Assembly (NCBI GenBank): GCA_021162785.1
Contig: JAGGYA010000024.1
Coordinates: 1 to 44,630, forward strand
Direction of reading: 5' to 3'
Source of the DNA: Candidatus Calescibacteriota bacterium
Lineage (GTDB): Bacteria; CAIJMQ01; JAADFP01
Length of the DNA: 44,630 nucleotides
This document shows, one piece after another, positions 1 to 44,630 of this stretch. A program made the translations under genes and the position numbers. The first letter of the stretch is position 1; each line of letters opens with the position of its first letter. The notes under the pieces are model-generated. The model saw only the letters and a list, made by a program, of their open reading frames with translations, was not told the origin of the DNA and ran no database searches.

Positions 1-246
1 GAGGAGGAAGTGAATATATTTGGTAAGGCGAGGAAAAACGGAAAGATAATTTACATAATAGGAGAATCAAAAACTCACCTTTCCATAAAAGATATTGATA
101 AATTCAAAAAGAGACTTTCAAGGATTGAGAAAGTAATAAAAGAAGAGAAATTCCCCATATTTGTGGTTCACTCTGCTTCTCCCAGAATTGTAAAATATGC
201 TGAAGAAAATGGGTTTTCTGTATTTTTCTCCTATGAATTTTACTAA
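1..246 (+). CDS. C-terminal fragment of DUF3782-type PD-(D/E)XK nuclease-like protein (5' end outside window)
   Basis: The frame is open from base 1 (GAG GAG GAA GTG), so the GTG at 10 in the ORF track is probably an internal valine and this is the tail of a longer gene. The residues IIGESKTHLS carry the E-x-K half of a PD-(D/E)XK nuclease core. The ending FPIFVVHSASPRIVKYAEENG followed by an FSYEF-type tail matches my memory of DUF3782 proteins, in which a coiled-coil N-terminal region precedes this nuclease-like domain. Family members are often found in thermophiles and archaea and have no firmly known function. It converges on pheS with a 32-bp gap. The catalytic Asp would lie before the window, so activity cannot be judged. 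Confidence 0.7.
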   Translation, partial: EEEVNIFGKARKNGKIIYIIGESKTHLSIKDIDKFKKRLSRIEKVIKEEKFPIFVVHSASPRIVKYAEENGFSVFFSYEFY

Positions 247-278
247 TCCTTTCATTTTATCATCCACTTCATCAATCT

Positions 279-1289
279 TTATAACTGTTGGAGGAAACGG
301 AGGTCGTTTTCGTAGAAGAGGCGAATGTCATCTACTCTATATTTAAGCATAGCAATTCTTTCCACTCCCATACCAAAAGCAAATCCTGTGTATTTTTCAG
401 GGTCGTATCCTACATTCCGGAAAACTTGAGGATGTACCATCCCTGCTCCGAGTATTTCCAGCCAACCTGTATATCCACAGGTTTTGCATCCTTTACCTTT
501 ACAGATGATGCAAGATATAGAAACTTCGGCACTGGGTTCAGTGAATGGGAAAAAAGAAGGAACAAACCTCATTTTTACATCTTCTCCAAAGAATGCATGC
601 GCAAATTCCTCAAGGACACCTTTAAGATCCGAGAAGGTGATATTTTCATCCACAGCCAGGCCTTCTATTTGGTGGAACATGGGTAAATGGGAGGCATCAG
701 GATTGTCTCTTCTGAAACATCTGCCTGGAGAGACTATGCGTATTGGCGGAGAGAAACGTTCCATTACCCTTATTTGAACGGGTGAAGTCTGGGTTCTTAA
801 GAGCCAGTCTCCCTCAAATCGAAAAGAGTCCTGAACATCCCGTGCAGGATGGTCAGGGGGAAAGTTAAGCGCCTCAAAATTATAATAATCGGTTTCAATT
901 TCTGGACCTGTGAATACCTGAAATCCAAGATTTCTGAAAATTTCTATGATTTCCTCGGTCACCTGGGTTAGTGGGTGAAGTTTTCCATAAGGTATAGGGA
1001 AAGAAGGAAGTGTGGGATCAAATTGGGAAATTTCTTTCTTGCTTTTAAGGTCTTCTTTTTTCTTTTCAATGAGGGAGGTAATTTCTTCTTTTAATAAATT
1101 GGCCTCCCTTCCTATACGCTTTCTTTCTTCTAACGGAAGTTCTTTTAGTCCACGGAGTATGGAGGTCAGTATTCCCTTTTTACCTAAAATCTCTACCCTT
1201 ACCTTTTCCAGGTCCTGAAGAGAAGTAACTTTCTCTATTCTGGGAAGGTAATTTTTCTTTATCTCTTCCAGTAATTTCTCAGGCTGCAT
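279..1289 (-). CDS. pheS: Phenylalanine--tRNA ligase alpha subunit
   Basis: Catalytic subunit of the heterotetrameric class II PheRS, charging tRNA-Phe in the cytoplasm. At 336 aa it is full length for the bacterial alpha chain. The N-terminal part (about 1-85) is the expected coiled coil. The class II motifs follow: [14 protein letters not shown] with the FHQIEG substrate-binding loop (about 190-210), and motif 3 [14 protein letters not shown] near the C-terminus. The end [10 protein letters not shown] is the normal terminus. The start ATG overlaps the end of rplT by 11 bp, so translation is probably coupled. The usual partner pheT is not downstream: a gene on the opposite strand occupies that place. 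Confidence 0.97.
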
Positions 1290-1641
1290 TTTTCAAGTTT
1301 TCCTTGGAAATTTCCACCAGTTGTTTAAAATCTTCAGGTTGCGTGACTGCCAGATGAGCAAGCATCTTCCTGTCAATTTCCACCCCTGCTTTTTTCAGCC
1401 CTTCCATAAATCTGGAATAGGTTAGACCATGACTTCTCACGGCAGCATTTATCCTTTGTATCCAGAGTCTTCGAAATACTCTTTTTCTAATTTTTCGATC
1501 TCTGTAAGCATAAGCAAGAGATCTCATTATTGTTTCCTTAGCTGGACGATAGAGTTTTCTACCTCCCCAGTATCCTTTTGCTAATCGTCTTATTTTTCTC
1601 CTTTTCTTTCTTTTAATTTTCCCTCTTTTTACTCTAACCAT
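1279..1641 (-). CDS. rplT: 50S ribosomal protein bL20
   Basis: Protein of the large subunit needed early in 50S assembly. The 120-aa length and strongly basic N-terminus are typical. Diagnostic stretches are the start [17 protein letters not shown], the run [11 protein letters not shown] and [13 protein letters not shown], and the C-terminal [12 protein letters not shown]. The start is preceded by GGAGGGAGAA. It lies in the order infC-rpmI-rplT-pheS. In enterobacteria and Bacillus this operon is controlled by L20 or IF3 autoregulation; I see no clear leader structure for that here. Confidence 0.98.
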
Positions 1642-1650
1642 TTCTCCCTC

Positions 1651-1845
1651 CTATACCCCTAAGAGTCTTCTAATTCTTTTTGCATCTTGAGGAGTTAGTG
1701 GAGCAGGTATTTCCAGCCTTCTCTTCCGAGAAGGGGATTTTTTACGAAATAGATGACTGTTACCTGCTCTTCTTCTCATTATTTTTCCTTTTCCCGAGAC
1801 CCAGAACCTTTTCGCTGCTGATTTTCTTGTTTTGAGTTTTCCCAT
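1651..1845 (-). CDS. rpmI: 50S ribosomal protein bL35
   Basis: Small basic 64-aa large-subunit protein of normal length. The family pattern KTRKSAAKRFWVSGKGKI..RRAGNSH and the RKRRL segment are clear. Its ATG directly follows the infC stop codon (TAAATG on the minus strand). The Shine-Dalgarno GGGGAGGGAA lies within the infC end, so the two are probably translated in a coupled way. rplT begins 9 nt after its stop. Confidence 0.98.
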   Translation of the reverse strand: MGKLKTRKSAAKRFWVSGKGKIMRRRAGNSHLFRKKSPSRKRRLEIPAPLTPQDAKRIRRLLGV

Positions 1846-2379
1846 TTATTCCCTCCCCTTTGGAACAATAAGCATACTGAGAATCCTTCCCTGTTTTTCT
1901 GGGGGTCTTTCCACTATCCCAAGTTTTTCAACACTCAATTTTACTCGATTGAGTAGCGTTTTTCCTTTCTCCATAAACTGCATTTCTCTTCCCCGGAAAA
2001 AAACTATTACTCTTACTTTGTGGCCTTCTGAAAGGAATTCCTTTATATTTTCCAATTTCCTTTGGAAATCATGCTCATCAATATTCACTCGAAATTTTAT
2101 CTCTTTAACTTCTTGAGATTTCTGTTTTTTCTTAGCTTCTTTTTCTCTCTTTTTCTGTTCATATTTGAATTTTCCAAAATCCATTATTCTACAAACAGGA
2201 GGGGATACCTGAGGGGCTACCTCTACCAGATCCAAACCCAAGTCGTAGGCAAGCCTTAAAGCGTTTTCCCTGCTCATTATTCCAATCTGTTTACCATGAG
2301 GATCAACCACTCGAACTCGGGGAGCTTTTATTCGCTCATTTATTCGATAATACCGGTGATGAGAAGTATCCTTACCCAC
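1846..2379 (-). CDS. infC: Translation initiation factor IF-3
   Basis: IF3 binds the 30S subunit and checks start-codon pairing. The 177 aa contain the N-domain (YYRINERIKAPRVRVVD... GIMSRENAL...DLVEVAP), the lysine-rich linker (about 80-100) and the C-domain (EIKFRVNIDEHDFQRKL, KVRVIVFFRGREM, GRILSMLIVPK). The frame starts at a GTG that overlaps the rpsO stop by one base (TAGTG). The rare AUU start used for autoregulation in E. coli is therefore not evident, although an internal start before YYRINERI cannot be excluded. Confidence 0.96.
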   Translation of the reverse strand: MGKDTSHHRYYRINERIKAPRVRVVDPHGKQIGIMSRENALRLAYDLGLDLVEVAPQVSPPVCRIMDFGKFKYEQKKREKEAKKKQKSQEVKEIKFRVNIDEHDFQRKLENIKEFLSEGHKVRVIVFFRGREMQFMEKGKTLLNRVKLSVEKLGIVERPPEKQGRILSMLIVPKGRE

Positions 2380-2648
2380 TACTTTCGCAGATTTAGTGCT
2401 TCGATAAGCTTATAATATCTTGCACTGTCTTTCCTTTTTAAATATTCAAGCAATGCCCTTCTTCTTCCTACCAGTCTTAATAGACCTCTTCGGGAAGCTT
2501 TATCCTTTTTAAACTTTTGAAGATGCTGGGAAAGATTGTTTATTCTTTCGGTAAGCAATGCTACCTGCACTTCTGGAGAACCAGTATCTTTCTCATGTAA
2601 TCTGAATTTTTCAATAATTTCTTTTTTCTTTTCTGGTGTCAACGGCAT
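2379..2648 (-). CDS. rpsO: 30S ribosomal protein uS15
   Basis: Primary 16S rRNA-binding protein of the small subunit. I use the internal ATG at 2648, which gives 89 aa beginning [12 protein letters not shown], the standard length and start. It has the upstream ribosome-binding site GGAAGAGAG. The longer 117-aa ORF in the track would run into pyrF and adds a non-homologous basic tail. The signature [19 protein letters not shown] and [15 protein letters not shown] are present. rpsO usually pairs with pnp; here it heads the infC-rpmI-rplT-pheS group. Confidence 0.97.
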
Positions 2649-2676
2649 TTCTCTCTTCCTTTTTCCACCAAGTATA

Positions 2677-3366
2677 TCATATTTTCTCCAAATATTCCCT
2701 AAGTCTTTTAAGTTTTTCTTCCGCTTTCTCATCCTGAAGAAGGCTCCTTCCCATTACCACAAAGTCTGCCCCATTTCTTAGAGCCTGGTAAACTGTTCCC
2801 TTTCTTTTCTGATCTTTTCCTGCTTTTTCCCATCCCACTCCAGGTGTGATTAAAAGGAATTCCTCACCTACATTTTTCCGCAGGGAAGCCACTTCTTCAC
2901 AAGAGCAAATTACACCATCAATTCCCCAGGATTTACCTTGTTCCACCAGATTTCTCACTAACTGATGAGGAGAAATTTTTACACCAATTTTTCCCAAATC
3001 TTTTTCATCAATACTGGTGAGTAAAGTAACGCCCAGTATCTTAGTATTCCCCTTGTTTTCTACTGCTTTCCTTACCCCATTTTCTCCCGCTTGAAGATGA
3101 ATGGTTGCAAAATCCACTTCCTGAGAAGCGATAATCTTCATTCCTTCACCCATTACCTTAGGAATATCATGGAGTTTCAAATCTAAAAAGACTTTTTTTC
3201 CTGCATTCTTTACAAGTTCCACTGATTTCCAACCATAACGATAAAAGAGGAAAGGGCCTATTTTGAAGATTTCAATAAAAGGGGAAAATTTATCAATGGC
3301 TTCTTTCGCCCCTTCCAGGGAAGGGAGGTCTAAGGCTAATATGACCGGATTAGTCCTCTCTTTCAT
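2677..3366 (-). CDS. pyrF: Orotidine 5'-phosphate decarboxylase
   Basis: Last step of de novo UMP synthesis (OMP to UMP), a TIM-barrel enzyme. I place the start at the ATG at 3366 ([13 protein letters not shown]), which overlaps the metG stop as ATGA and gives 229 aa, normal for the bacterial short class. The longer 256-aa frame would begin inside metG. The catalytic K/D cluster is [11 protein letters not shown] (D-x-K-x-x-D-I-P), the phosphate-binding region is ITPGV, and the C-terminal motif is [12 protein letters not shown]. No other pyr gene is in the window. Confidence 0.95.
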
Positions 3367-4877
3367 TTTTTTCTGGGGAAGATAGGGGGAGAGACGGGAA
3401 CCTTTCTTCTGGGAGGAAGTTTCCCCCATATTTTGGCTTCTTCCCAACTGCTTCCCTCTACCCCCAGGTCTTCTAAAATTTTTTTGGAGGAGAAGGGTAG
3501 AAAAGGCAAGAGAAGAATGGCGACTACCCTAATCATTTCCAGGGTATTATAGAGAACCCTTTCCAAGTTTTTGAAGTCTTTTATTTGGTAGAGTTTCCAG
3601 GGAGCATTTTCCTCTACATATTGATTGGCTCGTTTTACCAGTTTCCAGATCTCAATCAGTGCTTGAGAAAATTTTAAATTTTCCATATTTTCAGTTACTT
3701 TCTCAAAGACTTTTTCTGAAAGGCTTTTAATCTCCCTATCCTTCCCTTCAAAACCTTGTCTGGAAGGGATTTTTCCTTCTAAATATTTATCTAACATTAT
3801 TACTGTTCTCCGAAATAGATTACCCCAGTCATTTGCTAATTCGCGGTTGTACCTTTCTTTGAGATTCTTCAGAGAAAAATCACCATCCTGTCCAAAGGGA
3901 ATTTCACGGAATAGATAGAATCTAAGCGCATCCGGAGGATATTCTTTTAGAAGTTCTTCTGGTGAAAGGATGTTTCCCCGGGTTGAGGATATTTTCTCTC
4001 CTTCTAAATTTATAAATCCATGAATGAAGACCTTATGTGGTAAAGGTAAACCTACTGCCTTAAGCAGAGCAGGCCAGAGAAGGCAATGAAATCTTATAAT
4101 ATCCTTCCCAATGATATGAATATCTGCTGGCCAGAATTTATCAAAGTTGCTACTTTCCCAACCATAACCTATTCCAGAAAGGTAATTTATCAAAGCATCT
4201 ACCCATACATAAACCCTTTCGTTATCAGTTCCTGGGAAGGGAATCCCCCATGCTGTGCCTTTCCTGGAAATACTCACATCCCTTAAACCTTCCTTAAGTA
4301 TTCCTATAACTTCATTTCTTCTTTCTTCCGGCTCTATGAATTCTGGGTTTTCCAAGATAAGCTCTTTTAAAAAATCTTCAAATTTACTTAGGGCAAAGAA
4401 GTAGTTTTCTTCCTCAACCCATTCTGGTTTTCTTTTATGAATGGGGCATAAACCGTCAATGAGCTCCTTTTCACTGTAGAAATTCTCACAGGAAATGCAG
4501 TACCATCCCGCATATTTCCCTCGATAGACATAGGGTGTCTTTCTGAGTTTATCCACCAGGACATTCACAGCCTTTTTGTGTTCTTCGGAAGAGGTTCTTA
4601 TAAAACGATTATAACTTATGCCCAGTTTCTTCCAAGTCTCTATGTAAAGATCAGCCATTTGATCACAGTATTGTTGAGGGGATAGATTTGCTTCTTTTGC
4701 TTTACGGTAAACATTAAGAGAATGTTCATCTGAGCCGGTTAGAAAAAATGTCTCCCTGCCCCGCAGTCTCTGAAATCTGGCCATTATATCTGCTCCAATC
4801 ACTTCATAGGCAAACCCTATGTGAGGAGGAGAATTAACATAAGCAATGGCTGTAGTAATATAGTATCCTTTGTTCAT
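3363..4877 (-). CDS. metG: Methionine--tRNA ligase (short form)
   Basis: Class I aminoacyl-tRNA synthetase charging tRNA-Met. The 504 aa match the short form without the C-terminal EMAP/tRNA-binding domain. The HIGH-region motif reads SPPHIGFAYE (about residues 13-22). The single zinc knuckle is CISCENFYSEKELIDGLCP. The KMSKS loop reads GEKISSTRGN, with Ser in place of the second Lys. The anticodon-binding helical domain ends the protein. The start has a strong Shine-Dalgarno, GGAGGGAAA. It follows the small Cse60-like gene by about 11 nt and overlaps pyrF by 4 nt. Confidence 0.96.
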   Translation of the reverse strand: MNKGYYITTAIAYVNSPPHIGFAYEVIGADIMARFQRLRGRETFFLTGSDEHSLNVYRKAKEANLSPQQYCDQMADLYIETWKKLGISYNRFIRTSSEEHKKAVNVLVDKLRKTPYVYRGKYAGWYCISCENFYSEKELIDGLCPIHKRKPEWVEEENYFFALSKFEDFLKELILENPEFIEPEERRNEVIGILKEGLRDVSISRKGTAWGIPFPGTDNERVYVWVDALINYLSGIGYGWESSNFDKFWPADIHIIGKDIIRFHCLLWPALLKAVGLPLPHKVFIHGFINLEGEKISSTRGNILSPEELLKEYPPDALRFYLFREIPFGQDGDFSLKNLKERYNRELANDWGNLFRRTVIMLDKYLEGKIPSRQGFEGKDREIKSLSEKVFEKVTENMENLKFSQALIEIWKLVKRANQYVEENAPWKLYQIKDFKNLERVLYNTLEMIRVVAILLLPFLPFSSKKILEDLGVEGSSWEEAKIWGKLPPRRKVPVSPPIFPRKK

Positions 4878-4888
4878 TTTCCCTCCAT

Positions 4889-5089
4889 TTATTTTTCATA
4901 GAGGACTATGAGAAAGAGTTCTTCCCTCTCTTCAAAACCTCCCAAACCTTCTGTCTTCCTTTTACCCATTACCGAAGTCACGGAATGAATTTTAACTCCT
5001 TCACTTTCTACCCATTCATTGATTTTGTCTTCTAAAAACTTCATTCCCTCAGCCGTGCCTGCTCCCATAAAGATTTTAACCTTTATCAT
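4889..5089 (-). CDS. Small Cse60-like (DUF2758-like) protein
   Basis: A 66-aa protein. I use the ATG at 5089 because GGAGGTGAGGGAA precedes it; the GTG start in the track lies inside that Shine-Dalgarno. The pattern is a beta strand ([11 protein letters not shown]), a helix ending [12 protein letters not shown], a second strand (KIHSVTSV) and a final hydrophobic strand LFLIVLYEK. This resembles the small Cse60/DUF2758 sporulation-associated fold, but the match is weak and from memory. It overlaps the end of ruvB by 14 nt and sits just before metG, so it is expressed with them. Function unknown. Confidence 0.55.
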
Positions 5090-6125
5090 TTCCCTCACCT
5101 CCTTTCTCCCAAAGCAAGGGTTGAGTAGATTTCTTTACCCCCGCATACTCAAAAGCACGGGGAGTAGCCATTCTTCCCCGTGGTGTTCTTTTAAGAAAAC
5201 CCTGTTGAATGAGATAAGGTTCATAAACCTCCTCAATAGTATCCTCTTCTTCTCCCAGAGCTACAGCAAGAGTTTTAAGTCCCACAGGGCCACCGTCAAA
5301 CTCTTTCACCAATAGATTCAATAAACACTTATCCATTTCATCCAGTCCTTCTTCATCTATACCCAGAAGTTCCAATGCTTCTTTTGCAATTTCTCCAGTT
5401 ATAATCTCGCATTTTTTAACCTGAGCATAATCTCTCACTCTTCTAAGGAGTCTATTTGCTACACGGGGAGTACCTCGGGAACGACGAGCTATCTCCATAG
5501 CTCCTTCATCATCGATTTTTACACCCAAAATACGTGCAGACCTTTTAACTATCTTTTCCATTTCTTCAGGCGAATAGTATCCTATCCGAAAATTCATTCC
5601 AAACCGAGCCCTTAAAGGTGCACTTAAAAGTCCTATCCTTGTTGAGGCTCCAATCAAGGTATAGGGAGGGAGGTCAACCCTTAAACTCTTTGCAGATGGG
5701 CCTTTCCCAATAAGTATATCTAATTTGTAGTCTTCCATTGCAGAATAAAGTATTTCTTCAGTTTGGGGATTTAATCGGTGAATTTCATCTATAAAAAGGA
5801 CATCTTTTTCTTGCAGTCGGGTAAGTATGGCTGAAAGGTCTACTGGTCTTTCTAAAATTGGCCCGGTAGTGATTACGATGTTTACACCCATTTCTCGGGC
5901 AATTATATGAGCCAATGTTGTTTTCCCTAATCCAGGTGGGCCAAAAAAGAGAATATGGTCCAGTGGTTCATCCCTTTTTTTGGCTGCTTCCATAGCAATT
6001 TTTAATTGAAGTTTTAGTTTTTCCTGACCAATAAATTCCTCAAGTGTCCTTGGACGAAGATGAGTATCCAGTTCCCTATCTTCCTGGGTAGGTACCGGAT
6101 TAAGTATTTTCTTTTTTTCCTTCAC
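5076..6125 (-). CDS. ruvB: Holliday junction branch-migration helicase RuvB
   Basis: AAA+ motor that drives branch migration with RuvA. The 349 aa have Walker [10 protein letters not shown] (about 62-70), Walker [11 protein letters not shown], sensor 1 [12 protein letters not shown], the arginine finger region RARFGMNF, and the C-terminal winged helix ending [17 protein letters not shown]. The start codon is GTG and overlaps the ruvA stop as GTGA. The order yebC-ruvC-ruvA-ruvB is classical. Confidence 0.98.
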
Positions 6126-6682
6126 AGTCTTTTTAGTGCCTCTTTAATTACCTCTTCAACTTTTGTAATACCGGGTAATTCTCGCCTTACTCTTCTCACT
6201 ACTTCTTTAGCTTCTTTTACAGAGGACCCCAACTCTACTAATGCCTCTACACTTCTTTGGGTAAGTTCGTCTTCCTCACTTACCCCATATTTACCTTTAA
6301 GCTCCAAAAATATTTTCTGACAGAGTTTCTTCCCCACTCCGGGAATACTGCTCAAGGTAGAAAAATCTTCTGAAGCAAGTATCTCCTCAAATTCTTCGGG
6401 AGATAATCTGGAAAGTATCCCGAGAGCTGTACGGGGCCCCACTCCACTTATAGCTACCAGTTTGGAAAACATTTCTTTCTCTTCTTCCCTTAAGAAACCG
6501 TAAAGCTTCATTATATTTTCCTTAATATAAAGATAAGTGTAAAGTTTTACTGTTTCACCTTCTTCTCCAACACCGTTGAAAACACTGAAAGGGATTTCCA
6601 CTCCATAACCTATACCCTCTACTTCAACCAATAGTTTTGAGGGTGTTTTTTTAATAAGTTTTCCTTCAAGAAATTCTATCAA
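6122..6682 (-). CDS. ruvA: Holliday junction DNA-binding protein RuvA
   Basis: Tetrameric junction-binding subunit of RuvAB. I choose the TTG at 6682, giving (M)[28 protein letters not shown], the usual RuvA start, with GGAGAG about 8 nt upstream. This makes 186 aa. The longer 201-aa frame adds a non-family leader inside ruvC. The protein shows domain I (OB fold), the helix-hairpin-helix parts [15 protein letters not shown] and [19 protein letters not shown], and a C-terminal domain III ([18 protein letters not shown]) that contacts RuvB. Its start overlaps the ruvC end by 17 nt. Confidence 0.95.
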
Positions 6683-7154
6683 CTTTTTCTCTCCATTGTC
6701 GATGTAAAATTGAACATAAAGCCACACTTACCGCATCGGTTACATCAAATTCCTTAGGGAGGGAGGTCAATTTTAAAAGTCTTTTCACCATTTCCCGGAC
6801 CTGTTTTTTCTCCGCCCTACCGTATCCTGTAACTGCCTCTTTCACTTTTAAGGGGGAATAAACTTCTACCTCAACTCCTTCTTCCATTCCCACCAAGGTA
6901 AGAACACCTACTATTTTCCCCATTTCCAGTGTTAAACGGGGATTTTGAGAGTGGAAGGGTTCTTCTATGGCCAGAGTTTTTGGATGAAAAGTTATAAGAG
7001 TATCTCTTAATTTATGGGAAAGAATAAAGAGTTTTAAGGGGAAGGGCTCGTTTTCTAAATGCCAGATACCACAATGAATTAACTTTAATCCCTCTTCTTC
7101 CACTACACTGTATCCAGTGGTGTTTATTCCGGGATCAATGCCGATAACTATCAT
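6666..7154 (-). CDS. ruvC: Crossover junction endodeoxyribonuclease RuvC
   Basis: Resolves Holliday junctions by symmetrical cuts. The 162 aa carry the RNase H-like catalytic acids: D7 in GIDPGINTTGYSV, E in LAIEEPFHS, and the C-terminal pair in FDVTDAVSVALC. The segment VKEAVTGYGRAEKKQVREMV is also typical. The ATG lies 5 nt after the yebC stop with a weak AAGGTGAG Shine-Dalgarno. Confidence 0.97.
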   Translation of the reverse strand: MIVIGIDPGINTTGYSVVEEEGLKLIHCGIWHLENEPFPLKLFILSHKLRDTLITFHPKTLAIEEPFHSQNPRLTLEMGKIVGVLTLVGMEEGVEVEVYSPLKVKEAVTGYGRAEKKQVREMVKRLLKLTSLPKEFDVTDAVSVALCSILHRQWREKVDRIS

Positions 7155-7159
7155 TCTTT

Positions 7160-7906
7160 TTAGCTCACCTTAGTCATTATTTCTTCGGGTATATCGAAGT
7201 TAGCATAAACATCCTGGACATCGGGATGTTCATCCAGAGTATTTACGAGTTCCAGTATCTGTTCGGCTTTTTTCCCTTCCAGTTTGACCAAAGTATCGGG
7301 AATCATTGTCAAAGCACTGTATGAAATAGGAACTCCTTTTTCAGTTAGTGCTTCTTTGATACGCAGGAAATCTTCTGGAGAGGTGATTATTGTATAAATG
7401 TCCTCTTCCTCTTTCATGTCTTCTGCCCCCAATTCCAAGGCAAGTTCAAAGAGCACTTCACCATCTACTCTGTTTTTCTCTACTTGGATTACCCCTTTCT
7501 GATGGAACTGCCAGGCTACACAACCACTCCCTCCCAGATGCCCCCCGTATTTGGTGAATATATGTCTTATTTCTCCAGATGTCCGATTTTTGTTATCTGT
7601 AAGGACTCGCACCATTATAGCTACTCCTCCTGGACCATATCCTTCAAAAGTGGCTTCTTCATAGTGGGTACCCGGTAGTTCTCCTGTACCTTTCTTTATG
7701 GCTCTTTCAATATTATCCCAGGGCATATTAGCTTCTTTAGCCGCCTGAATTGCAGAGCGTAGACGGGGATTGGCATCAGGATTTCCACCACCCTGCCTGG
7801 CTGCCACCATAATTTCTCTTATTAATTTGGTAAAAAGCCTGCCCTTTTGTGCATCCATCTTTGCCTTTTTATGTTTAATCTGAGACCATTTTGAATGTCC
7901 GCTCAT
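7160..7906 (-). CDS. yebC: YebC/PmpR family protein (TACO1-like)
   Basis: The 248-aa protein has the full family signature: MSGHSKWSQIKHKKAK at the start, GRLFTKLIREI, GGGNPDANPRLRSAI, NMPWDNIERAI, and a cis-proline-type GPGGVAI. YebC proteins were long annotated as transcription regulators. More recent work links some members to relief of ribosome stalling. Its place upstream of ruvC is conserved widely. GGGGGTGAGGGA gives a good ribosome-binding site. Confidence 0.96.
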   Translation of the reverse strand: MSGHSKWSQIKHKKAKMDAQKGRLFTKLIREIMVAARQGGGNPDANPRLRSAIQAAKEANMPWDNIERAIKKGTGELPGTHYEEATFEGYGPGGVAIMVRVLTDNKNRTSGEIRHIFTKYGGHLGGSGCVAWQFHQKGVIQVEKNRVDGEVLFELALELGAEDMKEEEDIYTIITSPEDFLRIKEALTEKGVPISYSALTMIPDTLVKLEGKKAEQILELVNTLDEHPDVQDVYANFDIPEEIMTKVS

Positions 7907-7918
7907 TCCCTCACCCCC

Positions 7919-9928
7919 TTAACTTTTTCCCTCATTTTCTTTTGCCTTTTTATACTCCTGAATAATTTTAGCTTGGATATGGGAAGGGACTTCCTCATAA
8001 TGGGAAAATTCCATGGTGAAAGTTCCTCTTCCCTGAGTCATAGATTTGAGTTCAGTAGCATAACGGTGCATTTCTGCTAAAGGCACCAGTGCCTGAATTA
8101 CTCTTTTTTTACCTTCTGCATCGATAGAAAGAATCTTTCCTCTTCTGGCATTAAGATCACCGGTTATATCTCCCAGATATTCCTCAGGTGCTTTTATTAC
8201 CACTTTCATTATGGGTTCGAGAAGGGTAGGTTGTGCTTGTGGATAGGCATTTTTAAAAGCAAGGGATCCTGCTATTTGGAAGGCTATATCGGAGGAATCT
8301 ACGGGATGGAAACTACCATCGTAAAGGGTGACTTTTACATCTACTACCGGGTACCCTGCTAATAACCCTTTCTTCATAGCTTCTCTTATTCCTTTTTCTA
8401 CTGCAGGAATAAATCTGGCAGGGATGGCACCTCCAAAAATCTTATTTACAAATTCAAATCCCTTTCCTCTTTCCAAAGGTGATATTTCAATCCAGCAATC
8501 CCCATACTGACCTCTACCACCTGTCTGTCTTTTATATTTACCTTGAGCCTTTGCGGTACTTTTTATTGTCTCACGATAGGGCACCTTTGGTTCTTCAGTT
8601 ATAACATTTACACCGTATCTGGAAAGTTTTGAAAGGTTTAGGGTGAGTTGTAATTCTCCCATACCAGAAAGGATAGTTTGTCCAAATTCATGATTTACCT
8701 CTATATGGAGAGTTGGGTCTTCCTGACAGATTTTACCTAAGGCAAAACTTATCTTTTCTTCGTCTTTTCTTTCCTTGGGGCGAACTGCAATGGAATAGAG
8801 AGGAGGTGGAAATTTGATGGGTTCCAGAACAACAGGAGAATCAGGATGAGTGAGGGTGTCGGAGGTAGAAGTGTTCTTGAGTTTTAGAAGTCCAATGATT
8901 TCTCCTGCACTGGCTTCGCTTACTTCCTTCCTATTTTTACCAATGAGTTTCTGTATCTGGCCAATTTTTTCAGCGTTATCCTTGCTACTGTTGAGGATTT
9001 CTGAGCCGGAATTGAGTTTTCCTCGAAAGATCCTTACTAAACTCATATCCCCGAGGTGAGGTTCAAAAGTAGATTTAAAAACTTGGGCCAGGAAAGGACC
9101 TTCTTCACCACATTCAATTTCCTCACCTTCTACAGTGACCACTTTCCTTTCCTTAGGTGAGGGGAAATTCTCTATTATGAATTCCAACAATTCCTTAATT
9201 CCTTTCCCCTCCCATACAGATCCAGGGATTACTATGTTTAATTTCCCTTTTTTAACTTCTTCTTGAAGCCCTTCCTTAATTTCCTCAAGGGTCAAAGTTC
9301 CTTCTTCCAGGTATTTTTCTACTAATTCATCTTTGGCTTCCGCAGCTCTTTCCACTATTTTTTCTCTCCATTCTTCCAGTTCAGAAGGCACATTTTCATT
9401 TCTTAAATCCACTATTTCTTTTAAAACATCTCCTTCCATTATCGGATAGTACAGCGGGACAAACTCATTCTCCAATCGCTGTTCCATTTCTTTTATCAAA
9501 CCTAAGAAATTGGCTCCCTCTTTGTCCAATTTGTTGATAAATATTACCCTGGGTATTTTTTTCTCTCGAATTATTTCCCATACCCTTTCAGTCTGAACTT
9601 CTACTCCCGCTGTAGCATCCAATACCACTACTGCACCTTCAACAGCATGTAATGCACCAATTACTTCTCCTATAAAATCAGGATATCCAGGAGTATCCAC
9701 GAGATGGAGAAGATGATCTTTACATTCTAAAGTAAACACTTTCCCCATTATGGTGAAGCCTCTTTCAAGTTCCTCAGGGAGATAATCGCAGGCCTTAAAG
9801 TATTCCTCCTTTCGAGGGAGTTTACCTAAACTCCCCATTTCCATGAGTAATTTTGCAATTAAAGAGGATTTACCGGTCCCTCCTTGGGAAGTAAAGGCTA
9901 CATTCCTTATTTTTTCAATTTTTGCCAT
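7919..9928 (-). CDS. EF-G-like translational GTPase (paralogue, not canonical fusA)
   Basis: The 669 aa have the EF-G domain order: GTPase, domain II, domains III-V (GRGQYGDCWIEISP in IV; MRYAT-like HRYATELKSMTQGRGTF at the end). The P-loop is FTSQGGTGKSS (about residues 12-22) rather than AHIDAGKT. Switch I is shortened around EELERGFTI, switch II is DTPGYPDF, and the base-specificity motif is NKLD. This fits the EF-G-like group found beside a true EF-G in Thermotoga, Aquifex and others, whose role is not settled. Shine-Dalgarno GAGAGGAGGAAAAAG. It is the first gene of the yebC-ruvCAB block. Confidence 0.88.
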   Translation of the reverse strand: MAKIEKIRNVAFTSQGGTGKSSLIAKLLMEMGSLGKLPRKEEYFKACDYLPEELERGFTIMGKVFTLECKDHLLHLVDTPGYPDFIGEVIGALHAVEGAVVVLDATAGVEVQTERVWEIIREKKIPRVIFINKLDKEGANFLGLIKEMEQRLENEFVPLYYPIMEGDVLKEIVDLRNENVPSELEEWREKIVERAAEAKDELVEKYLEEGTLTLEEIKEGLQEEVKKGKLNIVIPGSVWEGKGIKELLEFIIENFPSPKERKVVTVEGEEIECGEEGPFLAQVFKSTFEPHLGDMSLVRIFRGKLNSGSEILNSSKDNAEKIGQIQKLIGKNRKEVSEASAGEIIGLLKLKNTSTSDTLTHPDSPVVLEPIKFPPPLYSIAVRPKERKDEEKISFALGKICQEDPTLHIEVNHEFGQTILSGMGELQLTLNLSKLSRYGVNVITEEPKVPYRETIKSTAKAQGKYKRQTGGRGQYGDCWIEISPLERGKGFEFVNKIFGGAIPARFIPAVEKGIREAMKKGLLAGYPVVDVKVTLYDGSFHPVDSSDIAFQIAGSLAFKNAYPQAQPTLLEPIMKVVIKAPEEYLGDITGDLNARRGKILSIDAEGKKRVIQALVPLAEMHRYATELKSMTQGRGTFTMEFSHYEEVPSHIQAKIIQEYKKAKENEGKS

Positions 9929-9974
9929 CTTTTTCCTCCTCTCTCTTTGTGTGTTTTAAAGCAATTAGAATATA

Positions 9975-10802
9975 TCACACTGTTCTTAATTTTTCTATGG
10001 CTTCTCGGGCAGAAAGTAACAATTCTTCCAAACCTCTATCCTTTCTCTCCCTCACCTCCAGCATCCATACACCCTGATACCCAATTTTTTCCATATCCTT
10101 CCTAAATTTTTCCCAGTTTATGCATCCTTCCCCTGGAAGAAGATGTGCATCTTCTCCATTGCAAGTATCTTGAAGATGAAGATGAAAAAGTTTACCATCC
10201 ATAACTTCCACCATTTGACTAAGTGCACCTGAGATAAACGCATGACCTGTGTCTAAGCAAAATCCTATTGAGGGAGGGAGCTTTTCCTTCATATGTGAAA
10301 TTGACTCTAAATCATAACCAAAAATTCCGGGTATCATATTTTCTAATGCAATCTGGATTCCCAGGGATGAAGAAAAAAACCAAAGTTCTTCAATTGATCT
10401 CCAGAAGCTTTCCCAACTGCTTTCTCCAGTAGAAGAACCGGGATGCACAACTATTAATTGGATGTTGAGAAATTGGGCTACTTCAATACTTTCTTCTATC
10501 TCCTTCACAGCCTTCTTTCTTTTCTCTTCATCTTTCGAGGAAATACTCCATTCATGATGAAAAGATGCATGTAAGGAATATGGAGTGAGAGAGAATTCCT
10601 TTAAAGCTTGAGCAAATTTTTTAAGATAGTTTTTATCCTTGTATGGAAAATGGAGAGGGCTTCCATAAAAAGAAACTCCCCATAGCTCCAGATTTTTAAA
10701 ACCTGTCTTAGAAAAAAGGGGAAGGATTGGGAGGAGGGGTTGGTGATAGCATATAAATGTGGCAATGCCTATTTTAAAATCACCGTTTTCCATAACTGGC
10801 AT
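9975..10802 (-). CDS. Sugar phosphate isomerase/epimerase-like TIM barrel (AP endonuclease 2 family)
   Basis: A xylose-isomerase-like TIM barrel with the expected metal-site pieces in order: VVHPGSS, ALENMI, CLDTGHA, LFHLHLQDT and a final LEVRE. Members act as sugar isomerases/epimerases or as endonuclease IV-type enzymes, and the substrate cannot be told. The start is unclear: TTG at 10820, ATG at 10802 and ATG at 10793 are all in frame without a strong Shine-Dalgarno. All three lie inside ddl or overlap its end. I give 10802; the stop is firm. Confidence 0.8.
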   Translation of the reverse strand: MPVMENGDFKIGIATFICYHQPLLPILPLFSKTGFKNLELWGVSFYGSPLHFPYKDKNYLKKFAQALKEFSLTPYSLHASFHHEWSISSKDEEKRKKAVKEIEESIEVAQFLNIQLIVVHPGSSTGESSWESFWRSIEELWFFSSSLGIQIALENMIPGIFGYDLESISHMKEKLPPSIGFCLDTGHAFISGALSQMVEVMDGKLFHLHLQDTCNGEDAHLLPGEGCINWEKFRKDMEKIGYQGVWMLEVRERKDRGLEELLLSAREAIEKLRTV

Positions 10803-11721
10803 AGGATAGTATCTCTTCAATCAAATCTGGGAAACTTATTCCACATGCCTCCGCCTCTTTGGGAAGATCCGAAAGCGAGGTTAATCCGGGAATAGTATTT
10901 AAATCATGGACATAAGGAATTCCATTACTTACTAATATATCTACACGGGAAAACCCACTGCAACCCAATGCTTTATGTGCTTTAACAGCAATCTCTTGAG
11001 TGAGAGAATATACCTCTTTTTCCAATCGTGCAGGAATGATGAATTGGGTCAAACCCGGGGTATATTTTGCTGAATAATTATAAAATTTCTCCTTAGGTAC
11101 AAGTTCTAATATGGGTAATGCTCTTAGAGTTTCTCCTTCACCCAAAATACCTACCGTAACTTCCTTACCCTCTATGTATGCTTCTAAGAAAACTTCACCA
11201 AACTCTTCTAAACTTCCTTTTACTGCGTTCCATACTTCCTTTTCATCAACTATTTTTACCCCAATACTGGAACCTTCACTAACCGGTTTTATAACTAAGG
11301 GAATTCCCAATTTTTCTATACCCTTCCCTACATCTTCCCTCCAATTTTTTGAAGAAATTTCTTGATAAGGAGGTGTAGGAATCTCTTCTCTTTCCCAAAT
11401 TTTTTTAGAGAATAACTTATTCATGGCCAGAGCAGATGCCAGGACCCCACTGCCCGTATAAGGAATCCCCATTACTTCCAGAAGACCCTGAACTTTGCCA
11501 TCTTCTCCCCATTTACCATGAGTAGCTAAGAATACTACTTCTACTTTTTTCTCTTTCAATTGAAAAGGCAAATTGGAAGATAATTCTAAAAGATAAACTT
11601 CATAACCTCTTTCTTGAAGAGCTGTGGCTACATTTTGAGCTGAACGATAGGATACTTCTCGTTCTCGTGAAGGCCCACCCCATACCACTCCCACTTTTCT
11701 CCAAGGGATGTTGAACCCCAT
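10780..11721 (-). CDS. ddl: D-alanine--D-alanine ligase
   Basis: ATP-grasp ligase making D-Ala-D-Ala for peptidoglycan. The 313 aa show the N-terminal GVVWGGPSREREVSYRSA, the ATP-grasp loop VIKPVSEGSSIGVKIV, FLEAYIEGKEVTVGIL, and the metal/substrate end GFSRVDILV...HDLNTIPGLTSLSDLPKEA. The last segment varies from the common MT.TSL.PKAA but keeps the Asn-x-x-Pro-Gly core. AAGGATTCT precedes the ATG. It stands apart from any mur cluster, 7 nt after the NDK gene. Confidence 0.94.
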   Translation of the reverse strand: MGFNIPWRKVGVVWGGPSREREVSYRSAQNVATALQERGYEVYLLELSSNLPFQLKEKKVEVVFLATHGKWGEDGKVQGLLEVMGIPYTGSGVLASALAMNKLFSKKIWEREEIPTPPYQEISSKNWREDVGKGIEKLGIPLVIKPVSEGSSIGVKIVDEKEVWNAVKGSLEEFGEVFLEAYIEGKEVTVGILGEGETLRALPILELVPKEKFYNYSAKYTPGLTQFIIPARLEKEVYSLTQEIAVKAHKALGCSGFSRVDILVSNGIPYVHDLNTIPGLTSLSDLPKEAEACGISFPDLIEEILSYASYGKR

Positions 11722-11728
11722 AGAATCC

Positions 11729-12874
11729 TTAGGAGGCTTGAGAAAAATATTCTCTTACCGCTTCTTCCATTCTTGTAGAGTGAAAATCAAGTATTTCAAT
11801 CTCCCTTCGCGCTGACTCTATAGAATCAGAAGCATGCACTCCGTTTCTCATAATGTCATGTCCATATTCTCTCCGAATAGTGCCGGGTGCTGCTTCTTCT
11901 GGATTGGTGGCTCCTACTTTGTTTCTGATTCGGCTGATGGCAAAAGGGCCTTGATACACAAGGGCCAGAGATTGATGTTCCTTATCCCCAGGCTGGTTTC
12001 TCACCTTCTCATCCTTCACTTTATAAGGGTCATAACCGGTCATGAACTCAATAAGCCGAGCAAATTCTTCTTTCCCTTTCTTCTCTCCCAATTTTTTCAC
12101 CAATTTTTCTTCAATAGGTGCATAAAATTTTAAAGCTTGGTTAATGGACATATTAACTGCTTTTGCTCCTATAAGTTTAAGACCTGGGCCCGAAAGAGCA
12201 TTTATTATTTCCCCTACCCTTCTTGACTTTGTGTAAATATTATCCGGTTTAATTAGAACCAAAGTAGTTTCAATATTGCTCAACAACTCTTCTTTATTAG
12301 CCTCCACCCCTTCTCTATACTTCAAAGCTTCTATTTCATGGTAATCCCATCTTTCAATCAACTTTTCCCAATTAATGATGTTTTCAAGTAATCCACCATC
12401 TTTTTTACTGTATTCAGACCAGAGTTCCAAAACTTCACGTGCTACTTTTTTCTCCGGGATTATAATTACCGAAGGATCAATAAATCCTTTAATGTTCCCG
12501 TTTTCATCCTCTTCAAATTCTGCAAAAGAATTCCGAATAGTCCCATCTATACGATGGGTGATAGGGCCAACAATACCCCTAATCTGGGAAATTGCATTCT
12601 CTCCAGAAAAGAGAAGGAGCATCATCCTCTTTTTAACAGGACCCTTATTCTTAACAATGTATTCCCGATAGAGATAGTCTTTAAATGGTTCCTCCACCAC
12701 TAACTCTATATACTTCCTTATCAATTCCTCGCTGGGTGCAAACATGCGTGCTTCAATTAATTCTAAAGGTTTAACTCCACCTGAAAATATCTCCTTAATA
12801 ATATGACCGGTAAGAGACCTTTCTAAGGATTTATTTGTAATTAAAACTAATGCTAATTCTCTATCCACTCCCAT
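11729..12874 (-). CDS. Two-domain nucleoside diphosphate kinase (N-terminal domain apparently inactive)
   Basis: Two NDK folds lie in tandem in 381 aa. The C-terminal one (about 205-370) starts TTLVLIKPDN and has the active-site stretch MRNGVHASDS with the phosphate-accepting His at about 347, preceded by GTIRREYG. The N-terminal one (about 5-185) starts LALVLITNKSLERSLTGHII and has GTIRNSFAEF. Where NxxHGSDS should be it reads FIDPSVIIIPEKK, so the catalytic His is missing. NDK normally is a single 135-150 aa domain transferring phosphate from ATP to NDPs. A regulatory or dimer-forming role for the dead half is inference. Shine-Dalgarno AAGGTGG. Confidence 0.85.
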   Translation of the reverse strand: MGVDRELALVLITNKSLERSLTGHIIKEIFSGGVKPLELIEARMFAPSEELIRKYIELVVEEPFKDYLYREYIVKNKGPVKKRMMLLLFSGENAISQIRGIVGPITHRIDGTIRNSFAEFEEDENGNIKGFIDPSVIIIPEKKVAREVLELWSEYSKKDGGLLENIINWEKLIERWDYHEIEALKYREGVEANKEELLSNIETTLVLIKPDNIYTKSRRVGEIINALSGPGLKLIGAKAVNMSINQALKFYAPIEEKLVKKLGEKKGKEEFARLIEFMTGYDPYKVKDEKVRNQPGDKEHQSLALVYQGPFAISRIRNKVGATNPEEAAPGTIRREYGHDIMRNGVHASDSIESARREIEILDFHSTRMEEAVREYFSQAS

Positions 12875-12912
12875 CTATTTCACCACCTTTCTCTGTATAC
12901 CTCCATAACCAC

Positions 12913-13995
12913 TTACCTAAGCGGGGGAGAGGAGGGTAAATTTCTCACAGTATGTAACTCTTTTAGGAATTTGCTTAGTATAGGCAATACCCCGAACAAG
13001 AAAATTACCACAAAAATTATTCCACATATCACAATGGGAAGAAGCGCTATTAGTATCTCTTTTTTAGTAGTAACTTTTCTTGCTTCTTCTAACTTCCCCT
13101 CTTTAGCCTGAAGGTAAAGGTGAGCTATTCCTAAGGGAGCTATAGGTATAGTAAAAAGTAATCCTATCCCTAATGCTAATACACCAAGAATATTTACCAA
13201 ACTACCTAAAACCCAGGTAGCAAGGATTTTCCATCTAAGACCTTCCGAAAGTTTAATACTTTCCTTCAATGCCTGTATTACCCCGCCTTTATTCTCCAGA
13301 AGAATGAAATAGGAGAAGATGAAAACTAAAGACAGTATAATTCCAGGTATAACGAAGAAAAGACCTCCTATAAATACCATCAGCCTAAGCAGAACCACTA
13401 ATCCCCATGCAGGAAAGAAAAAGGTAAAAGGATAAAAGAGAGCAGGTATCCCAGCCTTTTCCCCTTTCACTCTAAGTAAGCAGTAATTGAAAAATCCTAA
13501 GGTTAAAACAGGCGATATTATTAAAGTTAACAAATTACCTATTTGAAGACGTTTGGATATTGCTCCTAACACAAAAAGGATTAAAAAATACAGGAAAGTT
13601 ACACCTGCAAAACTTAAAGGGGATTCCCTTAGAATCCTTAACCCTTCTCCAATTGCTTTTGTAGAAAGAGTTTCTGCTACTGTTTCTTCTGAAGAGATAT
13701 ATCCTCTTATCTTTTTCCCTGTTTTAAGATTTGTTCCACAGGCAGTACACAGGACTGCACCTTGAGGCCAGACTTTTCCACATTGAGGACAGATTATTTC
13801 TTTTTTCTCTTGAGTTATCCCGAAAAATTCCTGGAAATCGGGTATTTTAGATGCTTCAGTCCACTCTTCCTTATCTGCAGGAGAAATTAAATCTGTAGGG
13901 AGTACTCTTTTTTCTCTAATCCACTGTCCCATGGTTTGAGTATCCGCTGGCCCATAGACTTTTCCATCACTTTTTTTAACTTTCCACTTCTCCAT
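12913..13995 (-). CDS. GYF-domain, zinc-ribbon, multi-pass membrane protein
   Basis: Residues 1-60 look like a GYF_2 domain (WKVKKSDGKVYGPADTQTM, with ..W.EASKIPDF). A rubredoxin-like knuckle follows (CPQCGKVWPQGAVLCTACG, about 70-88). Then come five or more hydrophobic segments from about residue 130 on, for example FAGVTFLYFLILFVLGAI and VVIFLFGVLPIL. The membrane part resembles DUF4013/GDPD-type membrane domains. Such proteins occur in Planctomycetes-Omnitrophota-like bacteria and have no known function. It begins 2 nt after the lipoprotein stop, so the two are almost certainly co-made. Confidence 0.75.
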   Translation of the reverse strand: MEKWKVKKSDGKVYGPADTQTMGQWIREKRVLPTDLISPADKEEWTEASKIPDFQEFFGITQEKKEIICPQCGKVWPQGAVLCTACGTNLKTGKKIRGYISSEETVAETLSTKAIGEGLRILRESPLSFAGVTFLYFLILFVLGAISKRLQIGNLLTLIISPVLTLGFFNYCLLRVKGEKAGIPALFYPFTFFFPAWGLVVLLRLMVFIGGLFFVIPGIILSLVFIFSYFILLENKGGVIQALKESIKLSEGLRWKILATWVLGSLVNILGVLALGIGLLFTIPIAPLGIAHLYLQAKEGKLEEARKVTTKKEILIALLPIVICGIIFVVIFLFGVLPILSKFLKELHTVRNLPSSPPLR

Positions 13996-13997
13996 TT

Positions 13998-14549
13998 TTA
14001 CTTCAGTTTCCCTTTTTCTTCCACATACTCTTTTAATAATTCCCAGGTTTTTTCATCTATTTTTCCAGTTACCGGCAATCCAACATCTTTCTGGAACTCT
14101 CTAAGGGCTCTGGAAGTTAATGGACCAAATTTCCCATCTATTGGGCCAGGGTCATATCCTGCTTTTTTTAGAGCTTCTTGAACAAGTCTAACTTTCTCAC
14201 TTCCCTTAGGATAGATCCTCTTTACTGGCTTAGGAGCAGTAGTTTTCTTAGCCTTTGCTTCCTGCAGAAGTTTCTGAAGTTTTTCAATTTTCGTCTTCAG
14301 GTCTTCTCTTTCCCTTCTTTCCTCTTGCAGAGCCTTTTGAAACATTTTAGAAACATTCTTTAACTCTTCGTACAATTGATCCCGTTCCTTCTCCAGTTTT
14401 CTGTTCTGTTCAGTAAGGCGGGCTACACTTTTCCTTAACATTTCCACCTCGAGTTTCATCCTCTCTACTTCTTCCCGAGGCACATACATGGTCGCACAAC
14501 CCGAAAGGAATAGAAAGATCGCCGGTAACAAAACTTTTGCTGTCCTCAT
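13998..14549 (-). CDS. Lipoprotein with coiled coil and peptidoglycan-binding domain
   Basis: The 183-aa protein starts MRTAKVLLPAIFLFLSGC, a type II signal peptide with lipobox L-S-G-C (Cys 18). A long charged heptad region follows (about 25-100), then a PK/T-rich linker and a PG_binding_1 domain (VRLVQEALKKAGYDPGPIDGKFGPLTSRALREFQ). It probably anchors to a membrane, most likely the outer one if the cell is diderm, and holds the cell wall. GGAGGGTGAA precedes the ATG and a good promoter lies just upstream. Partner and exact role are unknown. Confidence 0.85.
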   Translation of the reverse strand: MRTAKVLLPAIFLFLSGCATMYVPREEVERMKLEVEMLRKSVARLTEQNRKLEKERDQLYEELKNVSKMFQKALQEERREREDLKTKIEKLQKLLQEAKAKKTTAPKPVKRIYPKGSEKVRLVQEALKKAGYDPGPIDGKFGPLTSRALREFQKDVGLPVTGKIDEKTWELLKEYVEEKGKLK

Positions 14550-14570
14550 TTCACCCTCCTTTTTTGGAAA

Positions 14571-14599
14571 ATTATCTCAGTTAATATCTCATTTTTCAA
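14571..14599 (-). promoter_or_regulatory. Sigma70-type promoter for the lipoprotein/GYF operon
   Basis: On the minus strand TTGAAA (14599-14594) and GATAAT (14576-14571) are separated by exactly 17 nt. A start site about 7 nt on would leave a leader of roughly 15 nt that holds the GGAGGGTGAA ribosome-binding site of the lipoprotein gene. It lies in the 51-bp gap after dgt, so the lipoprotein, GYF protein and perhaps NDK and ddl can be transcribed separately from the dgt group. Confidence 0.6.
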
Positions 14600-14600
14600 G

Positions 14601-15782
14601 TCATTTCCTTCGAGCAGCATGGGAAAGAACTTTCACATAGGGCTGGAAAAGCATCTCATACATATCCATAGCATATCTATCCGTCATTCCTGCAATGTAA
14701 TCACAGATAAATCTCACTTTTTGTTCAGGGAATTTGGAAATTTTCTCTTGGACTTCCCTGGGTAAGAGCTTGGGAGTCTCACAAAAACTCTCAAAGAGTT
14801 TTCTAATTATATGTTTCCCCTTCTGGGTCATCATTACTACATCTGGATGAAAATATATTTCCTTTTCCAAGATACCTCTCAATACTTCTAATTCTTTTTT
14901 TAACCCGGGTGGAATCTCTACTAAAGGGGATCCCATATTCCTAAGTTCTTCTTCTGAGTGCAAATCCATCTCCCTGATACGTTGAGATGCAAATTTAATA
15001 ACTTCTGTATTACAAATTTCAATGAGATGTCTCACTGCTCTTCTAAAAAGTAATTCCTTCTCTTTTCTTTTCACTTCCCTTTTTGCTCTTTTTAATATCT
15101 CTTTCCAAAGATTACTCACAGAAAGGATTTCTTCGTTTACTAATCCCACTCTCAGTCCATCATCCAGATCATGAGCACAGAAGGCGAGTTCATCAGCTAC
15201 AGAAACAATCTGTGTCTCTACACTGGGTTGAGAAAACTTCTGAAATTCCTCAAGGGGTGGACAGTAATCATAAGGAGTATGGTGGCGGGCTATCCCTTCT
15301 CGAGTATGAAAAGTTAAATTTAAGCCAGGGAAATTGGGGTATCTTTTTTCCAGTTCATCAACTATCCTTAATCCTTGCAAATTGTGATTAAACCCACCAT
15401 GCTCTTTCATCAATTCGTCCAAAGCCTTTTCTCCCGCATGACCAAAAGGTGGATGGCCCACATCGTGAGCCAGAGCTATAGCTTCTACTAAATCTTCATT
15501 TACTCTTAGGGCACGAGCCAGCGTGCGAGCATGTTGCATGACTTCCAAAGTATGGGTTAATCGGGTGCGGTAAAAATCTGCTTCATGGACAAGAAAAACC
15601 TGCGTTTTATACTGCAATCTACGAAAAGAAGAAGAATAAATAATTCGATCCCTATCTCTTTGAAAATCTGTGCGGAAAGGGTCTCTTTCCTCAGGATACC
15701 TCCTCCAAGTATTCTGACTTAAAGAAGAAAAGGGTTGAAGATCTCTTTCTCGGCTTTCCAGCCATTTTCTTACTTCACCCAT
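14601..15782 (-). CDS. dgt: dGTP triphosphohydrolase-like HD-domain protein (dNTPase)
   Basis: An HD-superfamily enzyme releasing tripolyphosphate from dGTP/dNTPs. The 393 aa have the N-terminal signature DRDRIIYSSSFRRLQYKTQVF, then RTRLTHTLEVMQ, the metal motif AHDVGHPPFGHAGEKAL, and VSVADELAFCAHDLDDGL. Length and order fit the type-2 deoxyguanosinetriphosphate triphosphohydrolase-like family. AGGAGG lies about 9 nt before the ATG. The start overlaps the DUF3786 gene by 8 nt and it ends the long purine-linked block. Confidence 0.94.
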   Translation of the reverse strand: MGEVRKWLESRERDLQPFSSLSQNTWRRYPEERDPFRTDFQRDRDRIIYSSSFRRLQYKTQVFLVHEADFYRTRLTHTLEVMQHARTLARALRVNEDLVEAIALAHDVGHPPFGHAGEKALDELMKEHGGFNHNLQGLRIVDELEKRYPNFPGLNLTFHTREGIARHHTPYDYCPPLEEFQKFSQPSVETQIVSVADELAFCAHDLDDGLRVGLVNEEILSVSNLWKEILKRAKREVKRKEKELLFRRAVRHLIEICNTEVIKFASQRIREMDLHSEEELRNMGSPLVEIPPGLKKELEVLRGILEKEIYFHPDVVMMTQKGKHIIRKLFESFCETPKLLPREVQEKISKFPEQKVRFICDYIAGMTDRYAMDMYEMLFQPYVKVLSHAARRK

Positions 15783-16353
15783 GAGAAATTTCCTCCTCTA
15801 TCCAAGAAGTGATAATCTCTGCAAGCAAAGCAATATCCTCTGTTTCCAAATGAATAGGGATGGTAGAATCAAACAGAAAACTTACCTGAGGTGGTAACAT
15901 CTCTTCTGGTGGGAAGTAACCCAGTTTAACGGGTATGCGAGGAAAGGGTAATAATATATAGTAATCGTCTTCTTTCTTACCTCCAAAATCTCTCATTACT
16001 TCCTTCCACTTTTCTTCCTTCCCTGGTAAAAGGGTTTTTAAAACATCCTCGGTTCTTGACCGGAAACTGGGATAATAAAAAATTCCCGAAGGAACTTCTT
16101 TGAAACTAATCCACCGGCCAGAAACTGGAATGTTTTTGGCTCTAAATAGATAATGTAAAACCAGAATCTCTAATTTTTCATCTTCCTTTCCTTCTGTCAG
16201 GAAAAGATAGGGTTGGAACTTCACCTCGATTTTTTTTCTCAAGAAGTAGAAACTCACTCCTCCTTCTACCATTTCACAGCCTGTCCTTTCCGCAACTTCC
16301 ATAGGATTTAACCTGGAAATTTTCTGAATCAGCCTCTTTTTTAATTCACTCAT
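15775..16353 (-). CDS. DUF3786 family protein
   Basis: The 192-aa protein matches DUF3786 as I recall it: an N-terminal PMEVAERTGCEM segment, the central ILVLHYLFRAKNIPVSGRWISFKEVP, then the ILLPFPRIPVKLGYFPPEE stretch and LFDSTIPIHLETEDIALLAEII. No signal peptide or membrane helix. DUF3786 proteins are common in anaerobes, sometimes next to corrinoid or methyl-transfer genes; no reaction is known. It overlaps the TIM-barrel gene by ATGA and dgt by 8 nt. Confidence 0.78.
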   Translation of the reverse strand: MSELKKRLIQKISRLNPMEVAERTGCEMVEGGVSFYFLRKKIEVKFQPYLFLTEGKEDEKLEILVLHYLFRAKNIPVSGRWISFKEVPSGIFYYPSFRSRTEDVLKTLLPGKEEKWKEVMRDFGGKKEDDYYILLPFPRIPVKLGYFPPEEMLPPQVSFLFDSTIPIHLETEDIALLAEIITSWIEEEISHG

Positions 16354-17180
16354 AATCTTCTTACCTTTTTAAAGAATTCCACTCTTTTCCTTGCTTCCTC
16401 CAAAGAAAGGTTTTCTTGCAAAGTCATTAAGACGCAAAAACCCCTGTAATCTATCTCTGCTAATACCTCCACCAGTTTAACTACCCCCAATTCCCCTTCA
16501 CCCAGTGTTTTTTCCTCAAAGAAAGGTTTCCAGCTATTTATCCTCTCTTCACTTTTTTCTTCCTCAAGGGATTTCTCTTTTATTTCTCCATCAATAATGT
16601 AGACATGCACCAAAGAGTCTTCCCATAAGTGGATTATTTCTCCAATGGATTGAGTAGAGATAATCTTCCATCGGGCAGGATTAAAAATCAGTTTCATACT
16701 TTCTCTTTTAAGTTCTTTAATAAACTGGTGGAGTTCCAAGGGGGAGGATGCACTTATATCTAATGCTAAAATCATTCCTTCCCTATCCCCTAAGTATCCA
16801 ACTTCTTCAAAAAATTTGAGAAGTAAAGTTCTATTTTCTTCCCCAATCCCCACTCTTCCATCATCCGTTAAAGCAATCAGAGAGACGAATAAGTCTTTTC
16901 CTAACTTAATAGCCTGGGTGATTTCTTCAATTTTTTTCTCCATAGCCAAAGTTTGGAGATACCAATCTCCTCCAAGATTATATTCAAGTGCACAGATCTC
17001 TAATCCGCAAGTATGAAATTTTTCTCTTAACTCTCTTCTTCCCGATTGAGAAAGAGCATCGGGTTTAAATTCCTCTTTGTTTAAACTCAACTCCACCCCT
17101 CTTATTCCCCATTCCCGGAAGAGTGCAAGACTTTCCTTAAGGGGTAAGGGAATAAAATTATCTTTAACTCCTATTTTCAC
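16350..17180 (-). CDS. Xylose-isomerase-like TIM barrel, metal site apparently lost
   Basis: A 276-aa protein with the AP-endonuclease-2 barrel layout (MKIGVKDNFIPLPLKESLALF, WGIRGVELSL, ...GELGVVKLVEVLAEIDYRGF). Where active relatives have the metal ligands, it reads VSLIALTDDG, LALDISAS, LIFNPARWK and VHVYIIDGE. The H, E, D-G-H and H-x-K-D positions therefore look replaced. It may bind a ligand without catalysis, or use a different chemistry. It starts 7 nt after the hidden basic ORF and overlaps DUF3786 by 4 nt. Confidence 0.7.
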   Translation of the reverse strand: MKIGVKDNFIPLPLKESLALFREWGIRGVELSLNKEEFKPDALSQSGRRELREKFHTCGLEICALEYNLGGDWYLQTLAMEKKIEEITQAIKLGKDLFVSLIALTDDGRVGIGEENRTLLLKFFEEVGYLGDREGMILALDISASSPLELHQFIKELKRESMKLIFNPARWKIISTQSIGEIIHLWEDSLVHVYIIDGEIKEKSLEEEKSEERINSWKPFFEEKTLGEGELGVVKLVEVLAEIDYRGFCVLMTLQENLSLEEARKRVEFFKKVRRL

Positions 17181-17187
17181 TTCTCTA

Positions 17188-17301
17188 CTATTCCTTTTCC
17201 TCTTCCCTCTTTTTGGCCAATTTCTCCCTCTCCTTCCTTCTCTTCCATTTGAGTTTCCATTTATGCCTTTTCCTCTTTAATTTACTTTTACTTCTTGCCA
17301 T
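17188..17301 (-). CDS. Small, highly basic protein of 37 aa (not in ORF track)
   Basis: Reading the minus strand by hand gives MARSKSKLKRKRHKWK, then LKWKRRKEREKLAKK and an acidic tail REEEKE before TAG. It starts ATG with GGGGGTG about 4 nt upstream, overlaps the THEP1 gene end by 14 nt, and stops 7 nt before the TIM-barrel start. The spacing is what a real operon gene would show. Composition (over half Lys/Arg in the first 32 residues, with Trp) resembles tiny ribosome-associated proteins such as bTHX, bS22 or AURKAIP1/Cox24-type peptides. I do not recognise it as one of them. Confidence 0.55.
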   Translation of the reverse strand: MARSKSKLKRKRHKWKLKWKRRKEREKLAKKREEEKE

Positions 17302-17809
17302 TAGTCACCCCCAGTCTTTGAAAAATGTTTCTTCTAACTTCTTCCCTGTTACCGGGATGAATCTCCCACCACTCAATATTAGCAAAGTGTTTATTTATCC
17401 AATTACGATAAGGTAAACCCACTGTAAACAATAGGTTATAAGAGGAGTCTTTAAGGGATAGAAGAAATTTATAAAATTTTTCACTCATCATCTCCATCTT
17501 ACCAACCTCATCTATTACAACCCAATCAACTTCTTTTGATTCTTTCAACCGATTTTTTATTCTTTCCACCACTTTTTCTAATCCGGGAAGGTTAACCCCA
17601 TATTTCCCCACTCTAAGTAAAGATGACAAATTTTTAGAGGCTAACAATTCTTCTCTCCCTTCAAAATCCACTATTTTAAATCCCACTCTCACCCCTTTTT
17701 CCCTTATTTCCAATGTATAAAATCCTACAGAATTAGGAAGATGAGAGGAGATAGCCCTAACCAAGGTTGTCTTACCACTTTTAGGTTTTCCCGTTATCAT
17801 AATCCTCAA
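17288..17809 (-). CDS. THEP1-type nucleoside-triphosphatase
   Basis: The 173-aa P-loop protein has Walker A GKPKSGKTTLVR (residues 7-18), the family segment SVGFYTLEIREKGVRVGFKIV, and Walker B with the family ending WVVIDEVGKMEMMSEKF. THEP1 (DUF265) enzymes from Aquifex and archaea hydrolyse NTPs broadly with slow turnover; the true role is unknown. It overlaps the purM stop by 4 nt, putting it in a purine/nucleotide context with purM and dgt. Confidence 0.88.
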   Translation of the reverse strand: MRIMITGKPKSGKTTLVRAISSHLPNSVGFYTLEIREKGVRVGFKIVDFEGREELLASKNLSSLLRVGKYGVNLPGLEKVVERIKNRLKESKEVDWVVIDEVGKMEMMSEKFYKFLLSLKDSSYNLLFTVGLPYRNWINKHFANIEWWEIHPGNREEVRRNIFQRLGVTNGKK

Positions 17810-18828
17810 GTGAACTTCACCCCTTTCCCCAAGACTATTTCGCCTAAGAAAAAGGTTTTTTCCTTTTTCTTCTCCAAAAATTCCTTTACTTTTCTCACTT
17901 TATCTTTCTCAACAATTAACACTAATCCTACCCCCATGTTAAATACTTTAAACATTTCTTCTTCTTGGATATTTCCTTTCTCCTGAATTAATTTAAAAAT
18001 AATCGGGATTTCCCATCTTTTCTTTATCTCCGCTCCTAACCCATCTGGCAAAATTCGAGAAAGATTTCCCGGGAGTCCGCCTCCCGTAATATGAGCAATT
18101 CCTTTGATATCTCCAGATTCTATTAAGGGGAGAACAGATTTTACATAAATCTTTGTAGGAAGCAAAAGTTCCTCCCCCCATTTTTTCCCCAAACGAGGAG
18201 AAAAAGAATGCAGGAATTTCTTCTTTTCTTCCTTCTTAAGCCCGCTCAGAAAAACTTTTCTTACAAGTGAGAACCCATTGGAATGAAGACCAGAAGAAGC
18301 CAAACCCAAGATAACATCCCCTTCTTTTATCTCTCCAGGCAATATCTTTACCTGCTCACCTGCTCCAAAACCCACAATTTCCCATTCCTCTTTTCTATAC
18401 ATCCCAGGCATCTCTGCTGTTTCACCTCCCAGAAGCACACATCCTGCAAGATCGCATCCCTTTTTAATTCCTCTCATTATCTCCTTGGCCTGGTTTATAT
18501 TGAGTTTACCAGTAGCTACATAATCTAAGAAAAGCAAAGGTCGGGCTCCCGATGCTAAAAGATCATTAACCACCATTGCCACTGCATCTATCCCTACTGT
18601 TGAGAAATCCCCGTATAGTGAGGCTATTAATAATTTAGTCCCTACACCATCACATGCGAAAGATAATACACCGTCCCTGAATTTAAATAAACCAGAAAAT
18701 CCCCCTATTCCAGAGATAACTTGAGAGGTATAGGTTTCTTCTGCTAACTTTTTAACCCAATCTACAAATTTCTCTCCTTTTTCTATGTCTACTCCTGCCT
18801 TTTTGTAGGTTTGAGAGCCAGAATTCAT
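17806..18828 (-). CDS. purM: Phosphoribosylformylglycinamidine cyclo-ligase (AIR synthetase)
   Basis: Converts FGAM to AIR in purine synthesis, using ATP. The 340 aa contain the PurM signatures YKKAGVDIEKG, ACDGVGTKLLIA, MVVNDLLASGARPLLFLDYVATGKL, GGETAEMPGMY, LASSGLHSNGFSLVRK and HITGGGLPGNL. It overlaps the tandem PurS-like gene upstream and the THEP1 gene downstream by 4 nt each. No purL, purQ or purF is in the window. Confidence 0.97.
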   Translation of the reverse strand: MNSGSQTYKKAGVDIEKGEKFVDWVKKLAEETYTSQVISGIGGFSGLFKFRDGVLSFACDGVGTKLLIASLYGDFSTVGIDAVAMVVNDLLASGARPLLFLDYVATGKLNINQAKEIMRGIKKGCDLAGCVLLGGETAEMPGMYRKEEWEIVGFGAGEQVKILPGEIKEGDVILGLASSGLHSNGFSLVRKVFLSGLKKEEKKKFLHSFSPRLGKKWGEELLLPTKIYVKSVLPLIESGDIKGIAHITGGGLPGNLSRILPDGLGAEIKKRWEIPIIFKLIQEKGNIQEEEMFKVFNMGVGLVLIVEKDKVRKVKEFLEKKKEKTFFLGEIVLGKGVKFT

Positions 18829-19376
18829 AATTTTTCGATCTTTAAAATTGTGTAGCTTTGAGAATGAGGGTTTATTATCAATCCTTTGTCCCTACTTTTA
18901 GTCACGATTATTCCCTCTGTAATTTCCTTAGCTTCTTCCCAGTTGGAAGCTTTAACTGTTAACTTCCAGAGTTCCCCTCTTCTGACTTCTTTTATTTTAT
19001 CCCCGTAGTTCCAGGTTACTCTCAAAGTCTTAAGGGCAGAATCTACTCGAGCATCTTCTTTCCACCATGTCAATACTTCCACAAGATACTCCCCATTACC
19101 TTTACCTTTAAACTCCCCTTCTTCTTTTGATTCTTCCTTGCATTCTACTCTCCAGTAGTGCTTATTAGGATTGACAAAAATCTTTACTTTAGTAGTGAAT
19201 TCTTCTGCTAAGTTTTTTCCTTCTTCTTTATTACAGTTGACCAGGATTTTCCAAACTTCCTCTCGTTCCAGTTTCCTAAGTCTTTCTTTCAAACCCAAGT
19301 CTTCTATAAGGGTATAAAAAGCGGTTAAAGCCACAAGATCGTATGTTTTCAACCTTGTGGTTATCTTTATTTCCAT
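18825..19376 (-). CDS. Tandem PurS-like protein (two PurS-type repeats)
   Basis: The 183 aa seem to contain one fold twice. The first half has LTAFYTLIEDLGLKERLRKL, EEVWKILVNC and FVNPNKHYW. The second has SALKTLRVTWNYGDKIKEV, GELWKLTVKA, EEAKEI and LIINPHSQSY. The pattern (strand, K..., helix with L..LG, strand, E-rich helix, N-P-x-x-x-Y) is that of PurS, an 80-aa dimeric subunit of FGAM synthase. The second half fits best. The ATGA link to purM, the next enzyme, supports the call. Whether it works with PurL/PurQ is inference. Confidence 0.6.
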   Translation of the reverse strand: MEIKITTRLKTYDLVALTAFYTLIEDLGLKERLRKLEREEVWKILVNCNKEEGKNLAEEFTTKVKIFVNPNKHYWRVECKEESKEEGEFKGKGNGEYLVEVLTWWKEDARVDSALKTLRVTWNYGDKIKEVRRGELWKLTVKASNWEEAKEITEGIIVTKSRDKGLIINPHSQSYTILKIEKL

Positions 19377-19383
19377 ATCGAAA

Positions 19384-19392
19384 ATTTTACCA
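19384..19392 (-). promoter_or_regulatory. Extended -10 (TGGTAAAAT) before the PurS-like gene
   Basis: On the minus strand TGGTAAAAT ends 7 nt before the ATG of the PurS-like gene. There is no Shine-Dalgarno and no good -35. A start site at or next to the ATG would give a leaderless mRNA for the purS-purM group. Weak evidence alone, stronger when set beside the similar arrangements at rimO, mtnA, pncB and the first GT4. Confidence 0.35.
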
Positions 19393-19405
19393 TTATTCAG
19401 GTGCT

Positions 19406-21601
19406 TTATACCTTAGAAATTTTCCATTTTTTTAAAATTACTTTTTCAAAAGCCTCCACCACACGAGGATCGAATTGGGTTCCCGAGTTTTTTATTATTT
19501 CTCTTGCTGCCTCCATAGGATTTTTTGCTTTACGGTAAGGACGATCGGAAGTCATAGCATCAAAAGCATCTGCTACTGCAATAATACGGGCAAACAAAGG
19601 GATCTCCTCTCCTTTCAATCCTTTTGGATAACCTTTACCATCCCATCTTTCATGATGGTACTGGATAGCGGGCATTATATCTTTTAGCTCTCTAATGGGT
19701 AAAATAATTTGTGCACCCACCATAGGATGTTTCTTGATAACTTCATATTCATCTTTTGAAAGGCTTCCTGCCTTCCTCAATATTTTCTCCTCAATCCCAA
19801 TTTTCCCAATGTCATGCAAAAGAGCAGCTAACCTCAACCTTTCCAGACTCTCCTCTGAAAGCCCCATGACTCTTGCAATTTCAAGAGCTAACCAAGTAAC
19901 TCTTTGAGAATGCCCTTCTGTATAAGGGTCCTTAGCATCAATAGCAGCAGTGAGGGCTTGGATTGACTCTAAGAATAATCTCCGTGTGTCCCGATAAAGT
20001 TGAAGATTTTTCAATGCCACACTTATTTGAGGAATAAGGGTGAGAAACAGTCTTCTTTCTTCGGGATTAAAAGGTCTTCGACTTTCTCTATAAAGGGATA
20101 AAGTCCCCACTAATTCAGGACCTATTTTCAAAGGAAAAATGAGATAATTCCACTTCTTTTCTCCAATTTTTGCCTCCCCCTCTTCCATCTCTTTTCTTCC
20201 TTTAAGAACTTCCTTAACTTTTTCACCATCAAACTTTATAATTTCTTTACTTTCCCTCCCACTGGGAACATAACGAGAAAGTATGGGAAGCCTTTTCCTT
20301 TCTATATTTCCTTCTCTTAAAATGCAGATTGCATCTTGAAAAGATTTTCCCAAAGTTTCTACAACTGAACGCATAAGTTCAAAACCACCCACTTCACGGG
20401 TTACTTGAGATACTTCTTCTACAGTTCTTAATTGTGTTTCTCGCCAGGTAAGGAGAAGATATATTTTTCGATAATTTAGGTAGTTAGCATACCAGAAAAC
20501 AAGGAAGACGGAAAAACTTATGGGTGTAAATGAAAAGACTAAGGAATGGTAAAGGAAAAAATGTAGATTCAAAAAGAAGAGGAAAAATAGAGAAGAAAAT
20601 AGAGCAAATAGTGAAGAATAGATCTTCCTAAGGGATAGAAAGATCAAAAAATTTACATATACACAGAAAATAGAGAAAAGAAAATAAAGGCAAAAAGGAA
20701 CTTCCTTAAGAAAATCCTTGTTGAGCAGGGAAATCAATGTATTGGTAAGCACTATAACTCCAAATTTCCTTCCTACGGGTGTGTTTAAAGTATCAGCATT
20801 AGGTAATCCTTCGGTTATTTGACCAATAATTACAACTCGATCTTTAAAGTAATGCTCAGGTACTTTCCCTTCTAAAACTTCATGAAAGGAGAAAATACTT
20901 AAAGGGAGGTTGGAATAGTAAGGAATGAGAAAATGGTTTTGGTAATCTAAAGGGATGGTTTCTTTATTTGTCAATTCAATACAACCTTTCCTAATCCTCG
21001 CTATTCTCTCCCCTTTAACATACAGGTATGCAGCAAGGGGTAGGTATGGAAAGAGAGATTTTCGGTCGCTTATAAAAAGTGGCTGTCTTCTCAAAACTCC
21101 ATCCTCATCAAGCACACAATTAATGTGTCCTACACCTATAGCATTTTTCTCAAGTAAAGATAGATTATGAGTAATTTTTCTCACAAAATATATTCCCATC
21201 CGATTGTTTTCTTTCTTTAATCCACCGGGGGCAAAAACAGGAAGCAGAATGTTACCACTTTCTTTGATTTTTTTAGAAAAGATTTCATCCTCTTGGCGAT
21301 CTTGAGAAGGGACTGGGTAAAAGATATCAAAAACTATAGTCTTTGCTCCATATGCTTGAAGCTGGTCAATTAATCGAGCATAAATACTCCTTGGCCAAGG
21401 AAACTTTCCTAATTTTTCAAGGGATTCCTGTGTTATTCCCACCAAAGTCACATCTTCTACAAAAGGTGCAGTTCTCCAACGGAAAGGAAGGTCATAGAGG
21501 AAATTATCCATCCTTTTAAGCAATCCATAGTGAGAAAGATAATAGGAGAGAAGGAAAATAAAGAAAGGAATGGTGAAAAGCATTATTTTTTTTGTTTTCA
21601 T
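19406..21601 (-). CDS. CHASE2 - GAF - HD-GYP signalling protein
   Basis: A 731-aa membrane sensor with an output domain expected to break down cyclic-di-GMP. An N-terminal TM helix (FTIPFFIFLLSYYLS) leads to a large extracytoplasmic CHASE2 domain (DVTLVGITQESLEKLGKFPWPR, GAKTIVFDIFYP, VVIIGQITEGLPNADTLNTPVG). Three TM helices follow (about 305-385), then a GAF-like domain (about 395-540). The HD-GYP domain has ALLHDIGKIGI, the HHERWDGKGYP motif at about 649-659, and ADAFDAMTSDRPYR. All catalytic residues look intact. It starts 5 nt after lepB, with no clear Shine-Dalgarno. The ligand is unknown. Confidence 0.9.
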   Translation of the reverse strand: MKTKKIMLFTIPFFIFLLSYYLSHYGLLKRMDNFLYDLPFRWRTAPFVEDVTLVGITQESLEKLGKFPWPRSIYARLIDQLQAYGAKTIVFDIFYPVPSQDRQEDEIFSKKIKESGNILLPVFAPGGLKKENNRMGIYFVRKITHNLSLLEKNAIGVGHINCVLDEDGVLRRQPLFISDRKSLFPYLPLAAYLYVKGERIARIRKGCIELTNKETIPLDYQNHFLIPYYSNLPLSIFSFHEVLEGKVPEHYFKDRVVIIGQITEGLPNADTLNTPVGRKFGVIVLTNTLISLLNKDFLKEVPFCLYFLFSIFCVYVNFLIFLSLRKIYSSLFALFSSLFFLFFLNLHFFLYHSLVFSFTPISFSVFLVFWYANYLNYRKIYLLLTWRETQLRTVEEVSQVTREVGGFELMRSVVETLGKSFQDAICILREGNIERKRLPILSRYVPSGRESKEIIKFDGEKVKEVLKGRKEMEEGEAKIGEKKWNYLIFPLKIGPELVGTLSLYRESRRPFNPEERRLFLTLIPQISVALKNLQLYRDTRRLFLESIQALTAAIDAKDPYTEGHSQRVTWLALEIARVMGLSEESLERLRLAALLHDIGKIGIEEKILRKAGSLSKDEYEVIKKHPMVGAQIILPIRELKDIMPAIQYHHERWDGKGYPKGLKGEEIPLFARIIAVADAFDAMTSDRPYRKAKNPMEAAREIIKNSGTQFDPRVVEAFEKVILKKWKISKV

Positions 21602-21606
21602 AATTT

Positions 21607-22146
21607 TTATTTAATCACTCCCCATCTCCAAGGTGGCCACCAAATGAAAATAGCCTTACCTACTAAATACTTCTCAGGGACAAACCCCCAGAAGCGACTA
21701 TCATTGGAATTGATAGTGTTATCTCCCAGTACATAGTAGCAATGAGGAGGAATTTTTACCTCTTTCTCCCCATAGGGTCCTTCCGCATAATAATACCGTT
21801 GAGCAATTTGAGGAATATCTTTAATTACCTTTCCATTGATATAAATTTTGCCATCCTCAATTTTCACCCTCTCTTTGGGTAAACCAATGAGTCTCTTTAC
21901 AAAAGTTTTTCTGGTATTTTTGGGATAAATGAAGACTATCACTTCTCCCCTTTTAGGAGGGCGAAGTTTATATACAACTTTATTAACAAAAACATGGTCA
22001 CCAATTTTTAAAGTGGGAATCATGGAACCTGTGGGTATCTTATAAACTTGAATGAAAAATGTTCTTATAAAAAGAGCCACAACTCCTGCAAAAATCAAAG
22101 ACTGAACCCAATCTTTTGCTATTTTTTTTAATTTTTCTCTCTTCAT
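21607..22146 (-). CDS. lepB: Signal peptidase I
   Basis: Membrane serine protease that removes Sec/Tat signal peptides. I take the ATG at 22146 (MKREKLKKIAKDWVQS), which overlaps the lepA stop as ATGA and gives 179 aa. The longer frame runs into lepA. It has one N-terminal TM helix, then the catalytic Ser box IPTGSMIPTL, the Lys box TFVKRLIGLPKE, and the box E motif LGDNTINSNDSRFWGFVP. lepA-lepB neighbourship is common. Confidence 0.95.
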   Translation of the reverse strand: MKREKLKKIAKDWVQSLIFAGVVALFIRTFFIQVYKIPTGSMIPTLKIGDHVFVNKVVYKLRPPKRGEVIVFIYPKNTRKTFVKRLIGLPKERVKIEDGKIYINGKVIKDIPQIAQRYYYAEGPYGEKEVKIPPHCYYVLGDNTINSNDSRFWGFVPEKYLVGKAIFIWWPPWRWGVIK

Positions 22147-23915
22147 TCTCCTACAAATATTCCCCAAAATACCTTTTGTGGAACCCTTATTTTCCCAATT
22201 TCTTTTAATTTTTTCTTCCCTCTTTTCTGTTTTTCCAGTAACTTCTTTTTCCTGGTAACATCTCCTCCATAAAGATGCTGAGTAACATCCTTTCTTAAAG
22301 CTTTGATATCACTGCGAGCTATTATTTTCCCACCAATAGCAGCTCTCACTGCAATAGGAAACTGATGGGGAGGCATAAGATTCTTAATCCTTTCCACCAC
22401 AGTTTTAGCCTTCCTATAAGCTTCACTCCGATGGATAATAAAGGAAAGAGGTTCTACCTTTTCCTTGTTGAGGTATATATCTACTTTTACTAAATCCGAC
22501 GCACGATAAAAAGGCTCCTCATACTCCAATGTAGCATAACCTGAAGAAAGCGATTTTATTCTGTCAAAGAATTCTGTCATCATTTCTGAAAAAGGTAACT
22601 CAAAAACTATAACACATTTACTCTCTTCCCATACCTCCACTTTTAAGTATTTTCCTCTTTTAGATTCCAAGAATTTAAGGATGTTACCCATAAAGGAGAG
22701 AGGTGTAAAAATCACCACCCTTACCCAAGGCTCCTGAATTTCCATTATTTGAGAAGGGTCGGGCATATCCTTTGGATCCTGAATTTCTCTTATTTCCCCC
22801 TTATGTGTGATTATTCTGTAACTTACGCGAGGAAATGAACTCACGATATCTAAATCAAACTCCCTTTCCAGTCTTTCCCTAATTACCTCTGCATGGAGAG
22901 AACCCATAAATCCACAAAGAAACCCTGTGCCCAAAGATGTGTGTTCTTGACGAAAGGTGAAAGAGGGGTCATTTAAAGAAAGCTTCTCCAATGCTTCTCT
23001 TATTCGATTAACTTCCTCTCCTGAAGAGGGATAAAAAGAAAGAAAAACTCGACTTTTATACTGAACATATCCAGGTAAGGGGGAATCTGCACCATTCTTT
23101 TCGGTAGTAAGGGTATCCCCTACCCTTACTTCTCTTATATCCTTTATATTTGCATAAAGATATCCTACTTCTCCTGCTTTGAGACTTTCTCTTTTTTTCT
23201 CCGTAGGCGAGAGAACCCCAATTTCTTCCACTTTGTAACACCTTCCTGTCCCCATACTCCGAATATTTTCTCCCACGGAAATAGTTCCCTCAACTACACG
23301 AATAAGGAGCCTTACTCCACGGTAAGAATTGTAGAGAGAATCAAAAACTAAGGCTTTAAGGGGAGCCTTTTCTTTTCCACCCGGGGCTGGAATTCTTTCT
23401 ATTACCTTTTGTAGCAGTTCTTCTACTCCTACCCCTGTTTTTGCACTGATTTTCAGTATCTCTTCATCTTCTATCCCTAACAATTCCCTTATCTCCCGCT
23501 CAACTTTCTCCAAATCTATCCCAGGGAGATCAATCTTATTAATAGCAGGTATAATCTTCAACCCCTCTTTTCGAGCCATTTCATAATTAGCCAATGTCTG
23601 TGCCTGAACACCTTCTTTTGCATCGACTAAAAGGATAGCACCTTCACAAGCAGCCAATGCTCGCGAAACTTCATAGAAAAAATCTACATGGCCAGGGGTA
23701 TCAATCAAATTGAATATATAACCAGCGTATTCCATTCTTACGGTGTGAGCCTTAATAGTGATCCCTCGTTCTCTTTCCAGATCCATAGAGTCAAGAAATT
23801 GTTCCCGGAATTCTCTTTTATCAATTGTATGGGTAAGGAGAAGAAATCTATCCGCAAGTGTAGATTTTCCATGATCAATATGAGCAATAATACAAAAATT
23901 TCTTATCTTCTTCAT
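22143..23915 (-). CDS. lepA: Elongation factor 4 (LepA) GTPase
   Basis: Ribosome-associated GTPase linked to back-translocation and 30S maturation. The 590 aa begin with MKKIRNFCIIAHIDHGKSTLADR, and switch II is DTPGHVDF. The C-terminal LepA-specific domain includes LMPPHQFPIAVRAAIGGKIIARSDIKALRKDV and ends IGKIRVPQKVFWGIF. No clear Shine-Dalgarno is seen in the 22 nt after ruvX. Confidence 0.98.
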   Translation of the reverse strand: MKKIRNFCIIAHIDHGKSTLADRFLLLTHTIDKREFREQFLDSMDLERERGITIKAHTVRMEYAGYIFNLIDTPGHVDFFYEVSRALAACEGAILLVDAKEGVQAQTLANYEMARKEGLKIIPAINKIDLPGIDLEKVEREIRELLGIEDEEILKISAKTGVGVEELLQKVIERIPAPGGKEKAPLKALVFDSLYNSYRGVRLLIRVVEGTISVGENIRSMGTGRCYKVEEIGVLSPTEKKRESLKAGEVGYLYANIKDIREVRVGDTLTTEKNGADSPLPGYVQYKSRVFLSFYPSSGEEVNRIREALEKLSLNDPSFTFRQEHTSLGTGFLCGFMGSLHAEVIRERLEREFDLDIVSSFPRVSYRIITHKGEIREIQDPKDMPDPSQIMEIQEPWVRVVIFTPLSFMGNILKFLESKRGKYLKVEVWEESKCVIVFELPFSEMMTEFFDRIKSLSSGYATLEYEEPFYRASDLVKVDIYLNKEKVEPLSFIIHRSEAYRKAKTVVERIKNLMPPHQFPIAVRAAIGGKIIARSDIKALRKDVTQHLYGGDVTRKKKLLEKQKRGKKKLKEIGKIRVPQKVFWGIFVGE

Positions 23916-23937
23916 TCAGGGAAGGCTTAAAAGTAAT

Positions 23938-24330
23938 TTATTTCCTGAGGGATTCTAAATATGATTGAAGTATTATTTCTGCAGCCAATAAATGGACTTT
24001 ATTTTTATCCTGAGTATATTCTTGAGCAATAAGGGTTGAATAACGTTCATCCCAAAGTTTTACCTCCTTTTTTAAAAACAGTTTTAGTTTTTCTGCAAAC
24101 TCTCTAACTTTTTCCTCTACCCAACCTTTCTTTCCATCCGTTCGTTTAGGTAAACCCACTACTATTTTTTCCACTCCCTTCTCCTCCACTATTCTTTTTA
24201 TTTCTTTAAATAATTCCTCAAAATTTTCAAAAGGGAGAGTTCTATAGCCTGTAGCCAGTACTTTTGAAGGGTCACTTAAAGCAATCCCCACAAATTTTTC
24301 TCCCCAGTCAATCCCCATTATTCTTCCCAT
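23938..24330 (-). CDS. ruvX: Putative pre-16S rRNA nuclease / RuvX-YqgF family
   Basis: A 130-aa RNase H-fold protein with IMGIDWGEKFVGIALSDP (catalytic Asp), VVGLPKRTDGKKG and LWDERYSTLIAQ. The family trims the 5' end of 16S rRNA precursors and was earlier proposed as a Holliday junction resolvase. Two in-frame ATGs are possible. The one at 24318 shares a base with the upstream stop (TAATG) and has GGGAAG before it. The one at 24330 better matches the family start. It overlaps the homocysteine methyltransferase gene. Confidence 0.92.
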   Translation of the reverse strand: MGRIMGIDWGEKFVGIALSDPSKVLATGYRTLPFENFEELFKEIKRIVEEKGVEKIVVGLPKRTDGKKGWVEEKVREFAEKLKLFLKKEVKLWDERYSTLIAQEYTQDKNKVHLLAAEIILQSYLESLRK

Positions 24331-25202
24331 TGCTTAATCTTTTCACTTAATTTCTTTATATAATCCCCATTTGTTCCACAGCATCCCCCTACCAGTTTGG
24401 CACCTTTTTTTATGACCTCCATCATCCCCTCTGCAAACTCCTCTGCTTTTACTTCGTAAACTACTTTCCCATTTTTTATCATAGACTTACCCGCATTAGG
24501 TTTAGCTAAAATTGGCAAATCTGTGCACCTACGCATCTCTTCAATCACCTCTCCCATTTGCCAAGGTGTAAGGCTACCACAATTTGCTCCAATAACATCT
24601 GCACCTTTCAATTCTTCCACCATTTCTTTTATACTCACACCCATAATAGTCCGGTATCCCTTTTTTCCTTTCTCAAAACTCATACTTGCCATTACTGGTA
24701 AATCGCTCACACTCTTTGCAACTTCCAAAGCAATTTTGAGTTCCCTAATATCGGAAAAGGTTTCCAAAACGATAAGATCCACTCCCGCCTCTATTAAAAT
24801 ATTAATCTGTTCATAAAAAACTTTTTGGAAATCTTCTTCTTCCCATAACCCATAAGGTTTCAAAAACTCGCCTGTAGGCCCCACATCCCCCGCAACTAAA
24901 ACCTCCCTTTTTGCCACCCTCCGAGCAATGCGAACACCTTCTCTATTAACTTTTTCTAAGAATTTCTCTCTCCCTCCCTTTTTCAACTTTAATCTATTAG
25001 CTCCAAATGTGTTTGTGTATATGATTTGACTACCCGCTTTTATATAGGAGAGATGTATTTCCTCTATAACCTCGGGGAACTTTAAATTCCACATCTCCGG
25101 AATATCCCCTGCTTTCAAACCCTTTTCCATCAATTGGGTTCCCATTGCACCGTCTAACAAAATGACCTTGGTCTGGGAAAGCAATTTTCTGAAGCGATTC
25201 AT
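24318..25202 (-). CDS. Homocysteine S-methyltransferase domain protein (MetH N-terminal/BHMT type)
   Basis: A 294-aa zinc TIM barrel. LLDGAMGTQLMEKGL opens it, TNTFGANRLKL follows, and the zinc cysteines lie in GANCGS and GGCCGTN near the C-terminus. It corresponds to the first domain of MetH and to BHMT/YitJ-type methyltransferases, which move a methyl group to homocysteine to make methionine. The methyl donor cannot be told: no folate or cobalamin domain is attached. It is divergent from mtnA, another methionine-cycle gene, across 163 bp. Confidence 0.9.
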   Translation of the reverse strand: MNRFRKLLSQTKVILLDGAMGTQLMEKGLKAGDIPEMWNLKFPEVIEEIHLSYIKAGSQIIYTNTFGANRLKLKKGGREKFLEKVNREGVRIARRVAKREVLVAGDVGPTGEFLKPYGLWEEEDFQKVFYEQINILIEAGVDLIVLETFSDIRELKIALEVAKSVSDLPVMASMSFEKGKKGYRTIMGVSIKEMVEELKGADVIGANCGSLTPWQMGEVIEEMRRCTDLPILAKPNAGKSMIKNGKVVYEVKAEEFAEGMMEVIKKGAKLVGGCCGTNGDYIKKLSEKIKQWEE

Positions 25203-25208
25203 AAAAAA

Positions 25209-25234
25209 ATGATATCAGAATTAAGAAAATTATA
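25209..25234 (-). promoter_or_regulatory. Possible -10 boxes for the homocysteine methyltransferase operon
   Basis: On the minus strand a perfect TATAAT (25234-25229) lies 26 nt before the ATG, and a weaker TATCAT (25214-25209) lies 6 nt before it. Neither has a good -35, and there is no Shine-Dalgarno before the ATG. Either a short unleadered or a leaderless message is possible; the choice cannot be made by eye. Confidence 0.35.
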
Positions 25235-25274
25235 AAACCCATTTTTCCTGCGGAGAAATTTTAAAAAAATAAAT

Positions 25275-25326
25275 AGTTGCAGGATACATTTCCCCCTTCC
25301 ATTTGGGAATTTTTGATGATGCAACT
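25275..25326. promoter_or_regulatory. Inverted repeat in the divergent methionine-cycle intergenic region
   Basis: AGTTGCA (25275-25281) and TGCAACT (25320-25326) form a perfect 7-bp inverted pair 38 nt apart. They lie between the divergent homocysteine methyltransferase and mtnA promoters. They could be two half sites for a looping regulator, or chance in AT-rich DNA. No SAM or SAH riboswitch core was recognised in the 163 bp. Confidence 0.3.
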
Positions 25327-25333
25327 CGCCATA

Positions 25334-25362
25334 TTGACGGGGTTAAACTCAAAATTTAAAAT
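25334..25362 (+). promoter_or_regulatory. Sigma70-type promoter for mtnA, apparently leaderless
   Basis: TTGACG (25334-25339), 17-nt spacer, TAAAAT (25357-25362). The second in-frame ATG of mtnA lies 6 nt after the -10 box, where a transcript would begin. There is no Shine-Dalgarno. This is one of the two strongest of the leaderless candidates in the window. Confidence 0.6.
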
Positions 25363-25365
25363 AGA

Positions 25366-26403
25366 ATGATGTTTTTTACCCCCTTAAAATGGGAAAAGGA
25401 TAAATTAGTTATATTAGACCAGACTTTACTCCCCCTTAAGGAGAAATATTTGGAAATTCGAGATATTGAAACTCTTTATGAAGCAATAGTCAAATTAAGG
25501 ATTCGAGGAGCACCTCTCCTGGGAATTGCAGGAGCATTTGGAGTGTACTTAGGGATTAAAGACTTTAGAGGTGATAAAGAAAAGCTATTGAAAAAAATGG
25601 AAGAGACCATAAATTACCTTGCTCAATCCCGCCCTACTGCTGTGAACCTTTTCTGGGGAATGGAAAGGGTAAGAAAAAAGATAATGGGAAATTTACATCT
25701 CCATGTGGAGGAATTAAAAGAAATAGCTTTACAGGAAGCCCAAGCTATTCTTGAGGAAGATATAAGGATCTCCCAAAAAATTGGAGAATATGGTTCTAAA
25801 ATTATCTTTCAACAAGACAGTGTCCTAACCCATTGCAATGCAGGAGGACTTGCTACTTCCGGATATGGCACAGCTTTGGCAGTTCTTTTTAAAGCTCATG
25901 AAAAGGGGAAGAAACTGGTTGTATATGTAGATGAAACTCGTCCCTTGCTTCAGGGAGCAAGACTGACTACCTGGGAACTTCAGAAAGCAGGAATTGAATC
26001 TTATCTCATATGTGATAATATGGCTGGAGTGGTGATGAAAGAAGGAAAAGTTAAAAAAGTTATAATTGGAGCGGATAGGGTTGCTTCCAATGGTGATACA
26101 GCAAATAAGATTGGCTCTTATTCTCTTGCTATTTTAGCCCATTATCACTCCATACCCTTTTATATAGCTTGCCCTGTATCCACAATAGATTTTTCCATAA
26201 AAGAGGGGAAAGATATACCTATAGAGGAAAGATCCCCCGAAGAAATACTCACTATTAAAGGAGAAAGAATTGCTCCTCACAATACAAAAGTTTACAATCC
26301 TGCCTTTGATGTAGTCCCTCACCATCTCATTACTGCGTTCATCACGGAAAAGGGTCTTGTTTACCCTCCTTTTGAAAAGAATCTTCATAAACTAATAGAA
26401 TAG
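25366..26403 (+). CDS. mtnA: Methylthioribose-1-phosphate isomerase (or related aldose-1-P isomerase)
   Basis: Converts MTR-1-P to MTRu-1-P in methionine salvage; relatives act on ribose-1,5-bisphosphate or other methylthio sugars. The 345 aa contain IRGAPLLGIAGAFG, the catalytic-Cys region LTHCNAGGLATSGYGTALAV, DETRPLLQGARLTTWEL, and the Asp motif IIGADRVASNGDTANKIGSY. The C-terminus ends with PAFDVVPHHLITAFITEKG. ATG ATG begins the frame; 25369 may be the true start. Its 3' end overlaps pgpA on the other strand by 19 bp. Confidence 0.94.
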   Translation: MMFFTPLKWEKDKLVILDQTLLPLKEKYLEIRDIETLYEAIVKLRIRGAPLLGIAGAFGVYLGIKDFRGDKEKLLKKMEETINYLAQSRPTAVNLFWGMERVRKKIMGNLHLHVEELKEIALQEAQAILEEDIRISQKIGEYGSKIIFQQDSVLTHCNAGGLATSGYGTALAVLFKAHEKGKKLVVYVDETRPLLQGARLTTWELQKAGIESYLICDNMAGVVMKEGKVKKVIIGADRVASNGDTANKIGSYSLAILAHYHSIPFYIACPVSTIDFSIKEGKDIPIEERSPEEILTIKGERIAPHNTKVYNPAFDVVPHHLITAFITEKGLVYPPFEKNLHKLIE

Positions 26404-26837
26404 ACAAGTATCCACAACCTTAGTATTATATTCGCGTACATTCCAGCAAAAACATCGTCTAAAACCACTCCCCAGCCTCCCCTTACTTTCTCCAGCCTTT
26501 TTAATGGAAAAGGTTTCAAGAGATCAAAGAGTTGAAAAATAAGGAATCCTCCAATTAAATAAACTAATTTTTTCCCCACCCATAAAAAGGTTATCAGAAT
26601 CCCGCATACCTCGTCTAAAATAATTTCAGGAGGATCAGGATTTTCCGTTGAAGCAATTCTTTCTCGAGCAGAAAGAGATCCCAAAATAAAGAAAAAAAGA
26701 ATAAGGAGAAAATGAATTAACTGAGTTTTTATTAAAACTAAGAATCCAATTCCCCAAAGCGAACCCACTACCGAAGGGTAAATGGGAAAATAACCGGTAT
26801 AAAAAAGGGTTCCCAAAATTTTTAATAGTTTATTCAA
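26385..26837 (-). CDS. pgpA: Phosphatidylglycerophosphatase A
   Basis: Inner-membrane enzyme dephosphorylating PGP to phosphatidylglycerol. The 150-aa length is normal. The N-terminal YTGYFPIYPSVVGSLWG and the motif DPPEIILDEVCGILITFLW hold the acidic active-site residues. Several hydrophobic helices are present. It starts in an ATGA overlap with the rimO stop. Confidence 0.9.
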   Translation of the reverse strand: MNKLLKILGTLFYTGYFPIYPSVVGSLWGIGFLVLIKTQLIHFLLILFFFILGSLSARERIASTENPDPPEIILDEVCGILITFLWVGKKLVYLIGGFLIFQLFDLLKPFPLKRLEKVRGGWGVVLDDVFAGMYANIILRLWILVYSISL

Positions 26838-28102
26838 AGGGCCTCTCCCTCCAAAAAGTATTCACCCACTTTTTTTATTTTAACCTTCACTATTTCACCT
26901 ATCTTTACATCCCCTTTTACCTTTACCACTTCATCTATCTCGGGTGCATCTCTTTCACTCCTTCCAATCCAGTAGTCTTTTTCTTTTTCTTCAATTAAAA
27001 CTTTTAACACTTTTCCTTGAATTTCTCGATTCTTTTTTTCCATAATTTCTTTCTGTAAAGAATATATTTCCTCCCTTCTTACCTCTTTAACTTTCTCATC
27101 CACTTGGTCTTTAAAAAAAGAAGCCGGTGTGCCTGGCTCCTGGGAATAAGCAAATACACCCACTCTTTCAAACTCCATCTCCTCTAAGAAACTTTTTAAT
27201 TCTTTAAATTCCTTCTCTCCCTCTCCAGGGAAACCTACCATTACTGTGGTTCTCAGGGTCAAGTTTCTGATTTTACTCCTTAAATCCGGGAAAAGATGGA
27301 AGAGTTCTCTTTTAGTAATTCCTCTATTCATCCTGGCTAAAATTTCATCATTGCAATGTTGAATAGGGATATCCAAATACTTCACTACTTTTTCATTTTC
27401 TGCCACACATTCTATCAACTCCTGGGTAATGTGCCGTGGATGCAAATACATTACTCTAATCCATTCTATCCCGGAGATCTTGGAAATCTCTCTGATTAAT
27501 CTGGCAAGACTCCATTCCTCCCATTCTTTTCCATATATTGCAGTATCCTGTCCCACTAAGACAATTTCCTTAACCCCACTTTCTGCAAGAACCCTTGCCT
27601 CTGCTAAAAGAAGTTCTGGCGGATAACTGCGGTATTCCCCTCTCAATTCCGGAATTAAACAATAAGAACATCGATTACTGCATCCTTCACTGATCTTTAA
27701 GTATGCCCGGGGAAAGGTAGTTAAAACTCTTTCAGTAAGATAATTATTGCCATTTTTGGAAAAAAAGAAGGAAGGTTTTCTCAAAACTTGAGAAATCTTG
27801 GATAGATCTGCTATTCCTATACTCCCCGAGATGAAAGGAAAAACTCTATTAATTTCCTCTCCATAATAGGTAACCAAGCATCCCGCAATTATAATTTTCT
27901 TCCCTTTACCTTCCCATCTTTCAATCACCGCATGGTTTTCCTTCCGTGCAAGGTCTAAAAATGCACAAGTATTTATGATCACTACATCAGCATCCTCAGG
28001 ATGTACAATTTTGTAACCTTCTTTTAATAATAAACCCATAATTTTTTCAGAATCCACTAAATTCTTTGGGCATCCCAAACTTATAAATCCAATCCGCAAC
28101 AT
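26834..28102 (-). CDS. rimO: Ribosomal protein uS12 methylthiotransferase RimO
   Basis: Radical SAM enzyme adding a methylthio group to an Asp of S12. The N-terminal UPF0004 cysteines are in SLGCPKNLVDSE, NTCAFLD and IAGCLVTYY. The radical SAM cluster is SEGCSNRCSYCLIPELRG, the motif VLVGQDTAIYG is RimO-like, and the C-terminus is a TRAM domain (with ERDAPEIDEVVKV). 422 aa is normal. The DxxxDxTxYG variant and the R-G-E-Y-R-S segment favour RimO over MiaB. Confidence 0.95.
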   Translation of the reverse strand: MLRIGFISLGCPKNLVDSEKIMGLLLKEGYKIVHPEDADVVIINTCAFLDLARKENHAVIERWEGKGKKIIIAGCLVTYYGEEINRVFPFISGSIGIADLSKISQVLRKPSFFFSKNGNNYLTERVLTTFPRAYLKISEGCSNRCSYCLIPELRGEYRSYPPELLLAEARVLAESGVKEIVLVGQDTAIYGKEWEEWSLARLIREISKISGIEWIRVMYLHPRHITQELIECVAENEKVVKYLDIPIQHCNDEILARMNRGITKRELFHLFPDLRSKIRNLTLRTTVMVGFPGEGEKEFKELKSFLEEMEFERVGVFAYSQEPGTPASFFKDQVDEKVKEVRREEIYSLQKEIMEKKNREIQGKVLKVLIEEKEKDYWIGRSERDAPEIDEVVKVKGDVKIGEIVKVKIKKVGEYFLEGEAL

Positions 28103-28108
28103 ACTTTC

Positions 28109-28117
28109 ATTATCCCA
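28109..28117 (-). promoter_or_regulatory. Extended -10 (TGGGATAAT) 6 nt before the rimO start
   Basis: On the minus strand TGGGATAAT ends 6 nt before the rimO ATG, and no Shine-Dalgarno is visible. The -35 position (TTTAAG at 17 nt) is poor, as allowed for extended -10 promoters. A leaderless rimO-pgpA transcript is the simplest reading. Confidence 0.4.
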
Positions 28118-28166
28118 TAAATCTATCCCATCTTAAAATGGCACATAATTTGCTAAAGTAAAAGTG

Positions 28167-28715
28167 ATGCTAAGGAGGAAAAAATTGCTGGTTTATCCCT
28201 CTCCGCAGTGGAGAATTATAAGTTGGTGGGTAGTAATTCTTTCTCTTTTTACTGGCGTGGTTGTCTGGCTGATTTTTTATATAGTCTGGTCGTATGCCTT
28301 AGAATGGGGGATCATACTTACACCTAAGGAAAATTTGATGCTCCTCTTCCGCAGACTCACAGGGGGTGTGGTAGCAGCATTGATTGGTTCCCTCTTGGTA
28401 GGTGCTGGTGTAGGTGCATTAGTGGGTCTTTTCGTCACTCATAAAGTAGCCGGACCTCTTTACCGTCTGAAAGGGGCAATTAATGAAATAATCCAGGGGA
28501 GACAAATAGGTGAGATGAAAATAAGAAAAGGGGATGAATTGTGGGATCTTATTGAAGAATTCAATAAAATGGTGAAAAGTATACAGAAAAAAGATGAGAT
28601 ATTACTGATGATTAAAGAAAAAGTGTCTCAAGCCTTAGAAAAGAAAACTCTTAAGAAGGACCTTTTAAGAGAAATTCTAAAGATTTTAGAAGGAGGTGAG
28701 AGCTATGAAAAATAA
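28167..28715 (+). CDS. Two-TM membrane protein with HAMP domain
   Basis: About 182 aa. A basic N-terminus (LRRKKLLVYPSPQWRI) is followed by TM1 (WWVVILSLFTGVVVWLIFYIVW), a short outer loop, and TM2 (VAALIGSLLVGAGVGALVGLFV). A HAMP linker comes next (THKVAGPLYRLKGAINEIIQG...DELWDLIEEFNKMV), then a coiled C-terminus with no kinase or chemotaxis output. Starts at GTG 28164, ATG 28167 and TTG 28185 are all possible. AGGAGG lies 6 nt before the TTG, but the RRKK..P.Q pattern upstream looks conserved in relatives. It overlaps the pilin-FecR gene by 11 nt. Confidence 0.8.
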   Translation: MLRRKKLLVYPSPQWRIISWWVVILSLFTGVVVWLIFYIVWSYALEWGIILTPKENLMLLFRRLTGGVVAALIGSLLVGAGVGALVGLFVTHKVAGPLYRLKGAINEIIQGRQIGEMKIRKGDELWDLIEEFNKMVKSIQKKDEILLMIKEKVSQALEKKTLKKDLLREILKILEGGESYEK

Positions 28716-29871
28716 GAAAAGAGGGTTTACTCTTATAGAGGTAGCTATTGTTACAGCTACCATCATCTTTTTAATAGGAGTGGGTTTAGCTTCTTACAAA
28801 AGTCTTTTAGAGAAAACCAAAGCTATTACCTGCAAAACCAACCTGAGGGCTATTAACCTTGCCCTCAATATGTACCTCCATGACTACGGTATGTTCCCTC
28901 CTACTGGTTCCGACCTTATTACCGCACTCGCTCCTTACAATGTATCACCCCATATGTTCCACTGCCCAGAAGACCCTGTAAAAGGCCATCCTACTTACTT
29001 ATCTTTTTATGTGAAAAGGGGAATTAAACCCGATGAATTGGCTTATGTTATCGGTTGCCCTTACCATGCCCGAGAAACTCAAAGTGTTGTCCTCCTCTAT
29101 GGCTATGAACCTCAGGAAGTTAAAAATCTAAACATCACTCTCAACGGTAACCCTGTGGAAAAAGGGCAATCCCTTACCCTTCAAGCTGGAGATGTGATCC
29201 GTTACTTTAAAGAAGAGGGCACCCAGTTCGCTAAAATTACTGTCATAGGGAGTATTGACGATGCTTCCCCTCTTGCTGCTTTCTCCCTTCCTTCTGGCAA
29301 ACCCTATGGAATATTCAAGATAAATGATGTAGGAGAAGTAAATGTGGAGGTTCTTCCCGGCTCCAGATTTGAAGTGGTAACTCCCACCACTATCACTGGT
29401 GTCCAGGGAACTGAGTTTAGAGTGAAAGTCTCCTTCGAAAACAATTTATATATCACTTCCATATCTGTAGAGGAAGGAATTGTTACTGCTACACTCTTTC
29501 CTGATATATATGAAGCATCTTTAAATTCTCAACCTGTTAAGAGGGGCAAAAAGATGATACTCAAAGCAGGGGATAAGGCGATTATCAAAAAATTATATAA
29601 ACTTCTCATTCCTGCCTATCTGAGAATCTATCCAAATATTAAAAGACTTCATCCTGGAGAGAGTGTATGGTTTAAAGTAAAAGCTATGGATTCACAAGGA
29701 AATGAAATAAATATAGGGAATGAAAAAATTAAATGGATCCTGAAAGACTTATATCAACCCAATGGTAAACTTCTCAGTAATGGGAAGTATATTGCTACAT
29801 CCAAAGGAATTGACATTATAGTGGCAAAAGTAGGACCTAAGAAAGCATATGCTAAAGTAGTGGTTTGGTAA
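28705..29871 (+). CDS. Pseudopilin fused to FecR-like and Ig-like domains
   Basis: About 388 aa. I use the ATG at 28705, which has AAGGAGGTGAG before it. A type III (prepilin) leader MKNKKRG precedes FTLIEVAIV, with Glu at +5 of the mature protein. The pilin N-helix and the LRAINLALNMYLHDYGMFPPTG-type segment of T2SS/T4P minor pilins follow. A FecR-like beta domain (about 205-295) includes the TP..TGVQGTEFRV core and LKAGDKAIIKK. The end (about 305-388) looks like a bacterial Ig domain: LRIYPNIKRLHPGESVWF, then IKWILKDL and a terminal KVVV strand. It is probably displayed on the cell surface or on a pilus tip. Confidence 0.8.
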   Translation: MKNKKRGFTLIEVAIVTATIIFLIGVGLASYKSLLEKTKAITCKTNLRAINLALNMYLHDYGMFPPTGSDLITALAPYNVSPHMFHCPEDPVKGHPTYLSFYVKRGIKPDELAYVIGCPYHARETQSVVLLYGYEPQEVKNLNITLNGNPVEKGQSLTLQAGDVIRYFKEEGTQFAKITVIGSIDDASPLAAFSLPSGKPYGIFKINDVGEVNVEVLPGSRFEVVTPTTITGVQGTEFRVKVSFENNLYITSISVEEGIVTATLFPDIYEASLNSQPVKRGKKMILKAGDKAIIKKLYKLLIPAYLRIYPNIKRLHPGESVWFKVKAMDSQGNEINIGNEKIKWILKDLYQPNGKLLSNGKYIATSKGIDIIVAKVGPKKAYAKVVVW

Positions 29872-29924
29872 TGAGGCATTTTGGGATAAAAGGGTGTCAA
29901 AAAGGGACATTTAAACTTTTAATT

Positions 29925-31127
29925 TCAAGCCCCAAACTTCTTAAGCTTTAAAGCATGTGCTAAAAGAAGGGGCATTAAATAAAGAGCGGGAAATTTTCCA
30001 AGTATACCGTGAAGGCAATCCCATTCTGAAAATCTCTGGACATTATCACGGAAACAGGTTTTTGCTCGAATAACCACCGGAACAGGATGCCACGAATGTG
30101 CCTTCAACTGTGTAGGAGTAGAATGATCTGCAGTAATACACAATACATCCGGTTCCAGAGCTAAAATTGGAGGGAGATTTTTGTCCAGAGTCTCTATAGC
30201 TTTTATTTTCTTTTCCGAATTTCCATCTTCACCTGCACTATCAGTTGCTTTATAGTGAAGGAAAAAGAAATCGAAATTACCATAATTCTCTTTAAGGGTA
30301 TTGATTTCATCTTCTATGGTTTCACCAGTTTTCAAAATTTCCATTCCTACAAGTCTGGCTAATCCTTTATACATGGGATAAACAGCTATACAAGCAGGAG
30401 TCAATTTATAGACTTCTCCAAAAGAAGGCATTTTGGGAAGCGAAGAAAAACCCCTTAAAAGCAACATATTAGCTGGTTTTTTAGAGGAAAGGATATCCCT
30501 TGCCTGCTTCAGGAATTCTTTAAGTATAGAAACAGTCCTTTCTGCTTCAGGAACTAAAGGTTTGGGCTCAAGAGGGGGGAAACCTTCCTTCTGTGGATCA
30601 GTATCAGATACCTCGCTTCTTAATTCTTCTCCCCTCAATACTAAACATGCTCGATGTTCTCTCTCAGTGCGTATAAAAACTTCAATTCCAGGAATATCTA
30701 TTTTTTTCTCAAGTTCTTCACAAAGTTCCCGGTTTAGTTCCGTAGGGATTCTACCCGCTCTTCTATCTATAACTACTCCTTTCTCATTTACAGTAGCAAA
30801 GTTAACCCGGGCTGCCACATCTCCAGGCTTTAAAGGAAAATCAATCCCTAAGGCAGAGAGCACCCCCCTACCCACCTGATATTTCACTGGATCATATCCG
30901 AAGAGTGCAAAATGTCCTGGGCCACTTCCAGGGGTTATGCCGGGGAAAACAGGGTCCATTAAACCACAGGCTCCTTCCTTTGCCACCTGGTCCAGATTGG
31001 GAGTATGCGCAAGCTCAAGTTCTGTCCCCTCTGGCCCGGGTATCCCCCCCAGACCATCAACAACCACAAGAACTATCTTTTTCTCATTTTTTTGAGTTAG
31101 TCCTTTTAAAAATTCCATTAAATCCAT
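29925..31127 (-). CDS. apgM: Cofactor-independent phosphoglycerate mutase, archaeal type
   Basis: Interconverts 3- and 2-phosphoglycerate. The 400-aa archaeal-type iPGM belongs to the alkaline phosphatase superfamily. The N-terminal metal Asp is in VVDGLGG, the phosphoserine nucleophile is in ITPGSGPGH, and further ligand motifs are FLHYKATDSAGEDG and CITADHSTPTQLKAHSWHPVPV. GAGGTAGGAA precedes the ATG. It starts 8 nt after rpsU. Confidence 0.95.
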   Translation of the reverse strand: MDLMEFLKGLTQKNEKKIVLVVVDGLGGIPGPEGTELELAHTPNLDQVAKEGACGLMDPVFPGITPGSGPGHFALFGYDPVKYQVGRGVLSALGIDFPLKPGDVAARVNFATVNEKGVVIDRRAGRIPTELNRELCEELEKKIDIPGIEVFIRTEREHRACLVLRGEELRSEVSDTDPQKEGFPPLEPKPLVPEAERTVSILKEFLKQARDILSSKKPANMLLLRGFSSLPKMPSFGEVYKLTPACIAVYPMYKGLARLVGMEILKTGETIEDEINTLKENYGNFDFFFLHYKATDSAGEDGNSEKKIKAIETLDKNLPPILALEPDVLCITADHSTPTQLKAHSWHPVPVVIRAKTCFRDNVQRFSEWDCLHGILGKFPALYLMPLLLAHALKLKKFGA

Positions 31128-31135
31128 TTCCTACC

Positions 31136-31336
31136 TCACAAAAGTTTTTGCAACCGAGCCATTTGGGCAATCTTTTTTCTTGCTTTCTGTTCTTTTTTTC
31201 TCCTTTTTACACTCTTCTTCTCATAAAATTCTGTTCTTTTCATTTCCTTCATTAACCCTTCCCTCTCCAGTTTCTTTTTGAATTTCTTAAGCGCTCTATC
31301 CAGTGGCTCACCCTTTTCCACTATTACTGTGGGCAT
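31136..31336 (-). CDS. rpsU: 30S ribosomal protein bS21
   Basis: The 66-aa basic protein has the family start MPTVIVEKGEPLDRALKKFKK and the tail KKSVKRRKKEQKARKK. bS21 affects mRNA binding by 30S subunits. A strong Shine-Dalgarno (GGAGGTGAGAAGGG) precedes the ATG. It lies between UPF0280 and apgM, not with dnaG/rpoD as in Proteobacteria. Confidence 0.97.
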   Translation of the reverse strand: MPTVIVEKGEPLDRALKKFKKKLEREGLMKEMKRTEFYEKKSVKRRKKEQKARKKIAQMARLQKLL

Positions 31337-31352
31337 CCCTTCTCACCTCCCT

Positions 31353-32075
31353 TTAAACTAACTCTATGTCCCCCCAAACTCCCATAGTTTTCCCTATTAT
31401 CACCATTACCCCTTTTATTCCTCTTATACTTTTTATCCATTTAATCCCCTTTTCTACATCCTCCTCTTTTTTAATCTTATTCCCCAAAGCGGTAGCAGCA
31501 ACATCAGCCAATATCGTTGATGATGATATTACCACAACTGCGTCTGCATTTCCAAAACTTAATGAATGTCCAATTTTTCCGCTTGAAGTACAGATCCCGA
31601 CAGGTGTTTTTTCCGGCGGAATTTTAATGGAAAGAACCTTTCGGAAGGGGGAATCTCCACTGAAGACCTTAACCACTCTTGGACAAGAGGAAGCAAGGTA
31701 GATATCCCCACCATTTTCCACTATAACCTCAGAAGAAAATTTTAAAAGATGCCTTCCAACCCATTCTGCTATAGCTCCTGCTACTCCAGCCATAGGTCCC
31801 ACTTTAACTCTCCGAGCCATTCTTGCCATTTCCTTTATTATAGAAGGAGCGGTGGGAAGTGGATGGTAAGGGGTAAGAGTTCGAGCAAAATAAGGATCGA
31901 CTTTTATATAATCCTCTATTTTTCTTCTCACTTCTAAGAGTGCTCTCTTTGCCTCTTCCTGTAATGGGAGAAGGGTCCTGATAAAAAGGTCGCTCTCCTT
32001 CTCCTTAACTTCAAAATTTACAAGTTCCTCATCTCTAATCCAAGAACGATAAAATCTCTCTTTATATTCAATCAT
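31353..32075 (-). CDS. UPF0280 family protein (ApbE-like fold)
   Basis: The 240 aa match UPF0280: an N-terminal ERFYRS segment, then the glycine-rich core GPMAGVAGAIAEWVGRHLL, the VENGGDIYL motif, PVGICTSSGKIGHSLSFG, and DADAV-type ADAVVVISSSTILADVAATALGN. The C-T-S-S and N-G-G-D elements recall ApbE flavin transferases, so flavin handling is possible but unproven. Its ATG lies inside the pncB end (8-nt overlap). Confidence 0.88.
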   Translation of the reverse strand: MIEYKERFYRSWIRDEELVNFEVKEKESDLFIRTLLPLQEEAKRALLEVRRKIEDYIKVDPYFARTLTPYHPLPTAPSIIKEMARMARRVKVGPMAGVAGAIAEWVGRHLLKFSSEVIVENGGDIYLASSCPRVVKVFSGDSPFRKVLSIKIPPEKTPVGICTSSGKIGHSLSFGNADAVVVISSSTILADVAATALGNKIKKEEDVEKGIKWIKSIRGIKGVMVIIGKTMGVWGDIELV

Positions 32076-33240
32076 TATCTAATTTTAATTTTTTAATCTG
32101 GCCAAGGACTCTTTCTCGAAGCTTTTGAGGTGAAGGGGGAGTATAAACTATTTTTCCATTTTGGACCACTGGAATCAACAAGGGGGATAGATTTTTTCCA
32201 CAATTTTTACAAATCTCCTCTTTTTCTTTCCAGGGAGAAACTCTGTCTTTTAAACAATCCCAACATCTCCAGACTTGTTTGGCACCAGATTTTTTTCCTT
32301 TCTTTGCTATGGGTTTCTCTTCTATTTCCACTATATCTAAGGAAAAATCGATAACTGGAGCATTGGCAATAGAGGTTCCCACTCCATATCCATCCGCTAA
32401 TGGATTGAGTTCCATTATCTTATATTCATCAATACCACCACTAACAAAAATCTTCACCCAAGAATATCCTCTTAGATTAAGTTCCCATCTTACCTCCTCT
32501 AAAATTCTTAGAAAATCTCCTCTCCTGGAAGATGGGGTATCCAGCCTAACACCATAAAGTTTTTTCCCCAAAGATTCAGCAGCTTTTAAGGATACGAATT
32601 TTTCATCGCCAAATGTATCCACAAGAGCTATTCTCAAAATATCTTCCTCCATAATCTCATCAAAAGCCAAAAAGGCCTCTATTTCGTCACCTGCCAGCAA
32701 AATTAAAGCATGAGGCATAGTCCCCACAGGTTTCTCTCCCAAAATTTCTGCACTTTTCACCACCGCCACACCATCACAGCCTCCAATAAATGCGCTTCTT
32801 TCCACCATTGGACTTATTGCTGGGTGGATCCTCCTCGCTCCAAAACTGAGAACAATCTTATCTCCTGCTGCTTTTTTACACCGTGCTGCCTTAGTGGAAA
32901 TTCCAGAAGATTGACATAGAAACCCCAAAAGAGCGGTCTCAAAAACTCCAAATTCTGAATAATTTCCCTCAATCAATAACACAGGCTCATCTTCAAAAAA
33001 AACTGTTCCTTCTTCCATTGCCCATACATTCACAGGAAGATCTTCCAGAAGGTTCAAAACTTCCGGCAGACCACAGAAAACAGCCCAGGGATAAGGTAGA
33101 TGGCCTGCCCTCACTTCCATTTTAACTCTTTTATCCAGTCCCTTTTTTAAAATTATTTCTTTTGCCCGATGAAAATAAACATCACTAACTTTCCCTTCTT
33201 TTATCTCTTCCCAGTTAGCTATAAAGAGTTTTTTATCCAT
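32068..33240 (-). CDS. pncB: Nicotinate phosphoribosyltransferase, archaeal-type with C-terminal zinc ribbon
   Basis: Makes nicotinate mononucleotide for NAD salvage. The 390 aa include FETALLGFLCQSSGISTKAARCK, the SFGARRIHPAISPMVERSAFIGG region, GTMPHALILLAGD, LVDTFGDEK, GVRLDTPSSRRGDF and the phosphate site IFVSGGIDEYKI...DGYGVGTSI. The C-terminal CWDC...CKNCG looks like a zinc ribbon, as in the Thermoplasma acidophilum type enzyme. It has its own promoter and only a few nucleotides of leader. Confidence 0.92.
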   Translation of the reverse strand: MDKKLFIANWEEIKEGKVSDVYFHRAKEIILKKGLDKRVKMEVRAGHLPYPWAVFCGLPEVLNLLEDLPVNVWAMEEGTVFFEDEPVLLIEGNYSEFGVFETALLGFLCQSSGISTKAARCKKAAGDKIVLSFGARRIHPAISPMVERSAFIGGCDGVAVVKSAEILGEKPVGTMPHALILLAGDEIEAFLAFDEIMEEDILRIALVDTFGDEKFVSLKAAESLGKKLYGVRLDTPSSRRGDFLRILEEVRWELNLRGYSWVKIFVSGGIDEYKIMELNPLADGYGVGTSIANAPVIDFSLDIVEIEEKPIAKKGKKSGAKQVWRCWDCLKDRVSPWKEKEEICKNCGKNLSPLLIPVVQNGKIVYTPPSPQKLRERVLGQIKKLKLDND

Positions 33241-33249
33241 TTGAGAGTG

Positions 33250-33279
33250 ATTTTACTAAAGAAGGACAATTATGGTCAA
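33250..33279 (-). promoter_or_regulatory. Sigma70-type promoter for the pncB operon, near-leaderless
   Basis: On the minus strand TTGACC (33279-33274), 18-nt spacer, TAAAAT (33255-33250), then 9 nt to the pncB ATG. The leader would be only about 2-3 nt and has no Shine-Dalgarno. It lies back-to-back with the promoter of the glycosyltransferase cluster. Confidence 0.6.
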
Positions 33280-33292
33280 ATTGGATTATAAT
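33268..33292 (+). promoter_or_regulatory. Probable promoter of the glycosyltransferase cluster, leaderless
   Basis: A perfect TATAAT at 33287-33292 lies 7 nt before the ATG at 33300, exactly where a transcript should start. The -35 is weak (AGGACA, 18 nt upstream). No Shine-Dalgarno is present. The box fits the choice of 33300, not 33291, as the start of the first GT4. Confidence 0.5.
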
Positions 33293-33299
33293 GGTTATT

Positions 33300-34448
33300 A
33301 TGAAGGTTTTATTTTTATCTTCCTATCCTCCTCGAAGATGTGGAATTGCCACTTTTACCTTTAATTTAATTCAGCATTTAAAAAACTATTATCCTCGTTT
33401 CTCACCTGCGATAATAGCCATTGATGATAGTAAAAACAAAGAAATTCACCAATATGGAAAAGAAGTAGTCTTTGTCATGGATCAATCGCTTCCCTCCAGC
33501 TATGAAAGGGCAGCAGTTTTTGTAAATGACTCAAGCTACCCTTTACTCCATGTGCAGCATGAATATGGTATTTATGGAGGTGCAAAGTGCTTTCTAATTC
33601 TCAAATTGGTTCAAAATCTCAAAAAACCTTTCATAGTAACTTTTCATTCTGTCTCTCCCGAACCAGAAGAATGGGAAAAAGAAATACTCCTTAATCTCCA
33701 TTCTCAATCACTTTTTACAATAGTTCAGTCCAAAACCGCAAAGGAAATCTTCCTAAATATTTACGGTGGCAAAATGGAAAAATTAATATATATCCCTCAC
33801 GGTGTCCCTAAGCCACCCTCAATCGACAGAGAAAAGATAAGGGAAAAATTAGGCTGGAAAAATAGATTCGTCATTCTTACTTTTGGCTTACTCAATCCCC
33901 GAAAGGGGCTGGAAGATTTAATTCAAGCCACTTCTTTAATTTCTAAAGAATTTCCCCAAGTTTATACGGTAATCTTAGGAAGACCCCATCCTCGCTGGGA
34001 GTATAAAAATGGAGAACTTTATTTGAATTTTTTAAGAAAGTTAGCAAAAGATAAAGGAGTAGAGAAAAATATTTTCATCCCAGGAGAATACCTTCCCGAG
34101 GAGGAATTATTGTCTGCTTTATTAGCATCCGACTTGGTGGTAACTCCTTATAATTCCCATGCAGAAAAGCAAGTAGTGAGTGGAGTTTTAACTTATGCAT
34201 TGGGTTGTGGGAAAGCAGTTGTTTCTACTCCATATCTCCACGCTAAGGAATTGCTATCTTCGGGAGCTGGTTTATTGGCAGAATTTGAAAACCCCATCTC
34301 TTTAGCAGAGAAGATAAAGTTAGTAATTAAGGATAGAGAACTTCATAAAAAAATGGAAAGTAAAGCTTTGAATATAGGGCAACAATTTTACTGGGAGGAA
34401 GTAGCTAAAAAATATTGGGAACTCTACCAATGGGTCTATCAACAATAG
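33300..34448 (+). CDS. GT4-family glycosyltransferase (first of cluster)
   Basis: About 382 aa with a GT-B fold. The N-terminal donor/acceptor-loop segment is MKVLFLSSYPPRRCGIATFTFNL. HVQHEYGIYGG and a FHSVSPEP stretch follow. The C-terminal half has ILTFGLLNPRKGLEDLIQA, and the GPGTP-like region SGVLTYALGCGKAVVSTPY replaces the usual E-x7-E loop. The order resembles GT4 mannosyl/glucosyltransferases acting on soluble or lipid glycans. It is a paralogue of the next gene, with the same S-S-Y-P-P..CG start. The product is unknown. Confidence 0.85.
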   Translation: MKVLFLSSYPPRRCGIATFTFNLIQHLKNYYPRFSPAIIAIDDSKNKEIHQYGKEVVFVMDQSLPSSYERAAVFVNDSSYPLLHVQHEYGIYGGAKCFLILKLVQNLKKPFIVTFHSVSPEPEEWEKEILLNLHSQSLFTIVQSKTAKEIFLNIYGGKMEKLIYIPHGVPKPPSIDREKIREKLGWKNRFVILTFGLLNPRKGLEDLIQATSLISKEFPQVYTVILGRPHPRWEYKNGELYLNFLRKLAKDKGVEKNIFIPGEYLPEEELLSALLASDLVVTPYNSHAEKQVVSGVLTYALGCGKAVVSTPYLHAKELLSSGAGLLAEFENPISLAEKIKLVIKDRELHKKMESKALNIGQQFYWEEVAKKYWELYQWVYQQ

Positions 34449-35560
34449 ATGTTTGCGTAATTTCCTCATACCCACCAGTATCTTGTGGAGTAGCAGAATA
34501 CTGTCATAATTTATTAGAACATTTAAGGAAAATCATTAATTTGAAAGTTGTCCTTTACCCTATTGAACCTCAAAACTTTTCTTACAAAGAACAGGTTGGT
34601 TTCAGGATAAAGAAGGAAAAAGAAGTTTCTTATAAAACAGCAGGAGAAAAAATTGCCAAAAGCAACTGTAAATTGGTAATCCTTCAACATCAATTCCTTC
34701 TCTACGGGAAAGAAGGATGTTTCACACGATGTTTGTTGGAACCCATTAATAAACCTATTTTGGCTATTATCCATACTGTGCCTGTGGAACCCACATTAAA
34801 GGAAAGGGAAGCTATTCTGGCCATTCGGGAGAAAGCGAGCCTCTCCGTTGTAATGATACATCATGCCCATAAACTACTCCTAACCCATTATGATTTCCCT
34901 CCAGAAAAAGTAGAGGTTATCTTTCATCCTTTTCCCTTTCTCCCAAAACTGGATAATCAAAAAGCAAAGAAAAAATTAGGCCTACCCACCGACTTTACAG
35001 TTCTTACTACCTTTGGTCTCCTAAGAAGGGAAAAGGGAATAGAAGATGTCATTGAAGCATTAGCAGAGTTAAGGGAAGAAAAAGTGCTTTATTTAATTGT
35101 GGGAGGGGTTCATCCTGCCCATTTGAGTAAAGAAGGGGATAGGTATTTAAAAGACCTAAGGGAAAAGGCGAAAAAATTGGGAGTGGAAGATAGGATAAAA
35201 TGGTGTACTCAATATATTGAAGAGAAAGACTTGGGATTGTATCTTTCTGCTACAGATTTCTATATAGCTCCTTATCTTTCCACTCAACAAGTATCCAGTG
35301 GAACTCTTACCTATGCCTTAGGCATGGGTAAGATTGTAATCTCTACTCCCTTTCCGTTCGCAAAGGAAATGTTGGGAGAGGGACGCGGTGTGTTGGTGAA
35401 TTATCATTCTCCTAAGGAAATTGCCCAAAATGTGAAGAGATTAATGTATAATAAGAAGGAAAGAGAAAGAATGGAAAAGGAAATAGTTAGATTTTCTAAA
35501 AGTATTGCTTGGCCAAAAGCAGCAGAGAAATTTAAAGATTTAATTTTAAAAATCCTATGA
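34430..35560 (+). CDS. GT4-family glycosyltransferase (second of cluster)
   Basis: About 376 aa, a paralogue of the gene before it: ISSYPPVSCGVAEYCHNL, LQHQFLLYGKEG, IHTVPVEPT, LTTFGLLRREKGIEDVIEAL, and SSGTLTYALGMGKIVISTPF. The ATG at 34430 is the likely start; TTG at 34415 is the alternative. Both overlap the end of the first GT4. Two diverged copies in a row suggest two successive sugar additions or a heteromeric enzyme; that is inference. ATGA overlap with the next gene. Confidence 0.83.
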   Translation: MGLSTIDVCVISSYPPVSCGVAEYCHNLLEHLRKIINLKVVLYPIEPQNFSYKEQVGFRIKKEKEVSYKTAGEKIAKSNCKLVILQHQFLLYGKEGCFTRCLLEPINKPILAIIHTVPVEPTLKEREAILAIREKASLSVVMIHHAHKLLLTHYDFPPEKVEVIFHPFPFLPKLDNQKAKKKLGLPTDFTVLTTFGLLRREKGIEDVIEALAELREEKVLYLIVGGVHPAHLSKEGDRYLKDLREKAKKLGVEDRIKWCTQYIEEKDLGLYLSATDFYIAPYLSTQQVSSGTLTYALGMGKIVISTPFPFAKEMLGEGRGVLVNYHSPKEIAQNVKRLMYNKKERERMEKEIVRFSKSIAWPKAAEKFKDLILKIL

Positions 35561-36702
35561 AATTAGGGGTTGGTATTTCTACTAAGAATTGCGAGGAGAC
35601 AATTGCTCAGGTAATTGAAACTGTAGATAAAGGGTTATCTAAATATTTCCCTTCTTCCTCTTGTCTAATCATTGTCTCGGATGGTTTTTCTGAAGACAAA
35701 ACCAGAGAAATAGCTATAGAAAAAGAATCAAGAGCAGAAAAAATTGTAGTTCTTCAAAAAGGAGGGCCGGGAAAAGGAAACGGAGTTAAAACAGCCTTAC
35801 AGATCTTTAAAGAGAAAAATGTTGATGCGGTAGCATTGGTAGATGGAGATTTAACCAGTATTGAACCCTTTTGGATGGAGAGATTATTCTCTCCTTTACT
35901 AAAAGGAAAAGATCTTTGTGTTCCTTTTTATCTTCGTCACCCTTTAGATGGGGTAATAACAAATCAAATTGCTTACCCACTCACATCTTCTCTTTACGGG
36001 AAAGAAATACGCCAGCCTATAGGAGGAGAATTTTCCTTTTCCAAAAAATTTCTTAACTCTATCTTGGAACATCCCCTCTTCCCCTCAGATTTTGGAATAG
36101 ATATTTTTCTCACCACGGTAGGTGTAGCAGAAAATTTCAGCGTTACAGAAACTGTCCTTGGCAAAAAGGAACATACCTCTACCAGACACTATACTGAACC
36201 CGCAAAATTACTGGTTCCCATGTTTTATCAAGTGGTAACCCGGCTTTTTGAACTTTATCTTTATTACAAAGAAAAAGCCCTAAGGACTTCGGATATTCAA
36301 TCAATTCCTCGGTATGGAGAAATACCTACGGGGCTGTCTCTCCCTGCACCTCAACCTGACCTTGCACTCTGGAAGGATTATTTGAAGAAGGATTATGAAG
36401 AAATTTACCTTAATTCCCCATTGAAAGAAATCTTTAAAGAAGGTGGGAAGGAAATTGAGAAGAATTTGAAGGGTAAGACTTTCTCTTTTCCAGCTCCCTT
36501 ATGGGCTGAGTGTGTTTTCGTAGCCCTCCTCCATTACGAAGAACATCGGAAAAAGATACTGGATCTTCTAAAAGTCTTCTGGGAAGCCCGGTATATCTCT
36601 CTTATTGTGGAATCTCAAGGTAAAAAGGAAGAAGAAATGGAAGAGATGATTAGAGACCAGCTTGGTATATTCTTAGATCTCAAAAAGAAGTACTTATGCT
36701 AA
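35557..36702 (+). CDS. GT2/GT81-type glycosyltransferase (GpgS / mannosyl- or glucosylglycerate synthase-like)
   Basis: A 381-aa GT-A enzyme. It opens with KLGVGISTKNCEETIAQVIE and an IVSDGFSEDKT donor region. GGPGKGNGVKTAL and the DxD-like ALVDGDLTSIEPFW follow. Then RQPIGGEFSFS, a GIDIFLTTVGVA segment and the LGKKEHT stretch match the GpgS-type layout as I recall it. Such enzymes add glucose or mannose to (phospho)glycerate to make compatible solutes. A long helical C-terminal part (about 260-381) resembles mannosyl-/glucosylglycerate synthases. The substrate remains a guess. Confidence 0.7.
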   Translation: MKLGVGISTKNCEETIAQVIETVDKGLSKYFPSSSCLIIVSDGFSEDKTREIAIEKESRAEKIVVLQKGGPGKGNGVKTALQIFKEKNVDAVALVDGDLTSIEPFWMERLFSPLLKGKDLCVPFYLRHPLDGVITNQIAYPLTSSLYGKEIRQPIGGEFSFSKKFLNSILEHPLFPSDFGIDIFLTTVGVAENFSVTETVLGKKEHTSTRHYTEPAKLLVPMFYQVVTRLFELYLYYKEKALRTSDIQSIPRYGEIPTGLSLPAPQPDLALWKDYLKKDYEEIYLNSPLKEIFKEGGKEIEKNLKGKTFSFPAPLWAECVFVALLHYEEHRKKILDLLKVFWEARYISLIVESQGKKEEEMEEMIRDQLGIFLDLKKKYLC

Positions 36703-37586
36703 TCCTTATCCATGCGGGGGGATATGGGAGGAGACTGGCCCCTCTCACTGACTATACTCCTAAGCCTCTCCTTCCTATAGGCAATAAAGCTCTATTGGAT
36801 TGGATAATAGAAAAATTACCACCTTCGCCTATCTTCCTTTCCACTAATCGACATTTTGAAAAGAAATTCATTAAATGGGGAAAAGATAAAGGTGTGAGAG
36901 TATTTGTTGAGGAAAGTTTTTGCGAAGAAGATAAACCTGGAGCAGTGGGAGGCTTACATATCTTCATTAAAGAAAACAAAGTTCGCGAAGGAATTTTACT
37001 AATAAACGGAGATAATCTTTTTGACTTTTCCCTTAAAGATTTCAAAGAAGAAGATAAAATGGTAAATTTTGTCTTTGAAATTATAGACCCGGAAAGGATT
37101 AAAGGAAGGTTGGGAAATGTTATGATGAAAAATGGGAGAATAATAAAATTTGTTGAAAAGCCTAAGGAACCTATCTCTCCTTACATTTCTCTTGGAATAT
37201 ACTTTTTCCCTCCACAAATTTTCCCCCTTATAGAAGAATTTCTTACCTCTTCTCTTACTGATCGAGATAACCTTGGTTCTTTTCTCTCTTGGCTTATTGA
37301 GAAAAAAAATATATCGGTGATGGGAAAGCTGGTAAAGGGGAAGTGGATAGATATAGGGTCAAGACACTCCTTCTTAGAGGCTTATAGGATTTTTGTAGGG
37401 AGATCCACTTTTGTAGATGAGAAAGCAGAAGTATTAAATTCATCTCTTCATCAAACTGTAATATTGGGAAAATCGAGAATAGTTAACTCTCAACTTAAAG
37501 GGTGCATTGTGGACAGTGCTAATTTAGAAAATGTAAAAATAGAAAATGCTATTGTGGGAAGGGGAAGTGACCTAAGAGTAAAATGA
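36696..37586 (+). CDS. Sugar-phosphate nucleotidyltransferase
   Basis: A 296-aa NTP_transferase. The signature is HAGGYGRRLAPLTDYTPKPLLPIGNKALLDWII. The metal Asp is in LINGDNLFDF, then VEKPKEPISPYISLGIYFF, WIDIGSRHSFLEAY and a short left-handed beta-helix tail (VILGKSRIVNSQLKGCIVDS). It makes a nucleotide sugar (GDP-Man, UDP-Glc or dTDP-Glc type cannot be told), presumably the donor for the glycosyltransferases around it. Overlaps its neighbours by 7 and 4 nt. Confidence 0.88.
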   Translation: MLILIHAGGYGRRLAPLTDYTPKPLLPIGNKALLDWIIEKLPPSPIFLSTNRHFEKKFIKWGKDKGVRVFVEESFCEEDKPGAVGGLHIFIKENKVREGILLINGDNLFDFSLKDFKEEDKMVNFVFEIIDPERIKGRLGNVMMKNGRIIKFVEKPKEPISPYISLGIYFFPPQIFPLIEEFLTSSLTDRDNLGSFLSWLIEKKNISVMGKLVKGKWIDIGSRHSFLEAYRIFVGRSTFVDEKAEVLNSSLHQTVILGKSRIVNSQLKGCIVDSANLENVKIENAIVGRGSDLRVK

Positions 37587-38824
37587 AAAAAATTGCTTTA
37601 ATTCATTACTCTTCTCCTCCCGTTATTGGAGGAGTAGAATTTGTCATGGAAGCACAGATCCGTTTCTTTTTGGAGAAAGGCTTTAGAGTAAAGTTAATCA
37701 CAGGTAAAGGAGAAAAATTATTTTCAAATCTGGAATTTACTTTAATTCCAGAAATATATTCTTTGCATCCAAAAGTTATTGAAACCCAAGAAAGGCTTAA
37801 AAAAGGGGATTGGGATGGATTTGAAAGACTTAAAAAATTTTTAATAGAAAGATTAGAGGAAGCTTTAGAAGATTATGAATACATAATTGCGCACAACCTC
37901 TTTAGCATGCCATTCAACATTGCCTTAACTGCTGCCTGCCATGAAATAAGCCAGCGAAAATGCTTTCTTGCCTGGATCCACGATTCACCCTTTTTTGACC
38001 CCACATATAAGGAACTATTGAGTTCTATTAATCCAAACCAGTACCCTTGGAACTTATTAAAGACTTATTCTCCCCAGATTACCTACATTACTATTTCAAA
38101 CGCAAGGAAAGAGAAATTGGTAAATGTACTTAAATTCCCGGAGGAAAAAATTCATGTGATCCCCAATGGAGTAGATGTTTGTCGCCTTTTAAAACTTCAT
38201 GGAGAAGCCAAAAGAATTTTTGAATTTTATGATCTTTACAACAAAGACTGGGTAGGACTCTTTCCTGCAAGGTTGATTAAGAGAAAAAATGTGGAACTCG
38301 CTATTAGAATAATTGCTGAACTAAAGAAAATGAATTTGAATGTAGCCCTTATAATTACTGGTCCTCCCGATCCCCATCGTAAAGGAGGAGAGTATCTCAA
38401 GGAACTCAAGAAACTGGCTGAAGATACAGGTGTAGGTAAAGATATAATTTTTCTATGCGAGTATAAGGAAGGTAATGGTTTTTTCCGCGTATCTTTTGAT
38501 CTGCTTCGCTCTTTATATTTACTTTCTGATTTCCTTTTAATTACCAGTTATCAGGAGGGTTTTGGGATACCTGTATTGGAAGGAGGAATATTTCGGCTTC
38601 CAATCTTTGCTTCCAATATACCCACTTTGAAAGAAATTGGAAGGGAGGATGTAATTTTCTTTTCCTTAGAAGATCCACCTTCCCTTATTGCAAAGAAAAT
38701 CCAGTCAACACTGAAAAGTTATCAATTTCTCAGATTATTCCATAGAGTGGTGAGAAAATACGACTGGAATTTGATTTTTGGAAATTATCTTATCCCAATT
38801 CTTAAAAATTTAAATTTTTCTTGA
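37583..38824 (+). CDS. GT4-family glycosyltransferase (third of cluster)
   Basis: The 413-aa GT-B enzyme has ALIHYSSPPVIGGVEFVMEAQIRFF at the start, the GT4 acceptor pattern IAHNLFSMPF, ISNARKEKLV and IHVIPNGVDV, GLFPARLIKRKNVELAIRII, and the E-x7-E loop TSYQEGFGIPVLEGGIF. Unlike the two GT4s upstream this has the classic GT4 acid pair. The size and HNLFSMPFNIAL segment recall mannosylglucosyl- or GDP-mannose-dependent enzymes, but the call stops at GT4. Confidence 0.87.
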   Translation: MKKIALIHYSSPPVIGGVEFVMEAQIRFFLEKGFRVKLITGKGEKLFSNLEFTLIPEIYSLHPKVIETQERLKKGDWDGFERLKKFLIERLEEALEDYEYIIAHNLFSMPFNIALTAACHEISQRKCFLAWIHDSPFFDPTYKELLSSINPNQYPWNLLKTYSPQITYITISNARKEKLVNVLKFPEEKIHVIPNGVDVCRLLKLHGEAKRIFEFYDLYNKDWVGLFPARLIKRKNVELAIRIIAELKKMNLNVALIITGPPDPHRKGGEYLKELKKLAEDTGVGKDIIFLCEYKEGNGFFRVSFDLLRSLYLLSDFLLITSYQEGFGIPVLEGGIFRLPIFASNIPTLKEIGREDVIFFSLEDPPSLIAKKIQSTLKSYQFLRLFHRVVRKYDWNLIFGNYLIPILKNLNFS

Positions 38825-38850
38825 CTTTTCTCATTATAACTTGGTATCTT
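38821..38850 (+). promoter_or_regulatory. Possible own promoter of the Ser/Thr kinase gene
   Basis: TTGACT (38821-38826), 18-nt spacer, TATCTT (38845-38850), 12 nt before the kinase ATG. It overlaps the stop codon of the third GT4. Only a weak GGAA lies before the ATG. The kinase could be made both from the cluster and from this site. Confidence 0.35.
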
Positions 38851-38862
38851 TATCGCGGAAAA

Positions 38863-39675
38863 ATGGAAGGAAGAAAACTGGGCAAATATCATATTGAAAG
38901 ATTTATAGGGCAAGGAAGCATGGGAGCAGTGTATAAAGCAAGAGATTTGGTAAAAGAAGAGGATGTGGCTATAAAAATTGTGGAAAGTAAAGGTTGGAGG
39001 AAAGATAAGAAAGTTCAGCATTTCCTTCGTTCAGCAAAATTGACCCTCATACTCCATCACCCACATTTAGTGAAAGGTTTGGAAATGGGAAGAAAATGGA
39101 AAAGATATTACTTAGCTATGGAATTAGCCACTCGAGGAAGTTTGGCTAATTATTTGAAGGGAAAAATGAAACTATCCTTGGAAGAAGTATATAACATTGT
39201 TCGCCAAATAATCCGAGCACTCCATTTTATTCATGGGAAAGGAATAATCCACCGAGATATCAAACCCAGTAATATTCTCCTTTTTGATAATGATGTGGTA
39301 AAACTCTCTGACTTTGATCTCTTCCATCCTTCGGGTAGAAAAGACCTTCACAAAGTGTTACCAAAAGGCACACCTCATTACATGGCACCTGAACAAATTA
39401 AAGGAGAGCCTTTAACCCCAGCAAGTGATATTTATTCTCTTGGAGTAACTATTTACCAGATGTTAGGTGGGGAGCCTCCTTATAAGGGTTCCTCAACAGA
39501 AGAGATCCTCATTAAACACCTCAATTTCTCCCCTACTCCTTTAAGAAAACTCAACCCAGATATTCCACCCGAGGTAGAAGACTGTATCATGAGGTGTTTG
39601 GAGAAGGAACCCCATAAAAGATATTCTAACCTATCCGAATTTTGGGAAGCCTTCCATAAAGCCTTTCAGCGTTAA
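38863..39675 (+). CDS. Hanks-type Ser/Thr protein kinase with DFD motif
   Basis: About 270 aa: a kinase domain only, with no TM segment or sensor domain. Landmarks with the ATG at 38863: the glycine loop IGQGSMGAVYKA, Lys in VAIKIV (about 38), HRDIKPSN (about 130), SDFDLF where DFG should be (150-152), the P+1 region GTPHYMAPEQ, and SDIYSLGVTIYQMLGGEPPY. The terminal CLEKEPHKRYSN is typical. The DFG Gly is Asp, while HRD, Lys and the DF-Asp remain, so activity is uncertain but plausible. The TTG at 38821 in the track is likely part of a promoter. It closes the glycosyltransferase cluster. Confidence 0.88.
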   Translation: MEGRKLGKYHIERFIGQGSMGAVYKARDLVKEEDVAIKIVESKGWRKDKKVQHFLRSAKLTLILHHPHLVKGLEMGRKWKRYYLAMELATRGSLANYLKGKMKLSLEEVYNIVRQIIRALHFIHGKGIIHRDIKPSNILLFDNDVVKLSDFDLFHPSGRKDLHKVLPKGTPHYMAPEQIKGEPLTPASDIYSLGVTIYQMLGGEPPYKGSSTEEILIKHLNFSPTPLRKLNPDIPPEVEDCIMRCLEKEPHKRYSNLSEFWEAFHKAFQR

Positions 39676-39730
39676 CTCCTCTATTCTGAGTTTTCGAAAG
39701 GCCTCGCATAAAGAAGGAATTTCTGAGTAG

Positions 39731-40046
39731 TGTCTTAAATTTCCTGTTAAAAAAGAGAGTCCCCTTTTAAAATGGGAAGAATTATTAATCTTTAAAAGAA
39801 AGGAAGCTCTCAGGAAAAAAGGAGAAAAGAGACTAAAAAAGATAGCACAGAAATACAAAGATACCTCTCCATCCTTAGTAAAATCTCTCTTAGAGGATCA
39901 TCTTGCTTTACTAAATCTTCTAAAACTACCTTTAAGACATTGCAAAGCAGTGAGGATGACTAATTTGGTAGAGAGAAGAGAAAAAATAGAGGGTGTAAAT
40001 GCTTAATTATAAGGCTCTTTCTTTTTACAGGAAAAATGGGACTTGA
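39731..40046 (+). pseudogene. Degenerate transposase remnant (IS256/mutator-like C-terminal part)
   Basis: A 92-codon open stretch without a start follows a TAG. Its sequence ends IAQKYKDTSPSLVKSLLEDHLALLNLLKLP, then RHCKAVRMTNLVERREKIEG. This resembles the ending of IS256-type transposases (KY..vv.sl.....LL.FP..h...iRTTN.iEr...). One frame over at the end, LNYKALSFYRKNGT reads on to a TGA at 40044-40046, so a frameshift at about 40003 is likely. All catalytic residues are gone. The rest of the 435-bp gap (39676-40110) shows nothing else; AAGGGAGAAA before fic is its ribosome-binding site. Confidence 0.5.
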
Positions 40047-40110
40047 CCGTTTCAAGAAAGAATTGAGAAAATAAAATTCTATGAATGGGTTAAAGTAATT
40101 AAGGGAGAAA

Positions 40111-41148
40111 ATGTTTAAGCCAAAGTTTAATTATACCCATGACATTGTAAATAACCTGCTTGAAATCACCTCTGCCAGGGAAATAATTTTGAATGCTTAC
40201 CTTGTGCCGAAATGGGAGGTTTCTTTAAGAAAGGAAGCACTTATCAGGGCAACTCATGCCTCAACCGCAATAGAGGGTAACCCACTCACACTTGAAGAAG
40301 TAAGTAAACTTGCTCAAGGAAGAAAGGTAACCACCACAAGGAGAGCTAAACAGGAAGTTTTGAATTATCTCAATGTTCTGGAGCACATAGAGAAATATCA
40401 GGAAAAGGGGAAAATAGAGGAAAAACATATTTTAAATCTGCACAGAGATATTACAAAGGAGACGCTTGAAGATCCCGAATGGGAAGGAAAATACAGGAAA
40501 ATTCAGGTATATGTTGGAAACAGAATAACCGGAGAGGTGATATTTGTGCCACCGCCCCCGGAGAAGGTCCCCCCTTTAATGAAAAGTTTTCTGCAGTGGC
40601 TGAACTCACGGGAATCCTTTAAACTCCACCCTGTTCTCGTAGCAGGGATTTCACATTACGAATTTGTAAGAATTCATCCCTTTGTAGATGGAAACGGCAG
40701 AACTGCAAGGGCTCTTGCTACACTTATACTTTACATAAGAGGATTTGATATAAAGAGATTTTTTGCCCTTGATGATTACTATGATAGTGACAGAATCGCC
40801 TATTACAACGCCCTGAAATCTGTTGACCAGAATACCCTTGACCTCACGGGGTGGCTTGAATATTTCACGGAAGGTGTAAAGATTTCAATACTCCGGGTGA
40901 AAGAAAAGGTTTTACAACTTTCCATTGAAAAAGGAAGACAGAGGAAAAAAGGACAGATTGCGTTAACTGACAGGCAAATGGAGATAATAGAGTTTATCCA
41001 GAGAAATGGAAAGATAACAGCAGGTGATGTCGCGGATATGTTCAAAATTACACGACAGGCAGCCTTGAAGGAACTATCAAAACTTGTAAAACTTGAGGTG
41101 ATAGCACTTAAAGGAAAAGGAAGGGGTGCCCATTATGTGCTCGTATAG
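40111..41148 (+). CDS. Fic-family protein with N-terminal inhibitory motif and C-terminal winged helix
   Basis: The 345-aa protein has the Fic catalytic loop HPFVDGNGRTAR (189-200) and an N-terminal class II inhibitory helix STAIEGN (51-57, Glu55 likely blocks ATP). The Fic_N-type start and a wHTH end follow (MEIIEFIQRNGKITAGDVADMF, TRQAALKELSKLV). Fic enzymes usually transfer AMP to a target hydroxyl; HTH-carrying ones occur as self-regulated orphan genes. It stands alone among transposon debris with codon and base use that looks richer in G/C than its neighbours, so transfer is likely. Shine-Dalgarno AAGGGAGAAA. Confidence 0.93.
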   Translation: MFKPKFNYTHDIVNNLLEITSAREIILNAYLVPKWEVSLRKEALIRATHASTAIEGNPLTLEEVSKLAQGRKVTTTRRAKQEVLNYLNVLEHIEKYQEKGKIEEKHILNLHRDITKETLEDPEWEGKYRKIQVYVGNRITGEVIFVPPPPEKVPPLMKSFLQWLNSRESFKLHPVLVAGISHYEFVRIHPFVDGNGRTARALATLILYIRGFDIKRFFALDDYYDSDRIAYYNALKSVDQNTLDLTGWLEYFTEGVKISILRVKEKVLQLSIEKGRQRKKGQIALTDRQMEIIEFIQRNGKITAGDVADMFKITRQAALKELSKLVKLEVIALKGKGRGAHYVLV

Positions 41149-41184
41149 TGGTTGTCATTCTGGTTGTCATTCTGGTTGTCATTT
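41149..41184. repeat. Three tandem copies of a 12-bp unit after the fic stop
   Basis: TGGTTGTCATTC (41149-41160), TGGTTGTCATTC (41161-41172), TGGTTGTCATTT (41173-41184). The array starts at the base after the fic stop codon. The third copy differs only at its last base. The unit length is a multiple of three, which gives an unconvincing SGCH-repeat ORF in the track. Confidence 0.9.
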
Positions 41185-41187
41185 CTT

Positions 41188-41210
41188 ACTGGATCACCCA
41201 ATAATCCAGT
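41188..41210 (+). terminator. Hairpin downstream of fic, possible terminator without a T-run
   Basis: ACTGGAT (41188-41194), 9-nt loop, ATCCAGT (41204-41210): a perfect 7-bp stem just after the 12-bp repeats. Only a mixed TTTACTTTTG follows, so intrinsic termination would be weak. The remaining 220 bp up to the HIT gene hold no gene or structure I can support, apart from the possible inverted repeat noted under findings. Confidence 0.35.
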
Positions 41211-41430
41211 ATGGGTTTACTTTTGTTCACTCCAGCCCCTTCCGGTTTTGTATATATTCCCCAGAACATTATCCACCCCCACAACTGGGAGGTGTAAATC
41301 ATTTTGAATGCATGAGACTACATTTTGAAAAAATTTTTATCCTATTTCTCCTAAATCCCTTTTATTTCCCTGCTTCCGGGAATTACTTTTAAGGATTCTT
41401 AGCGGAAACTGTCAAAGTTGAGTTTTGAGA

Positions 41431-41913
41431 TTACAAATCTTCCAAACCTTCTTTTAATCTTCGGTAACTTTCTTCCAGTGCTTCTGGAATAACTTTTGTT
41501 TGCGAAAAGACTGGCAAGAAATTCGTATCCCCTTCCCAACGAGGAACTATATGGAGATGGAAATGCGTGATTAATCCTGCCCCTGCAGGCCTACCTATAT
41601 TTATCCCTATGTTAAAGCCATGGGGATTGTAAACCTTTGAAAGAAGTTTTAAGGATAACTCCATGAGCTCCCAGATTTCCTTCTTTTCTTCCTGGGTAAG
41701 TCTCAATAATTCTCCTTCATGTCGCAGAGGAGCAACCATCAAATGACCAGAATTGTAAGGGAATCTATTCAGAATGATAAAACTCCATTTACCTCTTTTA
41801 AGTATAAGGTTTTCTTCACCATCCACTTTTTTGAGGGCTTCGCATAAAAAACACTCCCTTGAATCCGCTTTCCTAACATATTCCCTTCTCCAGGGAGCCC
41901 AGAGAATTCTCAT
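41431..41913 (-). CDS. HIT-family nucleotide hydrolase/phosphorylase
   Basis: The 160-aa protein starts MRILWAPWRREYV, has a CFLCEAL segment, FIILNRFPYNSGHLMVAPLRH, and the histidine triad HFHLHIVPRW. The size and WAPWR start fit the group annotated Ap4A phosphorylase/HIT, which cleaves dinucleoside polyphosphates or nucleotide conjugates; the substrate is open. It overlaps the aroQ stop by ATGA. Confidence 0.92.
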   Translation of the reverse strand: MRILWAPWRREYVRKADSRECFLCEALKKVDGEENLILKRGKWSFIILNRFPYNSGHLMVAPLRHEGELLRLTQEEKKEIWELMELSLKLLSKVYNPHGFNIGINIGRPAGAGLITHFHLHIVPRWEGDTNFLPVFSQTKVIPEALEESYRRLKEGLEDL

Positions 41914-42353
41914 TTTTTCACCTCTTCAAGTATACGCACCAACCCTTCTAATGCTAATAGATAACTGTACTTTCCCAATCCTACAATTTTCCCTTTACAA
42001 ACTCCACTTATATAGGAAAAATGGCGAAATTCCTCTCTTGCATATATATTGGAAATATGAACTTCAATAGTGGGTTTACGGACTGCTGAGATAGCATCTC
42101 TTATAGCAATGGAGGTATGAGTATAGGCTCCTGGATTTATTATTATTCCATCTGCCCATTCTCTCGCACTTCCTATAACTTCCACTATTTTCCCTTCGTA
42201 ATTTGTCTGCACCACCTTCAAATTTACTCCAAGTTCATTTGCTCTTTTTTCTAAAAGATTATTGATATCCTCCAGCGTATCTTCCCCATAAATTTCTACC
42301 TCTCTTTCCCCAAGCAGATGAAGATTTGGGCCATGAATAACTAAAATATTCAT
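41910..42353 (-). CDS. aroQ: 3-dehydroquinate dehydratase, type II
   Basis: Third step of the shikimate pathway, forming dodecameric enzymes. The 147 aa have ILVIHGPNLHLLGERE and the catalytic Tyr in EIYG, INPGAYTHTSIAIRDA with the active His, and EVHISNIYAREEFRHFSYIS. It overlaps both neighbours by 4 nt. No other aro gene is in the window. Confidence 0.96.
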   Translation of the reverse strand: MNILVIHGPNLHLLGEREVEIYGEDTLEDINNLLEKRANELGVNLKVVQTNYEGKIVEVIGSAREWADGIIINPGAYTHTSIAIRDAISAVRKPTIEVHISNIYAREEFRHFSYISGVCKGKIVGLGKYSYLLALEGLVRILEEVKK

Positions 42354-43999
42354 CCTCCCCCTCCTTTTAAAGAGTTCTCTATTTTCTTCTTCTCTCCTTG
42401 AAGGCGTGGATGAGAAGGATAACAGTATAAAGCTTTATCTATAAACTCAAGCGCCTTTTTCACATCTCCCATAGAAAAGTATATCATAGCCAATTTCTCC
42501 CAGTAAAAGAACCGATAGGGATCGAGTTGAATTGCTTTTCTTATTTCTTCAATGGCTTTCTTTATTAATTTTTGATTTTTCTCCTTTTTGGCAAGTGTAA
42601 GATATAACTCGCCTTTATGAAAATGATAACTTACCCCTGTTACATCTTCTCCCCAGGGATAAAATTTAAGACTTTTATCTAACAAATCCATGGCTTCTTT
42701 TATTTCTCCTTTTTCAATCTTTATTTTGGCCTGGTCTGCGAAATTATAAGAATTCACGATTCTTAAATTCAAGGGAAGAAGAAAAAGGAAAAGAAAAACA
42801 AGGCATAAACTTGCCAACTTAAAATTTGCCATTTTTTCTTCTTCATCCCCCACTCCAAGCAAAGCGAATAGAGGAATAACAATACCTGGAACATAGAGAT
42901 CAAAATCTACCCAGGAATGAAAAAGAAAAGCAAGATAACCCCCCAGTATCCCTTCTATTAAAGGGTCGTTTCTTTTTTGTAAAAGCTTAAGGAGAAAAGA
43001 AAGCAGAAAAAGGTAAAAGAGAAAACTACCCACAAAGCCGGTTTCGGTTAGAATTTGAAGATAATTATTATGTGCCATTCGTGTCTCTTCTCTTCCCGGG
43101 ACTTTAAATCTGGTAAAAACCCTCCCATAGGTTCCCAAACCAAATCCTGTAAGGGGTTTTTCTCTTATCATTCTGATACCTGCCTTCCAATAAGAAACTC
43201 TCACCCCGAAAGACTGCTGGGCAAGTTTGCGAACGGTTGGAGAGGAAACCAAAACGATTACCAATACTATAATACCTCCTAAAGCCCATGCTTTCCTTCT
43301 TCTGGGTAATTTAAGAAATCCAAGAGTGCTTAAAGAAAGAACCAAGGCAATGATCCCTCCCTTTGATTTGGTAAGGAAAAGTGTAAAGAGCAAAAGAGTA
43401 GCGATAAACAAAAGAAGAGCCTTCCATCTCTTCCTCCACTTGAAAGAGTAGAAAAGGGAAAGGGGAATAAAAATAATTAAGTATCCAGCAAAGGCGTTTG
43501 GATAGACGAATGTGGAAAAGGCCCGTTGGGTTTGTAAACGGGTGAGGAAATCTGGAGAGAGTTTAGAGACATCCATAAAAGTATATACATACTCTCTTGT
43601 CTTCTCCAACCCCCAGAAATACTGGTAAATTCCATTAATACTAACAATTACGGAAGCGGTGAGTATTGTCCAGATGAGTATTTCCTTTTCCTTTTTCTTC
43701 AGTCTCTTTACCAGGTAAATCACATAAAAATTGGTTAGGAAGAGAGAAAAGACAGAAAGCGTGGAATGACGATTTACTGACCAAATGAGGCTTGCAAAAC
43801 ACCAAAGAAGAAGTAATAACCATAACCTTTCTTCTCTTCCCAATCTTTTCAATCTCCATTTCTCATAGAGGATTACCACACCCAGAAGAGAAAAGAAAAT
43901 TAAATATAGAAAATTAGTGGAAGGATAAACCACGCCGGAGATTAAAGGACGCAACCAAAGTATGAAAAATAAAATTATGAGATAAAGATTATGAACCAA
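42350..43999 (-). CDS. O-antigen ligase/polymerase-like membrane protein with C-terminal TPRs
   Basis: About 549 aa with roughly ten or more TM helices. The Wzy_C/WaaL signature loop is GFGLGTYGRVFTRFKVPGREETRMAHNNYLQILTETGFVG with the essential H and R residues. After the last helix TPR motifs follow (IEKGEIKEAMDLLDKSLKFYPW, KKAIEEIRKAIQLDPYRFFYWEKLAMIYF, KKALEFIDKALYCYPSHPRL). It ligates or polymerises sugar chains on the outer face of the inner membrane, or glycosylates pilins (PglL type). Start is TTG at 43999 with AGAAGG 4 nt upstream, the best choice seen. Confidence 0.85.
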   Translation of the reverse strand: MVHNLYLIILFFILWLRPLISGVVYPSTNFLYLIFFSLLGVVILYEKWRLKRLGREERLWLLLLLWCFASLIWSVNRHSTLSVFSLFLTNFYVIYLVKRLKKKEKEILIWTILTASVIVSINGIYQYFWGLEKTREYVYTFMDVSKLSPDFLTRLQTQRAFSTFVYPNAFAGYLIIFIPLSLFYSFKWRKRWKALLLFIATLLLFTLFLTKSKGGIIALVLSLSTLGFLKLPRRRKAWALGGIIVLVIVLVSSPTVRKLAQQSFGVRVSYWKAGIRMIREKPLTGFGLGTYGRVFTRFKVPGREETRMAHNNYLQILTETGFVGSFLFYLFLLSFLLKLLQKRNDPLIEGILGGYLAFLFHSWVDFDLYVPGIVIPLFALLGVGDEEEKMANFKLASLCLVFLFLFLLPLNLRIVNSYNFADQAKIKIEKGEIKEAMDLLDKSLKFYPWGEDVTGVSYHFHKGELYLTLAKKEKNQKLIKKAIEEIRKAIQLDPYRFFYWEKLAMIYFSMGDVKKALEFIDKALYCYPSHPRLQGEKKKIENSLKGGGG

Positions 44000-44000
44000 C

Positions 44001-44630
44001 TTACCTTCTCTGAAATCTTTTTTCTATTTCCTCCCAAGAAATTAACACAAAAACAGGTCTCCCATGTGGACAGGTAATAGCTTCTTTTTCCTCTCTCCAA
44101 GCCTGGATTAATCTTTCCATTTCCTGAGAAGATAATCTATCCCCAAATTTAACTGCACCTCTACAAGCAAGGATTTTTAAAACCTCTTCCATTAGCTCCT
44201 GGACCTCTAATTTTCTAAAAGAATCTTTTAACTTTCCTACTACTTCTGCAATCAGAAGAAGTGGATCCTGGTCTCCCAAAAGCTGAGGTAAGGAACGGAG
44301 AATGAAGGTGTGACGCCCAAATTTCTCCAGTTCAAATCCCAGCTCTTTAAGCATTGAACTGTGTTCTTCAATAATTTTCTCTTCCACGGGAGATAACTCT
44401 AAGGTTACTGGAAAAAGTAAATTTTTTTTCTCTACCCTTCTTTTGCTTATCCCATCCTTTAATTTCTCAAAAAGAATTCTTTCATGGAGAGCATGCTGGT
44501 CAATAATCAAAATTCCTTCCTCTATTTCGCGGATAAGATAGGCCTTTTTTACTTGAGTAAATTCATCCACTACATACTCTACTTTCTTTTCTGCAATTCT
44601 TTTGAAAGGAAAAGAGCTTTGAACAGGTGA
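44001..44630 (-). CDS. mutL: DNA mismatch repair protein MutL, C-terminal part (5' end outside window)
   Basis: The frame stays open to the window edge (20 codons before the GTG in the ORF track), so this is the C-terminal part of a full gene. The dimerisation/endonuclease domain shows the metal motif IIDQHALHERILFE, LACRGAVKFGDRLSSQEM and the CPHGRPVFV tail. The DQHAx2Ex4E motif marks a nicking-type MutL, as in bacteria lacking MutH. Its stop directly precedes the ligase gene. Confidence 0.95.
   Translation of the reverse strand, partial: SPVQSSFPFKRIAEKKVEYVVDEFTQVKKAYLIREIEEGILIIDQHALHERILFEKLKDGISKRRVEKKNLLFPVTLELSPVEEKIIEEHSSMLKELGFELEKFGRHTFILRSLPQLLGDQDPLLLIAEVVGKLKDSFRKLEVQELMEEVLKILACRGAVKFGDRLSSQEMERLIQAWREEKEAITCPHGRPVFVLISWEEIEKRFQRR

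Follow-up and report, generated by a model that had tools for sequence, protein, structure and literature searches.

A prepilin that carries a FecR domain is encoded, directly after a small HAMP membrane protein, in a genome of a Candidatus Calescibacteriota bacterium, and genes of the same type stand beside CHASE2 receptor genes in other lineages; the favoured reading, held with moderate confidence, is that the known FecR-CHASE2 signalling pair occurs here in a pilin-linked version, which would feed c-di-GMP turnover, with the HAMP protein as an accessory. The families of the parts and the FecR-CHASE2 pairing are already known, and the step taken here is the FecR domain carried on a pilin. 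The window, that is, the whole stretch of DNA analysed, is 44,630 nucleotides long (contig JAGGYA010000024.1), and its relevant features are as follows.

28167..28715, forward strand: mini-HAMP protein, 182 aa, ATG start; two TM helices, HAMP and C-terminal helices, no output domain.
28690..28699, forward strand: ribosome site AAGGAGGTGA of the pilin gene, recognised in the sequence within the end of the HAMP gene.
28705..29871, forward strand: prepilin-FecR-Ig protein, 388 aa, ATG start; assigned with Pfam, a GspG model, PDB, AlphaFold and Foldseek.
28705..28887, forward strand: prepilin leader and long pilin helix, residues 1-61 (N_methyl and GspG models; helix 10-61 in the AlphaFold model).
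29122..29598, forward strand: FecR domain, about residues 140-298, with the core GSRFEVVTPTTITGVQGTEF (Pfam PF04773 on residues 210-260; Foldseek; boundary estimated from the model strands).
29611..29868, forward strand: C-terminal domain, likely to be Ig/Big_2-like, at about residues 303-388 (matched to Big_2 and Rib by Foldseek; low model confidence).
19406..21601, reverse strand: CHASE2-GAF-HD-GYP receptor, 731 aa; predicted partner, of the same CHASE2 clade as the receptors beside pilin-FecR genes.

Regarding the 388-aa protein, the leader KRGFTLIE, with Glu+5, and the hydrophobic helix at its N-terminus identify it as a type IV/II prepilin; the GspG model matched residues 6-71 (1.9e-7), a geopilin chain was matched in the PDB (3.4e-6), and the Pfam N_methyl model (E = 4.6e-4) missed its curated cut-off narrowly. 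The Pfam FecR match is weak in the window protein (4.6e-4), reaches 4.3e-6 in its ortholog and is clear in a Nitrospirota relative (5.8e-9). With the AlphaFold model, built with relatives (mean pLDDT 78), Foldseek retrieved at probability 1.0 the FecR-family anti-sigma structures 4m0n and 4m0h and the PupR signalling domain 6ovk, and at about 1.0 the Big_2 (7r3t, 7quz) and Rib (6s5w) domains; in this model the FecR fold probably begins near residue 140, not 200. The Ig-like assignment of the C-terminal end, with a pLDDT of about 50-70, is likely; this end is kept in the window's family only and is missing in more distant relatives. The pilin leader and body, and the FecR-like and Ig-like domains after them, had been proposed in the sequence-only reading and were all recovered, the Ig end at low model confidence. 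Judging from the topology of pilins, the FecR domain would lie on the periplasmic side.

As for the upstream gene, it overlaps the pilin gene by 11 nt, and since the strong ribosome site of the latter lies inside its end, the two are probably translationally coupled. Its product has the N-terminal motif RRKKLLVYP..Q, and its TM2 is followed by a HAMP domain; the Pfam HAMP model did not match the window protein itself, and the domain was recognised by NCBIfam kinase models (1.4e-5), by Pfam HAMP in two relatives (best 2e-10), and by the PDB match of the family profile to the TM2-HAMP chain of HtrII (5.8e-4). No kinase or methyl-accepting domain was found in the 182-aa protein with the Pfam and NCBIfam models, which agrees with the initial description of a gene overlapping that of a 2-TM HAMP protein without such domains; its AlphaFold model (pLDDT 64) was of too low confidence to be used in a fold search.

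Related genomes keep the gene pair, both within the family and in distant lineages; its absence from relatives would have spoken against the sequence-only reading. In G002, a genome from another genus of the same family (locus in the public record JALUVB010000303.1), both genes are kept beside the same RimO neighbour and overlap by 17 nt, with an identity of 52% over the whole length of the pilin and 47% for the HAMP protein. In G001 the HAMP and pilin-FecR pair is absent and a CHASE2 receptor of the clade described below is present; because the adjoining RimO gene is missing from the assembly too, the absence is possibly due to an assembly gap, and a true loss was not concluded.

Outside the family, pilins fused to FecR were noticed in two distant genomes among the HAMP loci (L089 and L105). 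A scan of genome contigs with the window pilin alone gave no match; an alignment of four pilin-FecR proteins without the pilin leader, searched against 386 genomes and a named genome collection, succeeded, with 22 named loci matching over the full length. Nitrospirota, Omnitrophota and further lineages have HAMP and pilin-FecR pairs: the gene directly before pilin-FecR encodes a mini-HAMP protein in 5/22 loci (L189, L190, L205, L208, L211), a count that is biased because two of the four query proteins had been taken from HAMP loci. G130, G267 and G234 have the same arrangement. The HAMP proteins accompanying pilin-FecR do not form one clade in their tree, so that a single origin is not supported and their link to pilin-FecR may be looser or re-acquired; the L102 detector match, entered as a pilin in this tree, looks false by eye and is outside the neighbour count given later. 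In one Omnitrophota genome, the pilin-FecR gene does not lie in a single frame but is divided between two (L211:5866-6754).

The more frequent neighbour is a CHASE2 receptor. The loci were found with a pilin/FecR query that contained no CHASE2, yet 10 of the 22 (L190, L191, L193, L196, L197, L201, L205, L208, L209, L211) have a CHASE2 gene no more than 500 nt away; these 10 are spread over Nitrospirota, Omnitrophota, Armatimonadota, Lentisphaerota, Planctomycetota (Scalindua, Brocadiia) and one unplaced bacterium; G267, from a separate genome set, is one further case. The other 12 loci have no CHASE2 gene within 500 nt, some owing to a contig end. The order HAMP, pilin-FecR, CHASE2, with overlaps or short gaps, occurs in L190 (Nitrospirota), L205 and L211 (Omnitrophota), L208 (bacterium SKW262) and G267, while the Scalindua pilin-FecR loci that have CHASE2 have no HAMP gene. 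In G130, the gene directly after HAMP and pilin-FecR is one that in L205 and L211 comes after CHASE2 (in L205 with other genes between), and this gene order looks as if CHASE2 had been lost.

Among the 10 adjacent receptors, the output is HD-GYP in eight and a kinase in two. Pfam recognised CHASE2 and HD_5 in L190, L205, L208, L211, L191 and L196, as well as in G267 (L218), the window protein and that of the G002 family member; the HD-GYP motif of the L193 and L197 receptors, and the histidine-kinase-like sequence in which those of L201 and L209 end, were seen by eye. In the receptors whose HD-GYP residues were inspected, these are intact. The module CHASE2 proteins of Lentisphaerota and Brocadiia have a histidine kinase end instead of HD-GYP. 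As a separate observation, at L196:5854-9069 (Scalindua) the CHASE2-HD-GYP gene is followed by tandem pilins, of which the first is the pilin-FecR protein and the second has 604 aa.

The window receptor gene is 6.6 kb from the HAMP/pilin pair, being adjacent to it neither in the window nor in G002, and its predicted tie to the pilin comes from its lineage. Its HD-GYP motifs are intact (EGHSQRV, LLHDIGK, KKHP and YHHERWDGKGYP), and since the HD, HH and GYP motifs are all present, it is a predicted HD-GYP c-di-GMP phosphodiesterase. When its CHASE2 region alone was searched against the 386 genomes, the best match outside the family was a Nitrospirota CHASE2 beside HAMP and pilin-FecR (3.4e-46). 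In a maximum-likelihood tree of 41 CHASE2 domains, restricted to the CHASE2/TM part, a single clade (support 98/97) holds 10/10 sampled module receptors (nine named loci and G267, with the cut-off L197 left out), three family receptors including that of the window, and one from G234, which carries HAMP and pilin-FecR on a different contig; the window thus encodes a CHASE2 protein of the lineage paired with this type of FecR. Outside this clade are 27 other CHASE2 proteins, among them the second one of the window genome. The test was strict, because most of these had been chosen for being closest to the window CHASE2; as the tree has no fixed root, what it shows in the strict sense is a supported branch with the clade on one side. 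An HD-GYP output is unlikely to be the cause of the clade, because only the CHASE2/TM part was used and the CHASE2-HD-GYP proteins L225 and L227 fall outside.

A second set of these parts is present on contig C11 of the same genome (L217:4287-7285), where a signal-peptide protein without prepilin leader has a FecR domain (2.8e-8) and, at its C-terminus, a GspG head domain (T2SSG, 1.5e-17); directly after its gene come those of a CHASE2-Ser/Thr kinase and an FHA-GAF-ATPase. FecR, pilin fold and CHASE2 therefore occur together twice in the window genome, in different domain order, which supports a real functional tie between them.

With regard to the pilus machinery, the window's contig has no other pilin, and contig C18 of the same genome encodes PilB/GspE (T2SSE, 1.1e-140), PilC/GspF (T2SSF, 2.4e-65) and six pilins. 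Of the assembly proteins that the sequence-only reading had proposed to look for elsewhere in the genome, PilB and PilC are therefore present; a prepilin peptidase was not found in the window genome G000, whose content was searched in a 64%-complete assembly, and is present in both family members, G001 and G002. A GGDEF protein was likewise not found in this 64%-complete assembly, and diguanylate cyclases are present in 11/11 related or module genomes searched. The PilB of the window genome has an MshEN domain, in which the first arginine of the motif is absent (by eye), and in Scalindua the module is followed in the same gene cluster by MshEN-PilB ATPases and PilC. In MshE, the MshEN domain binds c-di-GMP (PMC4624772).

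From these observations, a sequence of events can be proposed. The pseudopilin or minor pilin would carry its FecR domain on the periplasmic side, and, while in the inner membrane or at the filament base, it would allow FecR to meet the periplasmic CHASE2 of the membrane receptor, whose cytoplasmic HD-GYP domain would then alter c-di-GMP breakdown. Since a pilin stays in the inner membrane until it is assembled and is there again once retracted, FecR would at those times be at the height of CHASE2 and would be removed on filament growth, so that building or retraction of the filament would move FecR to or from the receptor and the cell could read the state of the pilus. The co-translated 2-TM HAMP accessory may bind, within the membrane, either the pilin helix or the receptor and tune or relay the signal, and c-di-GMP binding by an MshEN-type motor, as the Scalindua cluster hints, would close the loop. 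A bolder form of the proposal, in which the pilin FecR is the natural CHASE2 ligand, filament assembly state is wired to c-di-GMP breakdown across phyla and mini-HAMP is a third membrane component, is plausible and put forward tentatively.

The role of the HAMP protein leaves room for other explanations, and the distribution of its family bears on them. Short HAMP relatives of the window protein have in common a basic motif at the N-terminus, with a conserved Gln as its last residue, and relatives were found in about half of the 386 sampled genomes, a count that includes long HAMP proteins. A pilin gene directly adjoins 15/90 of the best short mini-HAMP genes, against 5/511 background genes from the same loci (Fisher p = 4.7e-6; the related genomes are not independent), and long HAMP proteins with output domains were discarded as pilin partners (0/20 adjoin a pilin). 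The window's family has three different mini-HAMP genes, each beside a different pilin type, and the ordinary pilins beside mini-HAMP genes are GspG-like, DUF1559-type and PilV/W-like. Two arrangements are recorded here on their own account: a DUF1559-type pilin gene convergent with a mini-HAMP gene, kept in 3/3 family members (L037:6363-7420; L045:1197-2341; L051:497-1488), and, in L063, L070 and L084, pilins adjoining mini-HAMP genes that have another common C-terminal beta-domain ('NG..I...F....'), which is not FecR.

Other neighbours of mini-HAMP genes are multihaem cytochromes, peptidyl-prolyl isomerases and SLBB/ComEC genes, from which it follows that the family is not devoted to pilins alone. 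By eye, multihaem-cytochrome-like or, elsewhere, PpiC/SurA-like genes stand beside mini-HAMP in L077, L078, L079, L096, L099, L116 and L129, and in L053, L066 and L073; in three related genomes (L119, L122, L135), the mini-HAMP gene precedes an SLBB-domain gene and a ComEC (Competence) gene, as confirmed with Pfam in L122. Ordinary pilins, cytochromes, isomerases and ComEC are all exported or membrane-machine proteins, and this fits a mini-HAMP that would be an assembly or quality-control helper for bulky inner-membrane pilins, taking no part in signalling, with the FecR-CHASE2 link a separate matter; but HAMP domains are known as signal converters and most pilins have no such HAMP partner, so this explanation, although credible, is considered unlikely.

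Less probable still is the model put forward in the sequence-only reading, in which the HAMP protein itself would detect the assembly state of a pilus-tip adhesin or sensor; the change would then pass to some cytoplasmic partner. The translationally coupled pair in several lineages speaks for it, as does the enrichment of pilins beside mini-HAMP genes but not beside output-bearing HAMP proteins. HtrII, the closest solved relative, receives its input from a membrane partner. Signalling of this kind has been proposed for P. aeruginosa, where PilA would act through PilJ in Pil-Chp surface sensing (PMC9210963). However, the Scalindua loci keep CHASE2 without a HAMP gene, and the HAMP protein has no output domain, while a CHASE2-HD-GYP partner with an output is available; of the original idea, the sensor role is retained, the evidence speaks neither for nor against an adhesin role, and the HAMP protein is not supported as the reader, being probably an accessory relay. 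Finally, that FecR and Ig are merely structural or adhesive beta-domains, with the CHASE2 neighbourhood reflecting shared ancestry of FecR-CHASE2 operons without present function, is very improbable: FecR domains occur in Leptospira surface adhesins (model matches to Lsa33 and LipL45) and the Ig end is variable, but, apart from the pilin leader, no part of the protein is as well conserved as the FecR core, and members of the CHASE2 clade accompany pilin-FecR genes also where the two are non-adjacent, as in G234 and the window.

The pilin-linked FecR-CHASE2 pair suggests that pili may signal to the cell by a route so far undescribed. It provides a concrete ligand-receptor candidate for two questions, namely the input of CHASE2, whose sensing target is stated as unknown (PMC5192318, PMC10581220), and the way type IV pili feed c-di-GMP signalling, which is incompletely understood (PMC8846402); it also suggests a role that might be sought in the output-less HAMP proteins, a widespread and apparently undescribed family. 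Text searches of the open-licence literature found no paper joining FecR with prepilins, and none on the arrangement of pilin-FecR, HAMP and CHASE2.

Compared with known systems, the best PDB profile match to the HAMP protein is HtrII, in which HAMP likewise comes after two TM helices; beyond this part HtrII has a methyl-accepting kinase-control domain, whereas the mini-HAMP protein has none. The FecI-FecR-FecA system shares the FecR-type periplasmic fold, but its FecR has an N-terminal anti-sigma part, which is not present in the window protein, where the prepilin stem replaces it. PilA and PilJ are alike in that a pilin is proposed to signal via an inner-membrane HAMP-containing protein; PilJ, however, is a complete chemoreceptor that works through Chp and cAMP, while the HAMP protein of the window has no output and the candidate output is the HD-GYP receptor. 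The closest parallel is that of the FecR-CHASE2 pairs, described with a histidine kinase in the BiofilmReg operon of Burkholderia (PMC5192318) and as FecR-CHASE2-adenylate cyclase clusters in Campylobacterota (PMC9239204), in which a periplasm-side FecR protein is likewise encoded with a CHASE2 membrane receptor. In those pairs the FecR domain belongs to a LysM or an outer-membrane protein, and a kinase or an adenylate cyclase serves as output, whereas in the version described here FecR is carried on a prepilin, the output is usually HD-GYP, and a mini-HAMP gene is added.
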